Positions 1 to 64,000 of a stretch of DNA of 64,000 nt are shown piece by piece. The position numbers were made by a program, and so were the translations under genes. A model generated the notes under the pieces. That model saw only the letters and a list, made by a program, of their open reading frames with translations. It made no database searches and was not told where the DNA came from. Position 1 is the stretch's first letter, and every line of letters starts with the position of its first letter. Source of the DNA: Phorcus lineatus. Its lineage: Eukaryota; Mollusca; Gastropoda; Trochida; Trochidae. The stretch lies in the NCBI GenBank assembly GCA_921293015.1, contig OV121096.1, forward strand, positions 9,365,000 through 9,428,999, read 5' to 3'.

Positions 1-64
1 ACCAAGTTTACTTGTAACTCGCCGACACGAAGGTATTTCCAAAAGTACCGTAATATTCTTAGAT

Positions 65-240
65 TTGACTTGGATAAGAAAAAGAATAACCAACTCAAAA
101 GCTCGGAATTACGGTTTATCTGTCCCTCGTGAGATATTGTGATAAATTCCTCGCTAAAGCTCGGAATTTATAACAATAATCCACTCAGGACAGATAAACC
201 ATAATTCCTCGCATCTTGTTGATTATTCTTATATTGACTT
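65..240. mobile_element. MITE-like fold-back element, family A (copy in ACAA2 intron 5)
   Basis: The two halves are imperfect inverted repeats: GGAATTACGGTTTATCTGTCC on the left mirrors GGACAGATAAACCATAATTCC on the right, continuing outward into AAGAATAA/TTATTCTT ends. No coding capacity. The right half recurs at 28132-28230 in SCUBE intron 1, so it is a dispersed repeat rather than a local hairpin. Superfamily not assignable. Confidence 0.7.
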
Positions 241-266
241 TTAATTTTGAAAGAAAAGAAAGAAAC

Positions 267-414
267 CTTTTTTCCATCGAGTCTGTGAAGACAAGGCAAA
301 CTTGTCGCACGCCTCACGAGATATGTCATACTTGACCGCCAGATTCTCCGCAGTGATTCCCATCGGAGTCTTTATGTGCATGTCCGTCAGACCGGCCCAC
401 AGTGTGTCTTCAAG
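267..414 (-). CDS. ACAA2: ACAA2 exon 5
   Basis: Encodes [17 protein letters not shown], then [17 protein letters not shown] and SSQTRWKK. Acceptor CCTAG; donor AAAAAAG|GTTTCT, leaving one base (phase 1). The following exons are outside the window. The donor position follows the human protein, where the exon also ends in the RWK region. Confidence 0.88.
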
Positions 415-3400
415 CTAGGAGATTATGGATCAGGAAATTATACCAGTAGAAAGGAAGTTTACTAATGACAGCTTTAATGAATGTAAATATGTATCATGTA
501 TAAACAACGGTATATAGAAAGTGAATATAATCAAACAATTTTTTCAATTATATTGTCAACAGACTTCTCCAAGCCGTCTCTAGACATCTGACGAAGGAAA
601 TTAGAAGTTTCAAAAAGGGTTAGGGGATGGTCAATTCCCAAACAGGTTATTACCCCTACAATATGAAATATTGAAGATTATTTAAAACGATCATCTAAAT
701 GTGCATTTAAAATGTAAGGGTAATATTACATTCAGTGAGTTTGTTCTTAGATCAGCTTAAAATTAGTAACCTCAACTGAATGGTATGAAATAAGAAAGTC
801 AAGGGCCATAACTCTTCAAAATATTTGTAAAATCATACCAAACATTCATCATAACATCCACCAAAGTTTTTTATGGTTTCACTGGATCTTTCAACAAATA
901 TTTGGACAATATCTTTTCAAATTCCACCAAAAGCAACTTCAGATACTATGTTAATTGTCAAATCGAAAATTCTACAAACATGCCTCTGAATGCAAAATTC
1001 TAAATCCATGTGACATAACAATTTTCTCTGTACCTTCAAGTCTGTGCCAAACTTTGTACCAAATCTGATGTTGCGGACAGCATATGGAGCCTGGGTCATA
1101 CTCTCTGACCCTCCAACCAAGACCACTTCACATTCTCCCAGCTCGATCTCCTGTGGGGATCAACAAAAGTTATATGACATGTGTGCCTTAGTAAATTAAA
1201 ACAAAATTCATCAAACAAAAGAAAAAATTGGTTTATTGATGGAAAAATGCTTGTAAATTAGTTAGTTAATCAAAATGTGTCTCGTTCAATCTTTACAAAC
1301 ATGAACTACAACTTTTTAAAAATAATTTTTACACGCAGAGTCTCCAAAGTCCAAAGGCCCCCTATAACGCAATCACATGTAACATTTACAATAATTTAGG
1401 CTGAAGGCACTCGGTACAAAGTTAAGTGAACCCCAGGAATTTGGGAAGACACCTTTAACATTTTTAAGGCTTTAAGTCAATTCAGAATTTTGAACGGGCC
1501 ATTCCCCTTAGTGGCAATGGTAAAATTAATTATTTGAATGGGCCATTTTTTCATCTAATGTGCACAGTGGGCCAGTGGCCCATACCTTTCCCAATCCCTG
1601 GAGCCCCAAGGTGTATAATATTAAAATTGGTCAATACCATCAATTTAATTTTTCAGAAACTTGGTCTCCATGAAAAGATTTATAACACCATTACATTAAT
1701 TAAGTTTAACCTTAACTAGAACTTGATCAATGTTATTTTGAGCCAAACAACCAAGAGTGAAGATCTGAAAGCTAAATTTGCTTTAAAAAAAGGAAACTAG
1801 ATTATTAAAATTAATTAAGCAATGTTTTATCAAGGTTTGGTAAAAAAGGTAAAACACTCTCAAAGTTATTTGATGATTTAAAAGATTAAGAAAATTTCTT
1901 GAAGTTGTATCCAAAGTGAGGTCTAAGATACAAACTTGTGCCCCGTTGATGACAGCTTGGAAGCCGGAGCCACAAAGTCTGTTGACAGTAAGCGCTGGCA
2001 CTTCAACTGGCACACCAGCTCGTAGACCGATGTGTCGCGCAATGTACGCTGCATCTGCTGATGACTAAAGAGAGATGTTTTGAATGTTATTAGTTGATCC
2101 CCATTCCCTATAAATATTGTTTAATAGAAATGACACATTTTCTGTATTTGATATTTGTTAAAGTGACACAGGGAATGTTTCATGAACTTTGTTTGTGTCT
2201 TAATTTGAGCCAAGATTTGTGACCTGAGTTAAGTTCAAATCACCTATCTATCTAAGGTTGCATCTTTATCTCTTAACTGACTTAAGTGCTAATATTATGA
2301 CATTTTCATTTTTTTAATTGTAAATTAAAAATAACCATATTAATGTTCAGATATCTAAATTCTGCGTCCCATTTATTGGTATATTAGTTAAAAGACCTAC
2401 TGTGAGCCATTTTCCGTTTTTCTTATCATAAATCTTGACTTATTTCTGTTTATTGTCACTATGCTAACTGATAAGCATTGCGTTCTCAATTATCAGAAAC
2501 AACCACTAGTTGTAAGTGAAGGAACACCATTTATGAAAATTGACATATTTGACCCAAACAACATACTCTGTGCCCCTTTAAAATACATGATTTTACAATT
2601 CTTAAACCTTCATAATGTAATTGCGCTAAAATGTCAGTTGTTGAATTTTCTGTTAATGAAAGAGTAAAACAGCACAAAAATTAAGAATCTTTAGACACAC
2701 ACTAAACCATAAGGTTAAAATCAAATCCCTTCAACTTATCTAATTCAACTTTGTAAAATAATTATAAAAAATATATATATATCATATAGCGAGTTTGAAA
2801 GGCGTTATAAGTTATCAGTACAATCATGACAAGTCTTCAAAAGTATACCATGTATACAACATGACAGAAGTATATCCACAAACACTTGACATTTGTTATT
2901 TATTGAGTTATGTTACTACTTACTTGGATGACATTTCCAAAGATGACAGAGTTAATCAGTTCAGGTTTGACTCCCCCGGCCTCCAAGGCCCCTTTGGCTG
3001 CTATCTCACCAAGCTGTGTTGCGCTGAAGTCTTTCAGTTTTCCACCATACGTGCCAAAAGCAGTTCTCTTGGCCGCAACAATGAAAACTCCAGACACACC
3101 TGTGATTTAAAAAGGAAGATTTTTAAGTAATATTATATGTTTAAATGGATGATGTGAGGTAATGACATAAATTCTTTAAATGCTAGAATGTAGAGTAACA
3201 GCATAAGGATTGGAACTCCAAAAGAACCACAAAGCCACTGTCAATTCCCAGCAGGCAATCTGACATTGTATCAACGTTGAAACGACGTCGTTTAGCAACG
3301 TTGAAATAACGTTGAAATTTTATTGGATTTGAAATTTGCTACGCTTTCACCTTCAGCTCTTTCATAGGCCTCTGTACGAGACTTTGATGGCTGCTCGTGA

Positions 3401-4114
3401 GAAGTAATCCATATAATGGAAATTACATGATGAAATGACAAATTTCAACGTCAGGGAACTAACGATGTTCTGACGTTGAAAATTGGTTGATCGACGTCCT
3501 GACCAGCATTCAACCAAATTTCGACGTCAGATGCCTGCTGGGTTAGTAGTGTCTAAACAATACTAAAAAATTGTAACTTATCTAATTTTGATATCTTTTT
3601 GATATCTTTCTGATTTATTGGAATTAAATTGAACCTGTAAACAGATAGACAGAAGTATGCTTTTCTCAAACTGTAGAACTCGATGCCAAAAAAACCACGA
3701 CCCTTTCAAGATGTCAAACACTGATTTAGGCTAGTCACAAATGACAAGAATATCATTCTTTGTTTTCTCTTTAAATTCATATATTATTCTTTGCAAAATC
3801 TCTACTTTGATATTGCAAAAACCGTCAATGCATGACCTATTTCTTTAGGATCCGAATCAAAACGATAAGAGCAGATTTTATTAGTCATTAGTCAGGTGCA
3901 AAGTCAGTTTCAAAGTGTCAAAGTCCATTTTCCCAGTTCAATATTTTTTCTTTTGAAGTAAGTGGAAAGAACAAACTCTTCATTCACTGAAACGACCCAG
4001 TCATGTTTTAAGTGACTTTAGATTAAGAATAATACATCAACTTTTTAAAGCATTTGCTATGAAAAATGTTTCACAAGCAGTCACTAAGACATGCTTACCT
4101 CGAGATAGCGCCAT
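267..4114 (-). CDS. ACAA2: 3-ketoacyl-CoA thiolase, mitochondrial (5' part of gene, five exons; runs off left edge)
   Basis: This enzyme catalyses the last step of mitochondrial fatty-acid beta-oxidation, cleaving 3-ketoacyl-CoA with CoA to acetyl-CoA and a shortened acyl-CoA. Exons (minus strand): 4114-4099, 3099-2924, 2064-1936, 1150-1034, 414-267; every join keeps frame with GT/AG borders and gives 195 codons plus one base. The N-terminus reads [20 protein letters not shown], close to vertebrate ACAA2, whose N-terminus acts as an uncleaved mitochondrial signal. The nucleophile loop NRLCGSGFQ (Cys about residue 95) lies in exon 3, [11 protein letters not shown] in exon 4 and TAENLAV in exon 5. 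The usual length is about 397 residues, so the second half, including the conserved NEAF, GHP and C-terminal Cys motifs, lies beyond the left edge. Other thiolases (ACAT1, ACAA1, HADHB) fit the N-terminal sequence less well. Recognition is from family knowledge, not a search. Confidence 0.93.
1034..1150 (-). CDS. ACAA2: ACAA2 exon 4
   Basis: Thirty-nine codons from [18 protein letters not shown] to [10 protein letters not shown], matching the GG(T/S)ESM(S/T)QAPY block of thiolases. Acceptor CCACAG, donor AAG|GTACAG; phase 0 at both ends. Confidence 0.92.
1936..2064 (-). CDS. ACAA2: ACAA2 exon 3 (catalytic Cys loop)
   Basis: Forty-three codons, starting [17 protein letters not shown] and ending AVINGAQ. 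It carries the thiolase nucleophile motif NRLCGSGFQ. Phase 0 at both ends; acceptor TTTAG, donor CAA|GTTTGT. Confidence 0.93.
2388..2581 (-). mobile_element. TTAA-bounded short element, family 2 (internally deleted copy)
   Basis: Bounded by TTAA on both sides. Its reverse complement starts TTAAAGGGGCACAGAGTATG and aligns along about 180 bases with the start of the element at 4467, including the ATAAACAG and GGAAAATGGC blocks. Its far end is not a clean inverted copy of the first end, so this is probably an internally rearranged non-autonomous copy. It lies in ACAA2 intron 2. Confidence 0.55.
2924..3099 (-). CDS. ACAA2: ACAA2 exon 2
   Basis: Encodes [19 protein letters not shown] through SVIFGNVIQ, the first beta-alpha unit of the thiolase fold. 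The acceptor AG lies just above 3099; the donor CAA|GTAAGT lies just below 2924. The exon ends on a codon boundary (phase 0). Confidence 0.93.
3247..3542. mobile_element. MITE with CCCAGCAGGCA terminal inverted repeats
   Basis: Ends are CCCAGCAGGCAATCTGAC (3247-3264) and GTCAGATGCCTGCTGGG (3526-3542), a near-perfect 17-18 bp inverted repeat. The interior is built of palindromic CAACGTTGAAACGACGTCG-type motifs with further TTCAACGTCAG copies near the right end. About 296 bp, no ORF; sits in ACAA2 intron 1. Elements with this terminus are, to my knowledge, widespread in aquatic animals; I do not assign a superfamily. Confidence 0.8.
4099..4114 (-). CDS. ACAA2: ACAA2 exon 1 (start codon)
   Basis: Sixteen coding bases, ATG GCG CTA TCT CGA G, followed by the donor GTAAGC. 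The exon ends in phase 1 and joins the next exon to read MALSRGVSG. The start sits in a GGTCACCATGG context, a strong Kozak match. It is too short to stand out as an ORF and is placed by frame, donor and family N-terminus. Confidence 0.85.
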
Positions 4115-4466
4115 GGTGACCTTTGAACCCAGAGACAGACTGCGAGAGTTATGTCCCTTGAGTTGGTTTCTCAGCGATAAATACTCCGTACAGCGTTAAA
4201 TGTTTCCTTTGCTGTTGGAATGTTATGGACAAAGGCTGTTTGGAGTTTATAACTGATAGACTTTCTACTATTCTTTTATGAAAATTAAAAGGAAGAAAGT
4301 GTTTAACCAATTACATTGAGTAATTCCTAACAATTTTCATATACAAAAATACCGACCAATTTCATAGATTTATTACTACTGTCTAATCATATGCTGGTGT
4401 ATTTTAAAAAAATCATCGAGGTATGTTGTTCAGTTCATTTTGTGAGTGTATTAATTAAAGTCACAT

Positions 4467-4996
4467 TTAAAGGGGCACAAAGTATATTATTTGGCCAAAT
4501 GTTTTAAATTTAAATGGTGTTATTTCATCGAAAAGTAGTGGTCGTTTCTGAACATTAACATATCCGAAAGTCGCAATAAACAGGAAAATAGGAACAGTTT
4601 TATGACCGAAAACTGGACAATGGCGCGCGCTAATGATTCAGACGTACGTACTTTTGGAAACTGATTTATAACAGACACAACGAGAAATATAGGTTGGTAT
4701 TGCTTAGCAGATAATTAAAAGAGGCGTATCTATCGGCTACAGTCCGCCATGATAATACTTTGAGGGAACATGACATGGAAACAAAACATTTACAACTTTA
4801 TAAAAATAAACTATGTGTATGGACTTAATATCCAAATATTAACAAATGATTTGTGACAAGACTAATCAACGATGCTTTATATTACTGTAGCAATATACAT
4901 GTAAATTGGCATTTGAGCCACATGCAAAATTCATGACACATATTCTGTATCACTTTTAGTTTTTTGTCTTGTCACAAACTCAAAATGTCCCTATAA
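4467..4996 (+). mobile_element. TTAA-starting non-autonomous element, family 2
   Basis: Starts TTAAAGGGGCACAAAG and contains GACCGAAAACTGGACA followed by ATGGCGCGCGC. That core is also the core of family 1 (copies at 7755, 16158 and 28813), so the two families are related. The right end is uncertain: AAAATGTCCCTATAA near 4996 looks like a worn inverted copy of the start. No ORF. Confidence 0.45.
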
Positions 4997-5598
4997 ATGA
5001 AAAACATACAAGAATTAATCTTTCACGTACTTTTTCTTTTCTTTGAATATTTGCCCACAACTCGATGAATAACAATTTTTTCACGTCTGTTCTCTAAAGT
5101 TTATGTCTATATGGTCATTGAAGACTCTAGGTGCAGTGTTTCATGATCGAGATATAGCGCCTATAAGACCGGGACGGACGAACGGATACCATGAATACGA
5201 TGTTCCCCGCTCTGCACTTTGCGGCGGCGGTGGCCAAAAGGATTTTATGTCTCGCGTATCACTTCAATATCAAATGGGTTTTCCATATGCGAACAATTCT
5301 AAAGATTTTACCAACTGACCAATCATTGTTGTTTGTTTTTTTACTGTATCTCTGACCTTCTGATCATACCTGTGTGGCCAGTAAATAAAAATATTTGCTT
5401 TCCTAATCGGTTGATATTTAACCCGATGGAATTCAATCATATCTTAGTCTTGTAAAAGTCACTTGTATTGTAAGCCTTTTCTTATATTTTCTCTGAATAT
5501 CCAACTATATTGCTATTTATACAACATTTCACCAGGCTTGAGTCTGAAGAACCTTGCCGCATTCATGACATCTGTTCCAACTTACCTTCGATAGGTTT

Positions 5599-5846
5599 CA
5601 CACTAATCGAATATGTGTTCCTCATGTGGCAAAGTAATCGAATATTTCTTCATAATGTGGCACACTAATCGCATATCTCTTCCTTATGTGGCACTCTAAT
5701 CGCATATGTCTTCCTTATTTGGCACACTAATCGCATATTCCTTCCCTATGTGGCACACTAATCTCACATGTCTTCCTTGTGTGGCACACCAATCGCATAT
5801 TTCTTCCCTATGTGGCACACTAATCTCATATTTCTTCCTTATGTGG
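5599..5846. repeat. Minisatellite, 31-bp unit, about eight copies
   Basis: The motif TAATCG/TAATCT recurs at 5604, 5635, 5666, 5697, 5728, 5759, 5790 and 5821 (CAATCG at 5790), an exact 31-bp spacing. The unit is roughly GGCACACTAATCGCATAT plus TTCTTCCTTATGT. Copies differ by point changes but not by indels. Confidence 0.92.
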
Positions 5847-7338
5847 TATTATACAAGTGGCATTTAAGACGTAGAGTTGAAGGAGAACCAAGTTTCATTG
5901 AAAGTCGACTTCATTATTGCAATGAATGCAACGTTTCGGTGTAGATCGTCTGATAGAAAAGATTCTAACGGCAAAATCCAATGTCTTTGTGAAGAGAGAA
6001 GAACACAAGCTCCCAACAACTGTTTCCACTTCAACTCCAATCAACCCCCGTCCCTGCAAGTTAAGAATGGCCTCCAGTGTGCTCCATCATGACCATCTAA
6101 AACATCTGCTCAACAACAGATGCCCTTGAAACTGAACCGAACATGTGTTCACCTATTTAACTAGTGCCCGCCTAAATTTGAAAACGACAACATCAGAACA
6201 ACCATCAACTAAAAAAATAAAGTTCCCCATCACTAGTCATCAACCTTTGTTTTACCCTTCTGTACATGCAGCCAGAAAGCCAGAGCCAAGCCACAAGCGT
6301 CCATCATGTTAGGTCAGTTCAGATGTGAGTTTTGAGACACGTCCCTTTCCACTGCGAATCACTTCTGTCGTTAAACTCTACATCCTATACGACCACGTGC
6401 AAGCCAACCCTAATCTTATGCCATACGTTGGAAGGACATTGACATCGTAGAGACAAACTGGTCTGAGTTTAAGATCTCAAAACGTTTTGAAGTCGTAAAA
6501 ATCCATATTCCCTCAACCCCCATGCTATCTTAAGGACAATGATTTGCACTTTATCTAAAGTGCTACCCCAAATTTAACAGTGTTACATTTGTTCACTAAA
6601 AAACCTTTCGACTGTGAAAATGAATGTTTCATACATACCGCAGTAAAAATCTAATGACAATGCTGTGTTCAGAGATGTGCAGTTTTTTTTATTTTCATTG
6701 AAAAGTAATGAAGAAATATTTTTAATCTTTAATAAAGTCTCACTCGATCAATGACAAGCCTCAGATGTTTCTACATTTCTTTTATCAACTTGTGTTTATA
6801 TATTTGATATCTGGATATATTCAGTTACATCATAATCATTGACCATAACGCATGTTGTCCCAAAATGGGGATCGATCTTGAGTCTTATATCCCAGAACAG
6901 TCTGAAAATCTTCAAGTTTCAACTGAAAACATTCTTCAAGTCATCAGGTTTCAGCTGAAAACCCAGTTCTTTGCCATTGCCTTGGGAACAATCGTTCAAC
7001 TTAGTAATTAAGAAGTAGAGTATAGCCTCAACCATCATGTGTTTTGCAATAAAGTATAGTTTTGCCCTGAACTATTATAGTTGAAGTACGAGGCCGAAGG
7101 CGTCATTGTTGTTGACGTCATCTATCGTTGTTTCGTGACGCTATTCAATAACGATACTTTTTTGCGGAATAAAGGATAGACGGCGCCTTTGATATTTACC
7201 GAAACAATGCTAGAAAGGTGTATAATACCTTTGTTAGTGCTCATTGGCGTGTTTTAGTGGTTAACCAGAAACTGGCGCTATAGAAGTGTTTATATAATGA
7301 TAATGATGTATCTGTACGTAAACGGATATGTGTTACTT

Positions 7339-7346
<8 letters not shown>

Positions 7347-7420
<74 letters not shown>
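7347..7420. repeat. (TA)n microsatellite
   Basis: A run of alternating TA about 74 bp long, broken once by ATGTATAT. Intergenic. Confidence 0.95.
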
Positions 7421-7421
<1 letters not shown>

Positions 7422-7754
7422 TTAAAGAGAAGTTTTCAACTCTAAGTTCGTCTTGACAACATACTGCTACTCCCTCTATCTTAGAAATGGAATGGGTCGG
7501 AGAGAAAACTTCCACGATCTCCATGCATTTTCAGCACAAATCTTTTCTTTATTTTATACTAGGTTTTTTCTTTTTTTCAAAATGTAGAGAAGGGTGTTGA
7601 ACATGTAAACGAAAACGTTTTTTTCTGCTGCTTTTAATCACGCTATTTTGAAATTTTTCATTCAATACACTCATTTGCAGCGTCACCCCTTCCCCGGCAA
7701 TAAAACATATTTTGGTTATAAAACATATTTTGGTTATAAAACATACTTTTTTTG

Positions 7755-8198
7755 TTAAAGAGCCACTCCGTGAGTTGTTGGAGTCATATATTCCAAACTT
7801 AATCAATGGTGTCATTTGATCGCGAAGTATCGATTGTTACCAAAAAGACACATTTTAAAGCTTGTTGGTTTTTTACAGTGACAATATGAAGGTACAACGT
7901 CGCAATTATGATCGAAAACCGGACAGTGGCGCGCGTCAAACAGCCATGAGGGTAGTTAGGAGTTGATAGTGTGTGTTAAGTTATATCACTAGTATCTATG
8001 TATAGTGGACGTGATATCTACATCTCTGTGCCTTTATAGGGCTGTTTTTAGATTTTCATGGAAAACCAGAATTTGTCATAAATATGTCTACTGGACATGA
8101 AAAGTTCAGATGTTTTGATTTTATATCACCACTTATGACATTTGGGTTCGTATCAAAGGTAAATAATATAGTATGAAAATCACGGAGTGGCTCTCTAA
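7755..8198 (+). mobile_element. TTAA-flanked MITE, family 1, copy 1
   Basis: Begins TTAAAGAGCCACTCCGTGAG and ends TCACGGAGTGGCTCTCTAA, an inverted repeat of about 17 bp. Full-length alignable copies sit at 16158-16601 (inverted) and 28813-29287. The interior holds AACGTCGCAATTATGATCGA and GGACAGTGGCGCGCGTCAAA. No ORF. The TTAA flanks (the right one worn here) point to a TTAA-duplicating superfamily such as piggyBac or Kolobok, acting in trans. Confidence 0.85.
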
Positions 8199-10680
8199 TA
8201 TCTGTATTTTCAGGTGAGTACTTCTCGAGCCAGAAAGAAGCATCGCTGGATGCAGTAATAATCAGTTTTCAATCAACGGCGCCGATTCAAAATTAATAAT
8301 TGCAAAGCCATTGTTAGTTCCGAATGTTGCGCGGAAAAAAAGAATTTATTCGACAGTGAACTGTACTGCCGAGTTTTCTTGACAGAACCATGTCAAATTA
8401 TATGGAGCGGAATAATGGACGGAACGCAAGCCTTCCATTCTAGAAATGTCTTTAATTGATGAATTATGGCAGCTAGATCGTTTGCAATTTCCTGCCGCTA
8501 GGGGAATCTCGGAAGCCCGAAAAGCTACCATATTTAAACACATGTAAGTTCGGGAATTTATGACTTGAGATACCGCTGATGGGAGAGAATTGAATATGTG
8601 TATATCCCGGAATTTACATTAACAAGACATAACAGAACACGACCCACTGATTCACTGTATTTAATGATAACAGGTTAGCTCTAGACCATACTTCAGCAAT
8701 TTCAGATGTACATATATAATAAATTTATTCATTAAATAGAAGTCAAAACTAATTGTCTCTATATCTTGATAACAAATGATTCGATTTTAACAGGATTTGA
8801 TTTGTTACCAATACGTTGTAAACTATGCAATCATACACATTTTCCAACTTTACGCATGGACATAGTAAATAGAGAAACTTGGCATTCAGCACTGAAGACG
8901 ATATGCAAAATGGATTTCCAAGATCTGAAATTTGCTATCTGACAAAATGAGTCTATTCGATAATATAACAACATGACAACACGTCATCAAATACACGGAG
9001 ATGTCACAGTACGCATAAACATACATCAATATAAGCAAAATATATCACAAGTAAAAGTACACATACAATAATAAGCAATAGACCTACATATCAATATCGT
9101 ATGTAGAACAGTCACATATAAGCACTTTCTGATGGTCGTCTTGGCAACGTTCAAATGTAAGAAAATTATTGTTATTCAGATTTGTGAAACCTTGAATTTA
9201 TTTTCATTCTCAAATGCATGGAAGAAACTAAAAGGCTGACACATTCGGATTAAAGGAGCACTAGGTCCACTTATCTTCATACTTGTGAGCTTTTATTCCT
9301 TTGTCAGAATTAAATTACTAAAAATTATTGTATTGGCTCTGTACCTCATCAGTTTTTTTATGATTCACTTCCTTTTGCATTTTGACTTATGAATTACATA
9401 AGCATTGTGAAATGAAATAAGGTTTCACCAAACAGCCAATAAAATTGACCGCCAAAAGTATCCAAACAAGATTTCAGCATGGTAGCTTTCTTTTATTAGA
9501 AGAAGTATAATAAATATTTTGAGGTTTAATTTTTATGACACAATTGGGACTCAACTTGATCAATTTACTCGTTATTGCTCTCAAATATGATATCTTGTGA
9601 AACTTTTAAAAACACCTGCAACTAAAACTGAACTAAAACAGCAGAAACGATGCTATAGATAGTCCAAATCCACAAACGTTGATCTCCTCAGTGAAAAATA
9701 ACTCAGTCAGTCGAAAATTGAAAAACTTAGCATACGACGCTGATAGCTATGTAAGGTAAGTTTTTTAGACAACAACTATTTCTATTTCGAGCGTTCATCA
9801 ATATATCTTTCTAAGGTTATTTAATTGATTCCGTGTTTAATTTACCAAAATGATGACTTCACTAAAAATAAGACATGTTTGATCTCGGATACCTGTAAGC
9901 TAAAATTGGGGTCGTGCTCCATTAAGAAACGTTCAGCGAGATTGTTCTGCCAAAGGTCCTACTTTTAACCTAATTCCACAATGCCATTACCATGGTCTAA
10001 GTGAGAGATAAAAGAAGATAAAATCTTGGTCATGAATTAACAGTTGATTACTGTAAACAAATTGATAAAGACGATACCAACACGTTCTGGAAATGTTTAT
10101 CTTTTCACTTTATAATCACATAAATGTTTGACCCTTTTGCTACCTGGTTCACCACTGAATGCCTAACATCGCCATACGGACAACTACAGCATCCATATGA
10201 TAAAGAACGGCATGACTATCGCACTGCTTTTCAAGCTATAGGGAGATGAATATATGCACAGGGTGATGCCCAAGTCTCTGCACTCCGCAGCTAATGCCGT
10301 GACACTTTCACGTTTTAGCCATTTAGTCACGTCCAGCTGCAACGTCAGTACGCCATTGGAGGAATTTCATCCAAAAATCCATTCTTTGAAGTTCAATAGC
10401 CGACTCTCATTAAAGAGTTCATTTCACATAAATTCCAACATAGTCTTCCTCACAATGCAATAACGTCCAAATTGGCGTCCAAAGTATTCTAATGTTTATG
10501 TTTCATGACACAACACTGACACGAATGAGAATGAGTTACCTCCCATAGTGACTTTCGCCTGAAGGTCGTGAAGTCCAGTCTGCTTGGAGCAGAATGATAC
10601 TATGTCATGTGAATATGTTCCCACTAATATGTCCTAAATGATGGTGTACGGTCGTTAAACCAGACAGATATGTAACTTCC

Positions 10681-10824
10681 TCAAGTAGAGAAGAATCGCC
10701 TAACTTTCGGCGTTAGAAGCCGGAAGAAAGATTGTGGGAACATGGTATGGGAGACGTTTGCGTACTTGAGGTACGTGTAGGGCTGCGCAATCACCTCCAG
10801 CAATGCGTTCAGTAACTTCCGGTC
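10681..10824 (-). CDS. SCUBE: SCUBE exon 22: C-terminal tail, stop codon
   Basis: Encodes [40 protein letters not shown] and VRRFFST, then TGA at 10683-10681. It parallels vertebrate [20 protein letters not shown] and MFPRSFIRLLRSKVSRFLR. Acceptor TTTTCCAG. The terminus is FFST rather than the vertebrate FLRPYK. Confidence 0.96.
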   Translation of the reverse strand, partial: DRKLLNALLEVIAQPYTYLKYANVSHTMFPQSFFRLLTPKVRRFFST

Positions 10825-13800
10825 CTGGAAAAATAATCAAATAAGTACATTCAGTCAACAGATTAATGCACGAAAACATGTCATTCAATGAACGATAACG
10901 CACTTCTTGGATTAATTAGTTCACATGTAGATAACTGCAAGAAATTTATTTTATTGTAAAAAGTATTAAGGCATTTTCATTTCACCTTAAATATCTGTTG
11001 ATGTTGATATGAGTTGTACAGCCGTCCGTCCCTGACGATGTCCTCTATAAGTGTCTGGTACTCCTCTGTCAACACAACACAAGCTTCTAAAGCACAAATT
11101 CATATATAATTTATGTCTGTGAAGTACAAATATTACGACATTTGTACAGTATTGAGGATTCAAAGTCACCTGTACCAAGATACTAGTTTACTTGGATACT
11201 CTTTTTCAATTGATTAACTTGACGTATATGTGTAATACCTTTAAGAGGAGATATGTTGATATGTTGGATGTTTCTGGATCGTATTACAATAATAAGATGA
11301 TACATTTGTAGTTAAAGGTACAGATCTATAGATACGAAATTATTATTATGAAGATAGGGTTGGGATGAATCTTACTGTAGCCATGAAACTAATTTAATGA
11401 TAAAGTCAATGTTCTTGACAGGAAAAGGTCACCATAATGTGTTGCGGAGGGTTGAGAATAAAGAAGACAGAAGTTAAGAAGGGTATTTTGTTTTTTTCTG
11501 ACAGAGAACTGATAATTTTACCATTAAAAGTGACGAAGGGCATGGAGAAGCCCTTTATATTTTTGTTTTCGAGAGACAAGACAAGGCTACCATTATAAGT
11601 GACGAAGGGTATAGAGAAGCCCCACATAATTTTGTTTTCGAGAGATACAAGACAAGGCTATCATGTTTTCGAGAGATACAAGACAAGGCTACCATACGAA
11701 GGGTATGGAGAAGCCCCTTATATTTATCGTTTTCGAAAGAGACAAGACAAGGCTACTATTATAAGTGACGAAGGGTATGGAGAAGCCCCTTATATTTTTG
11801 TTTTCGAAAGAGACAAGACAAGGCTACTATTATAAGTGACGAAGGGTATGGAGAAGCCCCTTATATTTTTGTTTTCGAGAGATACAAGACAAGGCTACCA
11901 TCATAAGTGACGAAGGGTATAGAGAAGCCCCACATAATTTTGTTTTCGAGGGAGACAAGACAAGGCTACTATTATAAGTGACGTAGGGTATGGAGAAGCC
12001 CTCATATTTTTGTTTTAGAGAGATACAAGACAAGGCTACCATTATAAGTGACGAAGGGTATAGAGAAGCCCCTTGCTGTGTTGTTGCCATCAGACTTGAA
12101 CTGGATCCAGAGCTTCTTGGAGCGCGCTGTGAATGCCACTGGCTGGTCTCGGCTTTTACATGTTTCGAACGTTGTCGTGCTGTATGGGGACTCTGTCAAA
12201 AGAATCAACAGCGCTCTTTTTATTCTCCGAAGAGACATGTAGGCTAATTCAGAGAGAACTGTGTCTCTTTAACTTAGTTTAAAAAAATGGCAGACGTGTT
12301 ATTAATCTCGAGTTCTAAGTGTTGATATTCAGTTTGAATATGTTAATCTTAGTACAAAATTATCAAGAATCATGTTACTGATCTCCGAGGAAAAAGCGTT
12401 TGCTATGTAGTATCTGGGAAAATGTTCATGGGAGCAATAACAAAATTGAAGATCGTTATAAGATTGAAAAAGAAGAAGCGTCTTCATTGTATAACTCGAA
12501 TGGGTAAAAAGACAACTACAAAAATCTCAGTCTTCAAGAATAAATTGTCTTCGAGAAAGTTTTAGGGTGTGACCTCTGAAGCACACAATAGATGCCCAAG
12601 GGTGACAAATCTGCTATCTAACATTCTCATTGGCAACCCATAGAGCACTCTTACTTGATTTCCTCATCACCAGAACATCCCCGCATTTGTCGTCTTCTCG
12701 TAGATAGATTTCCGGGATAATCACTAAAATCCGCCGGGTCTTCTCAGGCTTTATCTTCCACGTGCATTGCACGTTGATTGGGTAGTCTCCGGGGTAGTTG
12801 GGCGTCTCGATCACTCCCTGGTATCGCCCCTTGTAGCCCCCACATCTTCGATCTGATAGGATACAATGAACATATACAGAAATAGAGCAAAACCTTTTGA
12901 AAGATACCAGATACTACCTTACAAACTTGTTGGATTGAAAACTTTCAAGGACACATCGGGCATTCAGAGGAACCAAACATTACTAAAGCTGAATAAACTG
13001 GTTAACATCTTTATTTTGATAATGCACGATCTTTCGGGGCACTTAACCTTTCATCAGGAAAGTTCATATACTTTCTCAAAAACGAATTTCTATTCCTATA
13101 TTATTTTTCTGATATCTAGGTCTCATTCATGAACTCACTTTTGCAGCTGCTCGGAGCGGTTGCGCCGGCGGTGTCGGTGGTGGTGGAACCAGGGCATGTA
13201 ATGCAGTAGTTGTAGCCTGACTTAGGCTGGTAGGTTCCCCGGGGACATATCTGGCACCCGTGTACCGAGACGTTGTAGAAGTGGCCTGGGCTACACACGG
13301 CTGTGGAATTTGATTGAGATTATGATAATGCCATAATGTCGGAATGTTCTACTTCATGCTAAACGACTTAAACATTTATAAATGACTCCATCATCATAAA
13401 AGTGATTAAAAGTAAATGCATACAATATACAACTCTTGTAAATTGCACATGTTGTGTGAGACAACTCTATCTTAATTGTATTATTTATAATATGTGTGTT
13501 AAGTGTATAAAGTGCTCCGCGTTCTGTAGCACGCCATTTTCAGATGTAAAAGTGGGCGTTTGCAAACACTTTTTGTCTTAAATCACCCCGCAATCAATAT
13601 GTCTCTGGATGAAGGGTCTCTTTTTCAGTACCTCTTGCTATGCAGTCCCGGAAGTGCGCGGCGCCCGTGACCCGAGTCCTCATACCGGACCCGCACTGAA
13701 TACAGGAAGTGCGGCCATAGTCGGGCTGGTACTGTCCATAGTCGCAGGGAGAACACGGCTTCCGTCCATGGTGGGAGATAGTTCCCGGCTCGCATAGGTC

Positions 13801-16800
13801 TGTTTGTATAAAAGATTTAAGTTGTTATCAAATAAAGTCGAGTTGCAGATCTAGGAATTTACAAAAGCCGGAGATGGTTTGTGGGTTCACCTTTCTTTCC
13901 TGTAATTTTTCTTAAAACAATTTGAAGAGTGACATAAATATGATTGGTTGATTTAACATCGCTTACATCATCTTAAATGCACCAACATACTCCTTCTTAT
14001 CCAACATCTCTTAAATTAAACCTTCCCTACAATCCATCCCTTCAGTAAGGATCTGTTTGTTTTCATAAAAAAATAAATATTATTTAATCCGACCTCTCTT
14101 CAAACGGTAAATATAGAGGTTGAATTGGTTGTATTTTGATGGTATTTATTGATGAGATTTCCCGCGAATTCGTATACCTGTACATTCCGCTGCCGTTTTT
14201 GCGCCCAAAACGCCCATGCCTGGCTTCTTGTTTGGACAATCCTTACAGAGATGCTTGCCCTCATGATCCTGATAGGTTCCCTTAGGACAAGGCAAGCACT
14301 TCCGGTCCGCAGAGTTGTAGAACGTGCCCACACTGCACGCAACTGAAACGTTATGTTATTAAAACGAATAATAATTATCATTTAAGTTAACAAAGAACTT
14401 TCTAATGGCACTTCCGGTTCACAGAGTTGAAGAACAAGCCTAAACTGCATGCAACTGCAACATAATGTTGGTAAAACGAACAATTATTACAGGTATTAAA
14501 GATCTTTCTGATGGCTCAATGGTCCGTAATATCGTACAACGAGCTCCTATTGCAGACAGCTGCATATGTTGGTAAATGAAACATGTTTACAGTGATCCAC
14601 TGTTGACTTAAGTAACAAATTAAAGAATTTAATGGCAGCTTCTCTGGCCCGCACTCTTGTAGAAATTACCAAAACTTGACTGATAGTAACAGGAAAATCA
14701 GTAGAAGAACACGGGTATACTTTAGATCGGTGAACGACATTACTCAATAGTGTGTGAATGTGACTAGATTAAATTGTTAAGAAGAAAGGCTTAAGTAAGT
14801 TATGCAAATGAGATGATTCCTTTAAAATACATTAAATTTTCCATGTAACTCTTATATAACAATTTTCTTGGTTGTCTTAGTGGATCAGCCAATCAAAATT
14901 CGACCGTGTAAATCAAGACACCAAAAAAACCGTTTTCGCATGTCCATGTTGAATTAGAAAAGACTCGGACCTTTTTATAGTCGAGAATGCGTCTAAAATA
15001 ACGAGTGAGTGAATTATTGTTCAACGCCACTTCGGCAATATTTCAGCCATTAGCGGCGAACGTCTAAAATACCTCTTATCTTTAAGAATTCACATGTTTG
15101 AATGTACTATATAAATAACTTCAAAGATGAACTGACATGCCTGGTCGGTATGGCAGTAAGGTTGCTTCTCGAAGGTAACTTTGAAAATCTGTGAAGAAAT
15201 GTATATAGGAGTAACTGACAATTAATGCTACCGTCAAGGCAGGACCGCTTCGTATATTGAACTGGATATTAAGAGAACAGTAGCACGTTTTTATAGATGA
15301 ATAAAGTGATTCCAAAAAACGACAAAAAATGTCGATTTCAAGAAGGTGATTTTTAACCAAATGAAGTAGTTTTAAAACGAACGTAAGTCATTCGAATTCA
15401 TTTCCCAACCTCAAATAATTAAAAGATGTTCAAACTAATATGGCCGCCAAAGGTTTTTGTTCACTTGATTATTTCCTCAAAGACTACGGATGATCGGGTC
15501 GAGTAATTGGATGTTTGACCCTCTGAAGATGATACATTTGGCATGAACTAATGTTTATTGGGGAAATTTTAAAGAAATAAATCTTTCAAGAAACGTGCTA
15601 CGGTCCCTTTAACAAACATACATGAATTTTGATAGAAATGAAAAGGTACTTATAATATAAAATGAGCACATACCACAGATCTGATTGACCATAACGGTTC
15701 CTCTTGAACACGCCGGGGAAACTGATTTCTCAGGCTTGAACGTCTTCTTGATTATCTCCATGGGAATGCCGCCATACCTAGGAAGGTAATAATACATTTA
15801 TTCATATATTATTTGTTAAACATGAATATTGGATATTACTTATTGCATGAAAAATATGTATATATCATATATTTTGTATTATATATAAAATGATATTTAA
15901 AAAAAGGTTTTATAAAATTGAATCAATATTTGTAATTTCAATATTATTTTAAAATAATTGTTGAAATTTAGGCCTCCTGAAGCCGGTTGTGTGTTGTTGT
16001 TTTTAATCTTTATCCTTCATTAATTTTTTATTACCTTATGCAACACGTGGAACTATAATAAACCATATTTATTTATTTTATGATTATCAATAACATATTC
16101 ATCTTCCCACAACGTACAACACAAAGTTTATTTTGTGGATACGCCGGTGCAAGTGCTTTAAAGAGTCACTCTGTGATTTTCATAACATATTTTTTACCTT
16201 TGATACGAACCTAAATGTCATATGTGGTGATATAAAATCAAACATCTTATCTTTTCATGTCCAAAAGACATATATATGACAAATACTAGTTTTCCTTGAT
16301 AATCTTAAAACAGCCTTATAAATGCACAGAGGTGTAGATATCACGTCCAAACACTATCATTTCCTAACTGCCTTCCTGGCTGTTTTAGATAAGTCTCCAA
16401 AATTACGTTTGACTATTTGACGCGCGCCACTGTCCGGTTTTCGATCATAATTGCGACGTTCTACCTTCATATTGTCACTGTAAAAATCCAACAAGCTTTA
16501 GAATGTGTCTTTTTAGTAACAGTCGATACTTCGCGATCAAATGACGCCATTGATTAAGTTTGGCATATATGACTCCAACAACTCACGGAGTGGCTCTTTA
16601 ACAGCGCCATCAATCTGGACCAAATTATCATGCTTATCATGCGACATTAACTGTAACAAATCTCTTATGTATATGATTCCACGAAATAACCGGGAGTCAT
16701 TGTCTTTTCATTGAAATCACAACGTCCTGCAATTATGTTTAAAAAGGAGGTTTTGCCATTATGATGAGTGTTAGTCCTTTTATTCATTCATTAAAAAATA

Positions 16801-19800
16801 AAAGGTTTGATTAATGCAGACACATTAAAGAAAAAAATCATGTCTGTAGGTTAGGGTCATCTCACCCTAATGGTAAATCTCCCTTCCTGATAGATCGCTT
16901 CATCGCCCTCAGTGACTTTTTCAGCTTTTTCTTTGTCCGCTTCGTAGCGCAGGATATGTCACACTTCGCTGGGAAATAAGAGAGAAATCAATTTTATCAA
17001 TCTTTCAAGAAGCCATTTGTTAATGAAAACAGTGAATTGAATATCGTACACAGTGACGGTCTTCAACAATGAATTGAATATTGTATACATAGATGTTTAA
17101 AAAGGATAAGTCTGTGTCTTCTTAAGCAGATAGGCAGATAGGCCGACCCACACAAAGCTGTCTTTTGATTGCTACTTCGAGAAATCTGACTTCGTGACGT
17201 AAAAAGTGGACCCAACTGCATCCTCGGTAACCCAGGGCCGATTGCTCCGATACTGTACGGAACTGTACTAAAATTACTCGTCCTTCATTAGCGTACACCG
17301 ATCAAACTGCTTAGTCAAGCGGACCAGCGATCTGCTGTGACGACACGCTATGGTCTTGTATTGAGGAAATTAACAAGAAATTCAAGCTCTTAGTCACACT
17401 TGGTTCTCTGCCAAAACGGTTTCCGTTGTTATTTCAAATTCAAGTTAAAAGACAGGGCTGTTTTAACACGAGGGTTTTCTGAACTTGTTAATACCTATCC
17501 CTATCTTCTCGTATCAAGTCGCTGCTTTACTGTACAACAATATATGTTTTAAGTTACACAACACTCAATGACTAGTGATTGAGCAACAATTTTCCTGTTG
17601 ACTATTACAAGGGGTGCTTTGTGAAGAGTATCGGTACATTGAGGCATAGGCGACCTACGGTGCGGTCACTGAGAAAACATGGTTTCAGCTTTCACTCAAT
17701 TTGAAATGTGAACAAAAAAACTTGCTTACTGCTGCCACAAATCCTGACTCTTAACTCACCGTTCGGTTTCCGGGAGCTCATCTGAAGCTCGAGCTCTGCA
17801 GTAACGATAGACTTGCCGTGTGACAACTTCCGGGCGTACTTCTTCCGGCGAGTCCCGCACTTAAGATCAATGGAGTTCACCGTGCACTTTCGCCGACATT
17901 TGTACTTCTTTTGTTCTGGGGATTTAATTTAGGGATATCAAATTTTTTTTATTTTGAACATCTCGCATCTGCGCATCTCGGAATGTACGTAAACTGAAAT
18001 ATAACAGCAATTAACTTCACAAGGAAACTAACAGGACCTATTTGACCTATGTCTTGAAAGTCCTCTCGATGTCATTGAGTATTATTCACCACTTCAAGGC
18101 GGGATTTGCTGCAGTAATAAGCTTTTCCATACCTTTAACTTGCATTACCGTGCCAAACCAAAAGTCCTTTTACGAAATAGAATATATACAATCCATAGAA
18201 ATGGGGACAGTGTCCGGAAGTAGAAAAAGCTAAAAGGCTGCGTTATTATTTTATAAATACTTTTTTATTAAGTTATTTTAGATTGATTTTATTTCAAAAC
18301 TGCCTATCGGGCGGATAAAATCGAACCAAGAGAATGCATACAACTGCGGCAAGGTAGGGAACAAAGTTGCGCCTGGCATTGCTTTATTCAGGAAGTTTTT
18401 TCAGAAACGTTATCCTACAAAGGAGTCGACATAGTTTTAAGGAAAGGGGGTTATACTTATATTCCTTGTCTTATACGACACAGATAAGCAGAAAGTGAAA
18501 CTCACTGTTAAGTGTTGTGGCGAGGGTTGACTTGAGTAACTCGGTCGCTGACCTCTTGAACTGACACTTGTCAACCACGAACAAGAACTTGGCTCTTCGA
18601 ATGAACCCAGGCGCCAAGATTTTCTCTGTAATCAGTATGCACCATGCTCAATCCAGTAAGTGGCTTCTTGCTTTGCTCAAGAGAAGACAATGAAATTTTG
18701 CAAACTAGCAACCTTACTTAAGACGATACTAAATTCCTTCCTTTCAATTATATATATATAGTATGCATAGTTGCACGTGTTTCATTCATAGATCGTAGCA
18801 ATCCAATTGATTTCATCCCTATCATAACTATAAGGTACAGTTAAATCCAATTTATTTCAACCTTATCATAACTATTAGATACAGTTCAATCCAATTGATT
18901 TCAACCCTATCATAACTATATGATACAGTTCAAACCAATTGATTTCAACCCTATCATAACTATATGATACAGTTCAATCCAATTGATTTCAACCCTATCA
19001 TAACTATATGATACAGTTCAAACCAATTGAATTCAACCCTATCATAACTATAAGATACAGTTCAATGCATTCATTCTCACTGAACTCCTTTCATGCAATA
19101 GATTTTCTAAAACTTCAAATATTGGTATTCTTGATAATATCTTTCATGACGTGTCAGAGTAAAGATTAACTGATGAAGGAGTAAACACGTAGTCCAATCT
19201 GTCGTGCATGCACACAATAAACAAGTTGCTGTCCAGAAACACGCATGCACGTCCAACACGCTCGAACTCTCCAGAAATGCTGACAGTAAGTAACAAACCT
19301 GCACAAGTAGGGAGTGAGGAGTTGTTGTTCTCAAAGGTCCACTTGTAGTGAGTTCGTGGGCCACACATGTAGTTGATCTGGGTGGCCACGGCCGAGGTGA
19401 AAACGGCTTTATTAGCGCACGCGAGACTGCACTGTTGATCTCCCCCGGCTAGGTTCCGGCACGTGAGGGTCGCTTTGGCCGGGGTCGACAGGGGAATGCA
19501 TCTCGATGCAGCTGGGATAGCGAAATACACCACGGCACATAAGTAAATTTTGGACATATATACCCGAAATATACCTACTTAGGTATACTACAAAGAGGAA
19601 AAACATCATAACTAAAATTGCCTTGATGTATGTACTTTTTTTTTTTTAAACCATGCATACTATTTATATAATATAGCTGATGATCACACTGGGCGTTATC
19701 CAGCTACCATTAGTATATATATATATACAGTTAAGGAGAATGCATATTCCATGTTTAAGCATGATGGGTTCCACGAGAAGGATTGGTATGCACAAATGTT

Positions 19801-22800
19801 AATTCAACTTAAACACTTCTGTCTCAGACAATAAGTACAATTAGTACAGACTTACGGTAACTAGTTTTTGAAATCTGACTTATTTCCTTCAAAAGAATGG
19901 CAATAAATACTCACGTATACAATCTTTCTGATTTGGGTGGAGCTTGTATCCAGGTCTACACCCGCACTGGAAGCTCCCCTCGTTGTTGGTACAGGTGTAG
20001 GCACATCCGCCCCCATTGATAGAACACTCATCAGTATCTGTATACAAGGAAATAGTGTAGTACTAGAAGACGTTGCAATGAAGTGGAGTAAAATGTAGTA
20101 TGGGTGTATTTGAATTGTTCGAATATTCGTCAAAACCACGGTATAAGTAGTGGGGATAAGTAATATGATCAGTGAATAAAACCTTTTTTAGTATTGAAAA
20201 ATGCTTTAAAATGTATCAATGTCAATCCCTAGCAAAATCCTTCATATCTTACATGACAAATTAAATAAATTTCATGTGATTTTGTTTTGAAAAACAACTA
20301 CTATTTTGACTGACGCTCGAATGTGAGTGAATAAGACGTATCTCCCTTCCAAAATTATAACAAGTATCTTCAAATCTACTGGGCTGACAGCCTCAGTAAA
20401 GAAAGGTAGGAAAATCGATAAATAATTTATCATGGTTCTACACATACCAGCACAATGTGTTTTCCCGTAGGGTTGGTATCCGGAACGACACTCGCACCTG
20501 AAGCTCCCCGGGGTGTTGATACAGATGTGGTCACAGGTGTTGTTCAGCTCGCACTCGTCTATATCTGCAGTCACAAGATATAATTTGCATTAACATACTG
20601 CTCCTAGTTGCAGCATGCCTTATCATCCATAGAACTGTTAGATTAGCAATCAAGATTTTCACTTCATAAAGAAGTAAGACCGTGGTGTAAGTTCACAATA
20701 AATTTGTTATCAAGACAATATTGCCATTTATGACATTTGTAAATGTCCTTTAAAGACTTAATTTGAGCTTAAGACTGCTGTCGTATTAGTGTATTTATCC
20801 AAATGTTTGGGATTCTTGACCTTGTGTTATATATTTTAGAACGTTGAGCTTATCTCATGTACATGGTCCAACATATCTACGTCATTGTAGAACTTATCTT
20901 CAACATTGTGTGACTTATGTAATATATAGTAGATCTTATCTTTTGTAGATGTAATAGATTTTGGAATTTAACCGCCATTGCATACCTATCTACGATATTG
21001 TGAAACGTATACATGTATGGCATACATTGTAGAACGTATCTACGGCATTTATGACTTATCTTCCACATTGTTTAACTTCTCTACCATATTCTAGGACCAT
21101 TGTATCTATGACTTTGTGGTATAAACTCCGACATTGTGAATTGTAACGAATTATATCACCCTGTCTCAGGGTAAAACGTATATGCTCTCACACCACTTAC
21201 ATGAATATAAGTGGACCGAGAATGTATAAGTTTTACCCTGAGACAGGTTGCTGATATATCGTAGAATTTATTTTCGGCAAAGTAGGACTTATCTATAGTA
21301 ATGTAGAACATATCTACGGCATAGCAGAACATATCTAAGGTTGTAGAACTTAACTACGGATTTAAAATGATCAACAACATTGTAGATCAATCCCCGACGT
21401 TGTAGACTCATCAACAACATTGGGAAGGAAGCTAATTTATCACAGAAACCCTTGCGATAATATGATCTTTTTACCTAGACTAACCTTCAGAATTTCTGAC
21501 ACACTTAAAGACACTGAAGAACAGAAGTACCTATGCAAGATCGCTCATCCAGATGGACCTTGTAGCCATCGGGACACACACACTCGTAACTCCCCCTCGT
21601 GTTGACGCACTGATGGCTGCACTGACCGTTGTTTGCAGTACACTCGTCCACGTCTAGAACACGGAATCATGGCGGTCAACAAATATACTTCTCTTCTATC
21701 ACTACTTCCTGCTTAGCCGTTGCATATTGAGGAGATGAGGTTGTATATGGACAAAAGGGAACGTCCATACATGTTTCACAATTAACTTATTTTATAAAAG
21801 AGAGATAATTTACATGATATTTTATGAACGCTTCTTTTTTGTTTAAGACACACGTTTTGAACTGATGTTTTAAGTATTCGCTGTACAGAAAGTCAGAAAC
21901 CTACACACATAGTTTTTATTGAGTATGAAATGAATAACAATAGAAACTGACATCTCTAAATAAGAGTTTATAAATATTCGAAATGTCGTTAACGTCATTA
22001 TAATCAGGCTAATGCATAGTCAACTATCAGAGAATGATAGCATGAAAGGCAAAGCGAGAGAGCTAAGGATGCGAGACGGACACAAAGCAAACAAACCGTG
22101 ATGTTCTCGATAGTATTGGAGAAGCTATAAGCAGCAAGCATTCACTATTCTACTACAGAAAGCCAAATGCATGAAATTTGTTTCACAGTGATACCTACTT
22201 TCATAGTGATATAATATATATCAATATCGCAGTCATAGCTATAACATACTCAATGTTGTTTATATTTTATATGTGTTATATCTGTAACTTCTATATTATG
22301 ACATCGATCAAGTGATGATTATTCTAACTATAACTTAATGATGATTATACTTACTATAACTTAGTGATGATTATTCTATCTATAACGTAATAATGATTAT
22401 ACTAACCATATAACTTAGTGATGATTATCATATCTATAACTTAGTAATGATTATTCTATCTTTAACTAAGTGATGATTATTCAATCTTTAACCAAGTGAT
22501 GATTATTCTATCTTCAACTTAGTGATGATTATTCTATCTTCAACTTAGTGATGATTATACTGACTATATAACTTAGTGATGATTATTCTATCTATAACTT
22601 AGTGATGATTATTCTATCTATAACTTAGTGATGATTATACCTTATATAACAGTGATATCTCTACTTCCCATAGTACTTTGATAACTTTGAGAACGGTTTA
22701 AGGAATATTCTATACCAGTATATCTGGGGCAAGCGTATTTTGATATAAATGAGGGTTCTGATAGCCTTCTGATAAGGAACCAAAATTTACATTATTGCTA

Positions 22801-25800
22801 TTATTAAATTATTACATACTTATTGATGAATTGTTAAACTACTGACAGTTAGTTGATCCAAGCGATGTCCTTTATTCCTTCAATTCAAGTGATGACATTC
22901 CATACAACTCCAGGGTAGGAGTTATTACAAATGTTATAATATGATCTTGTGAACTCTATATAGCTGCAGGCATCGTGTAGTATGATTGGTGAGAAAATGA
23001 AAAGCGTTGGGTTTAATATGTTGTAGCGAAAGTAGTTTTCTGACGTTGATGATAGGTTGTGAGGAAGACAACATACCGAGACAGTTTCTACCGTCCTGAT
23101 GTAGCTCGTAGCCCCCTGGACAGGAGCAGCGAGGCCCGTCCGGGGTGTCTACACACTTACGTTCACAACCCCCGTTGTTAACACCACACGAGGCTGCAGC
23201 AGAAACATTTCCCAACCTTAACAGAACCTCACTAGCTACCGGCGTATACTTGAATCTGGACTTGAGACTAGACTTACGCTTTCTTTTCGTTAAAATATTG
23301 TCTAAATGAGATATGTATTTATCAAAGAACCTTTAAATCTTTGATCTGTTATTTGTTGAAAGGATTGTCAAAACCTTTTTTTTAAATTTAGGATATCCAG
23401 TAAGTTACAATTTTTTTTAACTTGAATCCGTTTTTCAAACATAGACGTTTATCAAGAGACTTCCCTATACATTTAGCAAGTGTTTGAATGTTGGCGATGC
23501 TTGGAGCTCCCGTCCCCTTCACTGCCGTTGTTAATACTGTGTACTATGCTATAAGAGACGAAAGTTGAGAGAGGCATGCACTGTGATGAGCCCGGGCTGT
23601 CCCTCTATCCCATGCATAGAAGTTTGCAGGCAAGAAAGAAGATACCATAAACTCTACACAAGGTTACAATTTGAATTACAATTCTCTGCATCACTGCACA
23701 TCAAATTGTCTTCTCTAATATCTTAGATAAGATTTTCGAACAATTGTTCAAAGTAATTCTTTGAAATTGACTTTCTTAACCAACGTTATAAGGTACGCTT
23801 CATTACCAATGCACGTTTTCTTATCATCTCTGAGAATGTATTTTGCAGCGCATGAGCAGACAGGTCCTTCCGGTGTGTCCTGACATTTGTGCTGACATCC
23901 GCCATTACCGACCTTGCACGTCTCTAGAAAAATATGAGGCAGTTAATATTCACACGCAGAAAACTATTGTTAATCAAGAAAAGAAACATCCTCGGTCCCC
24001 CAGGGCCTATTGTTCCAAAACTCTTCTCAAATCACCCCTGGAACTTCCATCAGAAACTGTTTATCCGCCATTGATTCTTCGTGTGCAACATTAACGCAAT
24101 AATACGGCTTGATACAAGAAGATATATATAGAATGTTTTAACAATGATCTTAAAGAGTTACTTTCAGTGCATGCTCAGGAACCTGAAAATAACCCTCATC
24201 ATTGACTGAGAGCACGAAACTATGAGGTAATAGCTGGTTTTGCTAGCCATTTTCCTCAAAGCTAGAGTAAAGTGTCTTGTAACATGTCTTCCAAGAACCT
24301 CGTAGGTCCAATCGACATATCATTTTCATTGATGTATTCAAATCAAAGGCGGGTAATTTGTGTACATATTTCCTGATGAAACCTTCAACGGGTTATGTTT
24401 TATTTTATGATCCTTTTTATCGCTGTATTTATAAAATATCTGTCTGTCTGTCTGGATTAAGTGAAGTACATTGGAACGGTTAGCCCTCGTTAATCGACAA
24501 TGGGTAACAAGGGGTTTAAATGTATCATATGAAGTTTGAAAACACACTTGTCTTCAAATTTACATGTCAAACCGATTTGTCGATGTTAACAACGTATGTA
24601 TTTATCAAAACACCGCGAAATCTAATTTTGAAAGTCACAGGGAAGATATCTTCTTTTTTCCAGGGGTGATACTTAAACAGTGCAGATTTCTCGTCTATGA
24701 ATTTTTACAATACTAGTAAAAAAAATCAGAAAACGATATTCGTTATTCATATATATTGAAAAACTTCCTCAAATCGATGAGCAAAATACTTACGAACACA
24801 ATTCTTGCCATCCTTGTGTATCCGGTATCCTTCTCGACATGCGCAGATGAGTCGACTGCCCAGATTCTTGCAGTGGTGAGCACAGCCCATGCGCTCTTGG
24901 CAATATGTTCCTACTACACAGAACACACTGATACCAAATATACTGCACATCAGAAATTACAAGACGAGAAAATTAAATTTTTTCTTTAAAAGTTTTATTA
25001 AAAACTAATACGAAGCTATTGTTGATTGTATACTATTATTTATATATCTTACCAAGATAGTGATCATATAAAATGTTAAATTGTTAGCACACTATCTGGA
25101 ATAGTAAAGTGTTTTTTTCGGAACGGGTAGGATGCCGGATTCCGCACCGTCAGTATGAGTAGCGTTCCAAAGCTCTTAGCATCCAAATCAACGAAAACGA
25201 CCCTGATATTGCAAACTATTTTGTGATAGAAACATAACAAACTTGCTGTGTTTTGTGGTGCACTTTCGATAAAAAAAAGAATTTAATTTCCTAAACTCTT
25301 AAATTACCCTTGAGCAAAGAGGCGATTTACAGGAATTGTAATCTTACCTTTACGGTTCGCTGATGAGTAAGAAAAATCAATATGATTTCTTTTTAAATTT
25401 AAAAAAAAAATGGTACTTTATAAGTGGATCAAGCGAGTTTGCACGTTTTGAAAAAAGAAATCGATAACCAGCAAACTGCAACTTTGACCGATGGATTTGT
25501 TGTATTTCCTGTCCCTGCGATTTTCGAAGGATTACTGGACCTTACTCTCCCCTCTGAGGTCATCAGTCCGATGTAGGAAATAAGTTGAATAACCTCAGTT
25601 GGTGAGGACATCTGGTCCTTGGCCTAGATTTTCGAAGCTCTCACTAAGATAGTCGAGAGTACCGTACATTAACATTGGCTTACGGCCTTCTTAGCATTAA
25701 GAGAGCTTCGAAAATCTAGGCCCTGTTCTCTAAGACTCCTCAATAAGAATATCAGGTGTATGTGCATTTTGTGAATGTGATGATGATGTTTAACTTACAG

Positions 25801-28800
25801 ATGCAGCTCTTGCCGTCCGTGTTGAGCGAGTAGCCTGCGTTGCATTTGCACTGGTAGGAGCCCAGGGTGTTCTGGCATTGATGCTCGCACCCTCCCAACC
25901 GCTCGAAACACTCGTTCCTATCTGCAGCACAAGCAACATTTTTAAAGAAGCGGAGATCTTATAACAGATCTTAAATCTTAGTAACAGGAGCGTCCTCTAT
26001 ACTTCATGGTTAACTCCATAACCATGGATTATCGAGGATGTAATCGGAGATACTAAAACCATCAGAAATTCAGGACACGTGCAGAAAGTAAGAAAAAAGA
26101 TAATATATTAATTATATCGGCATTGATTTGTAAAGAAGCACTTTCAGTCACAGTGCTGATGCCTTTCCGTCCTTATAGCGCTGCAAGACAAGAAAACATC
26201 TTTAAAGTCTTTTGCCATGATGATGGGTAACGTTGAAATCAAACTCGGTCTTCCGAGTAATGAGCAGGTGCTCTACTACCTGAGCTAACTTCCATATTCA
26301 AACAGTGTTTACAATGTACAGTACAGAGTTCTTGCTCTTGAAGACAGAACAGGTGATAACATTCTTGTTATCTTTGACTAAGCCCATTGATCACCAGAAG
26401 ATTTCTCAAGTCAATAACGTAGGCATTTCTCTATTCACAGAGGCCATGCCATTTCTCAACATTTTCCTGTAACAAGTGGACGATTTAGTAGGCTAGAAAT
26501 TCAGTAATATAGATAGGTCATATACACAGAGCGAGACTGAAGCAGAGGTCGCTAGCTGGTTGTTAGTGGGTCACATTGACTGGTCACATGATTTCACAGC
26601 CGGATAGATAAAATCATATTAAGTTACGCATCAACGAGTTGTTTCAAACCAAGCAATAGATCTGTTCAAGAAACCGTTAAGTTATAAGTTAACTTGGGGC
26701 CTTTCAATGGCCTGAACAGGCTCATATATTTCTTACAAAACAGAATCTGTCGGGGATGTTTACCGATATTTGATTCCATAAAGACAAGATAGTGATTCAC
26801 GTCTCCACTAAGATATATCAACCACTTGTTACAGTGTATACTTAGAAATAACTAATTTGAGTAATCTCTTTGGGGAGAAAATTTATCTATTGGCCACTTA
26901 AATGGATTGCCTCATGCAAGCCCCTTCTTACCGACGCAGTCGTGTCCATCCTTGGCGAGTTGGAATCCGTTCAGACAGTTGCAGGTGTAGTTACCAGGAC
27001 TATTCTGGCAGGAATGTACACAGCCTCCGTTCTCAAACTCACACTCGTCATCGTCTGAAACAGAGATTTATATAATAGAGGATATTGTATGAATGTCAAT
27101 GACATACTGTTTTTACGACACCAGTGCCTCAATATTAGTATTTCCCGAGCGAGAGCGACCCACCAGGGTCTTATTCATTCGTGTTCAATAGTTTGTTTCT
27201 CTTTTATCCCATTGATTAAGTGATCTTTATGATGATTTTATCGCCTGTTCCATTTTAACAGTAATATTTCTTTGTTATCCCATTGATTCAGTGATCTTTA
27301 TAATGATTTTTATTTCCTATTCCATTTCAGCAGATAAGTATGAAAATAGAAGCAATACAGAACCAAAACGCAGTGTATTGTACGTCTATTAAGTCCACAT
27401 CAATCACCAACCCTTATTCGCAATATGGGTACCTTTTCACAATCATGTTCAACATGCTAACTTACCAACACATATTTTTCCATTCCCGTAGAATCCTTTC
27501 TTACATCTACACTGGTAGGAGCGTCTCGAATTCTGACAAATGGCGTCCTTGTGACAATTGTGTGTGCCCCTCTCGCAGTCATGCCCTACAACAGACCAAA
27601 ATGTTATTTCATCAAATCTGAAATGTAATCCAACATTTACGACATCTCAAGATTGCAATCACTTAGTTCAAGATACAGACCAGCTTCCCCCGAAAGGTGT
27701 AGATTGCGCTAGTCTCAACGATGGTTCAATTAAGTCTTACTGCAATGCGTCAATTTTTGTGATATGAGTGAAGCACATTTGCTTGCGATAAGCAGTAACC
27801 TCGTTGACGTTGTCTTACTATCAATTTCAGGTGGTTTTAACTGGAGAGCTTACACAAAAAGGCGATGAAATGCAGCAAGGTCTATTCTTATACAAACGGG
27901 CAAAAATATGCTGGGTATTAATGGTCATGGGAATTACAGTTTTTCTGAAAACAACCCCAGATGTGATCGTTCAGTGAGTCTGGCAAACACGTTTCAACGA
28001 GACTCCAAAAACAAACATTGTTTTACATTTCGTATGGAATAACATGAAACGTAAAGTGTTTATATGTAGTTTGTTTAAACTATTTCTTTCATACAGGATT
28101 GTCTTGCTTTTATTAGACATAGACGTGTTATGAATTGCTTCCCGCTAAAGCTCAGAGTTTGTAACTCTATTCCATGCACTCTGGACAGATAAACCGTAAT
28201 TCCTCGCATTTTGTTGATTATTATTATAGCCTTACATCATTTATGTGTTATAAAAAGGTCAACAATCACACAAAACATAACCTTCGACCAGTATGTTTTG
28301 AGACTGTCACGCGTAATGCAATAAACATCAGTTAGATATGACATGTTTAGAAACATGCACGTGTCCCATGAATTACACGGACAAAGTAAATGTACCAACA
28401 CCAAAATAGATGCACGTGCAGTCCGTGCAAAACCGAACAGGATCAGACGACAGTTGTGAAAGTCAATTTAAAATTAACGCTACTCGAAAGAGTAGTTCTC
28501 GACAAGGATCAGAAAGAAGGAAAGCCCGCGACGAAATTGTAACGCATTGAAGTAAACCCTGAATGAACCTTTTTGTTGCTGTAGGCCATTGGCATCGATG
28601 AACTGTTGAATCCAACGATATTCAAGATTCAGGGACGTAGCATGAACTCAGGTACATGATTTTTACTATTTTAACGCCAGGCTACCGTTTTCATTCAAAA
28701 TCAAAGGCCTCAACATAAGCCCTTGTAATGACAAGCTATTCTTACTTTAATTTATGTGTGAAACAATTACCAGAAAAAACAGGAACATATTTGTCAATAC

Positions 28801-31800
28801 ATTCCACTGAAATTAAAGACCCACTCCGTGAGTTGTTGGAGTCATACATTGTATATGCCAAACTTAATCAATGGTGTCATTGATCGCGAAGTATCGACTG
28901 TTACCAAAAAAAGAAACATTTTTAAGCTACTTTGTTTTGTATAGTGACAATATGAAGGTAAAACGTCGCAATTATGATCGAAAACTGGACAGTGGCGCGC
29001 GTCAAATAGTCAAACTTAATTTTGGAGACTTATCTAAAACAGCCAGGAGGGCAGATAGGAGTTGATAGTGTTTGTTAGGTTATATAACTAGTATCCATGT
29101 ATATTGGACGCGATATCTACACCTCTGTGCATTTATAAGGCTGTTTTTAGATTTTCATGGAAAACCAATATTTGTCATATATATGTCTTTTGGGAATGAA
29201 AGGTTTGATTTTATATCACCACATATGGCATTTAGGTTCGTATCAAGGTAAGTAATATGTTATGAAAATCACGGATTGGCTCTTTAAGTTGAATGAACAT
29301 TTGTGCATGCCAATCCTCCTCGTGGAACCCGTCATGTTTGCTTCATTCGTTGAACATATGTCTGAATTAGCTACAGTTGCTTCGCCAAATTAGGACTTTT
29401 GATACCCTTATAAAGTAAAAAGGTTCGTACTATTCCAAATCGTATGATCCGACATACAACAAAGCTAAACATATATTCATTATATAAATGGATTTTCCAA
29501 ATCATCACAACATGCGTTAGACATGCGATCCATGAACTTCAATAGCGTGTTTTTCATTCCATTCAACTATGACAATAATGATTTTCGAATTACTCCACAT
29601 GCTAAGTAGAATCAGTGATAATTTTTGAGAAAGCGCACGTAAAATGTCTCATTCGACCTTTCTAGATTCGTTTTCTACTTCATTACATATTATTATGAAT
29701 TTGACAAGTAAACAAAATTGACAATGTCTCAGCATGAGTATCTTACATAAGATAATAAGTAAAAAAGACAACACTGGTTACATAAAGAAGAATTGGAGAA
29801 CATGTACATGCATAATATTAAATGTAAAGAATAAAAGCATCAAAGGATCTACAAGATGTGAATAAAAACATCATTTTGACTAACGAGAAATCGAAAACAT
29901 TCTCATTATATTTTATTACACACGATAGGCCCACACCCTCACTGTATATGATCCTGTCAATCAGCTTATATATTGAATAAATAAGAGTCTCCTTATCTGA
30001 TACCAAAGAGGCATTGGGCGACACTTGTTTGTGTGATAACCAGTGCGGTTATGTAAAAGTTGTTTCATTGGCTGCCAGCAATAGGACCGACTCGTCCTTA
30101 TCGTAAGCCACGTCACGCAGAGCTTTGCAGACCGAACGCTTACACAGCCACTGGGTGGTCGGAAATAGTGTTTAAAACCGTTAAACTTGCATATGTACTT
30201 TTTCCTTCAATAATGGGCATATAGAAGATGAGATCAACCAGCACTAAATCACCTTTAGACGTCTTATCATCCAATTTCAAGTTTTATGAGTTGGTCACGT
30301 GACTGGAGGCATCAAACGCTCGTAAAACGCTGCAGGTAGATCAGCGAGCATTAGTAAAGTCTACTGCAGGCCGATGTGCAGACATGTACCACAAAGCCTT
30401 GTGCAGTGACACTTGTCACTTGCACCAGGGTGGGAGTCGGTCAAACAATAGTGTCCTTTATACCCGTAGAGTTAAACATTTTTACTATATCATAACGTCT
30501 TTATCGTAAACAGCGAGTTCGGTTTTTCTGTCTTACTTGCATCAGCGTGGGAGTCGCATCTACAGTCATGTCACTTATTCCCGTAGAGTTAAGTAAGATG
30601 TAAATCATTTTGCCTTTGTCGTGAGAAGCCAATACGTTTCTTCTGTGACGGACCACACGGGTATTCTGCCACCTCGTAGCGGGCACCTTGCAGCGCGTCG
30701 ACGTGAACAATCCCAGCACTCCAACCGATAGTCGTAATAGCCTCATCTCATCCCTTTCTTTTTCCCTTTCCGCCTCATAAACGCGAGCATCATTCGTTTA
30801 CACGTGTGTGGTATCACACGTGCATCATGTTCCATGTCCTCATTGAGAAAATACAGGATGGTTCAAATGCGTAAATGTGCAATTTGTGTTGGCGTAAATT
30901 AACACGTGCAGTAGAAAGAGGGAATACTTGATTGATAATATACAGACACAGCGCAATTGTTAGACTCAAAATAATAAGCGATATTAGGATAGGATATTAG
31001 ACAATATATCTTATGCAGAGGTTGAGAGACTATTAGATTTGCTATACGAAGAGATCGAGATGACATAAGTCATGTGAAGATCGGGGGAATATCAAACTTC
31101 TTCTCACAGATCGAAAGGATATGAAACTTACCATATGCGAAGATAGAGGGAATATTAGCACTGTAATATACATAGATCGAGATGATATAAGAGGCTTATC
31201 TTATGCAGAGATCGAGAGCTGAGTTAATTTATTTAACAGAGACACAGATAATGGTAAAACGAGAGTCGGAAGACGACGCACCCGAATAAATTATATGTTA
31301 ATCTTTAGATCCTTAAGTGTAACATTTATGATAAAACTATCGAGAAGAAATAACATATTTCAGGGATAACTCAAGAACATAGCTTAATTATGCAGATTCC
31401 AACTGCTGACTATTTCCAGTGTAAAAAGACTTACACATTTCAACGATCTGAAAATATCAAAAGGCAACACTTCAGCTGGTTGGTTATACACAATCAAAGT
31501 TTCTAATTTGTTTTCATTGAAGATAAAAACATATGTCAGAAATCTGACAAGATCAAAGGGCACCATTTCAGTGGTTGAGTAAAACAAATGCAACATAAAA
31601 AGGAGAAGATATGGTTGGTTTTGGAGTTCTGCTCTGGAAACGAAACAAAAGACAAATGGCCAGGGCGATGAGCATATCGCTCGCAAATACATACCGTAAA
31701 AAGAGCTCCATTGCATAAATCATTCATTTGTATAGGTATAAAGAGACCGAGATACTAACAAACTTACCATATCCTCATAGATGAAGAAAATATCAGCCCA

Positions 31801-34800
31801 ACCCTAAGTAGAAACGGACAATTTTAGACAAGTTACCTGCACATAGCATTTGGGGGAATTTCGAAGTTATTGCATGCAGTGAGATAAAGACAATGCGAAC
31901 CATGTAGTTAATATCATAAGAGTCATTGCTTTTAAAGTGGGGGTAACACAGATATTTAAAGAATATTAAACATAGGAGGGGTAAATACCAGAGCATGGGA
32001 CTAATCACATGCGAGAAAATGAGAAAACAGGACGCCAAGTACAGACAGAGAATACTGGACTGATGTTGTAAAGACAGATGGAGTTAATCTTAGAATAATC
32101 AGAGGCAAATAGGGAATAGGAGACGAATCATGTCCAGAGAATGGATCATATTGTATAAACATGCATGAACAACATAAGAGCAGATGAGATTGAATTAAAT
32201 GTGTAAGGGAAGGATTCCAGTGAGTATAGAGATGTTGCGCTGAACCAATGTCAAAGTCTCGCACGGTTGTGACCTTTCCATAAGAGCAACATCAGAAAAC
32301 TCTGAAGGGACCTTTCTCGCGTGCAAACTATCCAAAGAATCCAGTCAACAGTTCTTCAAATATTCCAAGTCGTACGACCCTACCCGATTCGATAAACTTT
32401 CTCAATTATTAACCGTTGCAACCAATTGCTATCTAAAAATATGATAAAAGCTTACACGTAGAATCCGGCTGATTTTGGAGATAAGAGTATTTTTTAAGTT
32501 AAACCTAACACAACTTTAGCTCCCTAAGATGGCCTATGATGCCCACGGCAAAATGTTCATCCTTTTGCAAACGTTTGTCAACGCGTTATTTGAACTGTTT
32601 CAACCAATGTGCAAAGTTTAGTTACATTGCTCCAACACGAATACAGTAGTCGAGTTTCGTTACCGTTATATTATTTTCAAGGCAACAGCGACACTTTGGC
32701 AATTTTAAAACTTTTGTTAGTACGGTTCACCCTGGACCGTTGCGGCAAGTGATTTTGTTATAGTCAACCCGGAAGATTACTGAATACATATCATAAGCCG
32801 CAGTTGTCAGACCTCTTCTCGCCATGGCATACATCTTCATGACAACTGCATCTCTTGGTATTCCGTAATGCAATGATGTATCGAGAAAAAGCTTCCGACC
32901 AAACAATCAAACTAATTAGAGTGTGCAACTTCATTAGTAGTCATCAGTGGGGAAAGGTTAGTAACCAATATTGTTCAAATGTAATCAGCTATTTATATCA
33001 ACAATCTCTCAAATTAGAACGCTGAAATGAAGATGTGTTAAGCTTTTCTGCAGCAGATGATATCCATCATTTGTGACATGGGAAAGTGAAACAAGAAAAC
33101 ATGGTAGATGAGCCGTCCCGACCTGAAGAGCCAGCAGCTATGTTACGGCATACCGGCCAATGACGGCGAATTCCCTGCCTACTTCACCAACTGCGGTTTT
33201 CTTGTTAACGGGAGCAAAGTATACAACAGTCGCTACGCGCTTCGGGTTGCTAGCCATTCATCATACAGGCCGTGACAGTCGAGAAGCCAACACATTCTTA
33301 GTGGCAGTTGAGAAGTCAACACTATCAGGCACCATTTCCTGAATACCGACTACATCCCATTCATCTTTCTTCCAGCGTGTCATCTATTTCTATTCTACTT
33401 TGCAAACCGTAAACATATTACATTGTTATTTGGCACTCATCGATAATATTTTGGTCTTTCATATCATTTGAATAGTGATGTTATAAGCATTTTTGCGTAT
33501 TCCCTTACTATTTCTACCAAGAACTGAGGTCAATAAAGGAAGCAAAAGAGGTCAGCGTTATGAGTGAATGTTTAACTTTTATAGAAAAGCCTATGGATTA
33601 AACAATCAAAACTACTTACAACGAATTCGTTTCATCATGTATGTGAATGTTTATAGGGCGGTTCATAAACGTAATTAAAGTTGAATTTTAATCTTTAAAA
33701 CTGGGGCACGTCTATCTAATATTGGTGTAGTTCCGACCTACTTTGAAAATTCCATAGGACCGAATCGAAGTCAAAGTTTGGCAAAACCAGAATAGCTACC
33801 CAACCCAGATCGGTTTATTGCGTACTAGGTTTCAAAGAAACGTCTCACAACTTACGTAGTAAATACCGGGTACGAGCCGATAACAACAAAAAACCTCACG
33901 AGGACACGACCGAGCAGAGTTTTCTGCATAAGACTAGAAAATCAAGTCATTAACGTCCCCCGCCACTAAGTGAAAGGGCGATGAAGGTTTGTGTTTCGTC
34001 CGTGCGACTGACTGAGTAAAAGGTGAAAATTCTCCTTGACAGCCCGGCGTTTAAGATAGGACAACCAAACCTGGTGTGTGGTTGAAGGGTATCGATACCT
34101 TGATGGAAATCGTTAATGAACAGCATACGATTATCATCGCTTATCATATTAGTTATTATCCATTTCTTTGAGTCTGCTCGAGGGTAATGTGTGAAGTTGA
34201 AGTGAGTTTGGATTTGGCGGGGATGTGTTTTCACTCCTGTATAAAAATAATGGGGTTTTTTACTAAACAAATATATATAGATTATAGAGCCATTGGCTCT
34301 GTATCTTGCCAGGCTATCTATAATTAATTATACAAAGGGTCACAGTATGAGGGACCAAAGGAACTTCTAATCTATACGTTATAATTCCCATCAGCTGTAA
34401 AGAGTCGGCACACAGGGTTTATCCTAGGCATTTTGCATCTTTAGAAGACGATGAAAAAAGGTTTTAGCGCATGGCTCCTGCAGCCCTTATTAGGGGTAAC
34501 AGTATCATCAAATTTATTACTCAGAATTCCAATCACTGAGGTTTCTGTGTACAAGTATTCAAGCTTTCCAGACATTTTGCTTCTGAAGAAGAAGATGAAA
34601 AAATGTTTTTGGGACGTGGCCCTAATCAGGTGCCACAGTGTCGTCAAATCTTTAAATAAGAAACCCCATCAGCCAAGGCGTCTTAGGTTTAAGCTTTCTG
34701 GGTCATTTTTCTACGGAGAAGAAGATGAAAATATGTTTACAGGGCGTGACCATATGGCCCTTATTAGGCCAAGGGTCACAGAATCACCAAATCAAGAAAT

Positions 34801-36555
34801 TATATATCTCATTTATCAAGGCATCTGAATACACCGATTTCTTGAGTAAATGGTTTCAGTAAAGAAATCAAAATAGGGAAAAGATTACAGACGGACGGAC
34901 GCCAAGCGCCTTGCCTGGAATGAAACATCCGAAGGTACACCAACTGCCATGGTTATACACGGGAGCTGTCTGATGACATCGCTTCGCTCTATCAATGTTT
35001 GTTTTTAAAAATCCAAACATTTTCATAACCGACCATTGGGGTTCTGAGATAACGAGCCTGCACAAAAGGAAATTATGACATACATGAATAATCTTCGACT
35101 TTAACAAAAGATAAAACTTATTCTAGGTAATACGACAATCCCTGTGTACTTTTAGCAGTGCAGTTTTATTACTTTTGAATGCGATTACTATTTAATGATG
35201 TCATAAGGGTAATTTTTCTATAGTTAACCTGATGTATTGGTAAAAGCAAAACTGAAGGAAGAACCGATAGATGTTGAGAACCAAAACCTGCCAGCCCTCA
35301 GCTATGACTTAAGTACAAAATTTAACAGTCTGATTATGATAAATTTAAAGTGAAGTATAGGGTAAAACTTTCATCCTAGTTTTGTGAAACGTTGATATTC
35401 AAGCTTCATTATGTCATTCTTGTAGAACTCCGCATCCTTGGTCTAAGAAATCTCTCCAAGGCAGCAATTAGGATGTAGTTATCAGCAAAAAATGTCCACG
35501 TTAATAGTTCTTCATATTGGGGAAGAGGAAATAACTGTTGGTGGCAAATCTGGGAAGTAGGGTGGATGTTTAAGAATTTCAGAGCCTCATTCGGTCGGCA
35601 GGGACAGCAACAGGTGCTTTGTAGACGGGAGCATGTTTTGAATCAAGATAAACAGATCTTAAAAGCCAATAAATCAGGATGCTTCTTTCACTATTTCATT
35701 CACCTTTAGAGGAAAGGATACTTCTTATTAGAAAAACATGTCTGGATTCGGGATATACAAATCTCATAAGCCCATTTCTCAGAATCTGCTTTCCTCTATC
35801 TTTAGAAATAAAGCCAATGACTCAAGTCATAATTCTCTGATAACTTACGAAATGTTTAATTAATGATTAATGATTAAATTCAATCATGAAATAGTAAGTG
35901 TATGATATGAACTGAATGTTTGCCCCGCAGACTACCCCTCCCAATGACACATATTTTCATCACCGATAAAAATTTGTTTGCATAAACGGGCTTGATACGT
36001 AACCGCAATATTCCCTTCTAGTCCCAGCCGTGGAAGTGCCTTCGGAGTTTTCTTCGACAATGTTGAACATTAACAGCTAATAGAGTTTGGGCCGTGCCAT
36101 GTGCAAAATCTGGTCCACTGAACAAGCAGTTGACTTATGACGCTCAGGTTCTGTTGCACCTGGTCCTGCTGACCCACCTATACGTGATGTATATTGAGTT
36201 TTACGGTTTTGTCTTTTTAATAAACTTAAGCCTTATTCATTAATAAACTTAAACCAAAGCTTAATTCAAAACTTTAATCTACTATTCTTCAATTCAATGT
36301 CCATTTGCAAGTATGTTTTGTAATGCGCTACATATGTAGCATGTAGTCTATATGTATGTAATGTATCTACGCAACATATGTATCTATGCAATGTATTGTG
36401 ACGTCATAATTTTTAATCATGACGTCATAACCGACTCAACGTCATTCACCTGATGAGACCTTATGGTCGAAAGTACTTGTGAATAAATCATCTTGGTTTT
36501 CTTCAACAAATGTGTTTTTCTATATAAGACTTGAGAGGTGGAACTGCATGAACTG

Positions 36556-36616
<61 letters not shown>

Positions 36617-39600
36617 TTTAAGAACAATGTTACGACATCGAGTTTCATCTATAAGTTTATGTAAATCTATTGTTTAACCAGTCCATGTTTGAAATTATTA
36701 TTTTTGCGTGTTTCATCGGCTTTGTGGCTTCGGTAATAACTAGAACATTATATTTATGTCTGTGCCATCATTTGTTTCAGATGTGGAAATACCGCAAATG
36801 ATCTATCCATCACACTACAGCCCCTTAATGAGGTAATGATAGTGTCCAAATGTCGCTTGTTATAGAGGTGGATAGACGTTTTCGTCCACCTAAACATATC
36901 GTATTGATATCGTTGATCTTCATAATGGATAGCATGATATATCGTTGATCTTCATAATGTATAGCATGATATATCGTTGATCTCCATAATTAAACGCATG
37001 ATATATCGTTGATCTCCATAATTAAACGCATGATATATCGTTGATCTCCATAATTAAACGAATGATATATCGTTGAACTTCATAATGAATAGCATAATGT
37101 GTCAGTAGTCCCAGATACGAGGAGAGAGGTGAGATTCGGAGTTTACCGATACGACGTCTTCTGATGGGAGACATGTGCTCCACACAGTGAGTGTGTCTCA
37201 TTATATCTCGGAACACTCGCTTCCTATCAGCCAGCAAAACATTAACATATTTACAAAGCAAAGATAAAATAAAAGCCCCCGTTAACAGTACTGATAAATA
37301 AACGAAGTCGAAACAGATACGCGTGGCAGAAACGTTTGTTCTGTCGCCAGCACAGTTGTCATCAAATATGTTGCAAGCTTGTATTTGCTTTTTAATATAC
37401 CTGTTATTGTGATAACCCGTAAGACAGACGTATTGCCTAACATTTTGCCTCTGAAACGCACATTTGTTAAAAATTTAATTGATTAAATTCAGGTTAGCGA
37501 AGGTAGAGTTGAGCAGGTGCATCCTTCCGCTCAGGTAAAGAGTTTAATTATCTATATTTATTTCCCCTTTATAAATACATTAATTCCTTTCAGCGTTCGT
37601 CTTGATCTTTGAATTAATAGAATGTTTTTGTTTATGTATTACATTTAACGTGTGTTGCCTTTCCTGTATGTTCAAGCTCTGTGACGATACAAAATGAATT
37701 CCTTTCGGGGTAATAAAGTATTATTATTATTAGTAGTAGTAGTAGAAGTAGTAGTAGTTTTTTTAATTATATAATTCTCGTGTAGTGATAGATATTCAAA
37801 TAAAAACTATTCAACGGTATTAATGAATAAGATGCTAATCAAGATGTTTATCATTAAATGACCATGCCATTTGTGTTCAAAGAATATGATGCCGAAACTG
37901 TGTGATGTATGATTACTTCAATTTGCGGGTATTCAGTATCATTCAACATAGGGTATTTTTTCAAATCAACCAATCAAAATCGAGAATACAACGAAGCCTT
38001 GTTACAGTACTTCATGATTTTGACGAAATTGACTCCGCTGCCTAACAACTGATCGTTGCCGATGCATTGAAATAGAAATTCCGTATACTGGGTATACACA
38101 CTCTCTCGTTTTGTATTCATATCATGTTTACCGTTAAACATCCCGCATAATTGTTGATAGCAAAATACAGTGAGAGAGAAGAAGAGACACGAATGTTTTT
38201 CAAAATACGTATTAAACCACTAGCAATTTCTGACTCGCGACACAAACCGTCTATAGATACGATAGAGTATTAGTATTACATAGATACAATAGAGTATAAG
38301 TATGACAATTAGTAGCCGATTAAATAATAGGTACTGCATGCTTTTTTGCATCAAAATTCAGCATGGTGTCCATTAGAATTTAAAGTTAAAAAAGGATATA
38401 AGAATTCTGAAAATGATATGATATATAAAACTTACAGAGCTAAGATAGTTTAACCTTAAATAACATGCCAAAACTCCTTAGAATTGTGTTCTTTAGATTA
38501 ATCGATACATTATTTAACAGATTTTCATAGAATTCTAATTAACGATAGAGTATAAAGTGATATATTGCAGTGGTCAAACCCTTTGAAAGACACCTCTCAC
38601 AGAAAGTTGTGACGAACAGTAAATTGTGATACATTATAGAGCTGATGATAGAAGGTTATTGTTGAGAAAACGTAGACACAACATCCCGTCCGCTCTGTCC
38701 ACCCCCAATCCTCTCCTCCCCCTCTATACTTTCAACAAGAGATAGAACACAGCAGGGGCGGGGAACAAATCTGCAACACGCCAGATAGCGCACTTTTTTC
38801 TATCACTCGCGGTTGTTTTATCTTTCACGTGAAAAAGGCCATTGCCCACATCCTACTACCTTCGCTGACAATTTGATCACCAAGCGGGCAACTTAATTGG
38901 GAAATGTTTGCGAGTTAACTCCCCCTTCTCCACGTGACTACTTTGAAAGAGATACCAAACAAACAGAGGAATGTTTCTTAATGCTTGATTGACTGGTCGC
39001 CCCGCAGTGATGCTGAAGGGGAAATGCCGTATGGAATACCATTTCCTAATAAAATTACTGACGAAATATATTCTGATGAAAACCAACTCGTTTTTTGCCT
39101 TGGCTGTCAGGTTGTCAGCAGAGTGCACAGGGCCCTAAAAGTTCTTTTTAAAGTAATTTATAAAACAAACTCCAAGGCCATTCAGCTCTAGAGCTATCAT
39201 ATATGGCGTTATTTATTGTCTCTGAGGTTGAAAAAAACACAATTCACGATTTATAATCCTAACTTGTCACGGTATGCCTATACAAAATACTCGTTAACAA
39301 ACAGGTTAAAGAGTGTACCATATTTAGCCTTTTCAGATTTTCTGAATATAAGTCAAGAATTACCTCAAGAATTACCAAAGCTCTAAAACTACCGCGAACT
39401 ACAACCCCCTATAAATGCCCCTAAGACAATAATCCCCAACCCAAACAGTCACCGCTATCCCGCCATTACTTTCCAAATCACTTTCACCCCGTGGTTAGCC
39501 CCTTCTACCTTGCTAACACCGTGAGTAATTACAAAGCTCATTGCATGTAGCTTTAAAAGACATGGAAGACACTTCGCAAGGATAGCAATAAAAGTGACTA

Positions 39601-42600
39601 TCAATACACAAGGGCACACAAAGTCATATTTGTTAAATTTCCTTTAAAGGTCTAGTGAGCTAAGAAGTACGAAATTAACTGAAACTTAATGTTCAGTAAG
39701 TTACTTAATATAATATCTCATCAACACATGGAAATAATGGTTCTCCTTCGTCCGAAGAGCAATACGGTTTGCCTTGATGTAAAGATACATGGCATACATA
39801 CCTAAATTTTAGTACGTTAAATAGTGATACAATAGACACATTTCGCAATGGACAAAACTACAGTATTGAATCCACATAAAACTATCCTTATACCCAATTT
39901 GATATTATGGAGTATCCGGAAAGGGTGAAATAGTACAATTATTATAAGATGTTTGTTAGTGTAACGCTCCTGCACGTTACAACGTGAATGGTTCTCATAA
40001 GCCGATCAGGCCAGCGGATTGGCTGCTTTTCATATCAACCATATCATTAACATGCTCATTCTGGCCTCTTCAAAATAATCCTATAAGTTTATTTATTTCG
40101 ACTCTAAATATGGACTTAAGAGCGATCACGTTACAGGAATTTCAGAGAATAAATACGGCATTTTTGTTTGATGGTTTAGTTTTCTCGCTGGTGGTACAAG
40201 CCCAACACGAAGGCTACAAACTGACTGTTTACTTTCTAATTCACTTCATGGAGATTTGCTTTAGATGTTTACCTTCTGCACAATTTGTAAAGTGAGTCGC
40301 GAGGGTCCCCACGCTCTCTTTTCAAGTGTCGGTTTACCTGCCTCGTTGCTTGCGATGGTTTGAGAGGCCTACCGATACAGATAATACTACTGCCAGCCAA
40401 GTCGACCCGACTTGCTACTTGTTACCGGCGAGCCTTCGCGAGATGTTATCGATGACATCCTGGTGACCTTTGTCATGTCACCCTGCCTACCGCATGCATA
40501 TGTCAGCGCCTTCGAGAGGGCGAACCAGTCGGTGTAGCAACCCAGTTTGTTTTGTTCTTTACCAGATAAAGATCGCTTATCATATCAACTGCTGCTCACT
40601 GCCGGTGCAGAAAGCAGATACCGTTGCTGCACACAACGCTGTAGGTAAAATAGAACAAGACAATGTATTTCGACACGACAGTTGGTTTCGCAATCTTACC
40701 ATCAAATCAAATGATAAATATTTCACAGTCGCCTTTGCATAAAGGCGATAACTTTCTAATCATTACTACCGTTTTTTCAATATGTCTATCACTTTCGAAA
40801 AAAGAAATGTCAGTCTATTTACCAATTGTTTTTTCTTTGGCATCAGTTAAACATTAATTGTCTATATGAAACACTTGCATTCCACTGACAACCCCAATCG
40901 TAAAGGATACGCGAACACGACGAATAAACTGCAAAAGACAAAGTTCGTCCCTCTGAAGCGATAAAAAGACTATTGTTGCTGTATCGAATGCGACACCTTC
41001 CCATCGCTCTTTGGCAGCCGTTTGTTCAGTTTTCCTTCTTTGTCAGTTCAAGATAAATGCACACCGTACTTAAAAACTGTTTTTTACTTGACATGGATGT
41101 TTTTATATGATTTAGAATTAAATATATATCTCACTCTACTTTCCTATATTTTCTACAAAAGAAATATTATGAGGAATATAACACATCTTTGACCCGGAAG
41201 TTGTGTTTATCAAGTCATACTCTACTATTTGTGTTAATTTAAGTCCTGGTGATATCTTTTTGATGAATTCAAAGCTTGGTATAAGGTTAATTATGCACAT
41301 TAAAAATGAGCGATATTGCCTCAGCTATTGTAAAAGCATAAATCAAAGTCATACTTCCGTGCATTCAAATCACCTGTGAAAACGATTCGTTTTAACAAAA
41401 TCAAATTTATCAGTAATGATATGTAGTTACTGGATCTTATAACATGACATCCACGTTAATGTGCAATGCTCGTGCATATATCGTTGTATTTGGGGTCACA
41501 CTATCTGGATTGGTAAAAATTCGTTTTCGTGTCGAGAAAGTTTTGGATTCGAACCCACACCCTCAGGGTCTGGCAATAAGGCGAACAATGACCGCTAACG
41601 CTAACGCACTCGACCATCAAGCCTTGACCAAACATTGTAAATAGTTCTTCTGAAAACTATCGTATAAGACTGGAACATTCCGCTCGACTGTGCACGAGAC
41701 TAAGGATCGATCAGAACGTTCAACTTCACGTGTATATGAGTTCCCAAGTAATGTTGCCGACACTGTTTCATGGCCTGTTTTAAGAGAAAACTAATTCAGA
41801 CACCACTTCTTCCCTCCTAAATGTCTGCAAAGCGCGGTCATGGCTCTCAGGAACATGCCGTAAATGTGATACTGTAACCAAATTAATTTTATTAGGGTTG
41901 AAAAAGACTTATTTAAGATGTTCATGTATCACTCCATTTCCTTTTTCACACAAGCAAGGCAATGTCATAAAATAACTCAACAATGCTGAGAGTGCTCCCA
42001 GACAAAAGACGTTTATATATCGGAGGTGTCGGAATTCCACTGTGAAGTGCTCTATCTGTAAGGCTAACCCTTTGTACTGACGCTTAATGAAAGGATTCCT
42101 CGTTTACCGTCAGATAGTATTGCCCGATAGCTTACTCTAACATCTATCACGGGGGTGTTAGGATTCTATCACTCTCAGATCGCACCTCGAAGGTTATTAA
42201 CACTAACGCTTGGCGTATATCGTGTCTCGCCTGTCCATCACTGCTTGTGTCGGTGCGGGAGCCCTCCCTTCTGCCTGACGAGTCAGACTGTTAATGTCTC
42301 ACCAACATGTAATTTCAAGCGTAATATCTGTAAAAAAAGTTGTTTCTGGCAGACCAAGGGTATGTTCCAGCTTGACAAAGGACCCAGCGGTCTATCCAAG
42401 CATATAGAGAATGATACAAAGAAAAATTCCACCCCTTTCACACTAGCTATCAAATGATGCAAATATCTGATCCCCCCATTTCAGTGAAAAGTCATCATAA
42501 ATTCCGACAGGACTGATAATATCACTGGTTGCGTTCTCCGGGTAGACGCTCATTCCAAGGAGATATAGCTTCTTTTACCATAGACGGCGGAAAAATGTCA

Positions 42601-45600
42601 GCTATTGCCTGATATATCATATCTATGTATGACGTAACATTTGGTATCTGGTTCAATACATTAGATGTATGATTTTTGTCTCCACATCTGGATCTAGATT
42701 TGATATGTGTATCATTTGATATTTATAATCAATTTATACATGAAGATGCAACCAGATGAGTACTTGATATCCATCTTGAACATAATGTATACTGTAAATA
42801 TATTGTAAAACAATTAGTATCATATATATACCCTGTATGGAAATGTGTATGTATCAAATGACAAATGTCTATACAGGACGTAATGTCACTGGAAATGGCC
42901 CTCATAAGAGAAGTGGTCCGTAATCTGACTCATTTCGGGATTCAAATGGTTTTTAAAGGTGCTTAAGACGCTCCTCCACTCGAAAGTGTGCCAACCCACT
43001 TGAACTAAAGCTTTCGGGCCAGTAATAAAAACACTCGCGCTAGTTTCGTAAGATTCAATTGACCCACTCATAATAAAACCGTATCTACAAAAAAGCTCAA
43101 CCTTCTGCGTAGCATGTGAATTATAAGAGATGTTCAACGAGAAAATAGGGAAGAATGATTGTACATTAAATACCCCTAACTAACATAAGCTGTAATTTTG
43201 AACTTTCAAAATTCAATAATTTCATATTGTATCGTAAACCTGTATGGAAAGATTATAACGTTCAAGAGACTCCGATTCATGGACGCTTGGCGAAGCTAGG
43301 TGAACAGCTAATCAAAGCTAGAAATAGCAGGTAATGGTCGATGAGGTAACATAATCCCATCCGCAGGTTTATTTTGAAGAGAAAGTTCAATATATAAGAA
43401 CATGGTGATTCAGTAATTCTAATTTTCTGGAAGGGTTCTGTGAGGTGGTTGAAACCCCAAACAGTATCAATTGTTTCAGACTAGTTTCCGTTGACTATCT
43501 TCCCATGCGGAGATATTTGACACTGTCAAAGTTAACAAAATAGCATGTGCTTCCCAGAATGAGCTTGGTTTAAGGAAGGGTGGGAAGATCCAGCAAATAT
43601 TTCTTGAACTATTCCGTATGTATGTCCTTATGAATAACCTAAAGCTTTGGTTCGAAATGAGGAAGGAGGCCAAGGTCACCATACTCAATTTGGCCCTGTT
43701 TTTCCAAAGAAGAAAGTTGGCGATACATATGAACATATTCTAGGTAATGCTTCTTGAAATATCGCACTGACTGGCGTACCTTGCAGGTATCCATGCTGAA
43801 AAGTCCAAAATTTGCTTGCAGATAAGGTCACCAATTTGACCTTGCGTCTTTCCTCAGGGAAAATTTCTTATTTCATATGACCTTGAAAATAGGGTCAAGG
43901 GTCCTTTCCTTCTTTCTGGTGAACAAATATGCACAATATGAAAGTAACTCGTAAGTAGTTCATAAGTAATACCAATTCGTATGTAGGTATGGATGCTGAC
44001 CGATATAGTAATTTCCGCCTCGCTCAAAAATGGGTGAGGTTTATTGAAGTTTGGCCATCTTGATAAATGTCAATATATGAACAAAAAAATCAGTATCTGT
44101 CGATGAATGGTACATTACTATGTCTAATCTGTTACTCAAGACAAAACAAAGTTTTAATGTATAGTTGGTATGGTTCATGTTTAGCTAATGCTGTGATTTC
44201 AATATGTAACAGGGGATCGTTTTGAATCTGTTTTAATGAATCCTATTTTTCATTATTTTAAGACATTTCTTTCATTTGACGAAACAAGCATTTGTTGAAC
44301 CAATGTGTCTCATGCAATTATGACAGGAAACTTTGGAAAAGTATATGCTAATTGATTCATGTGTTCTACCTCAAACTACCGGTTTGTCCGTCGGGACACT
44401 CTTATTTCTCCTACCTATTTTTTAGTCAATCACTGGAAGTGAGTTACCAATAATCTACAAACATTTCGCAAAGGGGTCGTTGGTAATTCCCGATATCGTT
44501 TCCGGAACAGAAACTCAAAACTGTATAACCTCGATAAGCTCAATAAAACTTGGTATGTGGGTCAAACAGCATGTGTAGATGTTCCTTTTGGGATATTGAT
44601 CTTTTCGTTTTTTATTTTTGTCAGTTTCCATGGAAAAGTAAATAGAATTTCGTTTTCAGTGAAAAACTCAAAAAACGAAGATTTAGATCAATAAAAAAAT
44701 TATTATGTGGGTTCTTCCGCATGCATGGATGTGCCTTCGTTGGATTCAAAGTCTTGGCGGTTTCGATCGAACCTTACCTTAGAATTGTTTCCGGAGCAGA
44801 ACTAAAAAACTGCAAGATCTTGGTAAACGGACAGATGTTTCATGGTCAACCAGCAAGTTTTTTTTAGGTTTTTCAACTACTTCGGAGTCTTATTTTTGGC
44901 AATTTTCATGGATCGTTACCTAAAAAAATTTTTTCAGGAGCAGAACTTAAAAGTAACAGCTCAATGAAACTTTGTTTAAAGACCAATCAGCATTGTTGAT
45001 GTTTTCATCTACTTGGGATTTATATTTTGGAAGTTTTATTGAAAAGCGATTGCAATAAAAAGTTGCGATGTGAAACAATCGCTATTGTGTAGGTCGCATT
45101 TATTAACAATGACTTGTATAGGCTACAATGTTAGTGAAACGTGAGTGACTTCAGACTGATAGAAACATAAGGTTTATCTATAATCATAAATCTATATACT
45201 TATCCAAATGATGAGCCCCATGATGTCGGTCTCTCTGCCTGTTAATATTAATGTCAATCATGTTATAACTGTCACAAAACAGCACCTCCTTAACTAAAGT
45301 AAAGTTAACATTATACCTCAACACCATGAAAGGACACGACATCTAAGTCTTGTTTATACAGGAACATGACTCACAAAAGCCTGTCGCCAAAGATCGGATG
45401 GCATCATAGTTCCAGTACGACACTCTATCATATAGGTGCATTAGTCAATACATTACATACATATAGATTAAGGTTTATAAACGCTAACACTTCTAAACTT
45501 GTATTGCATAGAATGCTTGCATAAATACAGCAATCGATCGAAGGGTTCATGAAGTAAAATATTTATTTAAATTTACACTTGTATCTTTAAAAAAGATATG

Positions 45601-48600
45601 AATATAAGACATTTCATTTCATTTATCACGAAGAAATGTAATGAAATATGAACGTGAAATAACAAGGCTAGAAAATACAAGGCTAGAAAATACAAAAGGA
45701 TAATGAAGTAAATGATATTTCTCATACCATTGTTTTAAACATTTATACAAGTACTTTCGAAGCTCTCTCAAACCTAAGATTTACGAGTTTCTTAATGCTA
45801 AGAGGGCTTCGAAAAATCTAGGCCCTGATACACAACTACATTTCTTAAAATGATGATTACAGTTCTAGAATAAGCAGGTGCCTACTTATATCCAACCTTC
45901 CAAAAATATGTCACAACTATGATGTTCATATCAGATATGTAAATTATTTTCCCAAACGTTGAACAAATAGTTATACCTGAAGGTTGCTGGCCATTGCTCT
46001 TTTGTATTGTTCAGCATTTCGACGTTTGAGCTAACGTTTATCAGTGGTCTTTAATACTCTTTATATAGAGATGTTCTAAAGCGAGAAAGCAATAAATCAC
46101 CGGAGAGATGGTATCGGTAAACGCCGTGGACTAAGATAAGGTGTGCATTCTGTCTATCAATGACGCGTATTTGTAGCTGTCTCGCTCACCTGAACAAGTA
46201 AATGTAATCAGTGCCTATAAAGAGGGCACCTGTTGATTGTATCGGACAGCTGAGATGGAATGTCCAGGATGCGATGACCCAGAGAGGCCAGACACACATG
46301 CCAGATCACACACGTGTCAACGTGCAAGATTTGCTACCTACACGCACACAATCTGGTCATGGCGACTTAGCAAACGTGCTCAAATGTAACAATATTATCT
46401 CTGTTTGGAGTTGGGTGAATAGGCGTTTACCCAGACGAAGTTCTCATTACAAGGTGTGGTTAATCGTTATAGTCCTTTGAAAGGAGTTCTTCAGGGCTCC
46501 AACACGTCACCTTCTCGTTTGCAGTGAACCGGGCACTAATTATACTAATCAGCGGTAACCTAATAGACTTTATTCCCTTTAAAGAATACGGTTTCGCTTC
46601 GTACCATGTACATATTCAAGTGATACGAAAGATGCCTTAAAAAGTGTTTCTCATCCTGAATCTAAGAAGTTCAAGACATGGCATGATACTTAGTTTTGTC
46701 CGAATTTACAGTGTTAACGTTTTGCTTTCATACACATCGGGTAATCCAAAACCTGTTAATTGAATAAGATCACTTGAAGTTTGTGGCAAAATATAATGTT
46801 TTTTGTCGTTACTTCATGTATGCACGTATGTAAGTGTTAATAGAGGCAAACTTCCTCCACAAGTGGTGAACGTTTCATAAGTTGTAATTTTCTTAATTGT
46901 GGTTACCTTGAATAACAACCAAACTTTTCATTCTAAATTCTCATTACTTTAATTGTTTTTAAATAGTGGAGTCATTTTAGAATGTTGTCTTATGTAGACC
47001 TGCCGAGTACTTCAAATAAAATCTAGTTGAAACTCTGATACGTTGTGTGGATTAACTGATGATGGTATCAACCCCCTTATAAATACCTTACACATTTGTG
47101 AGTATCGTGAAATCTTGATTGTGGTTAGCTTGCATGAAATGTGAGGTATAAAGAATGCGACCTGTCATTATTGACAAAATCATGATATCAAATGGATGCG
47201 CCCAACTACCATGCTGATAATACCGCCACTGACATATCGGACTGGGAACGCCAATCTAGGTATTCATGTATAGAATCATCAGACATGGTGCTGAGCTCGA
47301 TTACGGAAGATTGCGAGTCGATTGATCAACAATAATAAGATGTATATCCGTTCCACACGTAATATAAGTTGAATGGTAGTCGAGCGCTGGATTTACAGGT
47401 GCCAGGATCCAGTCATTATTAACTATAGGTGATGGGGTCAAGCCATTATTAACTAAAGGTGCCAGAATAGAGCCTTACTGTACTAAAGGTTCCAGGATCG
47501 AGCTATTAATAACCCCAGTTTCAGTAGATTTACTTACTTTAGGTGCAGGCTCGTGCCATTATAACTATGAGTGTAAGGGCCGAGCCCTTCTTTGCAGAAG
47601 GTGGCAGAATAGAACCATATTAAACTAACGGTACCAGGATTGGGCCATTATTAACTAAAGATATCAGGATCGAGTCAGATCTGCGAACTAAAGGGACAGG
47701 GTGGGGCCGTTATAGAATAAAGGTGACAGGATCGAGTCATAAACTATAAGTGTAAAGGTTAAGCCATTATTAACGAAAGATGCTAGGAGCGAACAATTAT
47801 GAAATAAACATGCCAGGTTACAGCCATTATAAACTAATTATGCTAGGAACGACCAATTGTAGAGTAGATATGCCAAGGGCGAGGAATGGTAAATAAAAGG
47901 TGCCAGGATCGAGGTGTTAAATCATGAAGGTGCCATTATACAACCATTATGTACTCAAAGTTTCAGGAACGAGCCTTCATGAACTAAAGATGCCAGGATC
48001 TAGACTTTATTTTCAGGGGCATACCTTGTCGGCTTAGGGTGAAGTATATTGAAGGTGAAATGATTTTTATCAGGCTACTTATCATATGTAAAAGTTGGCA
48101 GTAACCAATACTAAAGAATTAGTTACTCTCCAGAAGTTAAGCAAACTACTTTTATGCAACTTGTGTCTACCCCGCCTCCATTCGCTTAGCAAATGTGAAA
48201 AGACTAACTAACTCTAGTTGAAGGCACTATTAGAAATATGACTTCTCCGACAGGTAGACATCAACTTCAAATAATTAAGCAATGAAAATCAAATGTTCTA
48301 TATCATGGCTAGACAAGTCACCCCATCACATATTGATGTTCCTAATTTATCAAGCATGACTACACATTACCCTTTACGTTCAACCAAAATCAGCACTGCA
48401 TTGTTCAAAGTCTAAGGTCTGAATTTTTATCATTTCGCTTAAATATTTGTTATAAACAAAAATCAGTAACAATGTCATGTAATTATATCATAACCTACCA
48501 CAGGGAAAAAGGAACGGTGATATGTGATAGTATACACACACGGTCTGTTAAATCCAAAATTGTCTGACCAGAATAACTTCAAATAGTATCGAATAGCATG

Positions 48601-51600
48601 ACGCTTCTTTACAAAAAAGGTCTGCTGGAAACATTGTAGTGGTATGTCTTTGTGTTATATATTACTGTAATTAGTTTCTTACAATGATAAACGGCAATTT
48701 ATGCGACCATCTGCCACTGTCAATCATGCTGCTGGGGTACATAGACGTCATCGCCGTCCCAGCTGTCATCACAAAACATAATACCCCTCAGAAACTATGA
48801 AATAATCCGAATGAGCACTGCACCAGTCAAAGGCGGTAAGTGTTACAAAGAAGTTGATGGATAGATAAAGTAAAATGATGTTAGAATGCAGTCAGGATAT
48901 TTAGAATGATCCCAAAATGCAGTGAGGATTTTCAGAATGGTGCCGGAATGAAGTCAACTTATTAAGGATAGTGCCCAAAAGCAGTCATTTAAAAAGATGC
49001 CAGAATGCTGTCAGAGTGTATAAAATGATGCCAGAATGCTGTCAGAGTGTATAAAATGATGCCAGAATGCTGTCAGAGTGTATAAAATGATGCCAGAATG
49101 CAGTCAATATATTAAGGATGATGCCAGAAATCAGGCAGGGTGTTTTGAATGCAGTTCGGATATTCAGAATGATATGAGATTGAAGTAAAGATATTTCGAA
49201 TGATGACAGAATACTGTCGGTGTAAGGAGAGTGGTGATAGAATACTGTCAAGGTTAAGAATGATGATAGAATGCAGTCCGGATATTCAGAATGATATGAG
49301 ATTGAAGTAAAGATATTTCGAATGATATCAGAATGCTGTCGGTGTATGGAGAATGATGATAGAATGCTGTCAGGATATTCAGAAGGATAGTTGAATGCTG
49401 TCAGGGTTTAGAATGATATGGACAAGAATGCATAAGTCGACCCGCATCCCGGCGTATTCGGACTAACTGTGTGTTTGGATTGTCTTTTGGGCTCATCTTC
49501 CAATGAATCAAGTAAAGTGAAAGAATATCTTTACTATCGTTAAAAAATATATATAAAATATATTGATTGCTTCGATAAATTATTTACCATTTACTTGAAC
49601 ATGAGTTAATGTAAATCCGTTTTGATAAACATGAACCATGAAACTGATGAATTAAGAATGAGCTAAAGAATAAAAAAGCATTTATAGTACAGTCAAGGTG
49701 TTTAAAAATAGCTTTTTTCAGCAACCTCCAAATATATTCATTTCGATGCTATTTCGAGTCATCCCATATTTAATGAGAAATGGGTATATCACCCTTCGAT
49801 GAAGTTATACGAACACCAGAGAGAAACAGTACCCACGTATTTGACAAAAAGTTCCGAGTGAGCACGGGTTGTTTTACAAATGACTGACAGCTACATGGGA
49901 TGCTTATATACTACATGTCAAATGTCAACTGAAACTCGGCCAAGCTCAACATCTCCCTAAAATACAGTATTTCAACAAATATACTGAGCAAGATAAATTA
50001 CGGATTTTGGACTATTTATAATTGACATGTATCTCGGAGTCAAGACATTAGTCGGTCATTATGTAGAATATCAACATTTTGATAACCGTGTTCCCCTAAG
50101 TATGTTTGTTTAGTGTATATTCTCAACGCTTGAGAGAAGCAGTTCTGAATTTGACGTACACGCATTTACCGTGTTATGATTAATCACGAATGGTACTCTT
50201 CGTTCGCTTAGCAATCGTATACCCTCACTAATTCGTCGTATTTGAAAGACCATTAATCTTAAATTGGACTAACAAAATCATCATTTATCAGTCTACCTTG
50301 TTGGAACATTCACATTGTATGTACAGAAATATCTCCAGACAACAGTACGCTGTCTTTCGGTGTGTCAAAATACTTCCAATTCCTTTGGATTAGCAGTTTT
50401 ATATTAGTATTTATCACGTCTGATTCACGTTCCGATATTTTCAACATATGACATTATTGCGAGTCATTTCTGTTGAGCAGCATTTAAGATAGTTGTTGCA
50501 GACTCTTTGTTGATTTTATTTATTTCATTGTGTATTTATCAAACTTTACTGTCTGACGGGTCGAAACTAAATTCATTAATTGAAGAATGGCTTCATCAAA
50601 GGGGGAATTTACTAGTGGGGTATTATTTACATCACAAATCCATTTTTAACAAAAACAGTTTTACTGGAAAGGGGGGGGGGGGGGTGACATTCTTGTGTAA
50701 AGCTTTAAAGGGACAGTCCTATTGGGTATATTTTATGTTTTATTTGTAATTCAAGGGAGCATTTATACAAGTATGTTATAAGTACATGATTACAAAATAA
50801 CGTAATTAAAACATGCTACTAAGTGTAACATTTTGGTTGATCAAAGTCATAGTCTCGATTTTGTAAGGCAACCAAACTGGGCTAATTATTCTTCACGAGC
50901 AAAAATCCAATCACTTACACCAATATTTCCTGTCGCGTCTGCAAAGATTTTCATTTTTAAGCCCATGAAAAGCCTTCTATGGCATTACAAGGCATTGAGG
51001 ATTAGTCTTATCACAAATCAGTTGTAATTGTGTGGATATTCTATCCATTCATATAGGTTATTTTCATAATGTTGTAATATTAGTAACAGAATACCGCCTT
51101 TCTTCATTTCATTTTCCCTCAAGTAAACCAAGTTTAAACAAACTCCTGGTAAAGTGAAATATTGCATGAACACTTTGAAATCCTTCGCTGAAGAAGTCAT
51201 TCATTCAAAATATCCTCACTATAACCGCGTAAACGTGTCCACGTGACGACCTTGAATAAATCTATTTAATTCTTTGAATTTAATTTATGTAAATATAGGG
51301 AGTTGAAGGGTCGTATGTAAAGCTTCAGATGAAATCATTGAATTCAAATGATTCAAAATGTCTCACTGCAACAGAAACCTAACGGAAACTTCTACTGAAG
51401 TGAAGGATTCAGCTTTCTTCACTGGTACGGGAGTAAGGCAACAAATTGGGCCGCTGATTTATGTGTTTGGATACACTGGCCGGCTAATTTCATTCATTGG
51501 CCGGCGCTTATTAGATCAGGTCCAGACAGGGCACATGACCTCGGCCGCTCCACTGGTCAAGATGCCAGTACAAACTCCGGCCAGCGCTGCAGTTAGATGA

Positions 51601-53562
51601 CGTCACTGCCTGGCACGTGCAGAATAAGACAGAATTATGACCATAGAACACATCATCAGACAGTAATGCGTACTAAACCTGTCTGCAATCACGTCTTCAA
51701 AACAAGCCGACAATTCTCCCGCTAATTGGATCGTTAGAACGTAAGATTTGTATCCCCCAGACCAATCGGTGGATGTATATTAGATTAATAGACACGGCTA
51801 GACGAATAAAGACATAAACGTTTGAACAAGTAAATAGAGACATTCCGATTCATCAGCAAAAAACGCACATCTATCTGACTGTGGAGACCGCCGTTGGACA
51901 GTGGCTGCAGAGAAGGGTGGCGGTAGTGCTGTAATACCGGTGCAGAACTGTACTAGACCTGTACGTCTCGCCGGCGTGACCTTACACCGTGACCTAGGTG
52001 ACCTCACGCGCTGACCTCATAGCCTACCAGCCTTATCCCAGACACCCCAAACAAAACATGGCGCTCTCTGGGTCATCCCTGATGACATAAAGATTTGACC
52101 AGAATATCTCTAAGATTTAATGGATTTGAAAAATATTATTTATACTCAATCTACGGGAAGTTAGAAGGATACTATATTTTGATGCAGATACTGTTGTGAA
52201 TGTTGATAAAAACCTATCCTGTTGGTAAGATGCATCAAACAAGATATCATCCAACGAGGTAAAGCAGTCTTGATGTCATCATGTGAAAGGAAATAAAAGT
52301 TACGTAAGGCTTGAACTCAGTCACAAAACATAGGCCATTATTGCCGTCTAAATCAAACTTAGCCTGAGCTTGAGGAGAGCAAAAAACCAGCTGCTTTGTG
52401 CGGCTGCGATGATGACCCTTAAGCAAACGTTCTTCCTAACTCCTTCAGTGGAGAGGGGAATCCACGTGTCCTTAGTTTAAATCAGCTCTGACGTTCCAAC
52501 TAAGCAATTGATGATATAACGCCAGTCAACATTCCTGCGTAAGCAATAAGTAAACTTGTAGAGGGGGAGGGGGAGGGGATGTAAGGACGGAGGCGACAGC
52601 CAATGTACACCGGGTAAACCGCGGCGTTATAGGTCGTGCAACTGATAGGTAAACTTGACTGTGTGCATGTCAACAGGGTGAACCCATCCAGCTAGCTGCA
52701 TCCACCCGTGTATGCATGTGAACCAAAAACACAGGTGGCGTGGCCAATGTTTTAAGAGTGTCTAATATAACTGTGCAGAGTCAAGCCTCTAATAGTGAAG
52801 TACATTCCCCTATGAACATTGATACGGTTTAAGTATATCGGATATTAACAACAAACATAGTAACATTTTTATTCTTAACATATCTAATATATATCTAATC
52901 TGATCGATTATCACATTTGTCTATGTCTATGTTAGGTGTATATCACAATTTAACAAGCATAGTAGTACTTCATATTTGTCTGAATGAAGCATGCAGTTAG
53001 CCTATCACATTAGGTATCACATTGTGAGCTTTAGTAAAATATCAACAGCAACCAAGTCTGTATTTCATATTTTGTTTTCTGTGGTATGCATTTTGATAAT
53101 TGAGAATCACATTTGGGGGAGCATTATTCATTTGTTTACTGTAAACAAAGTTATCTTTCATATCTGTATTAAATATGCATCTCGTGTAAGCAAGTATAAA
53201 ATTTCTCATAAACATGGTGAGATATATGTTATACCAACAATTGAAGCACTAGACAGTATGCATAGACATTTGTGATTTCAAAAATTAGGACCATTTACTT
53301 CAAATGTGTTCATCTCATCACCAGGGACATCGCACATAATGTCTGAACTCTAATACTTCATGTTTTCGGTCAAAATTAAAAATTTCAAGTGTATATGACT
53401 GTTGTTTCAGTTAAGTGTAACGATTCAATGTAAGTTTCATTCATGATGAATCTCACCTGCCTTTTGACGATTCCTCTTTTTGGCTTGAATCCGTGACGGG
53501 AGCACGAGCAGGAAGAATAGACAGCCATGTACAAGCAAGAGAGTGAAGGTGTCCCACTTCAT
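10681..53562 (-). CDS. SCUBE: SCUBE: secreted signal peptide-CUB-EGF-like protein (22 exons, complete)
   Basis: SCUBE proteins are secreted or surface-tethered glycoproteins; vertebrate members release lipidated Hedgehog or act as TGF-beta/BMP and growth-factor co-receptors. Joining 22 exons (listed separately) gives 2955 nt, 984 residues, almost the length of human SCUBE1. Order: signal peptide (1-27), nine EGF-like domains (about 37-397), basic spacer (398-600), three Cys-rich repeats (about 618-793), CUB (about 797-912), conserved C-terminal tail to 984. Introns are phase 1 except after exon 14 (phase 2) and exon 21 (phase 0). CUB and tail are closest to vertebrate SCUBEs: [53 protein letters not shown]. 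Vertebrate SCUBE1/2/3 are later paralogues, so no number is given. The assembly is by eye; splice choices were checked for frame and GT/AG only. Confidence 0.95.
10986..11065 (-). CDS. SCUBE: SCUBE exon 21: C-terminal tail, part 1
   Basis: Encodes [20 protein letters not shown] and QHQQIFK, very close to vertebrate [20 protein letters not shown] and HQEILK. Acceptor TTGACAG, donor AAG|GTGAAA, ending on a codon boundary. Confidence 0.95.
11530..12085 (-). repeat. 71-bp tandem array copied from the 3' edge and splice donor of SCUBE exon 20
   Basis: On the plus strand the motif AAGGCTACCATTATAAGTGA recurs starting at 11583, 11654 and 11685 (both truncated), 11749, 11820, 11891, 11961 and 12032, giving 70-71 bp spacing apart from one short unit. 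The unit at 12032 is the real end of exon 20 plus its donor; the others lie in intron 20. Each full copy repeats the 33 coding bases for [10 protein letters not shown], the GT donor and about 38 bp of intron. Variants at the donor are ATGGTAGCC or ATAGTAGCC, so the GT stays. Confidence 0.93.
12040..12192 (-). CDS. SCUBE: SCUBE exon 20: CUB domain, C-terminal part
   Basis: Encodes [40 protein letters not shown] and [10 protein letters not shown]. It aligns with vertebrate SITTYETCQTYERPIAFT and GFQVPYVTYDE. Acceptor TGACAG, donor AATG|GTAGCC. The last 33 coding bases plus donor are the template of the 71-bp tandem array in the next intron. Reading past the donor would add [12 protein letters not shown] and a stop. 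Confidence 0.95.
12655..12852 (-). CDS. SCUBE: SCUBE exon 19: CUB domain, N-terminal part
   Basis: Encodes [40 protein letters not shown] and [20 protein letters not shown], then VMRKS. It aligns with vertebrate [20 protein letters not shown] and following. CUB Cys and the acidic EDDKCGD turn are present. Acceptor TATCAG, donor TCAA|GTAAGA. Confidence 0.96.
13139..13300 (-). CDS. SCUBE: SCUBE exon 18: Cys-rich repeat 3
   Basis: Encodes [40 protein letters not shown] and CKN. It parallels vertebrate [20 protein letters not shown] and CITCPGNTSTDFDGST. NVS is a potential N-glycosylation site. Acceptor CCACAG, donor AAAA|GTGAGT. Confidence 0.95.
13632..13799 (-). CDS. SCUBE: SCUBE exon 17: Cys-rich repeat 2
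   Basis: Encodes [40 protein letters not shown] and HFRDCIAR. It matches vertebrate [21 protein letters not shown] and FPCGGGL ... SFQDC. Acceptor AACAG, donor AGAG|GTACTG. Confidence 0.93.
14178..14342 (-). CDS. SCUBE: SCUBE exon 16: Cys-rich repeat 1
   Basis: Encodes [40 protein letters not shown] and [11 protein letters not shown], a GCC2/GCC3 (ephrin-receptor-like) repeat as in vertebrate CVPCMPGTYQDMEGQLSC. Acceptor TTTCAG, donor ACAG|GTATAC. The first 47 bases and the acceptor are the template of a degenerate tandem array just upstream in the transcript (14296-14710). Confidence 0.93.
14296..14710 (-). repeat. Degenerate ~112-bp tandem array copied from the 5' edge of SCUBE exon 16
   Basis: Units begin at 14296 (real exon edge), 14408, 14514 and 14635 on the plus strand. 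The second unit, GCACTTCCGGTTCACAGAGT onward, is clearly alignable with the exon edge and acceptor (GCAACTGCAACATAATG versus GCAACTGAAACGTTATG). The third and fourth are much more worn but keep the order of blocks (GTCCG, GTACAACGAGC, CAGCTGCATATGTTGGTAAA; GGCCCGCACTCTTGTAGAA). Confidence 0.7.
15001..15062 (-). mobile_element. SINE-like 3' fragment (CTCAC-tail family)
   Basis: ACGAGTGAGTGAATTATTGT followed by TCAACGCCACTTCGGCAATA. Its reverse complement matches the 3' part of the element at 55763-55952 (GTTTAACGCCGCTTTC... with CTCAC tail). Truncated; lies in SCUBE intron 15. Confidence 0.65.
15674..15777 (-). CDS. SCUBE: SCUBE exon 15: end of spacer and start of Cys-rich region
   Basis: Encodes [20 protein letters not shown], then [14 protein letters not shown]. 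It enters in phase 2 (acceptor TTCCTAG) and leaves in phase 1 (TGTG|GTATGT), so it matches both neighbours. [13 protein letters not shown] is the start of the first Cys-rich repeat. Confidence 0.87.
16158..16601 (-). mobile_element. TTAA-flanked MITE, family 1, copy 2 (inverted)
   Basis: TTAAAGAGTCACTCTGTGAT at the left and ACTCACGGAGTGGCTCTTTAA at the right, with TTAA at both outer edges (16158-16161, 16598-16601). It is inverted relative to the copies at 7755 and 28813. Same internal landmarks in reverse (GACGCGCGCCACTGTCCGG). Lies in SCUBE intron 14. Confidence 0.88.
16866..16968 (-). CDS. SCUBE: SCUBE exon 14: spacer, part 4
   Basis: Encodes [20 protein letters not shown] then [14 protein letters not shown]. 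It parallels vertebrate CEADCLRKRAEQSLQAAIK and LRKSI. Acceptor TCCCAG; donor TTAGG|GTGAGA, the only phase-2 boundary in the gene, and it fits the following exon. Confidence 0.87.
17760..17915 (-). CDS. SCUBE: SCUBE exon 13: spacer, part 3 (basic)
   Basis: Encodes [20 protein letters not shown], then [20 protein letters not shown] and [12 protein letters not shown]. It parallels vertebrate [20 protein letters not shown] and SHITAEFEIETKM. The many Lys/Arg suggest heparan-sulfate or surface binding (inference). Acceptor CCCCAG, donor AACG|GTGAGT. Confidence 0.9.
18506..18625 (-). CDS. SCUBE: SCUBE exon 12: spacer, part 2
   Basis: Encodes [20 protein letters not shown] and [19 protein letters not shown]. 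It matches the vertebrate block around KARFKIRDAKC. Acceptor TTACAG, donor AACA|GTGAGT, phase 1-1. Confidence 0.88.
18798..19066. repeat. Minisatellite, 44-bp unit, six copies
   Basis: The block GATACAG/GGTACAG recurs at 18834, 18878, 18922, 18966, 19010 and 19054, an exact 44-bp period. Unit: AATCCAATTGATTTCAACCC then TATCATAACTATATGATACAG and TTC. Lies in SCUBE intron 11. Confidence 0.93.
19299..19511 (-). CDS. SCUBE: SCUBE exon 11: spacer, part 1
   Basis: Encodes [36 protein letters not shown], then [19 protein letters not shown] and LPTCA. It corresponds to the vertebrate segment with ESCFLSCPAH and SYVLSCG just after the EGF array. The acceptor chosen is CCCAG above 19511; frame and phase agree with both neighbours. 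NNSS gives a possible N-glycosylation site. Confidence 0.88.
19915..20037 (-). CDS. SCUBE: SCUBE exon 10: calcium-binding EGF-like domain 9
   Basis: [20 protein letters not shown], then [20 protein letters not shown]. Last of the nine EGF-like domains. Acceptor ATACAG, donor ATAC|GTGAGT. Confidence 0.95.
20448..20564 (-). CDS. SCUBE: SCUBE exon 9: calcium-binding EGF-like domain 8
   Basis: [20 protein letters not shown], then [19 protein letters not shown]. Very close to human EGF8 ([16 protein letters not shown] ... YGTTHC). Acceptor CTGCAG, donor GCTG|GTATGT. Confidence 0.96.
20820..21430. repeat. Degenerate tandem array, TGTAGAACTTATCTACGRCAT-like unit
   Basis: Many loose copies of ACATTGTAGAACTTATCTAC follow one another at roughly 25-35 bp, with frequent indels. 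Interrupted by a palindromic element at 21153-21257. Fills most of SCUBE intron 8. Confidence 0.75.
21153..21257. mobile_element. ~105-bp palindromic MITE nested in the intron 8 array
   Basis: CCTGTCTCAGGGTAAAAC (from 21160) is mirrored by GTTTTACCCTGAGACAGG (to 21247). The inverted repeat extends outward to ATATCA/TGATAT. The centre contains a smaller inverted pair, CCACTTACA / TATAAGTGG. No ORF. Confidence 0.75.
21531..21653 (-). CDS. SCUBE: SCUBE exon 8: calcium-binding EGF-like domain 7
   Basis: [20 protein letters not shown], then [25 protein letters not shown] and the aromatic after GS fit a calcium-binding EGF. Acceptor TTCTAG, donor ATAG|GTACTT. Confidence 0.95.
   Translation of the reverse strand, partial: TWTSVLQTTVSAAISASTRGGVTSVCVPMATRSIWMSDLA
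22310..22645. repeat. Minisatellite, 26-bp unit (some 28), about 13 copies
   Basis: AACTTAGTGATGATTATTCTATCTAT repeated; TGATGATT/TAATGATT at 22313, 22339, 22365, 22391, 22419, 22445 and onward. Lies in SCUBE intron 7. Confidence 0.92.
23077..23193 (-). CDS. SCUBE: SCUBE exon 7: EGF-like domain 6
   Basis: [20 protein letters not shown], then [19 protein letters not shown], like human EGF6 ([23 protein letters not shown] in outline). Acceptor CTGCAG, donor CTCG|GTATGT. Confidence 0.95.
23807..23923 (-). CDS. SCUBE: SCUBE exon 6: EGF-like domain 5
   Basis: [20 protein letters not shown], then [18 protein letters not shown]. This matches human EGF5 (NGGCQHSCEDTDTGPTCGC). Acceptor TTCTAG, donor ATTG|GTAATG. 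Confidence 0.95.
24794..24913 (-). CDS. SCUBE: SCUBE exon 5: EGF-like domain 4
   Basis: [20 protein letters not shown], then [19 protein letters not shown]. The acceptor region reads GTAGTAG, two AGs three bases apart. Using the first gives Leu (TTA) at the junction; using the second (exon starting at 24910) would create TGA, so the first is chosen. Donor GTTC|GTAAGT. Confidence 0.93.
25621..25722. mobile_element. 102-bp palindromic MITE (GGCCTAGATTTTCGAAGCTCTC ends)
   Basis: The two ends form a perfect 22-bp inverted repeat (25621-25642 and 25701-25722). A worn half copy recurs at 45755-45825 in intron 1, so it is dispersed. No coding capacity. Lies in SCUBE intron 4. Confidence 0.85.
25799..25921 (-). 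CDS. SCUBE: SCUBE exon 4: EGF-like domain 3
   Basis: [20 protein letters not shown], then [20 protein letters not shown]. Acceptor GCTGCAG, donor ATCT|GTAAGT. The last base is T, which limits which acceptor the next exon can use (see EGF4). Confidence 0.95.
26236..26293 (-). pseudogene. tRNA-like fragment (degenerate tRNA pseudogene or SINE head)
   Basis: The minus strand reads GTTAGCTCAGGTAGTAGAGC, a good tRNA D-arm with an A-box. It is followed by a region where the T-arm should be (CCGAGTTTGATTTC), which only loosely matches a B-box. The anticodon arm does not pair properly and no acceptor stem closes, so it is not a working tRNA gene. Lies in SCUBE intron 3. Confidence 0.55.
26932..27054 (-). 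CDS. SCUBE: SCUBE exon 3: calcium-binding EGF-like domain 2
   Basis: [20 protein letters not shown], then [20 protein letters not shown]. The DDDEC start and NSPGNYTC segment fit a calcium-binding EGF and human EGF2 (NGGCVHECINIPGNYRC). Acceptor TTTCAG, donor GTCG|GTAAGA. Confidence 0.95.
27466..27585 (-). CDS. SCUBE: SCUBE exon 2: EGF-like domain 1
   Basis: Encodes [20 protein letters not shown] then [18 protein letters not shown], six cysteines in EGF spacing. It corresponds to human SCUBE EGF1 (CHIDAICQNTPKSYKC). Acceptor TTGTAG, donor TTG|GTAAGT, phase 1-1. Confidence 0.95.
28132..28230. mobile_element. MITE-like family A, half copy
   Basis: CCCGCTAAAGCTCAGAGTTT through GGACAGATAAACCGTAATTC and CTCGCATTTTGTTGATTATT matches the right half of the element at 65-240. 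The left half is missing. Confidence 0.75.
28813..29287 (+). mobile_element. TTAA-flanked MITE, family 1, copy 3
   Basis: TTAAAGACCCACTCCGTGAG at the left and ATCACGGATTGGCTCTTTAA at the right, TTAA at 28813-28816 and 29284-29287. Carries the shared CAATTATGATCGAAAACTGG and ACAGTGGCGCGCGTCAAATA core. The longest of the three copies (about 475 bp). Confidence 0.88.
30417..30640. repeat. Local tandem duplication, ~117-bp unit
   Basis: ACTTGCACCAGGGTGGGAGTCG near 30417 and ACTTGCATCAGCGTGGGAGTCG near 30535 each continue to a shared TA(T)TCCCGTAGAGTTAA block and a CTTTATCGT/CTTTGTCGT block. Two diverged copies. Confidence 0.7.
30801..30822. promoter_or_regulatory. Palindrome with two E-boxes
   Basis: CACGTGTG and CACACGTG separated by TGGTAT form a perfect 8-bp inverted repeat containing two CACGTG E-boxes. 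Lies in intron 1, about 3.2 kb upstream of EGF exon 1. A regulatory role is inference only. Confidence 0.35.
30990..32260. repeat. Very degenerate tandem array (AGATCGAGATGATATAAG-like unit)
   Basis: Between about 30990 and 31250 blocks such as CAGAGATCGAGA, GAAGATCGGGGGAATATCAA, GAAGATAGAGGGAATATTAG and ATAGATCGAGATGATATAAG follow each other at roughly 40-60 bp. Similar but weaker blocks (ATAGATGAAGAAAATATCAG and others) continue to about 32260. The right-hand limit is uncertain. Confidence 0.5.
34300..34930. repeat. Mollusc-type degenerate repeat with three ~135-bp units
   Basis: GAAGACGATGAAAAAAGG (34444), GAAGAAGATGAAAAAATG (34588) and GAAGAAGATGAAAATATG (34717) start three units, each followed by a GGCCCTTATTAGG-like block and an AAGCTTTC(C/T)-like block. 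It closes with a GACGGACGGACGCCAAGCGC-type segment. The same vocabulary reappears at 60360-60560 and 61200-61925. Class unknown. Confidence 0.65.
36560..36613. repeat. (TA)n microsatellite
   Basis: An uninterrupted alternating TA run of about 54 bp. Confidence 0.95.
36905..37095. repeat. Minisatellite, 32-bp unit, six copies
   Basis: ATCGTTGA recurs at 36909, 36941, 36973, 37005, 37037 and 37069, an exact 32-bp period. Unit: ATGATATATCGTTGATCTCC then ATAATTAAACGC. Confidence 0.95.
37720..37760. repeat. (TTA)n-(GTA)n microsatellite
   Basis: TTATTATTATTA passes into AGTAGTAGTAGTAGAAGTAG and GTAGTAG. Confidence 0.92.
41540..41625 (-). mobile_element. tRNA-derived SINE head or tRNA pseudogene
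   Basis: On the minus strand an A-box-like TGGTCGAGTGCGTTAGCG is followed, at tRNA-like distance, by a perfect B-box GGTTCGAATCC (41555-41545). The middle contains a duplicated GCGTTAGCGTTAGC and does not fold into a normal anticodon arm. No closing acceptor stem is obvious, so not a working tRNA. Confidence 0.6.
43640..43920. repeat. Mollusc-type interspersed repeat fragment
   Basis: AAGGTCACCATACTCAATTT with GGCCCTG, then a second AAGGTCACCAATTTGACCTT and TGACCTTGAAAATAGGGTCA: repeated GGTCA/TGACC blocks. No ORF of note. Class unknown. Confidence 0.4.
44390..45070. repeat. Degenerate ~140-bp tandem repeat, four units
   Basis: Unit starts GTTTCCGGAACAGAAACTCA (44502), a worn TTTTCAGTGAAAAACTCA (44652), GTTTCCGGAGCAGAACTAAA (44788) and TTTCAGGAGCAGAACTTAAA (44932). 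Each is followed by AAGCTCAATAAAACTT-like and GTGTAGATGTTCC-like blocks. Preceded by GGTTTGTCCGTCGGGACACT. Confidence 0.75.
45755..45825. mobile_element. Worn copy of the TTCGAAGCTCTC palindromic MITE
   Basis: TTTCGAAGCTCTCTCA at the left and GAGGGCTTCGAAAAATCTAG then GCC at the right match the ends of the element at 25621-25722. The left end is truncated. Confidence 0.75.
47390..48015. repeat. Degenerate minisatellite (AGGTGCCAGGATCGAGCCATTATTAACTAA-like)
   Basis: About 17 loose copies of AGGTGCCAGGATCGAGCC followed by ATTATTAACTAA, spaced at roughly 30-40 bp with indels. Confidence 0.85.
48880..49400. repeat. Minisatellite, 31-bp core unit, degenerate flanks
   Basis: GATGCC recurs at 48996, 49027, 49058 and 49089 (31 bp). 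Unit: AATGATGCCAGAATGCTGTC and AGAGTGTATAA. Flanking copies on both sides are diverged and include a longer duplicated block (GATATTCAGAATGATATGAG at two places). Confidence 0.9.
50671..50684. repeat. Poly-G tract, 14 G
   Basis: An uninterrupted run of 14 G in AT-rich DNA. Possible G-quadruplex and a likely site of length error in sequencing. Confidence 0.9.
52558..52580. promoter_or_regulatory. G-rich tract, possible G-quadruplex
   Basis: GTAGAGGGGGAGGGGGAGGGG: three G runs separated by single A; the long runs could supply a fourth. It lies in a locally CpG-richer patch (about 52560-52740) of intron 1, under 1 kb from exon 1. Function is inference. Confidence 0.3.
53457..53562 (-). CDS. SCUBE: SCUBE exon 1 (start codon, signal peptide)
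   Basis: ATG at 53562-53560, then [20 protein letters not shown] and LPSRIQA followed by the basic stretch KKRNRQK. There is a clear hydrophobic core, with likely cleavage after SRIQA. Donor GGCAG|GTGAGA leaves phase 1, as the EGF exons need. The upstream purine at -3 is G. A CA/GACA microsatellite lies immediately upstream in the 5' UTR. Confidence 0.88.
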
Positions 53563-53570
53563 AGCCGCCA

Positions 53571-53625
53571 GACACACGGACACACGGACGGACACACACA
53601 CGGACAGACAGACGGACAGACACAG
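53571..53625. repeat. CACGGA/GACA microsatellite in SCUBE 5' UTR
   Basis: CACACGGACGGACACACACA then CGGACAGACAGACGGACAGA. On the transcribed strand this is a CTGTC/CCGTGTG-rich leader, beginning 9 bases upstream of the SCUBE ATG. Confidence 0.85.
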
Positions 53626-54115
53626 AGTCGACAGATGATGTGCCGCTATTGTCACCGACTCCTGCTAAGGGTTTGCGTCCTGAACTGTGCAGCAAGTCAC
53701 CGCCATGCTTCCAAACCCACGTGCTTTGCTTATCATACAAATCAATTATGTCCGCTATTCGTTTCTTCTGTTTATGTCATAACCAAAAGTTTTCAATTCG
53801 TCTTGTGATCTGATTGGCTGATCACAACACTAATGCGCAGATAGGATATTTCTTTCGCTCCACGTGGAAAATACTCCCGAGGAACAAGCACAAACTTTTC
53901 TAGCTATATCGTGTTGTGAAAAGGTAACATTTTTACTACTTCATAAAACTCCTTCCCTTTGTTCGTACTCCATTAAGAGGCGAGTTGCAGACAGCGAGGA
54001 ACTGGCCAGTGATGGGAATACCTGTACACAGAATCGGGCTCGCCAAGCTGCTGCTGTGTGATCATGCGGGCGCTGATAAGCGGCATTGTCTCTCCAATGT
54101 AGCGAGACCAATGTG

Positions 54116-54123
54116 GTATATAT
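54116..54123. promoter_or_regulatory. TATA-like palindrome, possible SCUBE promoter
   Basis: GGTATATATACC reads the same on both strands. On the minus strand it lies about 550 bp upstream of the SCUBE ATG, so a start site 25-30 bp downstream would give a 5' UTR of about 520 nt. It could equally face the plus strand. No other core-promoter motif confirms it. Confidence 0.25.
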
Positions 54124-54326
54124 ACCTGCTGCTTATATACAGTACAGTTGTGAGGCCAGGAGAAACGGTGCAGTGCTCACTTCTCGCTGTCTGTCTGACA
54201 GCCTGCCTTTCTAACAACTAGCGTGCCCGCCCGCCCGTCGCTTGACGCAGTCAGCCCGAGTTGTGAGTGAGAGAGACGGGGGAGATGGGTACATACACCA
54301 TAGACATCACCAGACTCGGCTATGAG

Positions 54327-54340
54327 ACTTACCTGGTCAA
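54327..54340 (-). other. Consensus splice donor upstream of SCUBE exon 1 (candidate 5' UTR exon end)
   Basis: The minus strand reads CCAG|GTAAGTC, exon edge at 54333: a perfect match to MAG|GTAAGT. If used, a non-coding exon above 54333 would splice to an acceptor between 53563 and 54330. No outstanding acceptor is visible there, so this is tentative. Confidence 0.25.
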
Positions 54341-54844
54341 GCTAACTCTCAGTCACAGCTTGTGGTCAAGGAGGCACTGTCGTCATCGACTAAGGTTTTG
54401 CATACCATACGTAAATAGGTCTCTGAATCATGACATATATGTTGTAATGAGTTCGGAACTTCAATGAAACCGGAGGTCTAACTTACATGAAGGGGATTTC
54501 CGGAAATGTATGATAGCAACTCCACAAAAGTTTGCGATTATAACTGTAAAATACTCAAAAGATTAATGCACGAGTAACATTTCAACTCATGTTTTAAGGA
54601 CTCCTTCAGGCATATTGGCAAGAAAGACAGCATTCAATAAGATAATGAAATCTTCGAGAATGATTCAAAGAAAAAGTCCTGATGGCTGTCATACCACTCT
54701 GTCTCCGAATCTGTCCCAAGACATATGGTTTCGCGATACACTTTCTTCGTCACATCAGTCATTCACGTACCGCTGTGTTTACTTGTTTGTATATTTATTC
54801 CCCATATGTGTCAAGCACTCGCCTCTTCCCCGAAGGGCCCGAAC

Positions 54845-55240
54845 AAATGAGAAACAGAGATAGACAGAGAAAACGATTCTGACACATAAGAAGAAAGAAC
54901 GAGAGAAACAGTCGAAGAGTTGGTCAGAGAAGCGTTTCAGACAGATACTGAAAAGGAATAGATACAGAAACTTAAAGGCAGAGAAAATGGAGCCCATGGA
55001 CGGAGAACCTGAGATAAGACTAAAGAGAAGGCAGAAAACTAAAAAGAAAAGACCGGTGACGAAAGAGATCCTAGAACAAGACGAATAGAAAGGAAGAAGT
55101 GATGAAAAGCCTTGGAAAAGATATGATAGATCAAACAGAGATGTAGGAAGAGAGCGAGGGATGGTACCAAGTTGCGACACGGCGACGTTGAGAGAATCCG
55201 AGAAAAACAGTAAAAGACAGTCATTGATTGAAACCGAATG
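54845..55240 (+). repeat. Purine-rich strand-asymmetric tract
   Basis: Nearly 400 bp dominated by A and G on the plus strand, with recurring AGAGAAA, AGACAGA and GAGAAACAG words but no fixed period. Probably a decayed simple repeat. Confidence 0.6.
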
Positions 55241-55762
55241 AGAAAACCAGAGACAGCGTTAGAACAAAGACAGATATCTAGACAGAGCGACAGTCAAAGA
55301 AAACGATTTAACTTTCAGAATGAGTTTCGTTATGTTGGGGGTGAAACAAGCCGAAACTTAGCAAGCAAGCCCGAGATACAGTTCCGCTCTTGCAGTTGCA
55401 TGGTGAATCGTTTTCTCTCTCCGCGTCATCTGAACTCGCTGATATTATCTAAATGCGGCGGACGGCAAACGAAAAGGGATTATCTAACAGTCGTTTTTCT
55501 TTCGTGGAAATAAAATAGCGGCAAAGGTTACTCAGTATATTTGTCTGCGGAGTACTTTCTACGTTTCCACTGCTCAAGTGTAGACACGTTTTAGTGAAAG
55601 CGGGAGGAGAAAACTCGCTGAACAGAACGCTCATCACCAATGATAACTGCAGACACCTATGTCTTCTTTCTAAAACTGCACTCATTCATGGCAGAAGGTG
55701 GAGGCTGGACACTCGTCAGTTGATAATCATCCCTGTCTTACATAAGTCTTCCAATTAGATAT

Positions 55763-55952
55763 GCAATGCTACACTGAGTTTCAGCGCAGTACCACCCATG
55801 GTTTGCTAGTTCCAGCCGATGCTCGCAGGTTTTACCGCAATGCATAGCCACTATAGTGTTGCGGGCTTTCTCCCTGCAATAATACTAGCAGCCGCGATAT
55901 AAGTGAAATAATCTTGAAAGCGGCGTTAAACCCCAACTCACCTCACCTCACC
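55763..55952 (+). mobile_element. SINE-like element with (CTCAC)n tail and 13-bp target-site duplication
   Basis: Flanked by identical TCCAATTAGATAT copies at 55750-55762 and 55953-55965. The 190-bp element ends AAAGCGGCGTTAAACCCCAA followed by CTCACCTCACCTCACC. The 3' core matches the inverted fragment at 15001-15062. The 5' half has no clear A-box or B-box that I can see. Elements with this core and CTCAC-type tail are, from memory, common in abalone and related gastropods. Confidence 0.85.
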
Positions 55953-55965
55953 TCCAATTAGATAT

Positions 55966-58900
55966 TTATTTGTGTTAAAATGCTTTTATGGCCCCTTAGC
56001 TCTAAATTAAAGGAGAAGGCAACATTATAAACCTTCCAAACAGATATAACCATCTCTCTCACAGTCGTTATATCCTGAACTAACCTCTTTTGGAATACGA
56101 GCACCTCCTGGGCTTCCGGCAGATACCCCTAGGGGCTAATATTGCAACACAAACTATCTGCGATTTTAGCCAATGAAAACAGTTCTTTTATTGAAAGCAT
56201 GATTGCCACAGAGGCCAAAGCCATGATTCAGTCGCTATAAATTTTACATTATTATAAAAATTAAAATGTTACATGTATTCTATTTTTAAAAAATATCTTG
56301 TAGACTATGGAATTATTCTTAAAATAACTATAATTTTCATGTTATAGGAACGCCGATAGAACATTAAAGAATGGATAATCTCTGAAATGGTCAGCCTGAG
56401 AACATACAAGACAGTTCGTAATAAGTAACCATGCCATCATTTAACAATGATTAACACCTAAACATTAACGACCCTGACAACCTCAAATCAAATCAACAAA
56501 AATATTTCGAAGAAAATTTGATATGAATACAAATTTGTTTATGGTTCACCCGAAAGTAGAAATACAACCATTTACGCTAAGTATAGTAAGGTCGTACACC
56601 ACCATAATTTAATAGCACATGGTACAAGTCGCCCGTCCTGAAATTTAATGTTTACATTTTGATGCATCTCAGGGAGTAAAATCAACGCCTGCAACTACTT
56701 AGTTATACTTTTTGGCAAAATCAGTTTTATGTTTTACTCTTATGTTGTCAATTACAATCCTTAGATGCTCAAAATATGGTTTCGTTTTAAACGATTACAA
56801 AGGTTGTCGTATCTAAAATCGTGGCATCATAAATTTCCTAATTTCAAAACTAAACTTCAAAATACAAAGTTTTCAGAGCACACAAACTTCACAAGCTAAC
56901 ATTCAAGTGTTTCAAAGTGTATACATACATTACAAGAAATAACTTTACAACTCCTTGTTTACAGAACGTTTAAAATCCACAACCTAACGTCAATAAAAGA
57001 TAATGCAACGTTTCCGATACGTTACGGATTGTGATTGATATGTAATAACTGTCTCCATTAGTAGAGATGCGTCGATAAAATCACTCGTGTACCGGTCAAT
57101 ACAAGCAAGTGTCCGGCCATTGAAAAGTCAGTTTAATGCGACAGAACATGCTTACAAGGTTGTGGTTTTGATAATAAGTATCCGCTTTCTCTCAAAGACA
57201 TGCTAATCAAATGTTTGAACAAGAGAGTTCGAAAATCTATTGAATATACAGCTGCATACGAAAGTTTGTTCACTTACCACTGAATCGTAGTGCACATATC
57301 ATGTAATTTGGGTTTCGTTTCAACGTCAATAGAATAACTTCAGCAAAACTGACAATGGATCACCCACTGTCCATGTGTGAAATAGCTATTCTTGAACTCA
57401 TTTTGAACTCACTCGTGCAAAAATTCGAATTTTGCCATATTGATATAGACAGAAGGGGTCACATTTTCGAAATTTCGATTTTGTTAAATGTCGAATAAAA
57501 TGTTCCATATCGACTCTCTGAGATTATAACCAACATAATCACATTGACTATGTGCTAAGGAACCAACCTGACTAATGTTTAAAGAAGTTGATAACTTATA
57601 AAGGATTTTATGGAGAAAAATAAAAATTAGTGTTTTCGGAATTTTGACCCCTGGTCACTTCAATGACCAGCCAAAACAGTTACTTGTAATTATGTTGTAC
57701 GATAAACCTTTGCCTTAGAGAAGAATGGATCGACATATGTGCATTGAAAACTCAATATTATACGTTTCTTTTTCGCAACGCTAAGATACCTCAAAGGCAT
57801 CTAAAATTACATGATATTTGCACTAGTATATTCGGGTATGTGAACAAACTTTTGGCATGCAGCTGTAGGTGTTTGAAAACGTCCATAATCATCCTTGTGT
57901 AGTAAGACATAATTAACATTCACACTTCATTAACATTCACACTTCATTAACATTATGTTGCTTTTTTGTTGAATAGTTCTCGGACTTCTTGGTTCCCAAA
58001 ACCGCTGAAAGCTTGATGAATATTAAATTTCGACATCTCATGATTAAAGACTAACCTGTATTCACACACTATTTCAACAAGCGTTTCTGAGATCCCCTCA
58101 GGAGTTCAATCGGTGCATTATCGTAACACCCTTTTCTGCATGTGTTTTTCGTGCTCTCAAGTTACTTTGACAATACATTCTGTCTGCCCCGGATGTCCGG
58201 ACGACGTCGACTGGCATCAGAGGTCAAGGTCAACACGTGCGTTTCCCTGCTACACGTGTTGTACCTTGATAATGTCAGCGTTATCACGCCGCAATATAAA
58301 GAAAAGAAGTTCTGAGCCTTACACGCCTGTGGTGATGTCATTGTATGGTAATATTAGAGCCATGGGAGGAGATAGAAAGGTGTGAGAAGGGGCGCATATG
58401 ACGTCAGTCTGGGACATAAATTTGCAAGAGGGGCTAAGACGTTCCCAATTTTTTTCAATCACGACTAACTTATAAAAGTAAGATAATACAATTACGAATA
58501 CAAAACCTTAACCTTGACAACATTGCTGTTGAAGTACTTATTACAAACGATAACGCTATTAGACATACTATTGAACGCGAACTTTGATAAATCTGCTCTG
58601 TAAGTTTCAATTAGGTACATGGAACTCTAGCCGTGATATTATTTCTGTGCACATACCAAGTTGAAAGATGTTGTTTTTAGGTGGACAATATACGTGAACT
58701 CTGATTCAACTGTTGTGCAAGGACCAATTAGGAATACGAATAAGTGATGAGTAATCTAATTCAAAATGATAATGCTATTAAGTTAAAAAAAAAATTTTAA
58801 AAATTATATTGCTATAAGGTATAAACTTTAATCTTGCTATGAATGTACTAATTTCAATAAGGTGAACATGTAAGACGGCTTATGTACGATAGTATTGTGT

Positions 58901-60350
58901 TGTTCAATACATGCATGCAGACAATAAATCTAGTCCACATGCCTGCGTGAGGGACGTGTTTATGCAAAGAGATGCATCAACAATGACGGCGGACCCTTGA
59001 TACAAAAAACGTTAGGGCGTATCATGCACAATTCCACTCGTCGACCCTGCACTGCCTTAAACATTGCTTTATGCGAACTGCTGATATACGCTGAAACAAT
59101 GATTGGATTGTTTGTGTGTGTTCCTATAACTAAGTATTCAGATCAGGTGGTCGCAGATTAAGGAGAAACCTCTCTTATCGACATCTGCAGCTGATGTGGA
59201 GGTGCAGCGACGGACCCGCCCTACCTCTGTTTCGGGTGGGACGGAGGGCGGCAGGAAAGGATGCGTTCTGTCTTGGACAGAGTACTTTTGGACAGTCTTA
59301 GCCACAAACTGACATTCAGATTTCAACCTTCAATTCAACCTTGCCTGAAACATAGCCTCTCGAAAAGCAAGTCTACATTTGGGACGAACAACGTTGAATT
59401 CATATTCTCTTATGCCCCTTACCATCTTTAAGAGATAACAGCGAAAGCAGTAGAATATTTAGTCTACAGTAGAGGCAGGTGGCTCTATAACTCAGGATTT
59501 GGAATTTCATACACGATGATTCAATGATTCAGTTCTCAGGTTGTCAGAAGTCAAAAAGCGGACCTAACTCTCATGGTCTTTAGGGGTGGAAGCGAAATAC
59601 CAACTAACAGTCTAGTTACACATCCACACAGTTTTTAACTTATAATTGTGGCGAAGAAAATGGAAAACTGTTTAACATCACATTTGCCACCCATATGAAA
59701 TGTTAAATTCATATCTACAAACATAATCCCAATCGGGCGAGGAAATAAATTCTACATAAATCAGAATTAGGCTTTCGGGTATGCAGTTCGTTGTCTTCTT
59801 GGCGACTTCGTCATATTAGAAAAAAAACTTTTAAAAATTGTTTAACCCTTTTTGGATTATCGTTCTAACAAGCACTGTCACAGTATGTTTAATTCCTTGT
59901 CTTTCGTCCGTGTAGGATCAGTCAGACCGATGCCAGACTAAACAGACAGGACACGGCGTATTGCCTTCAAAAGACTGCTGCATGGAGGACAAACATAAGA
60001 ACATTTTACACGAATAATGGGAGATAAACTGAAACAGATCATTACCTGTACTCATCATTACTTGCGATATTTGTCTTGTGTTATCTCTTTTGCACGTGCA
60101 GATGCGGCTTATCGGGAGTAATTACCCGCACGTGCAACCTCATCAACACCTATCGTTACAGTCAAACGGAGGAGTTCTCTCACAGTCCGATCATTCTTGA
60201 CTAAGAACCACGCAGCGTTGCACGTGTATTGAGCTTGTCCCACTTCATGAGTACTTTAGACGCTGGAATGCAATGTTCTTATAACAATGTCTTAATGGGG
60301 TCTTGTCAAATCTTGTCAAAATACGAATCTGTGTTTAGATTTATAATTTT
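55966..60350. other. Intergenic, no gene seen
   Basis: AT-rich DNA without a supported gene. Short frames at 58113-58385 (plus) and 59138-59326 (minus) show no recognisable domain. CACGTG boxes occur at 58234, 58253, 60093, 60129 and 60221. Confidence 0.5.
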
Positions 60351-60359
60351 AAGATTAAA

Positions 60360-60560
60360 TAGAGAGCCACTTACTCTGTAGATCATCAGGCTTCATAAGA
60401 TACTGGGTCACATTATAAGGAGGTGTAAGTACACAAGATTTAAAGTTTCCAGAACGTTTGCTTCTGGAGAAACCGGTAGGACAAAGATGTGTAACTTTCA
60501 CTGTCCCACCCGAAAAAAAGGTGTGACGGGGGTCCATAATGTATATCAGGGTTGCAAACA
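60360..60560. repeat. Mollusc-type repeat fragment (same vocabulary as 34300-34930)
   Basis: TTTAAAGTTTCCAGAACGTT and TGCTTCTGGAGAAACCGG parallel TTCAAGCTTTCCAGACATTT and TGCTTCTGAAGAAGAAG in the intron 1 repeat. Truncated. Confidence 0.45.
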
Positions 60561-61199
60561 AAAGGTTTACCACATTGAAAGCTTTTTAAAATGTCCATAT
60601 AGGACCACGTAATCACGAAATCGATAATTCATAATTCCCATAGTTCCAGGTGTTTGTTTTTAGATGGCACTTGGGGTGTACATGTAACTATTTTGATTCA
60701 TTTACACACTCTTATATCTTGTGGAAATTCTCTCTGTAAGCACTTAACCTATATAAAAACAATTAAAACATGCTTTAAATCTGCAAAATATCATTTCTAA
60801 CCATTATTATATTTCTTCTGAATGACTTCTGACTTTTATTTTAAATCCATCCTTAATTAACATCAAGCAAACTCCTGAAAATACCCTGCGATATCAGATT
60901 GCCATTTGCCTGCCCCTAATTAGTGGAACTGCTAGATTAGTGTCAGTAAAATGCAGTCTTAACGAGTTTAATCATACACAATATAACATAGCTAAGACCA
61001 TTTCGGTTTATGTAAATATTCTGCTAATTAATTGTGCTACAGACATGATCTTTGGCTCGTTTTATTCCACATCAATATAATGTTGACCATTATGAAAAGT
61101 TTTCAAATGTGGTAACCTTTTATTTGCAACCCTGACATACCATCCTTTTCGGTGTAGGACAATGAAATTCACACGTCTACAAAGATGAGATGATAATTT

Positions 61200-61925
61200 T
61201 TTTTAAAGAACCCTAGCATGATTTGTGTCTGAACAAAAGACGACAGAACATTTGAGGGTGGGTACCCTGCCATGCCCATATTTGAAAGGCGGTCAAGACT
61301 AAATTTATGGAACAAAGATGTAATTCCCTTACATTTGAGCTTCCTATGACAAAAGGTTTTAGTTTTGGTGAATCACCATAGATATGAACCCACGGCCATA
61401 TTATTTGGAGTAGGCCATAGGACAATGAAATTCTACAAAGATGATAATTTCCTAGCATGGATGGTTTCATGCAAATTTACGAAAGAAGATTTGAGGGTGG
61501 ACACCCTGCCATGAAGGGGGTCAACAGCAATGTTACAATTGTGAGGCTTCCTGTCAGACAAATGTTACTCTTAGAATTTCAGGCTCCTAAGCCAATTGGT
61601 TCTGGAGAAGAAGACTTTTAAAAGATTTTAGGGAAAATGTTTGCCTCACTCATTGGTGGGGGATGGGGGTTCACTCTCATTTGTACAAATTCAGATCACC
61701 TAAGTCCAAGGGACACCCCCACAAAATTTCAGCTTTAGGGTGAGATTTGACCTTTCAGGTCTATTGAGCCGATTTGGCTCGTTGTAAGGGTCCCACAGTA
61801 ACCAAATATATGATTTATAATTCCAACTAGCCAAGACATCTGTTTTCAACTCTGTAGAGCCAGTGATTCTTAGAAGAAGTCGAAAAAGACGGACGGACGC
61901 CATTGCTTGTCTAAAGGCCATCTGG
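61200..61925. repeat. Mollusc-type repeat, two units plus GGACGGACGCC end
   Basis: TTTGAGGGTGGGTACCCTGC and TTTGAGGGTGGACACCCTGC mark two units about 240 bp apart. GGTTCTGGAGAAGAAGACTT and AAAAAGACGGACGGACGCCA match the repeat at 34300-34930. No ORF. Confidence 0.6.
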
Positions 61926-61929
61926 TCTT

Positions 61930-64000
61930 GCAGTCCTTACAGGCCTGATGAACAATATTGCCGAGAAAACCTACATAACGAATACCCAAAATGAAGTTTA
62001 GTAATTCTCTAGGAATATTCATGGTATTACTTTTCTGAATTGGTTGCTTTGGTATCTTTGAGATTCAAATTTAAGCTAGTGAAATTAAGTAATAAGCCAG
62101 ACCCTAATTCGAAGAAGGTTAATGACTTAATAACTCCATAATTAACAAAAACAAGAGTTGAAAATATAGAATCTTATTTCTCATTTGATCTTAATCTAGG
62201 CGAACATTAAAATCTGTTTTCAAAAGTTCATTGAATGTAACTCAAAACGTTAGCAGACTTTCAGCTATGTTCTTTATGTTATCATTTTAGTTGAGTGTAA
62301 ATAGGAATAGCATTACGCCCATATATATGTGTTTTTAAGAAAGTTTTATAAGTTACAATGACGTTTTTTGATTGAACATTCGTATTCCGAATTTTAAGGA
62401 CTGTTGTCAACAACAACCTCGTCCGGTTTTAGCTTTTAATTAAACTAAATCGAAATTTGATAACTTCTACTCAATGTGGAACATGTGGAATAATCATATC
62501 TATCCATCAAATACATTATAATTACCTTTTCATAGCCTTTTCAAAAAATCGCCGTCGCTTTTTTTAAACCACGTGATATATACAGGTGATGAGTTTAGCT
62601 CTCGTTGGTGGGGGTTCTGTTTATATATAGGATAACTTGAAATTGAATTCAACAGGTGTGTCTAATTATACCCTCATTCCTCAATGAATCATTTCAAAAT
62701 CATGTTTTATACGGAAACATGTTAATGTCTAAGCAATCTGCCGCCCACTGAGAAGGGCTATGTATGTCTTTCACGAGACTGAAGTCCATCGTTGTATCTA
62801 CCGCATACAGCGAATTAAACATATCATTGCTCAAAAATAGGGAACTTTTCAAAAATACTGAAAATATATACCTGGTGTAGGAGCGAAGAAAAAGCCTTTT
62901 ATAAAAGCAGCATACATTATATGTAATTGCCACATGCCTACTGATAACCTTTCTTGTGGCTCGTTTCGACGTTATTCAAAACAAACCGAAGGCTTATATA
63001 TCTGCTTGTAGCGAATTCTCTGAAAAGGATCACGAGCTTCTAATGAATCGCGAATCTTCCATATCGCAATGATAAACCAATTAATGTTTTTAACATCAAG
63101 CCGTCGAATACACTGGTTGATGCACCTGTACAGGTAATATAATTTGATTTCCATTGCACGATCTGGATGTAATACGGCTAAAAGCACCTTTCACAACTAA
63201 AAAAACCTAGATATTATCAACTCCGTGTTTTAAAAGCATATTTCCAACTTATAAAATAATATTCCTTATCTTTTGCACTTCCGCCATCTCGAAAGTTGAA
63301 AACGTCAGTGATTTTAAATTCGTAAAGCAGTTGATTTTAAACAGACAGCTAGAGGGCGGCGCATCGTTTATTGAAATGTTTGCTATCTGTCTGTGCAACA
63401 GTAAGCTTCCTTATCAGTGTGAAGTGAGCAGGAAAAACACGCTGCTTTGATCTGCTAGTGGAGTGAGGGAAAGAAAGGGCTTCTTCCCACTCGGTTCACG
63501 GTGCTCAGTTTAGTCTGCTCGCACAGTGTGCTGGCACTGGCCTTCCAGCCGTGTTTATGTTAGTTGAAATTTACTTAAAGATGGAGATTGTGCCAAGATG
63601 CTTGGTAACAGAACTTGTCATTGCCAACATGAAGGATTCCTGTAATAATGAGTGACTGATAGCAAGGTTTGACTGCTCACTTGTTGTAGTGGTTTCCTGT
63701 ACGTGCCCTACACGTTACCTCTCACACTGAGCACTGCTTCAGCTTTACCTCGCCTCCTCCTCCTAATGGCCAACAACTTCAACATGTTTCTCAAAGTAGC
63801 ATTTGTCAATTATTTCAGCTTGAATTATGGTTCTTGAACTATTGACAACTGGCAAAACATTGCAGGGCAGCCTCTCTTAAAGCACATGAGTTTTTGATGG
63901 CCTTAAGTCACATTGATTACCCCCAGTATAATTTAATAGTCGGGGTTTAATTTGATCCTAGTGGTCGTAGACTAAGGTTCAGTATTTCTCCAAAAACAAA
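61930..64000. other. Right-hand intergenic end, no gene proved
   Basis: No supported coding exon. About 63340-63720 is less AT-rich than its surroundings (GAGGGCGGCGCATCG, TCACGGTGCTCAGTTTAGTC) and could be the 5' UTR or promoter of a gene beyond the right edge. The only short frame there, from 63556, is 32 codons with no resemblance to a known family. Confidence 0.3.

Follow-up and report, generated by a model that had tools for sequence, protein, structure and literature searches.

Mirage-like tandem copies of two exon-intron boundaries in a SCUBE gene of the mollusc Phorcus lineatus

Tandem arrays built from copies of an exon-intron boundary have been described in lancelet genes as mirages. 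According to the excerpted text of two reports (PMC3087553, PMC3902484), they occur in Adh3, in the globin genes BflGb6 and BflGb9 and in TnC, with units of 10 to 72 bp in Adh3 and of 150 to 160 bp in the globins; they lie at either edge of an exon, have a homogenized core, diverged edges and an unstable length, and go together with normal splicing. PGBD5 is likened to them in the same excerpts (PMC3087553, PMC3902484). Human exon-intron boundary repeats can produce new introns, as stated in the part consulted of a further report (PMC2812944). We analyzed a stretch of 64,000 nucleotides from contig OV121096.1 of the gastropod Phorcus lineatus (herein the window), in which a single SCUBE gene carries two arrays whose units span an exon-intron boundary. 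Both resemble the lancelet mirages as these are excerpted (PMC3087553, PMC3902484): the copies are in tandem, one of them is authentic, and many carry splice signals.

The gene is encoded on the minus strand, and its exons were read from the open frames by pattern and by eye. The parts needed here are as follows.

27.6 to 19.9 kb, minus strand: nine EGF-like exons (pattern and eye)
14.3, 13.8 and 13.3 kb, minus strand: three CR exons (pattern and eye)
12852..12655 and 12192..12040, minus strand: the CUB domain, in two exons
12040..12192, minus strand: second half of the CUB domain, exon 20 of the preliminary description (frame, splice phases and Pfam)
10986..11065, minus strand: exon 21 of the preliminary description, 80 nt, part of the C-terminal tail (frame)
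10681..10824, minus strand: last coding exon, DRKLLNAL...RRFFST and stop, part of the C-terminal tail (frame)

The last four exons, when joined, match Pfam CUB over residues 3 through 112 with 65.7 bits (cut-off 21.4). Exon 12192..12040 has the acceptor ACAG|AGTCCC and the donor ATAATG|GTAGCC (GT at 12039); spliced from this donor to exon 11065..10986 it stays in phase and yields the conserved C-terminal tail. EGF-like exons, CR exons, one CUB domain in two exons and the conserved tail are thus all present, and the SCUBE identity proposed in the preliminary description holds on this layout and the Pfam CUB match, as distinct from an alignment to a named SCUBE sequence, with the spacer exons and exon 1 left out. 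Human SCUBE genes have the same layout in the excerpt consulted, which places the CUB domain of SCUBE3 in exons 19 and 20 (PMC10214685). A search of the genome for a further SCUBE gene found none: four of its five matches are exons of the present gene, and the fifth, on contig C7, is a CUB domain with 27% identity.

On the minus strand, the tail of exon 12192..12040 (32 to 35 nt) is repeated downstream, each time with the GT donor and ∼38 intronic nucleotides, in an array of ∼71-nt units and ∼0.6 kb. Tandem Repeats Finder (TRF) reports a period of 71 nt at 11696-12074 (5.3 copies, 91% matches, score 623), with further 69-nt and 31-nt stretches reaching down to 11519. In a full unit, a 32-nt tail with ATG or ATA at its end leads into ∼38 intronic nucleotides starting GTAGCC, and the units begin, in transcript sense, at 12071 (in the exon), 12001, 11930, 11859, 11788, 11716, 11622 and 11553. 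Split accordingly, the array reads as follows, all on the minus strand.

12002..12071, minus strand: U1, the authentic unit, with the 32-nt tail and 38 intronic nucleotides that open with the true donor (12039) and close with an in-frame TGA (12004-12002)
11931..12001, minus strand: U2, tail copy, donor ATA|GTAGCC
11860..11930, minus strand: U3, tail copy, donor ATG|GTAGCC, one codon changed from N to D
11789..11859, minus strand: U4, tail copy, donor ATA|GTAGCC
11717..11788, minus strand: U5, tail copy, donor ATA|GTAGCC, 70/71 like U4
11664..11716, minus strand: U6a, tail with an 8-column deletion, donor retained
11623..11663, minus strand: U6b, intron part alone, GT changed to AT, within a 31-nt local duplication
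11554..11622, minus strand: U7, tail identical to the exon (32/32), donor ATG|GTAGCC
11485..11553, minus strand: U8, tail 29/32 against the exon, intron part 21/36, donor ATG|GTAAAA at 11521
11410..11466, minus strand: U9, probable decayed copy, donor-like ATG|GTGACC at 11432

Base-by-base alignment leaves 28 to 32 of the 32 exon positions identical in all pairs of U1 through U5, U7 and U8, so the coding part is present in the repeats. Over shared positions U1 through U5 and U7 are 87 to 99% identical, from 62/71 (U2 and U3) to 70/71 (U4 and U5). The GT is kept in U1 through U5, U6a, U7, U8 and probable U9 and lost in U6b; many copies, not all, retain the splice dinucleotide. TRF and this division bear out the earlier proposals that the exon end, its donor and ∼38 intronic nucleotides were repeated downstream, that the array derives from these parts and that a series of near-identical donors follows one exon. 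Their details needed adjustment. Seven additional copies do bear a tail, one of them cut short and one (U8) absent from the earlier list; the unit placed at 11654 (U6b) has neither tail nor GT, the unit at 11685 (U6a) lacks eight tail columns, and both U8 (tail from 11553) and probable U9 (∼11466-11410) had been overlooked. The repeated coding part, given as 33 bases, is 32 nt, to which an AAG common to the ends of U3, U4 and U5 may be added. Searches of the 958-Mb genome with the array and with a single unit (very common words skipped) gave no match outside this locus, and a dispersed or mobile repeat was rejected on this result.

At the far end the array fades out. U9 was aligned as well in 1 of 2,000 shuffles (11484..11410), compared with 28/2,000 for the longer stretch 11518..11429 (90 nt past the U8 tail), 248/2,000 for the 39 nt directly past that tail, and 986/2,000 and 1,514/2,000 for two control stretches. 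Searching the whole window with two unit profiles (nhmmer) gave U9 E values of 0.1 and 0.21, and the match adjoins the array. A ninth, decayed copy is likely on these alignments. We also considered U8 as the ancestral donor, with the array ending at the original junction; probable U9 argues against this. In U8 the intron part has diverged more than the tail (Fisher P = 0.003, 0.014 and 0.010 against U1, U3 and U4, respectively), which is not what plain decay predicts. Because its distal copies, U8 and probable U9, have decayed, the array probably has a greater age than the core alone would indicate.

Exchange among the units is supported by the four-gamete test, in which 7 of 21 pairs among seven informative columns fail (U8 and U9 left out), and recurrent mutation could be an alternative source of the incompatible site pairs. 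The earlier alternative of a young or a homogenized array is narrowed by these results: youth is unlikely, given the 21/36 match of the U8 intron part and the weaker U9, but homogenization inside the array agrees with the incompatible pairs. One of the seven pairs (columns 10 and 70) depends on U1, the exon copy, alone, so conversion between array and exon, also raised earlier, is possible and unproven. A homogenized core with edge units left out is likewise a property of lancelet mirages in the excerpted report (PMC3087553); here it is seen at the distal edge, the opposite edge being the exon itself.

We consider it highly probable that the array is a neutral minisatellite that spans the boundary and is spliced out from the first donor. 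A tandem duplication of ∼71 bp would by chance have taken in the 3′ edge of the CUB exon along with the first part of its intron, and unequal exchange or slippage would have expanded it to a minisatellite. Selection would act on the first unit, which serves both as coding sequence and as splice donor, with the remaining units behaving as intron. The spliceosome would use the exon-adjacent donor, the sole one giving the conserved protein, and remove the array; leaky use of later donors would lead to a stop and probably to message decay. By analogy with the lancelet arrays and their undisturbed splicing, harmless removal is the most likely fate here.

Reading past the authentic donor adds 12 residues from the intron and ends at the TGA at 12004-12002. 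The seven later donors considered (U2 through U5, U6a, U7 and U8, with U9 left out) would retain 70 to 518 nt, and for each of the seven this stop sits 112 to 560 nt upstream of the last junction. A stop so far upstream of the last junction exposes a message to nonsense-mediated decay under the usual rule. Because of this distance, messages made from later donors would more probably be degraded than yield a truncated isoform. The earlier account of a few in-frame residues followed by a stop therefore stands, but not the truncated product it envisaged, since a stop placed there would be expected to send the message to decay.

Scored with donor-site base frequencies, 15 of the gene's donors (those of spacer exons and exon 1 left out) range from −1.45 to 5.01, and the authentic ATG|GTAGCC, at −1.45, is the lowest; 17% of the 3,794 minus-strand GTs score at least as high. 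U3, U6a and U7 have the authentic score, U2, U4 and U5 score −4.79 with A at position −1, and U8 (1.04) and U9 (1.00) score higher. With the authentic donor weak, and below U8 and U9, proximity or exon context must favor it, and leaky use of later donors is possible because it is the weakest of the 15. The intron donor GTAGCCTT has one mismatch to GTATCCTT, the donor of the U12-type consensus, which also has a branch site TTCCTTRAY near the acceptor. A U12-type intron, raised by this likeness, was set aside, as no good branch site was seen by eye in the last 40 nt.

The same scores bear on the idea that the decoys are used meaningfully, as an unproductive-splicing brake, with SCUBE output set by array length. 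Decoys equal to or better than a weak authentic donor, and a stop far enough upstream for all seven later donors examined, would suit such a brake, as would the altered splicing reported, in the excerpts consulted, for intronic repeats of TERT (PMC3948165) and an intronic repeat array of ABCA7 (PMC5954066). Against it, U2, U4 and U5 are poor donors by virtue of the A at −1, and the lancelet precedents are spliced normally in their excerpted reports (PMC3087553, PMC3902484); we regard the brake as unlikely. Decidedly improbable, in our estimation, is a version in which conversion by the array dragged the exon donor to the weak GTAGCC, array length now setting the amount of message lost to decay. 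U8 and probable U9, at the array edge, have A at position +4, unlike the authentic donor, and conversion of the exon by the array is, as noted, possible.

A truncated SCUBE isoform, made on purpose and ending after the CUB domain, is very improbable: the frame is open to a stop directly past that domain, but with the stop so placed the message would be expected to decay, and the 12 extra residues are read from intron sequence. Copies made or multiplied by the assembler have a precedent in one lancelet mirage that was aberrantly assembled in a genome draft (PMC3087553, in excerpt), but are hardly credible for a ∼0.6-kb array in an assembly of 74 contigs, which suggests long reads, and for units that carry private substitutions and indels and decay at the distal edge. 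The preferred reading is still that of a neutral minisatellite removed from the first donor.

Among the 31 known splice boundaries of the gene two have copies across them, the CUB-exon donor and the acceptor of the first CR exon. The second array consists of the following units.

14296..14409, minus strand: authentic unit, 114 nt, in which the final 67 nt of the intron precede 47 nt from the start of the CR exon; AG ends at 14343
14408..14515, minus strand: copy 2, 108 nt, 76% identity, just upstream; pseudo-acceptor GTTGCAG ending at 14455
14515..14640, minus strand: copy 3, decayed; AG ending at 14560

Past its pseudo-acceptor, copy 2 has a short open frame that ends in a stop. Copy 3 was equaled by 0 of 1,000 shuffles when aligned with the authentic unit and by 2 of 1,000 when aligned with copy 2; for the next stretch upstream (14900..14641) the corresponding numbers are 122 and 266 of 1,000. 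Judged by these sequences, the acceptor-edge array is older than the donor-edge array.

Two boundary arrays in one gene are what chance would give. Short-spaced tandem clusters, 13 in number, take up 6.4% of the window. When they are placed at random, 1.86 of the 31 boundaries are covered on average, a mean of 1.32 clusters touch a boundary, and two or more do so in 38.9% of trials (P = 0.389); with the donor-edge array left out, one or more clusters touch a boundary in 70.8% of trials. The two boundary-touching clusters of 13 fit random placement. Minisatellites (period of 20 or more, 2.5 copies or more) occur in 16 of 60 other loci, some of them one array seen in overlapping loci. Because chance placement and minisatellite density suffice, no function has to be invoked for the boundary arrays, which suggests that they are the chance yield of a minisatellite-rich genome. 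Two further stretches of the window, 34426-34754 and 47394-47829, hold diverged, short-spaced tandem duplications whose best pairs are 69% and 74% identical, outside the known exons.

Boundary-spanning copies were sought at 65 other loci (matches to CUB, kinase and haemocyanin) and found at 0 of 65, in a search with a cut-off of 1e-6 where exon ends are domain edges only, flanks are 1.5 kb, several loci overlap and many matches are probably single-exon. Its sole match (L077) was rejected, lying inside the matched coding stretch. At another locus (L027:1740-2268) a 45-nt minisatellite of 11.8 copies starts 42 nt from the edge of a CUB match on the minus strand and appears, by eye, to lie near an exon acceptor. 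All 16 matches above cut-off to the haemocyanin beta-sandwich (PF14830) fall on contig C12 in two runs of eight (C12:7646582-7661095 and 16557773-16572398), ∼9 Mb apart and on opposite strands. Runs of eight such domains are a molluscan trait, and by this mark the genome is that of a mollusc.

Several known systems share features with the SCUBE arrays. Internal tandem repeats in human segmental duplications also have minisatellite units across a boundary and can shift splicing in the excerpt consulted (PMC2812944); they vary from one recent paralog to another and are backed by transcripts, whereas no second genomic copy of the SCUBE gene was found. Intron gain in a potato RdRp gene (PMC4974935) and novel introns of Drosophila (PMC2891723) began, as excerpted, with a short tandem duplication that duplicated splice signals, across an intron-exon boundary in potato; these gave new introns, whereas a new intron is not indicated here. 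The 38-bp repeats of TERT likewise form a minisatellite within an intron of a coding gene (PMC3948165, in excerpt). The phenomenon itself is already known from the lancelet mirages; a mollusc is a new phylum for it within the literature searched, where no molluscan mirage turned up among open-licence papers and subscription papers were mostly outside the scope. The SCUBE arrays offer a natural test of how the spliceosome chooses among near-identical donors ∼71 nt apart, and of whether decoys can convert a working splice site. For lancelets, length variation and normal splicing have been reported; the SCUBE arrays are known from the sequence of one assembly. Unlike the lancelet cases, they lie in a mollusc, in a SCUBE gene, and at a donor edge and an acceptor edge of the same gene, and they extend boundary-spanning mirage arrays from lancelets to a mollusc.
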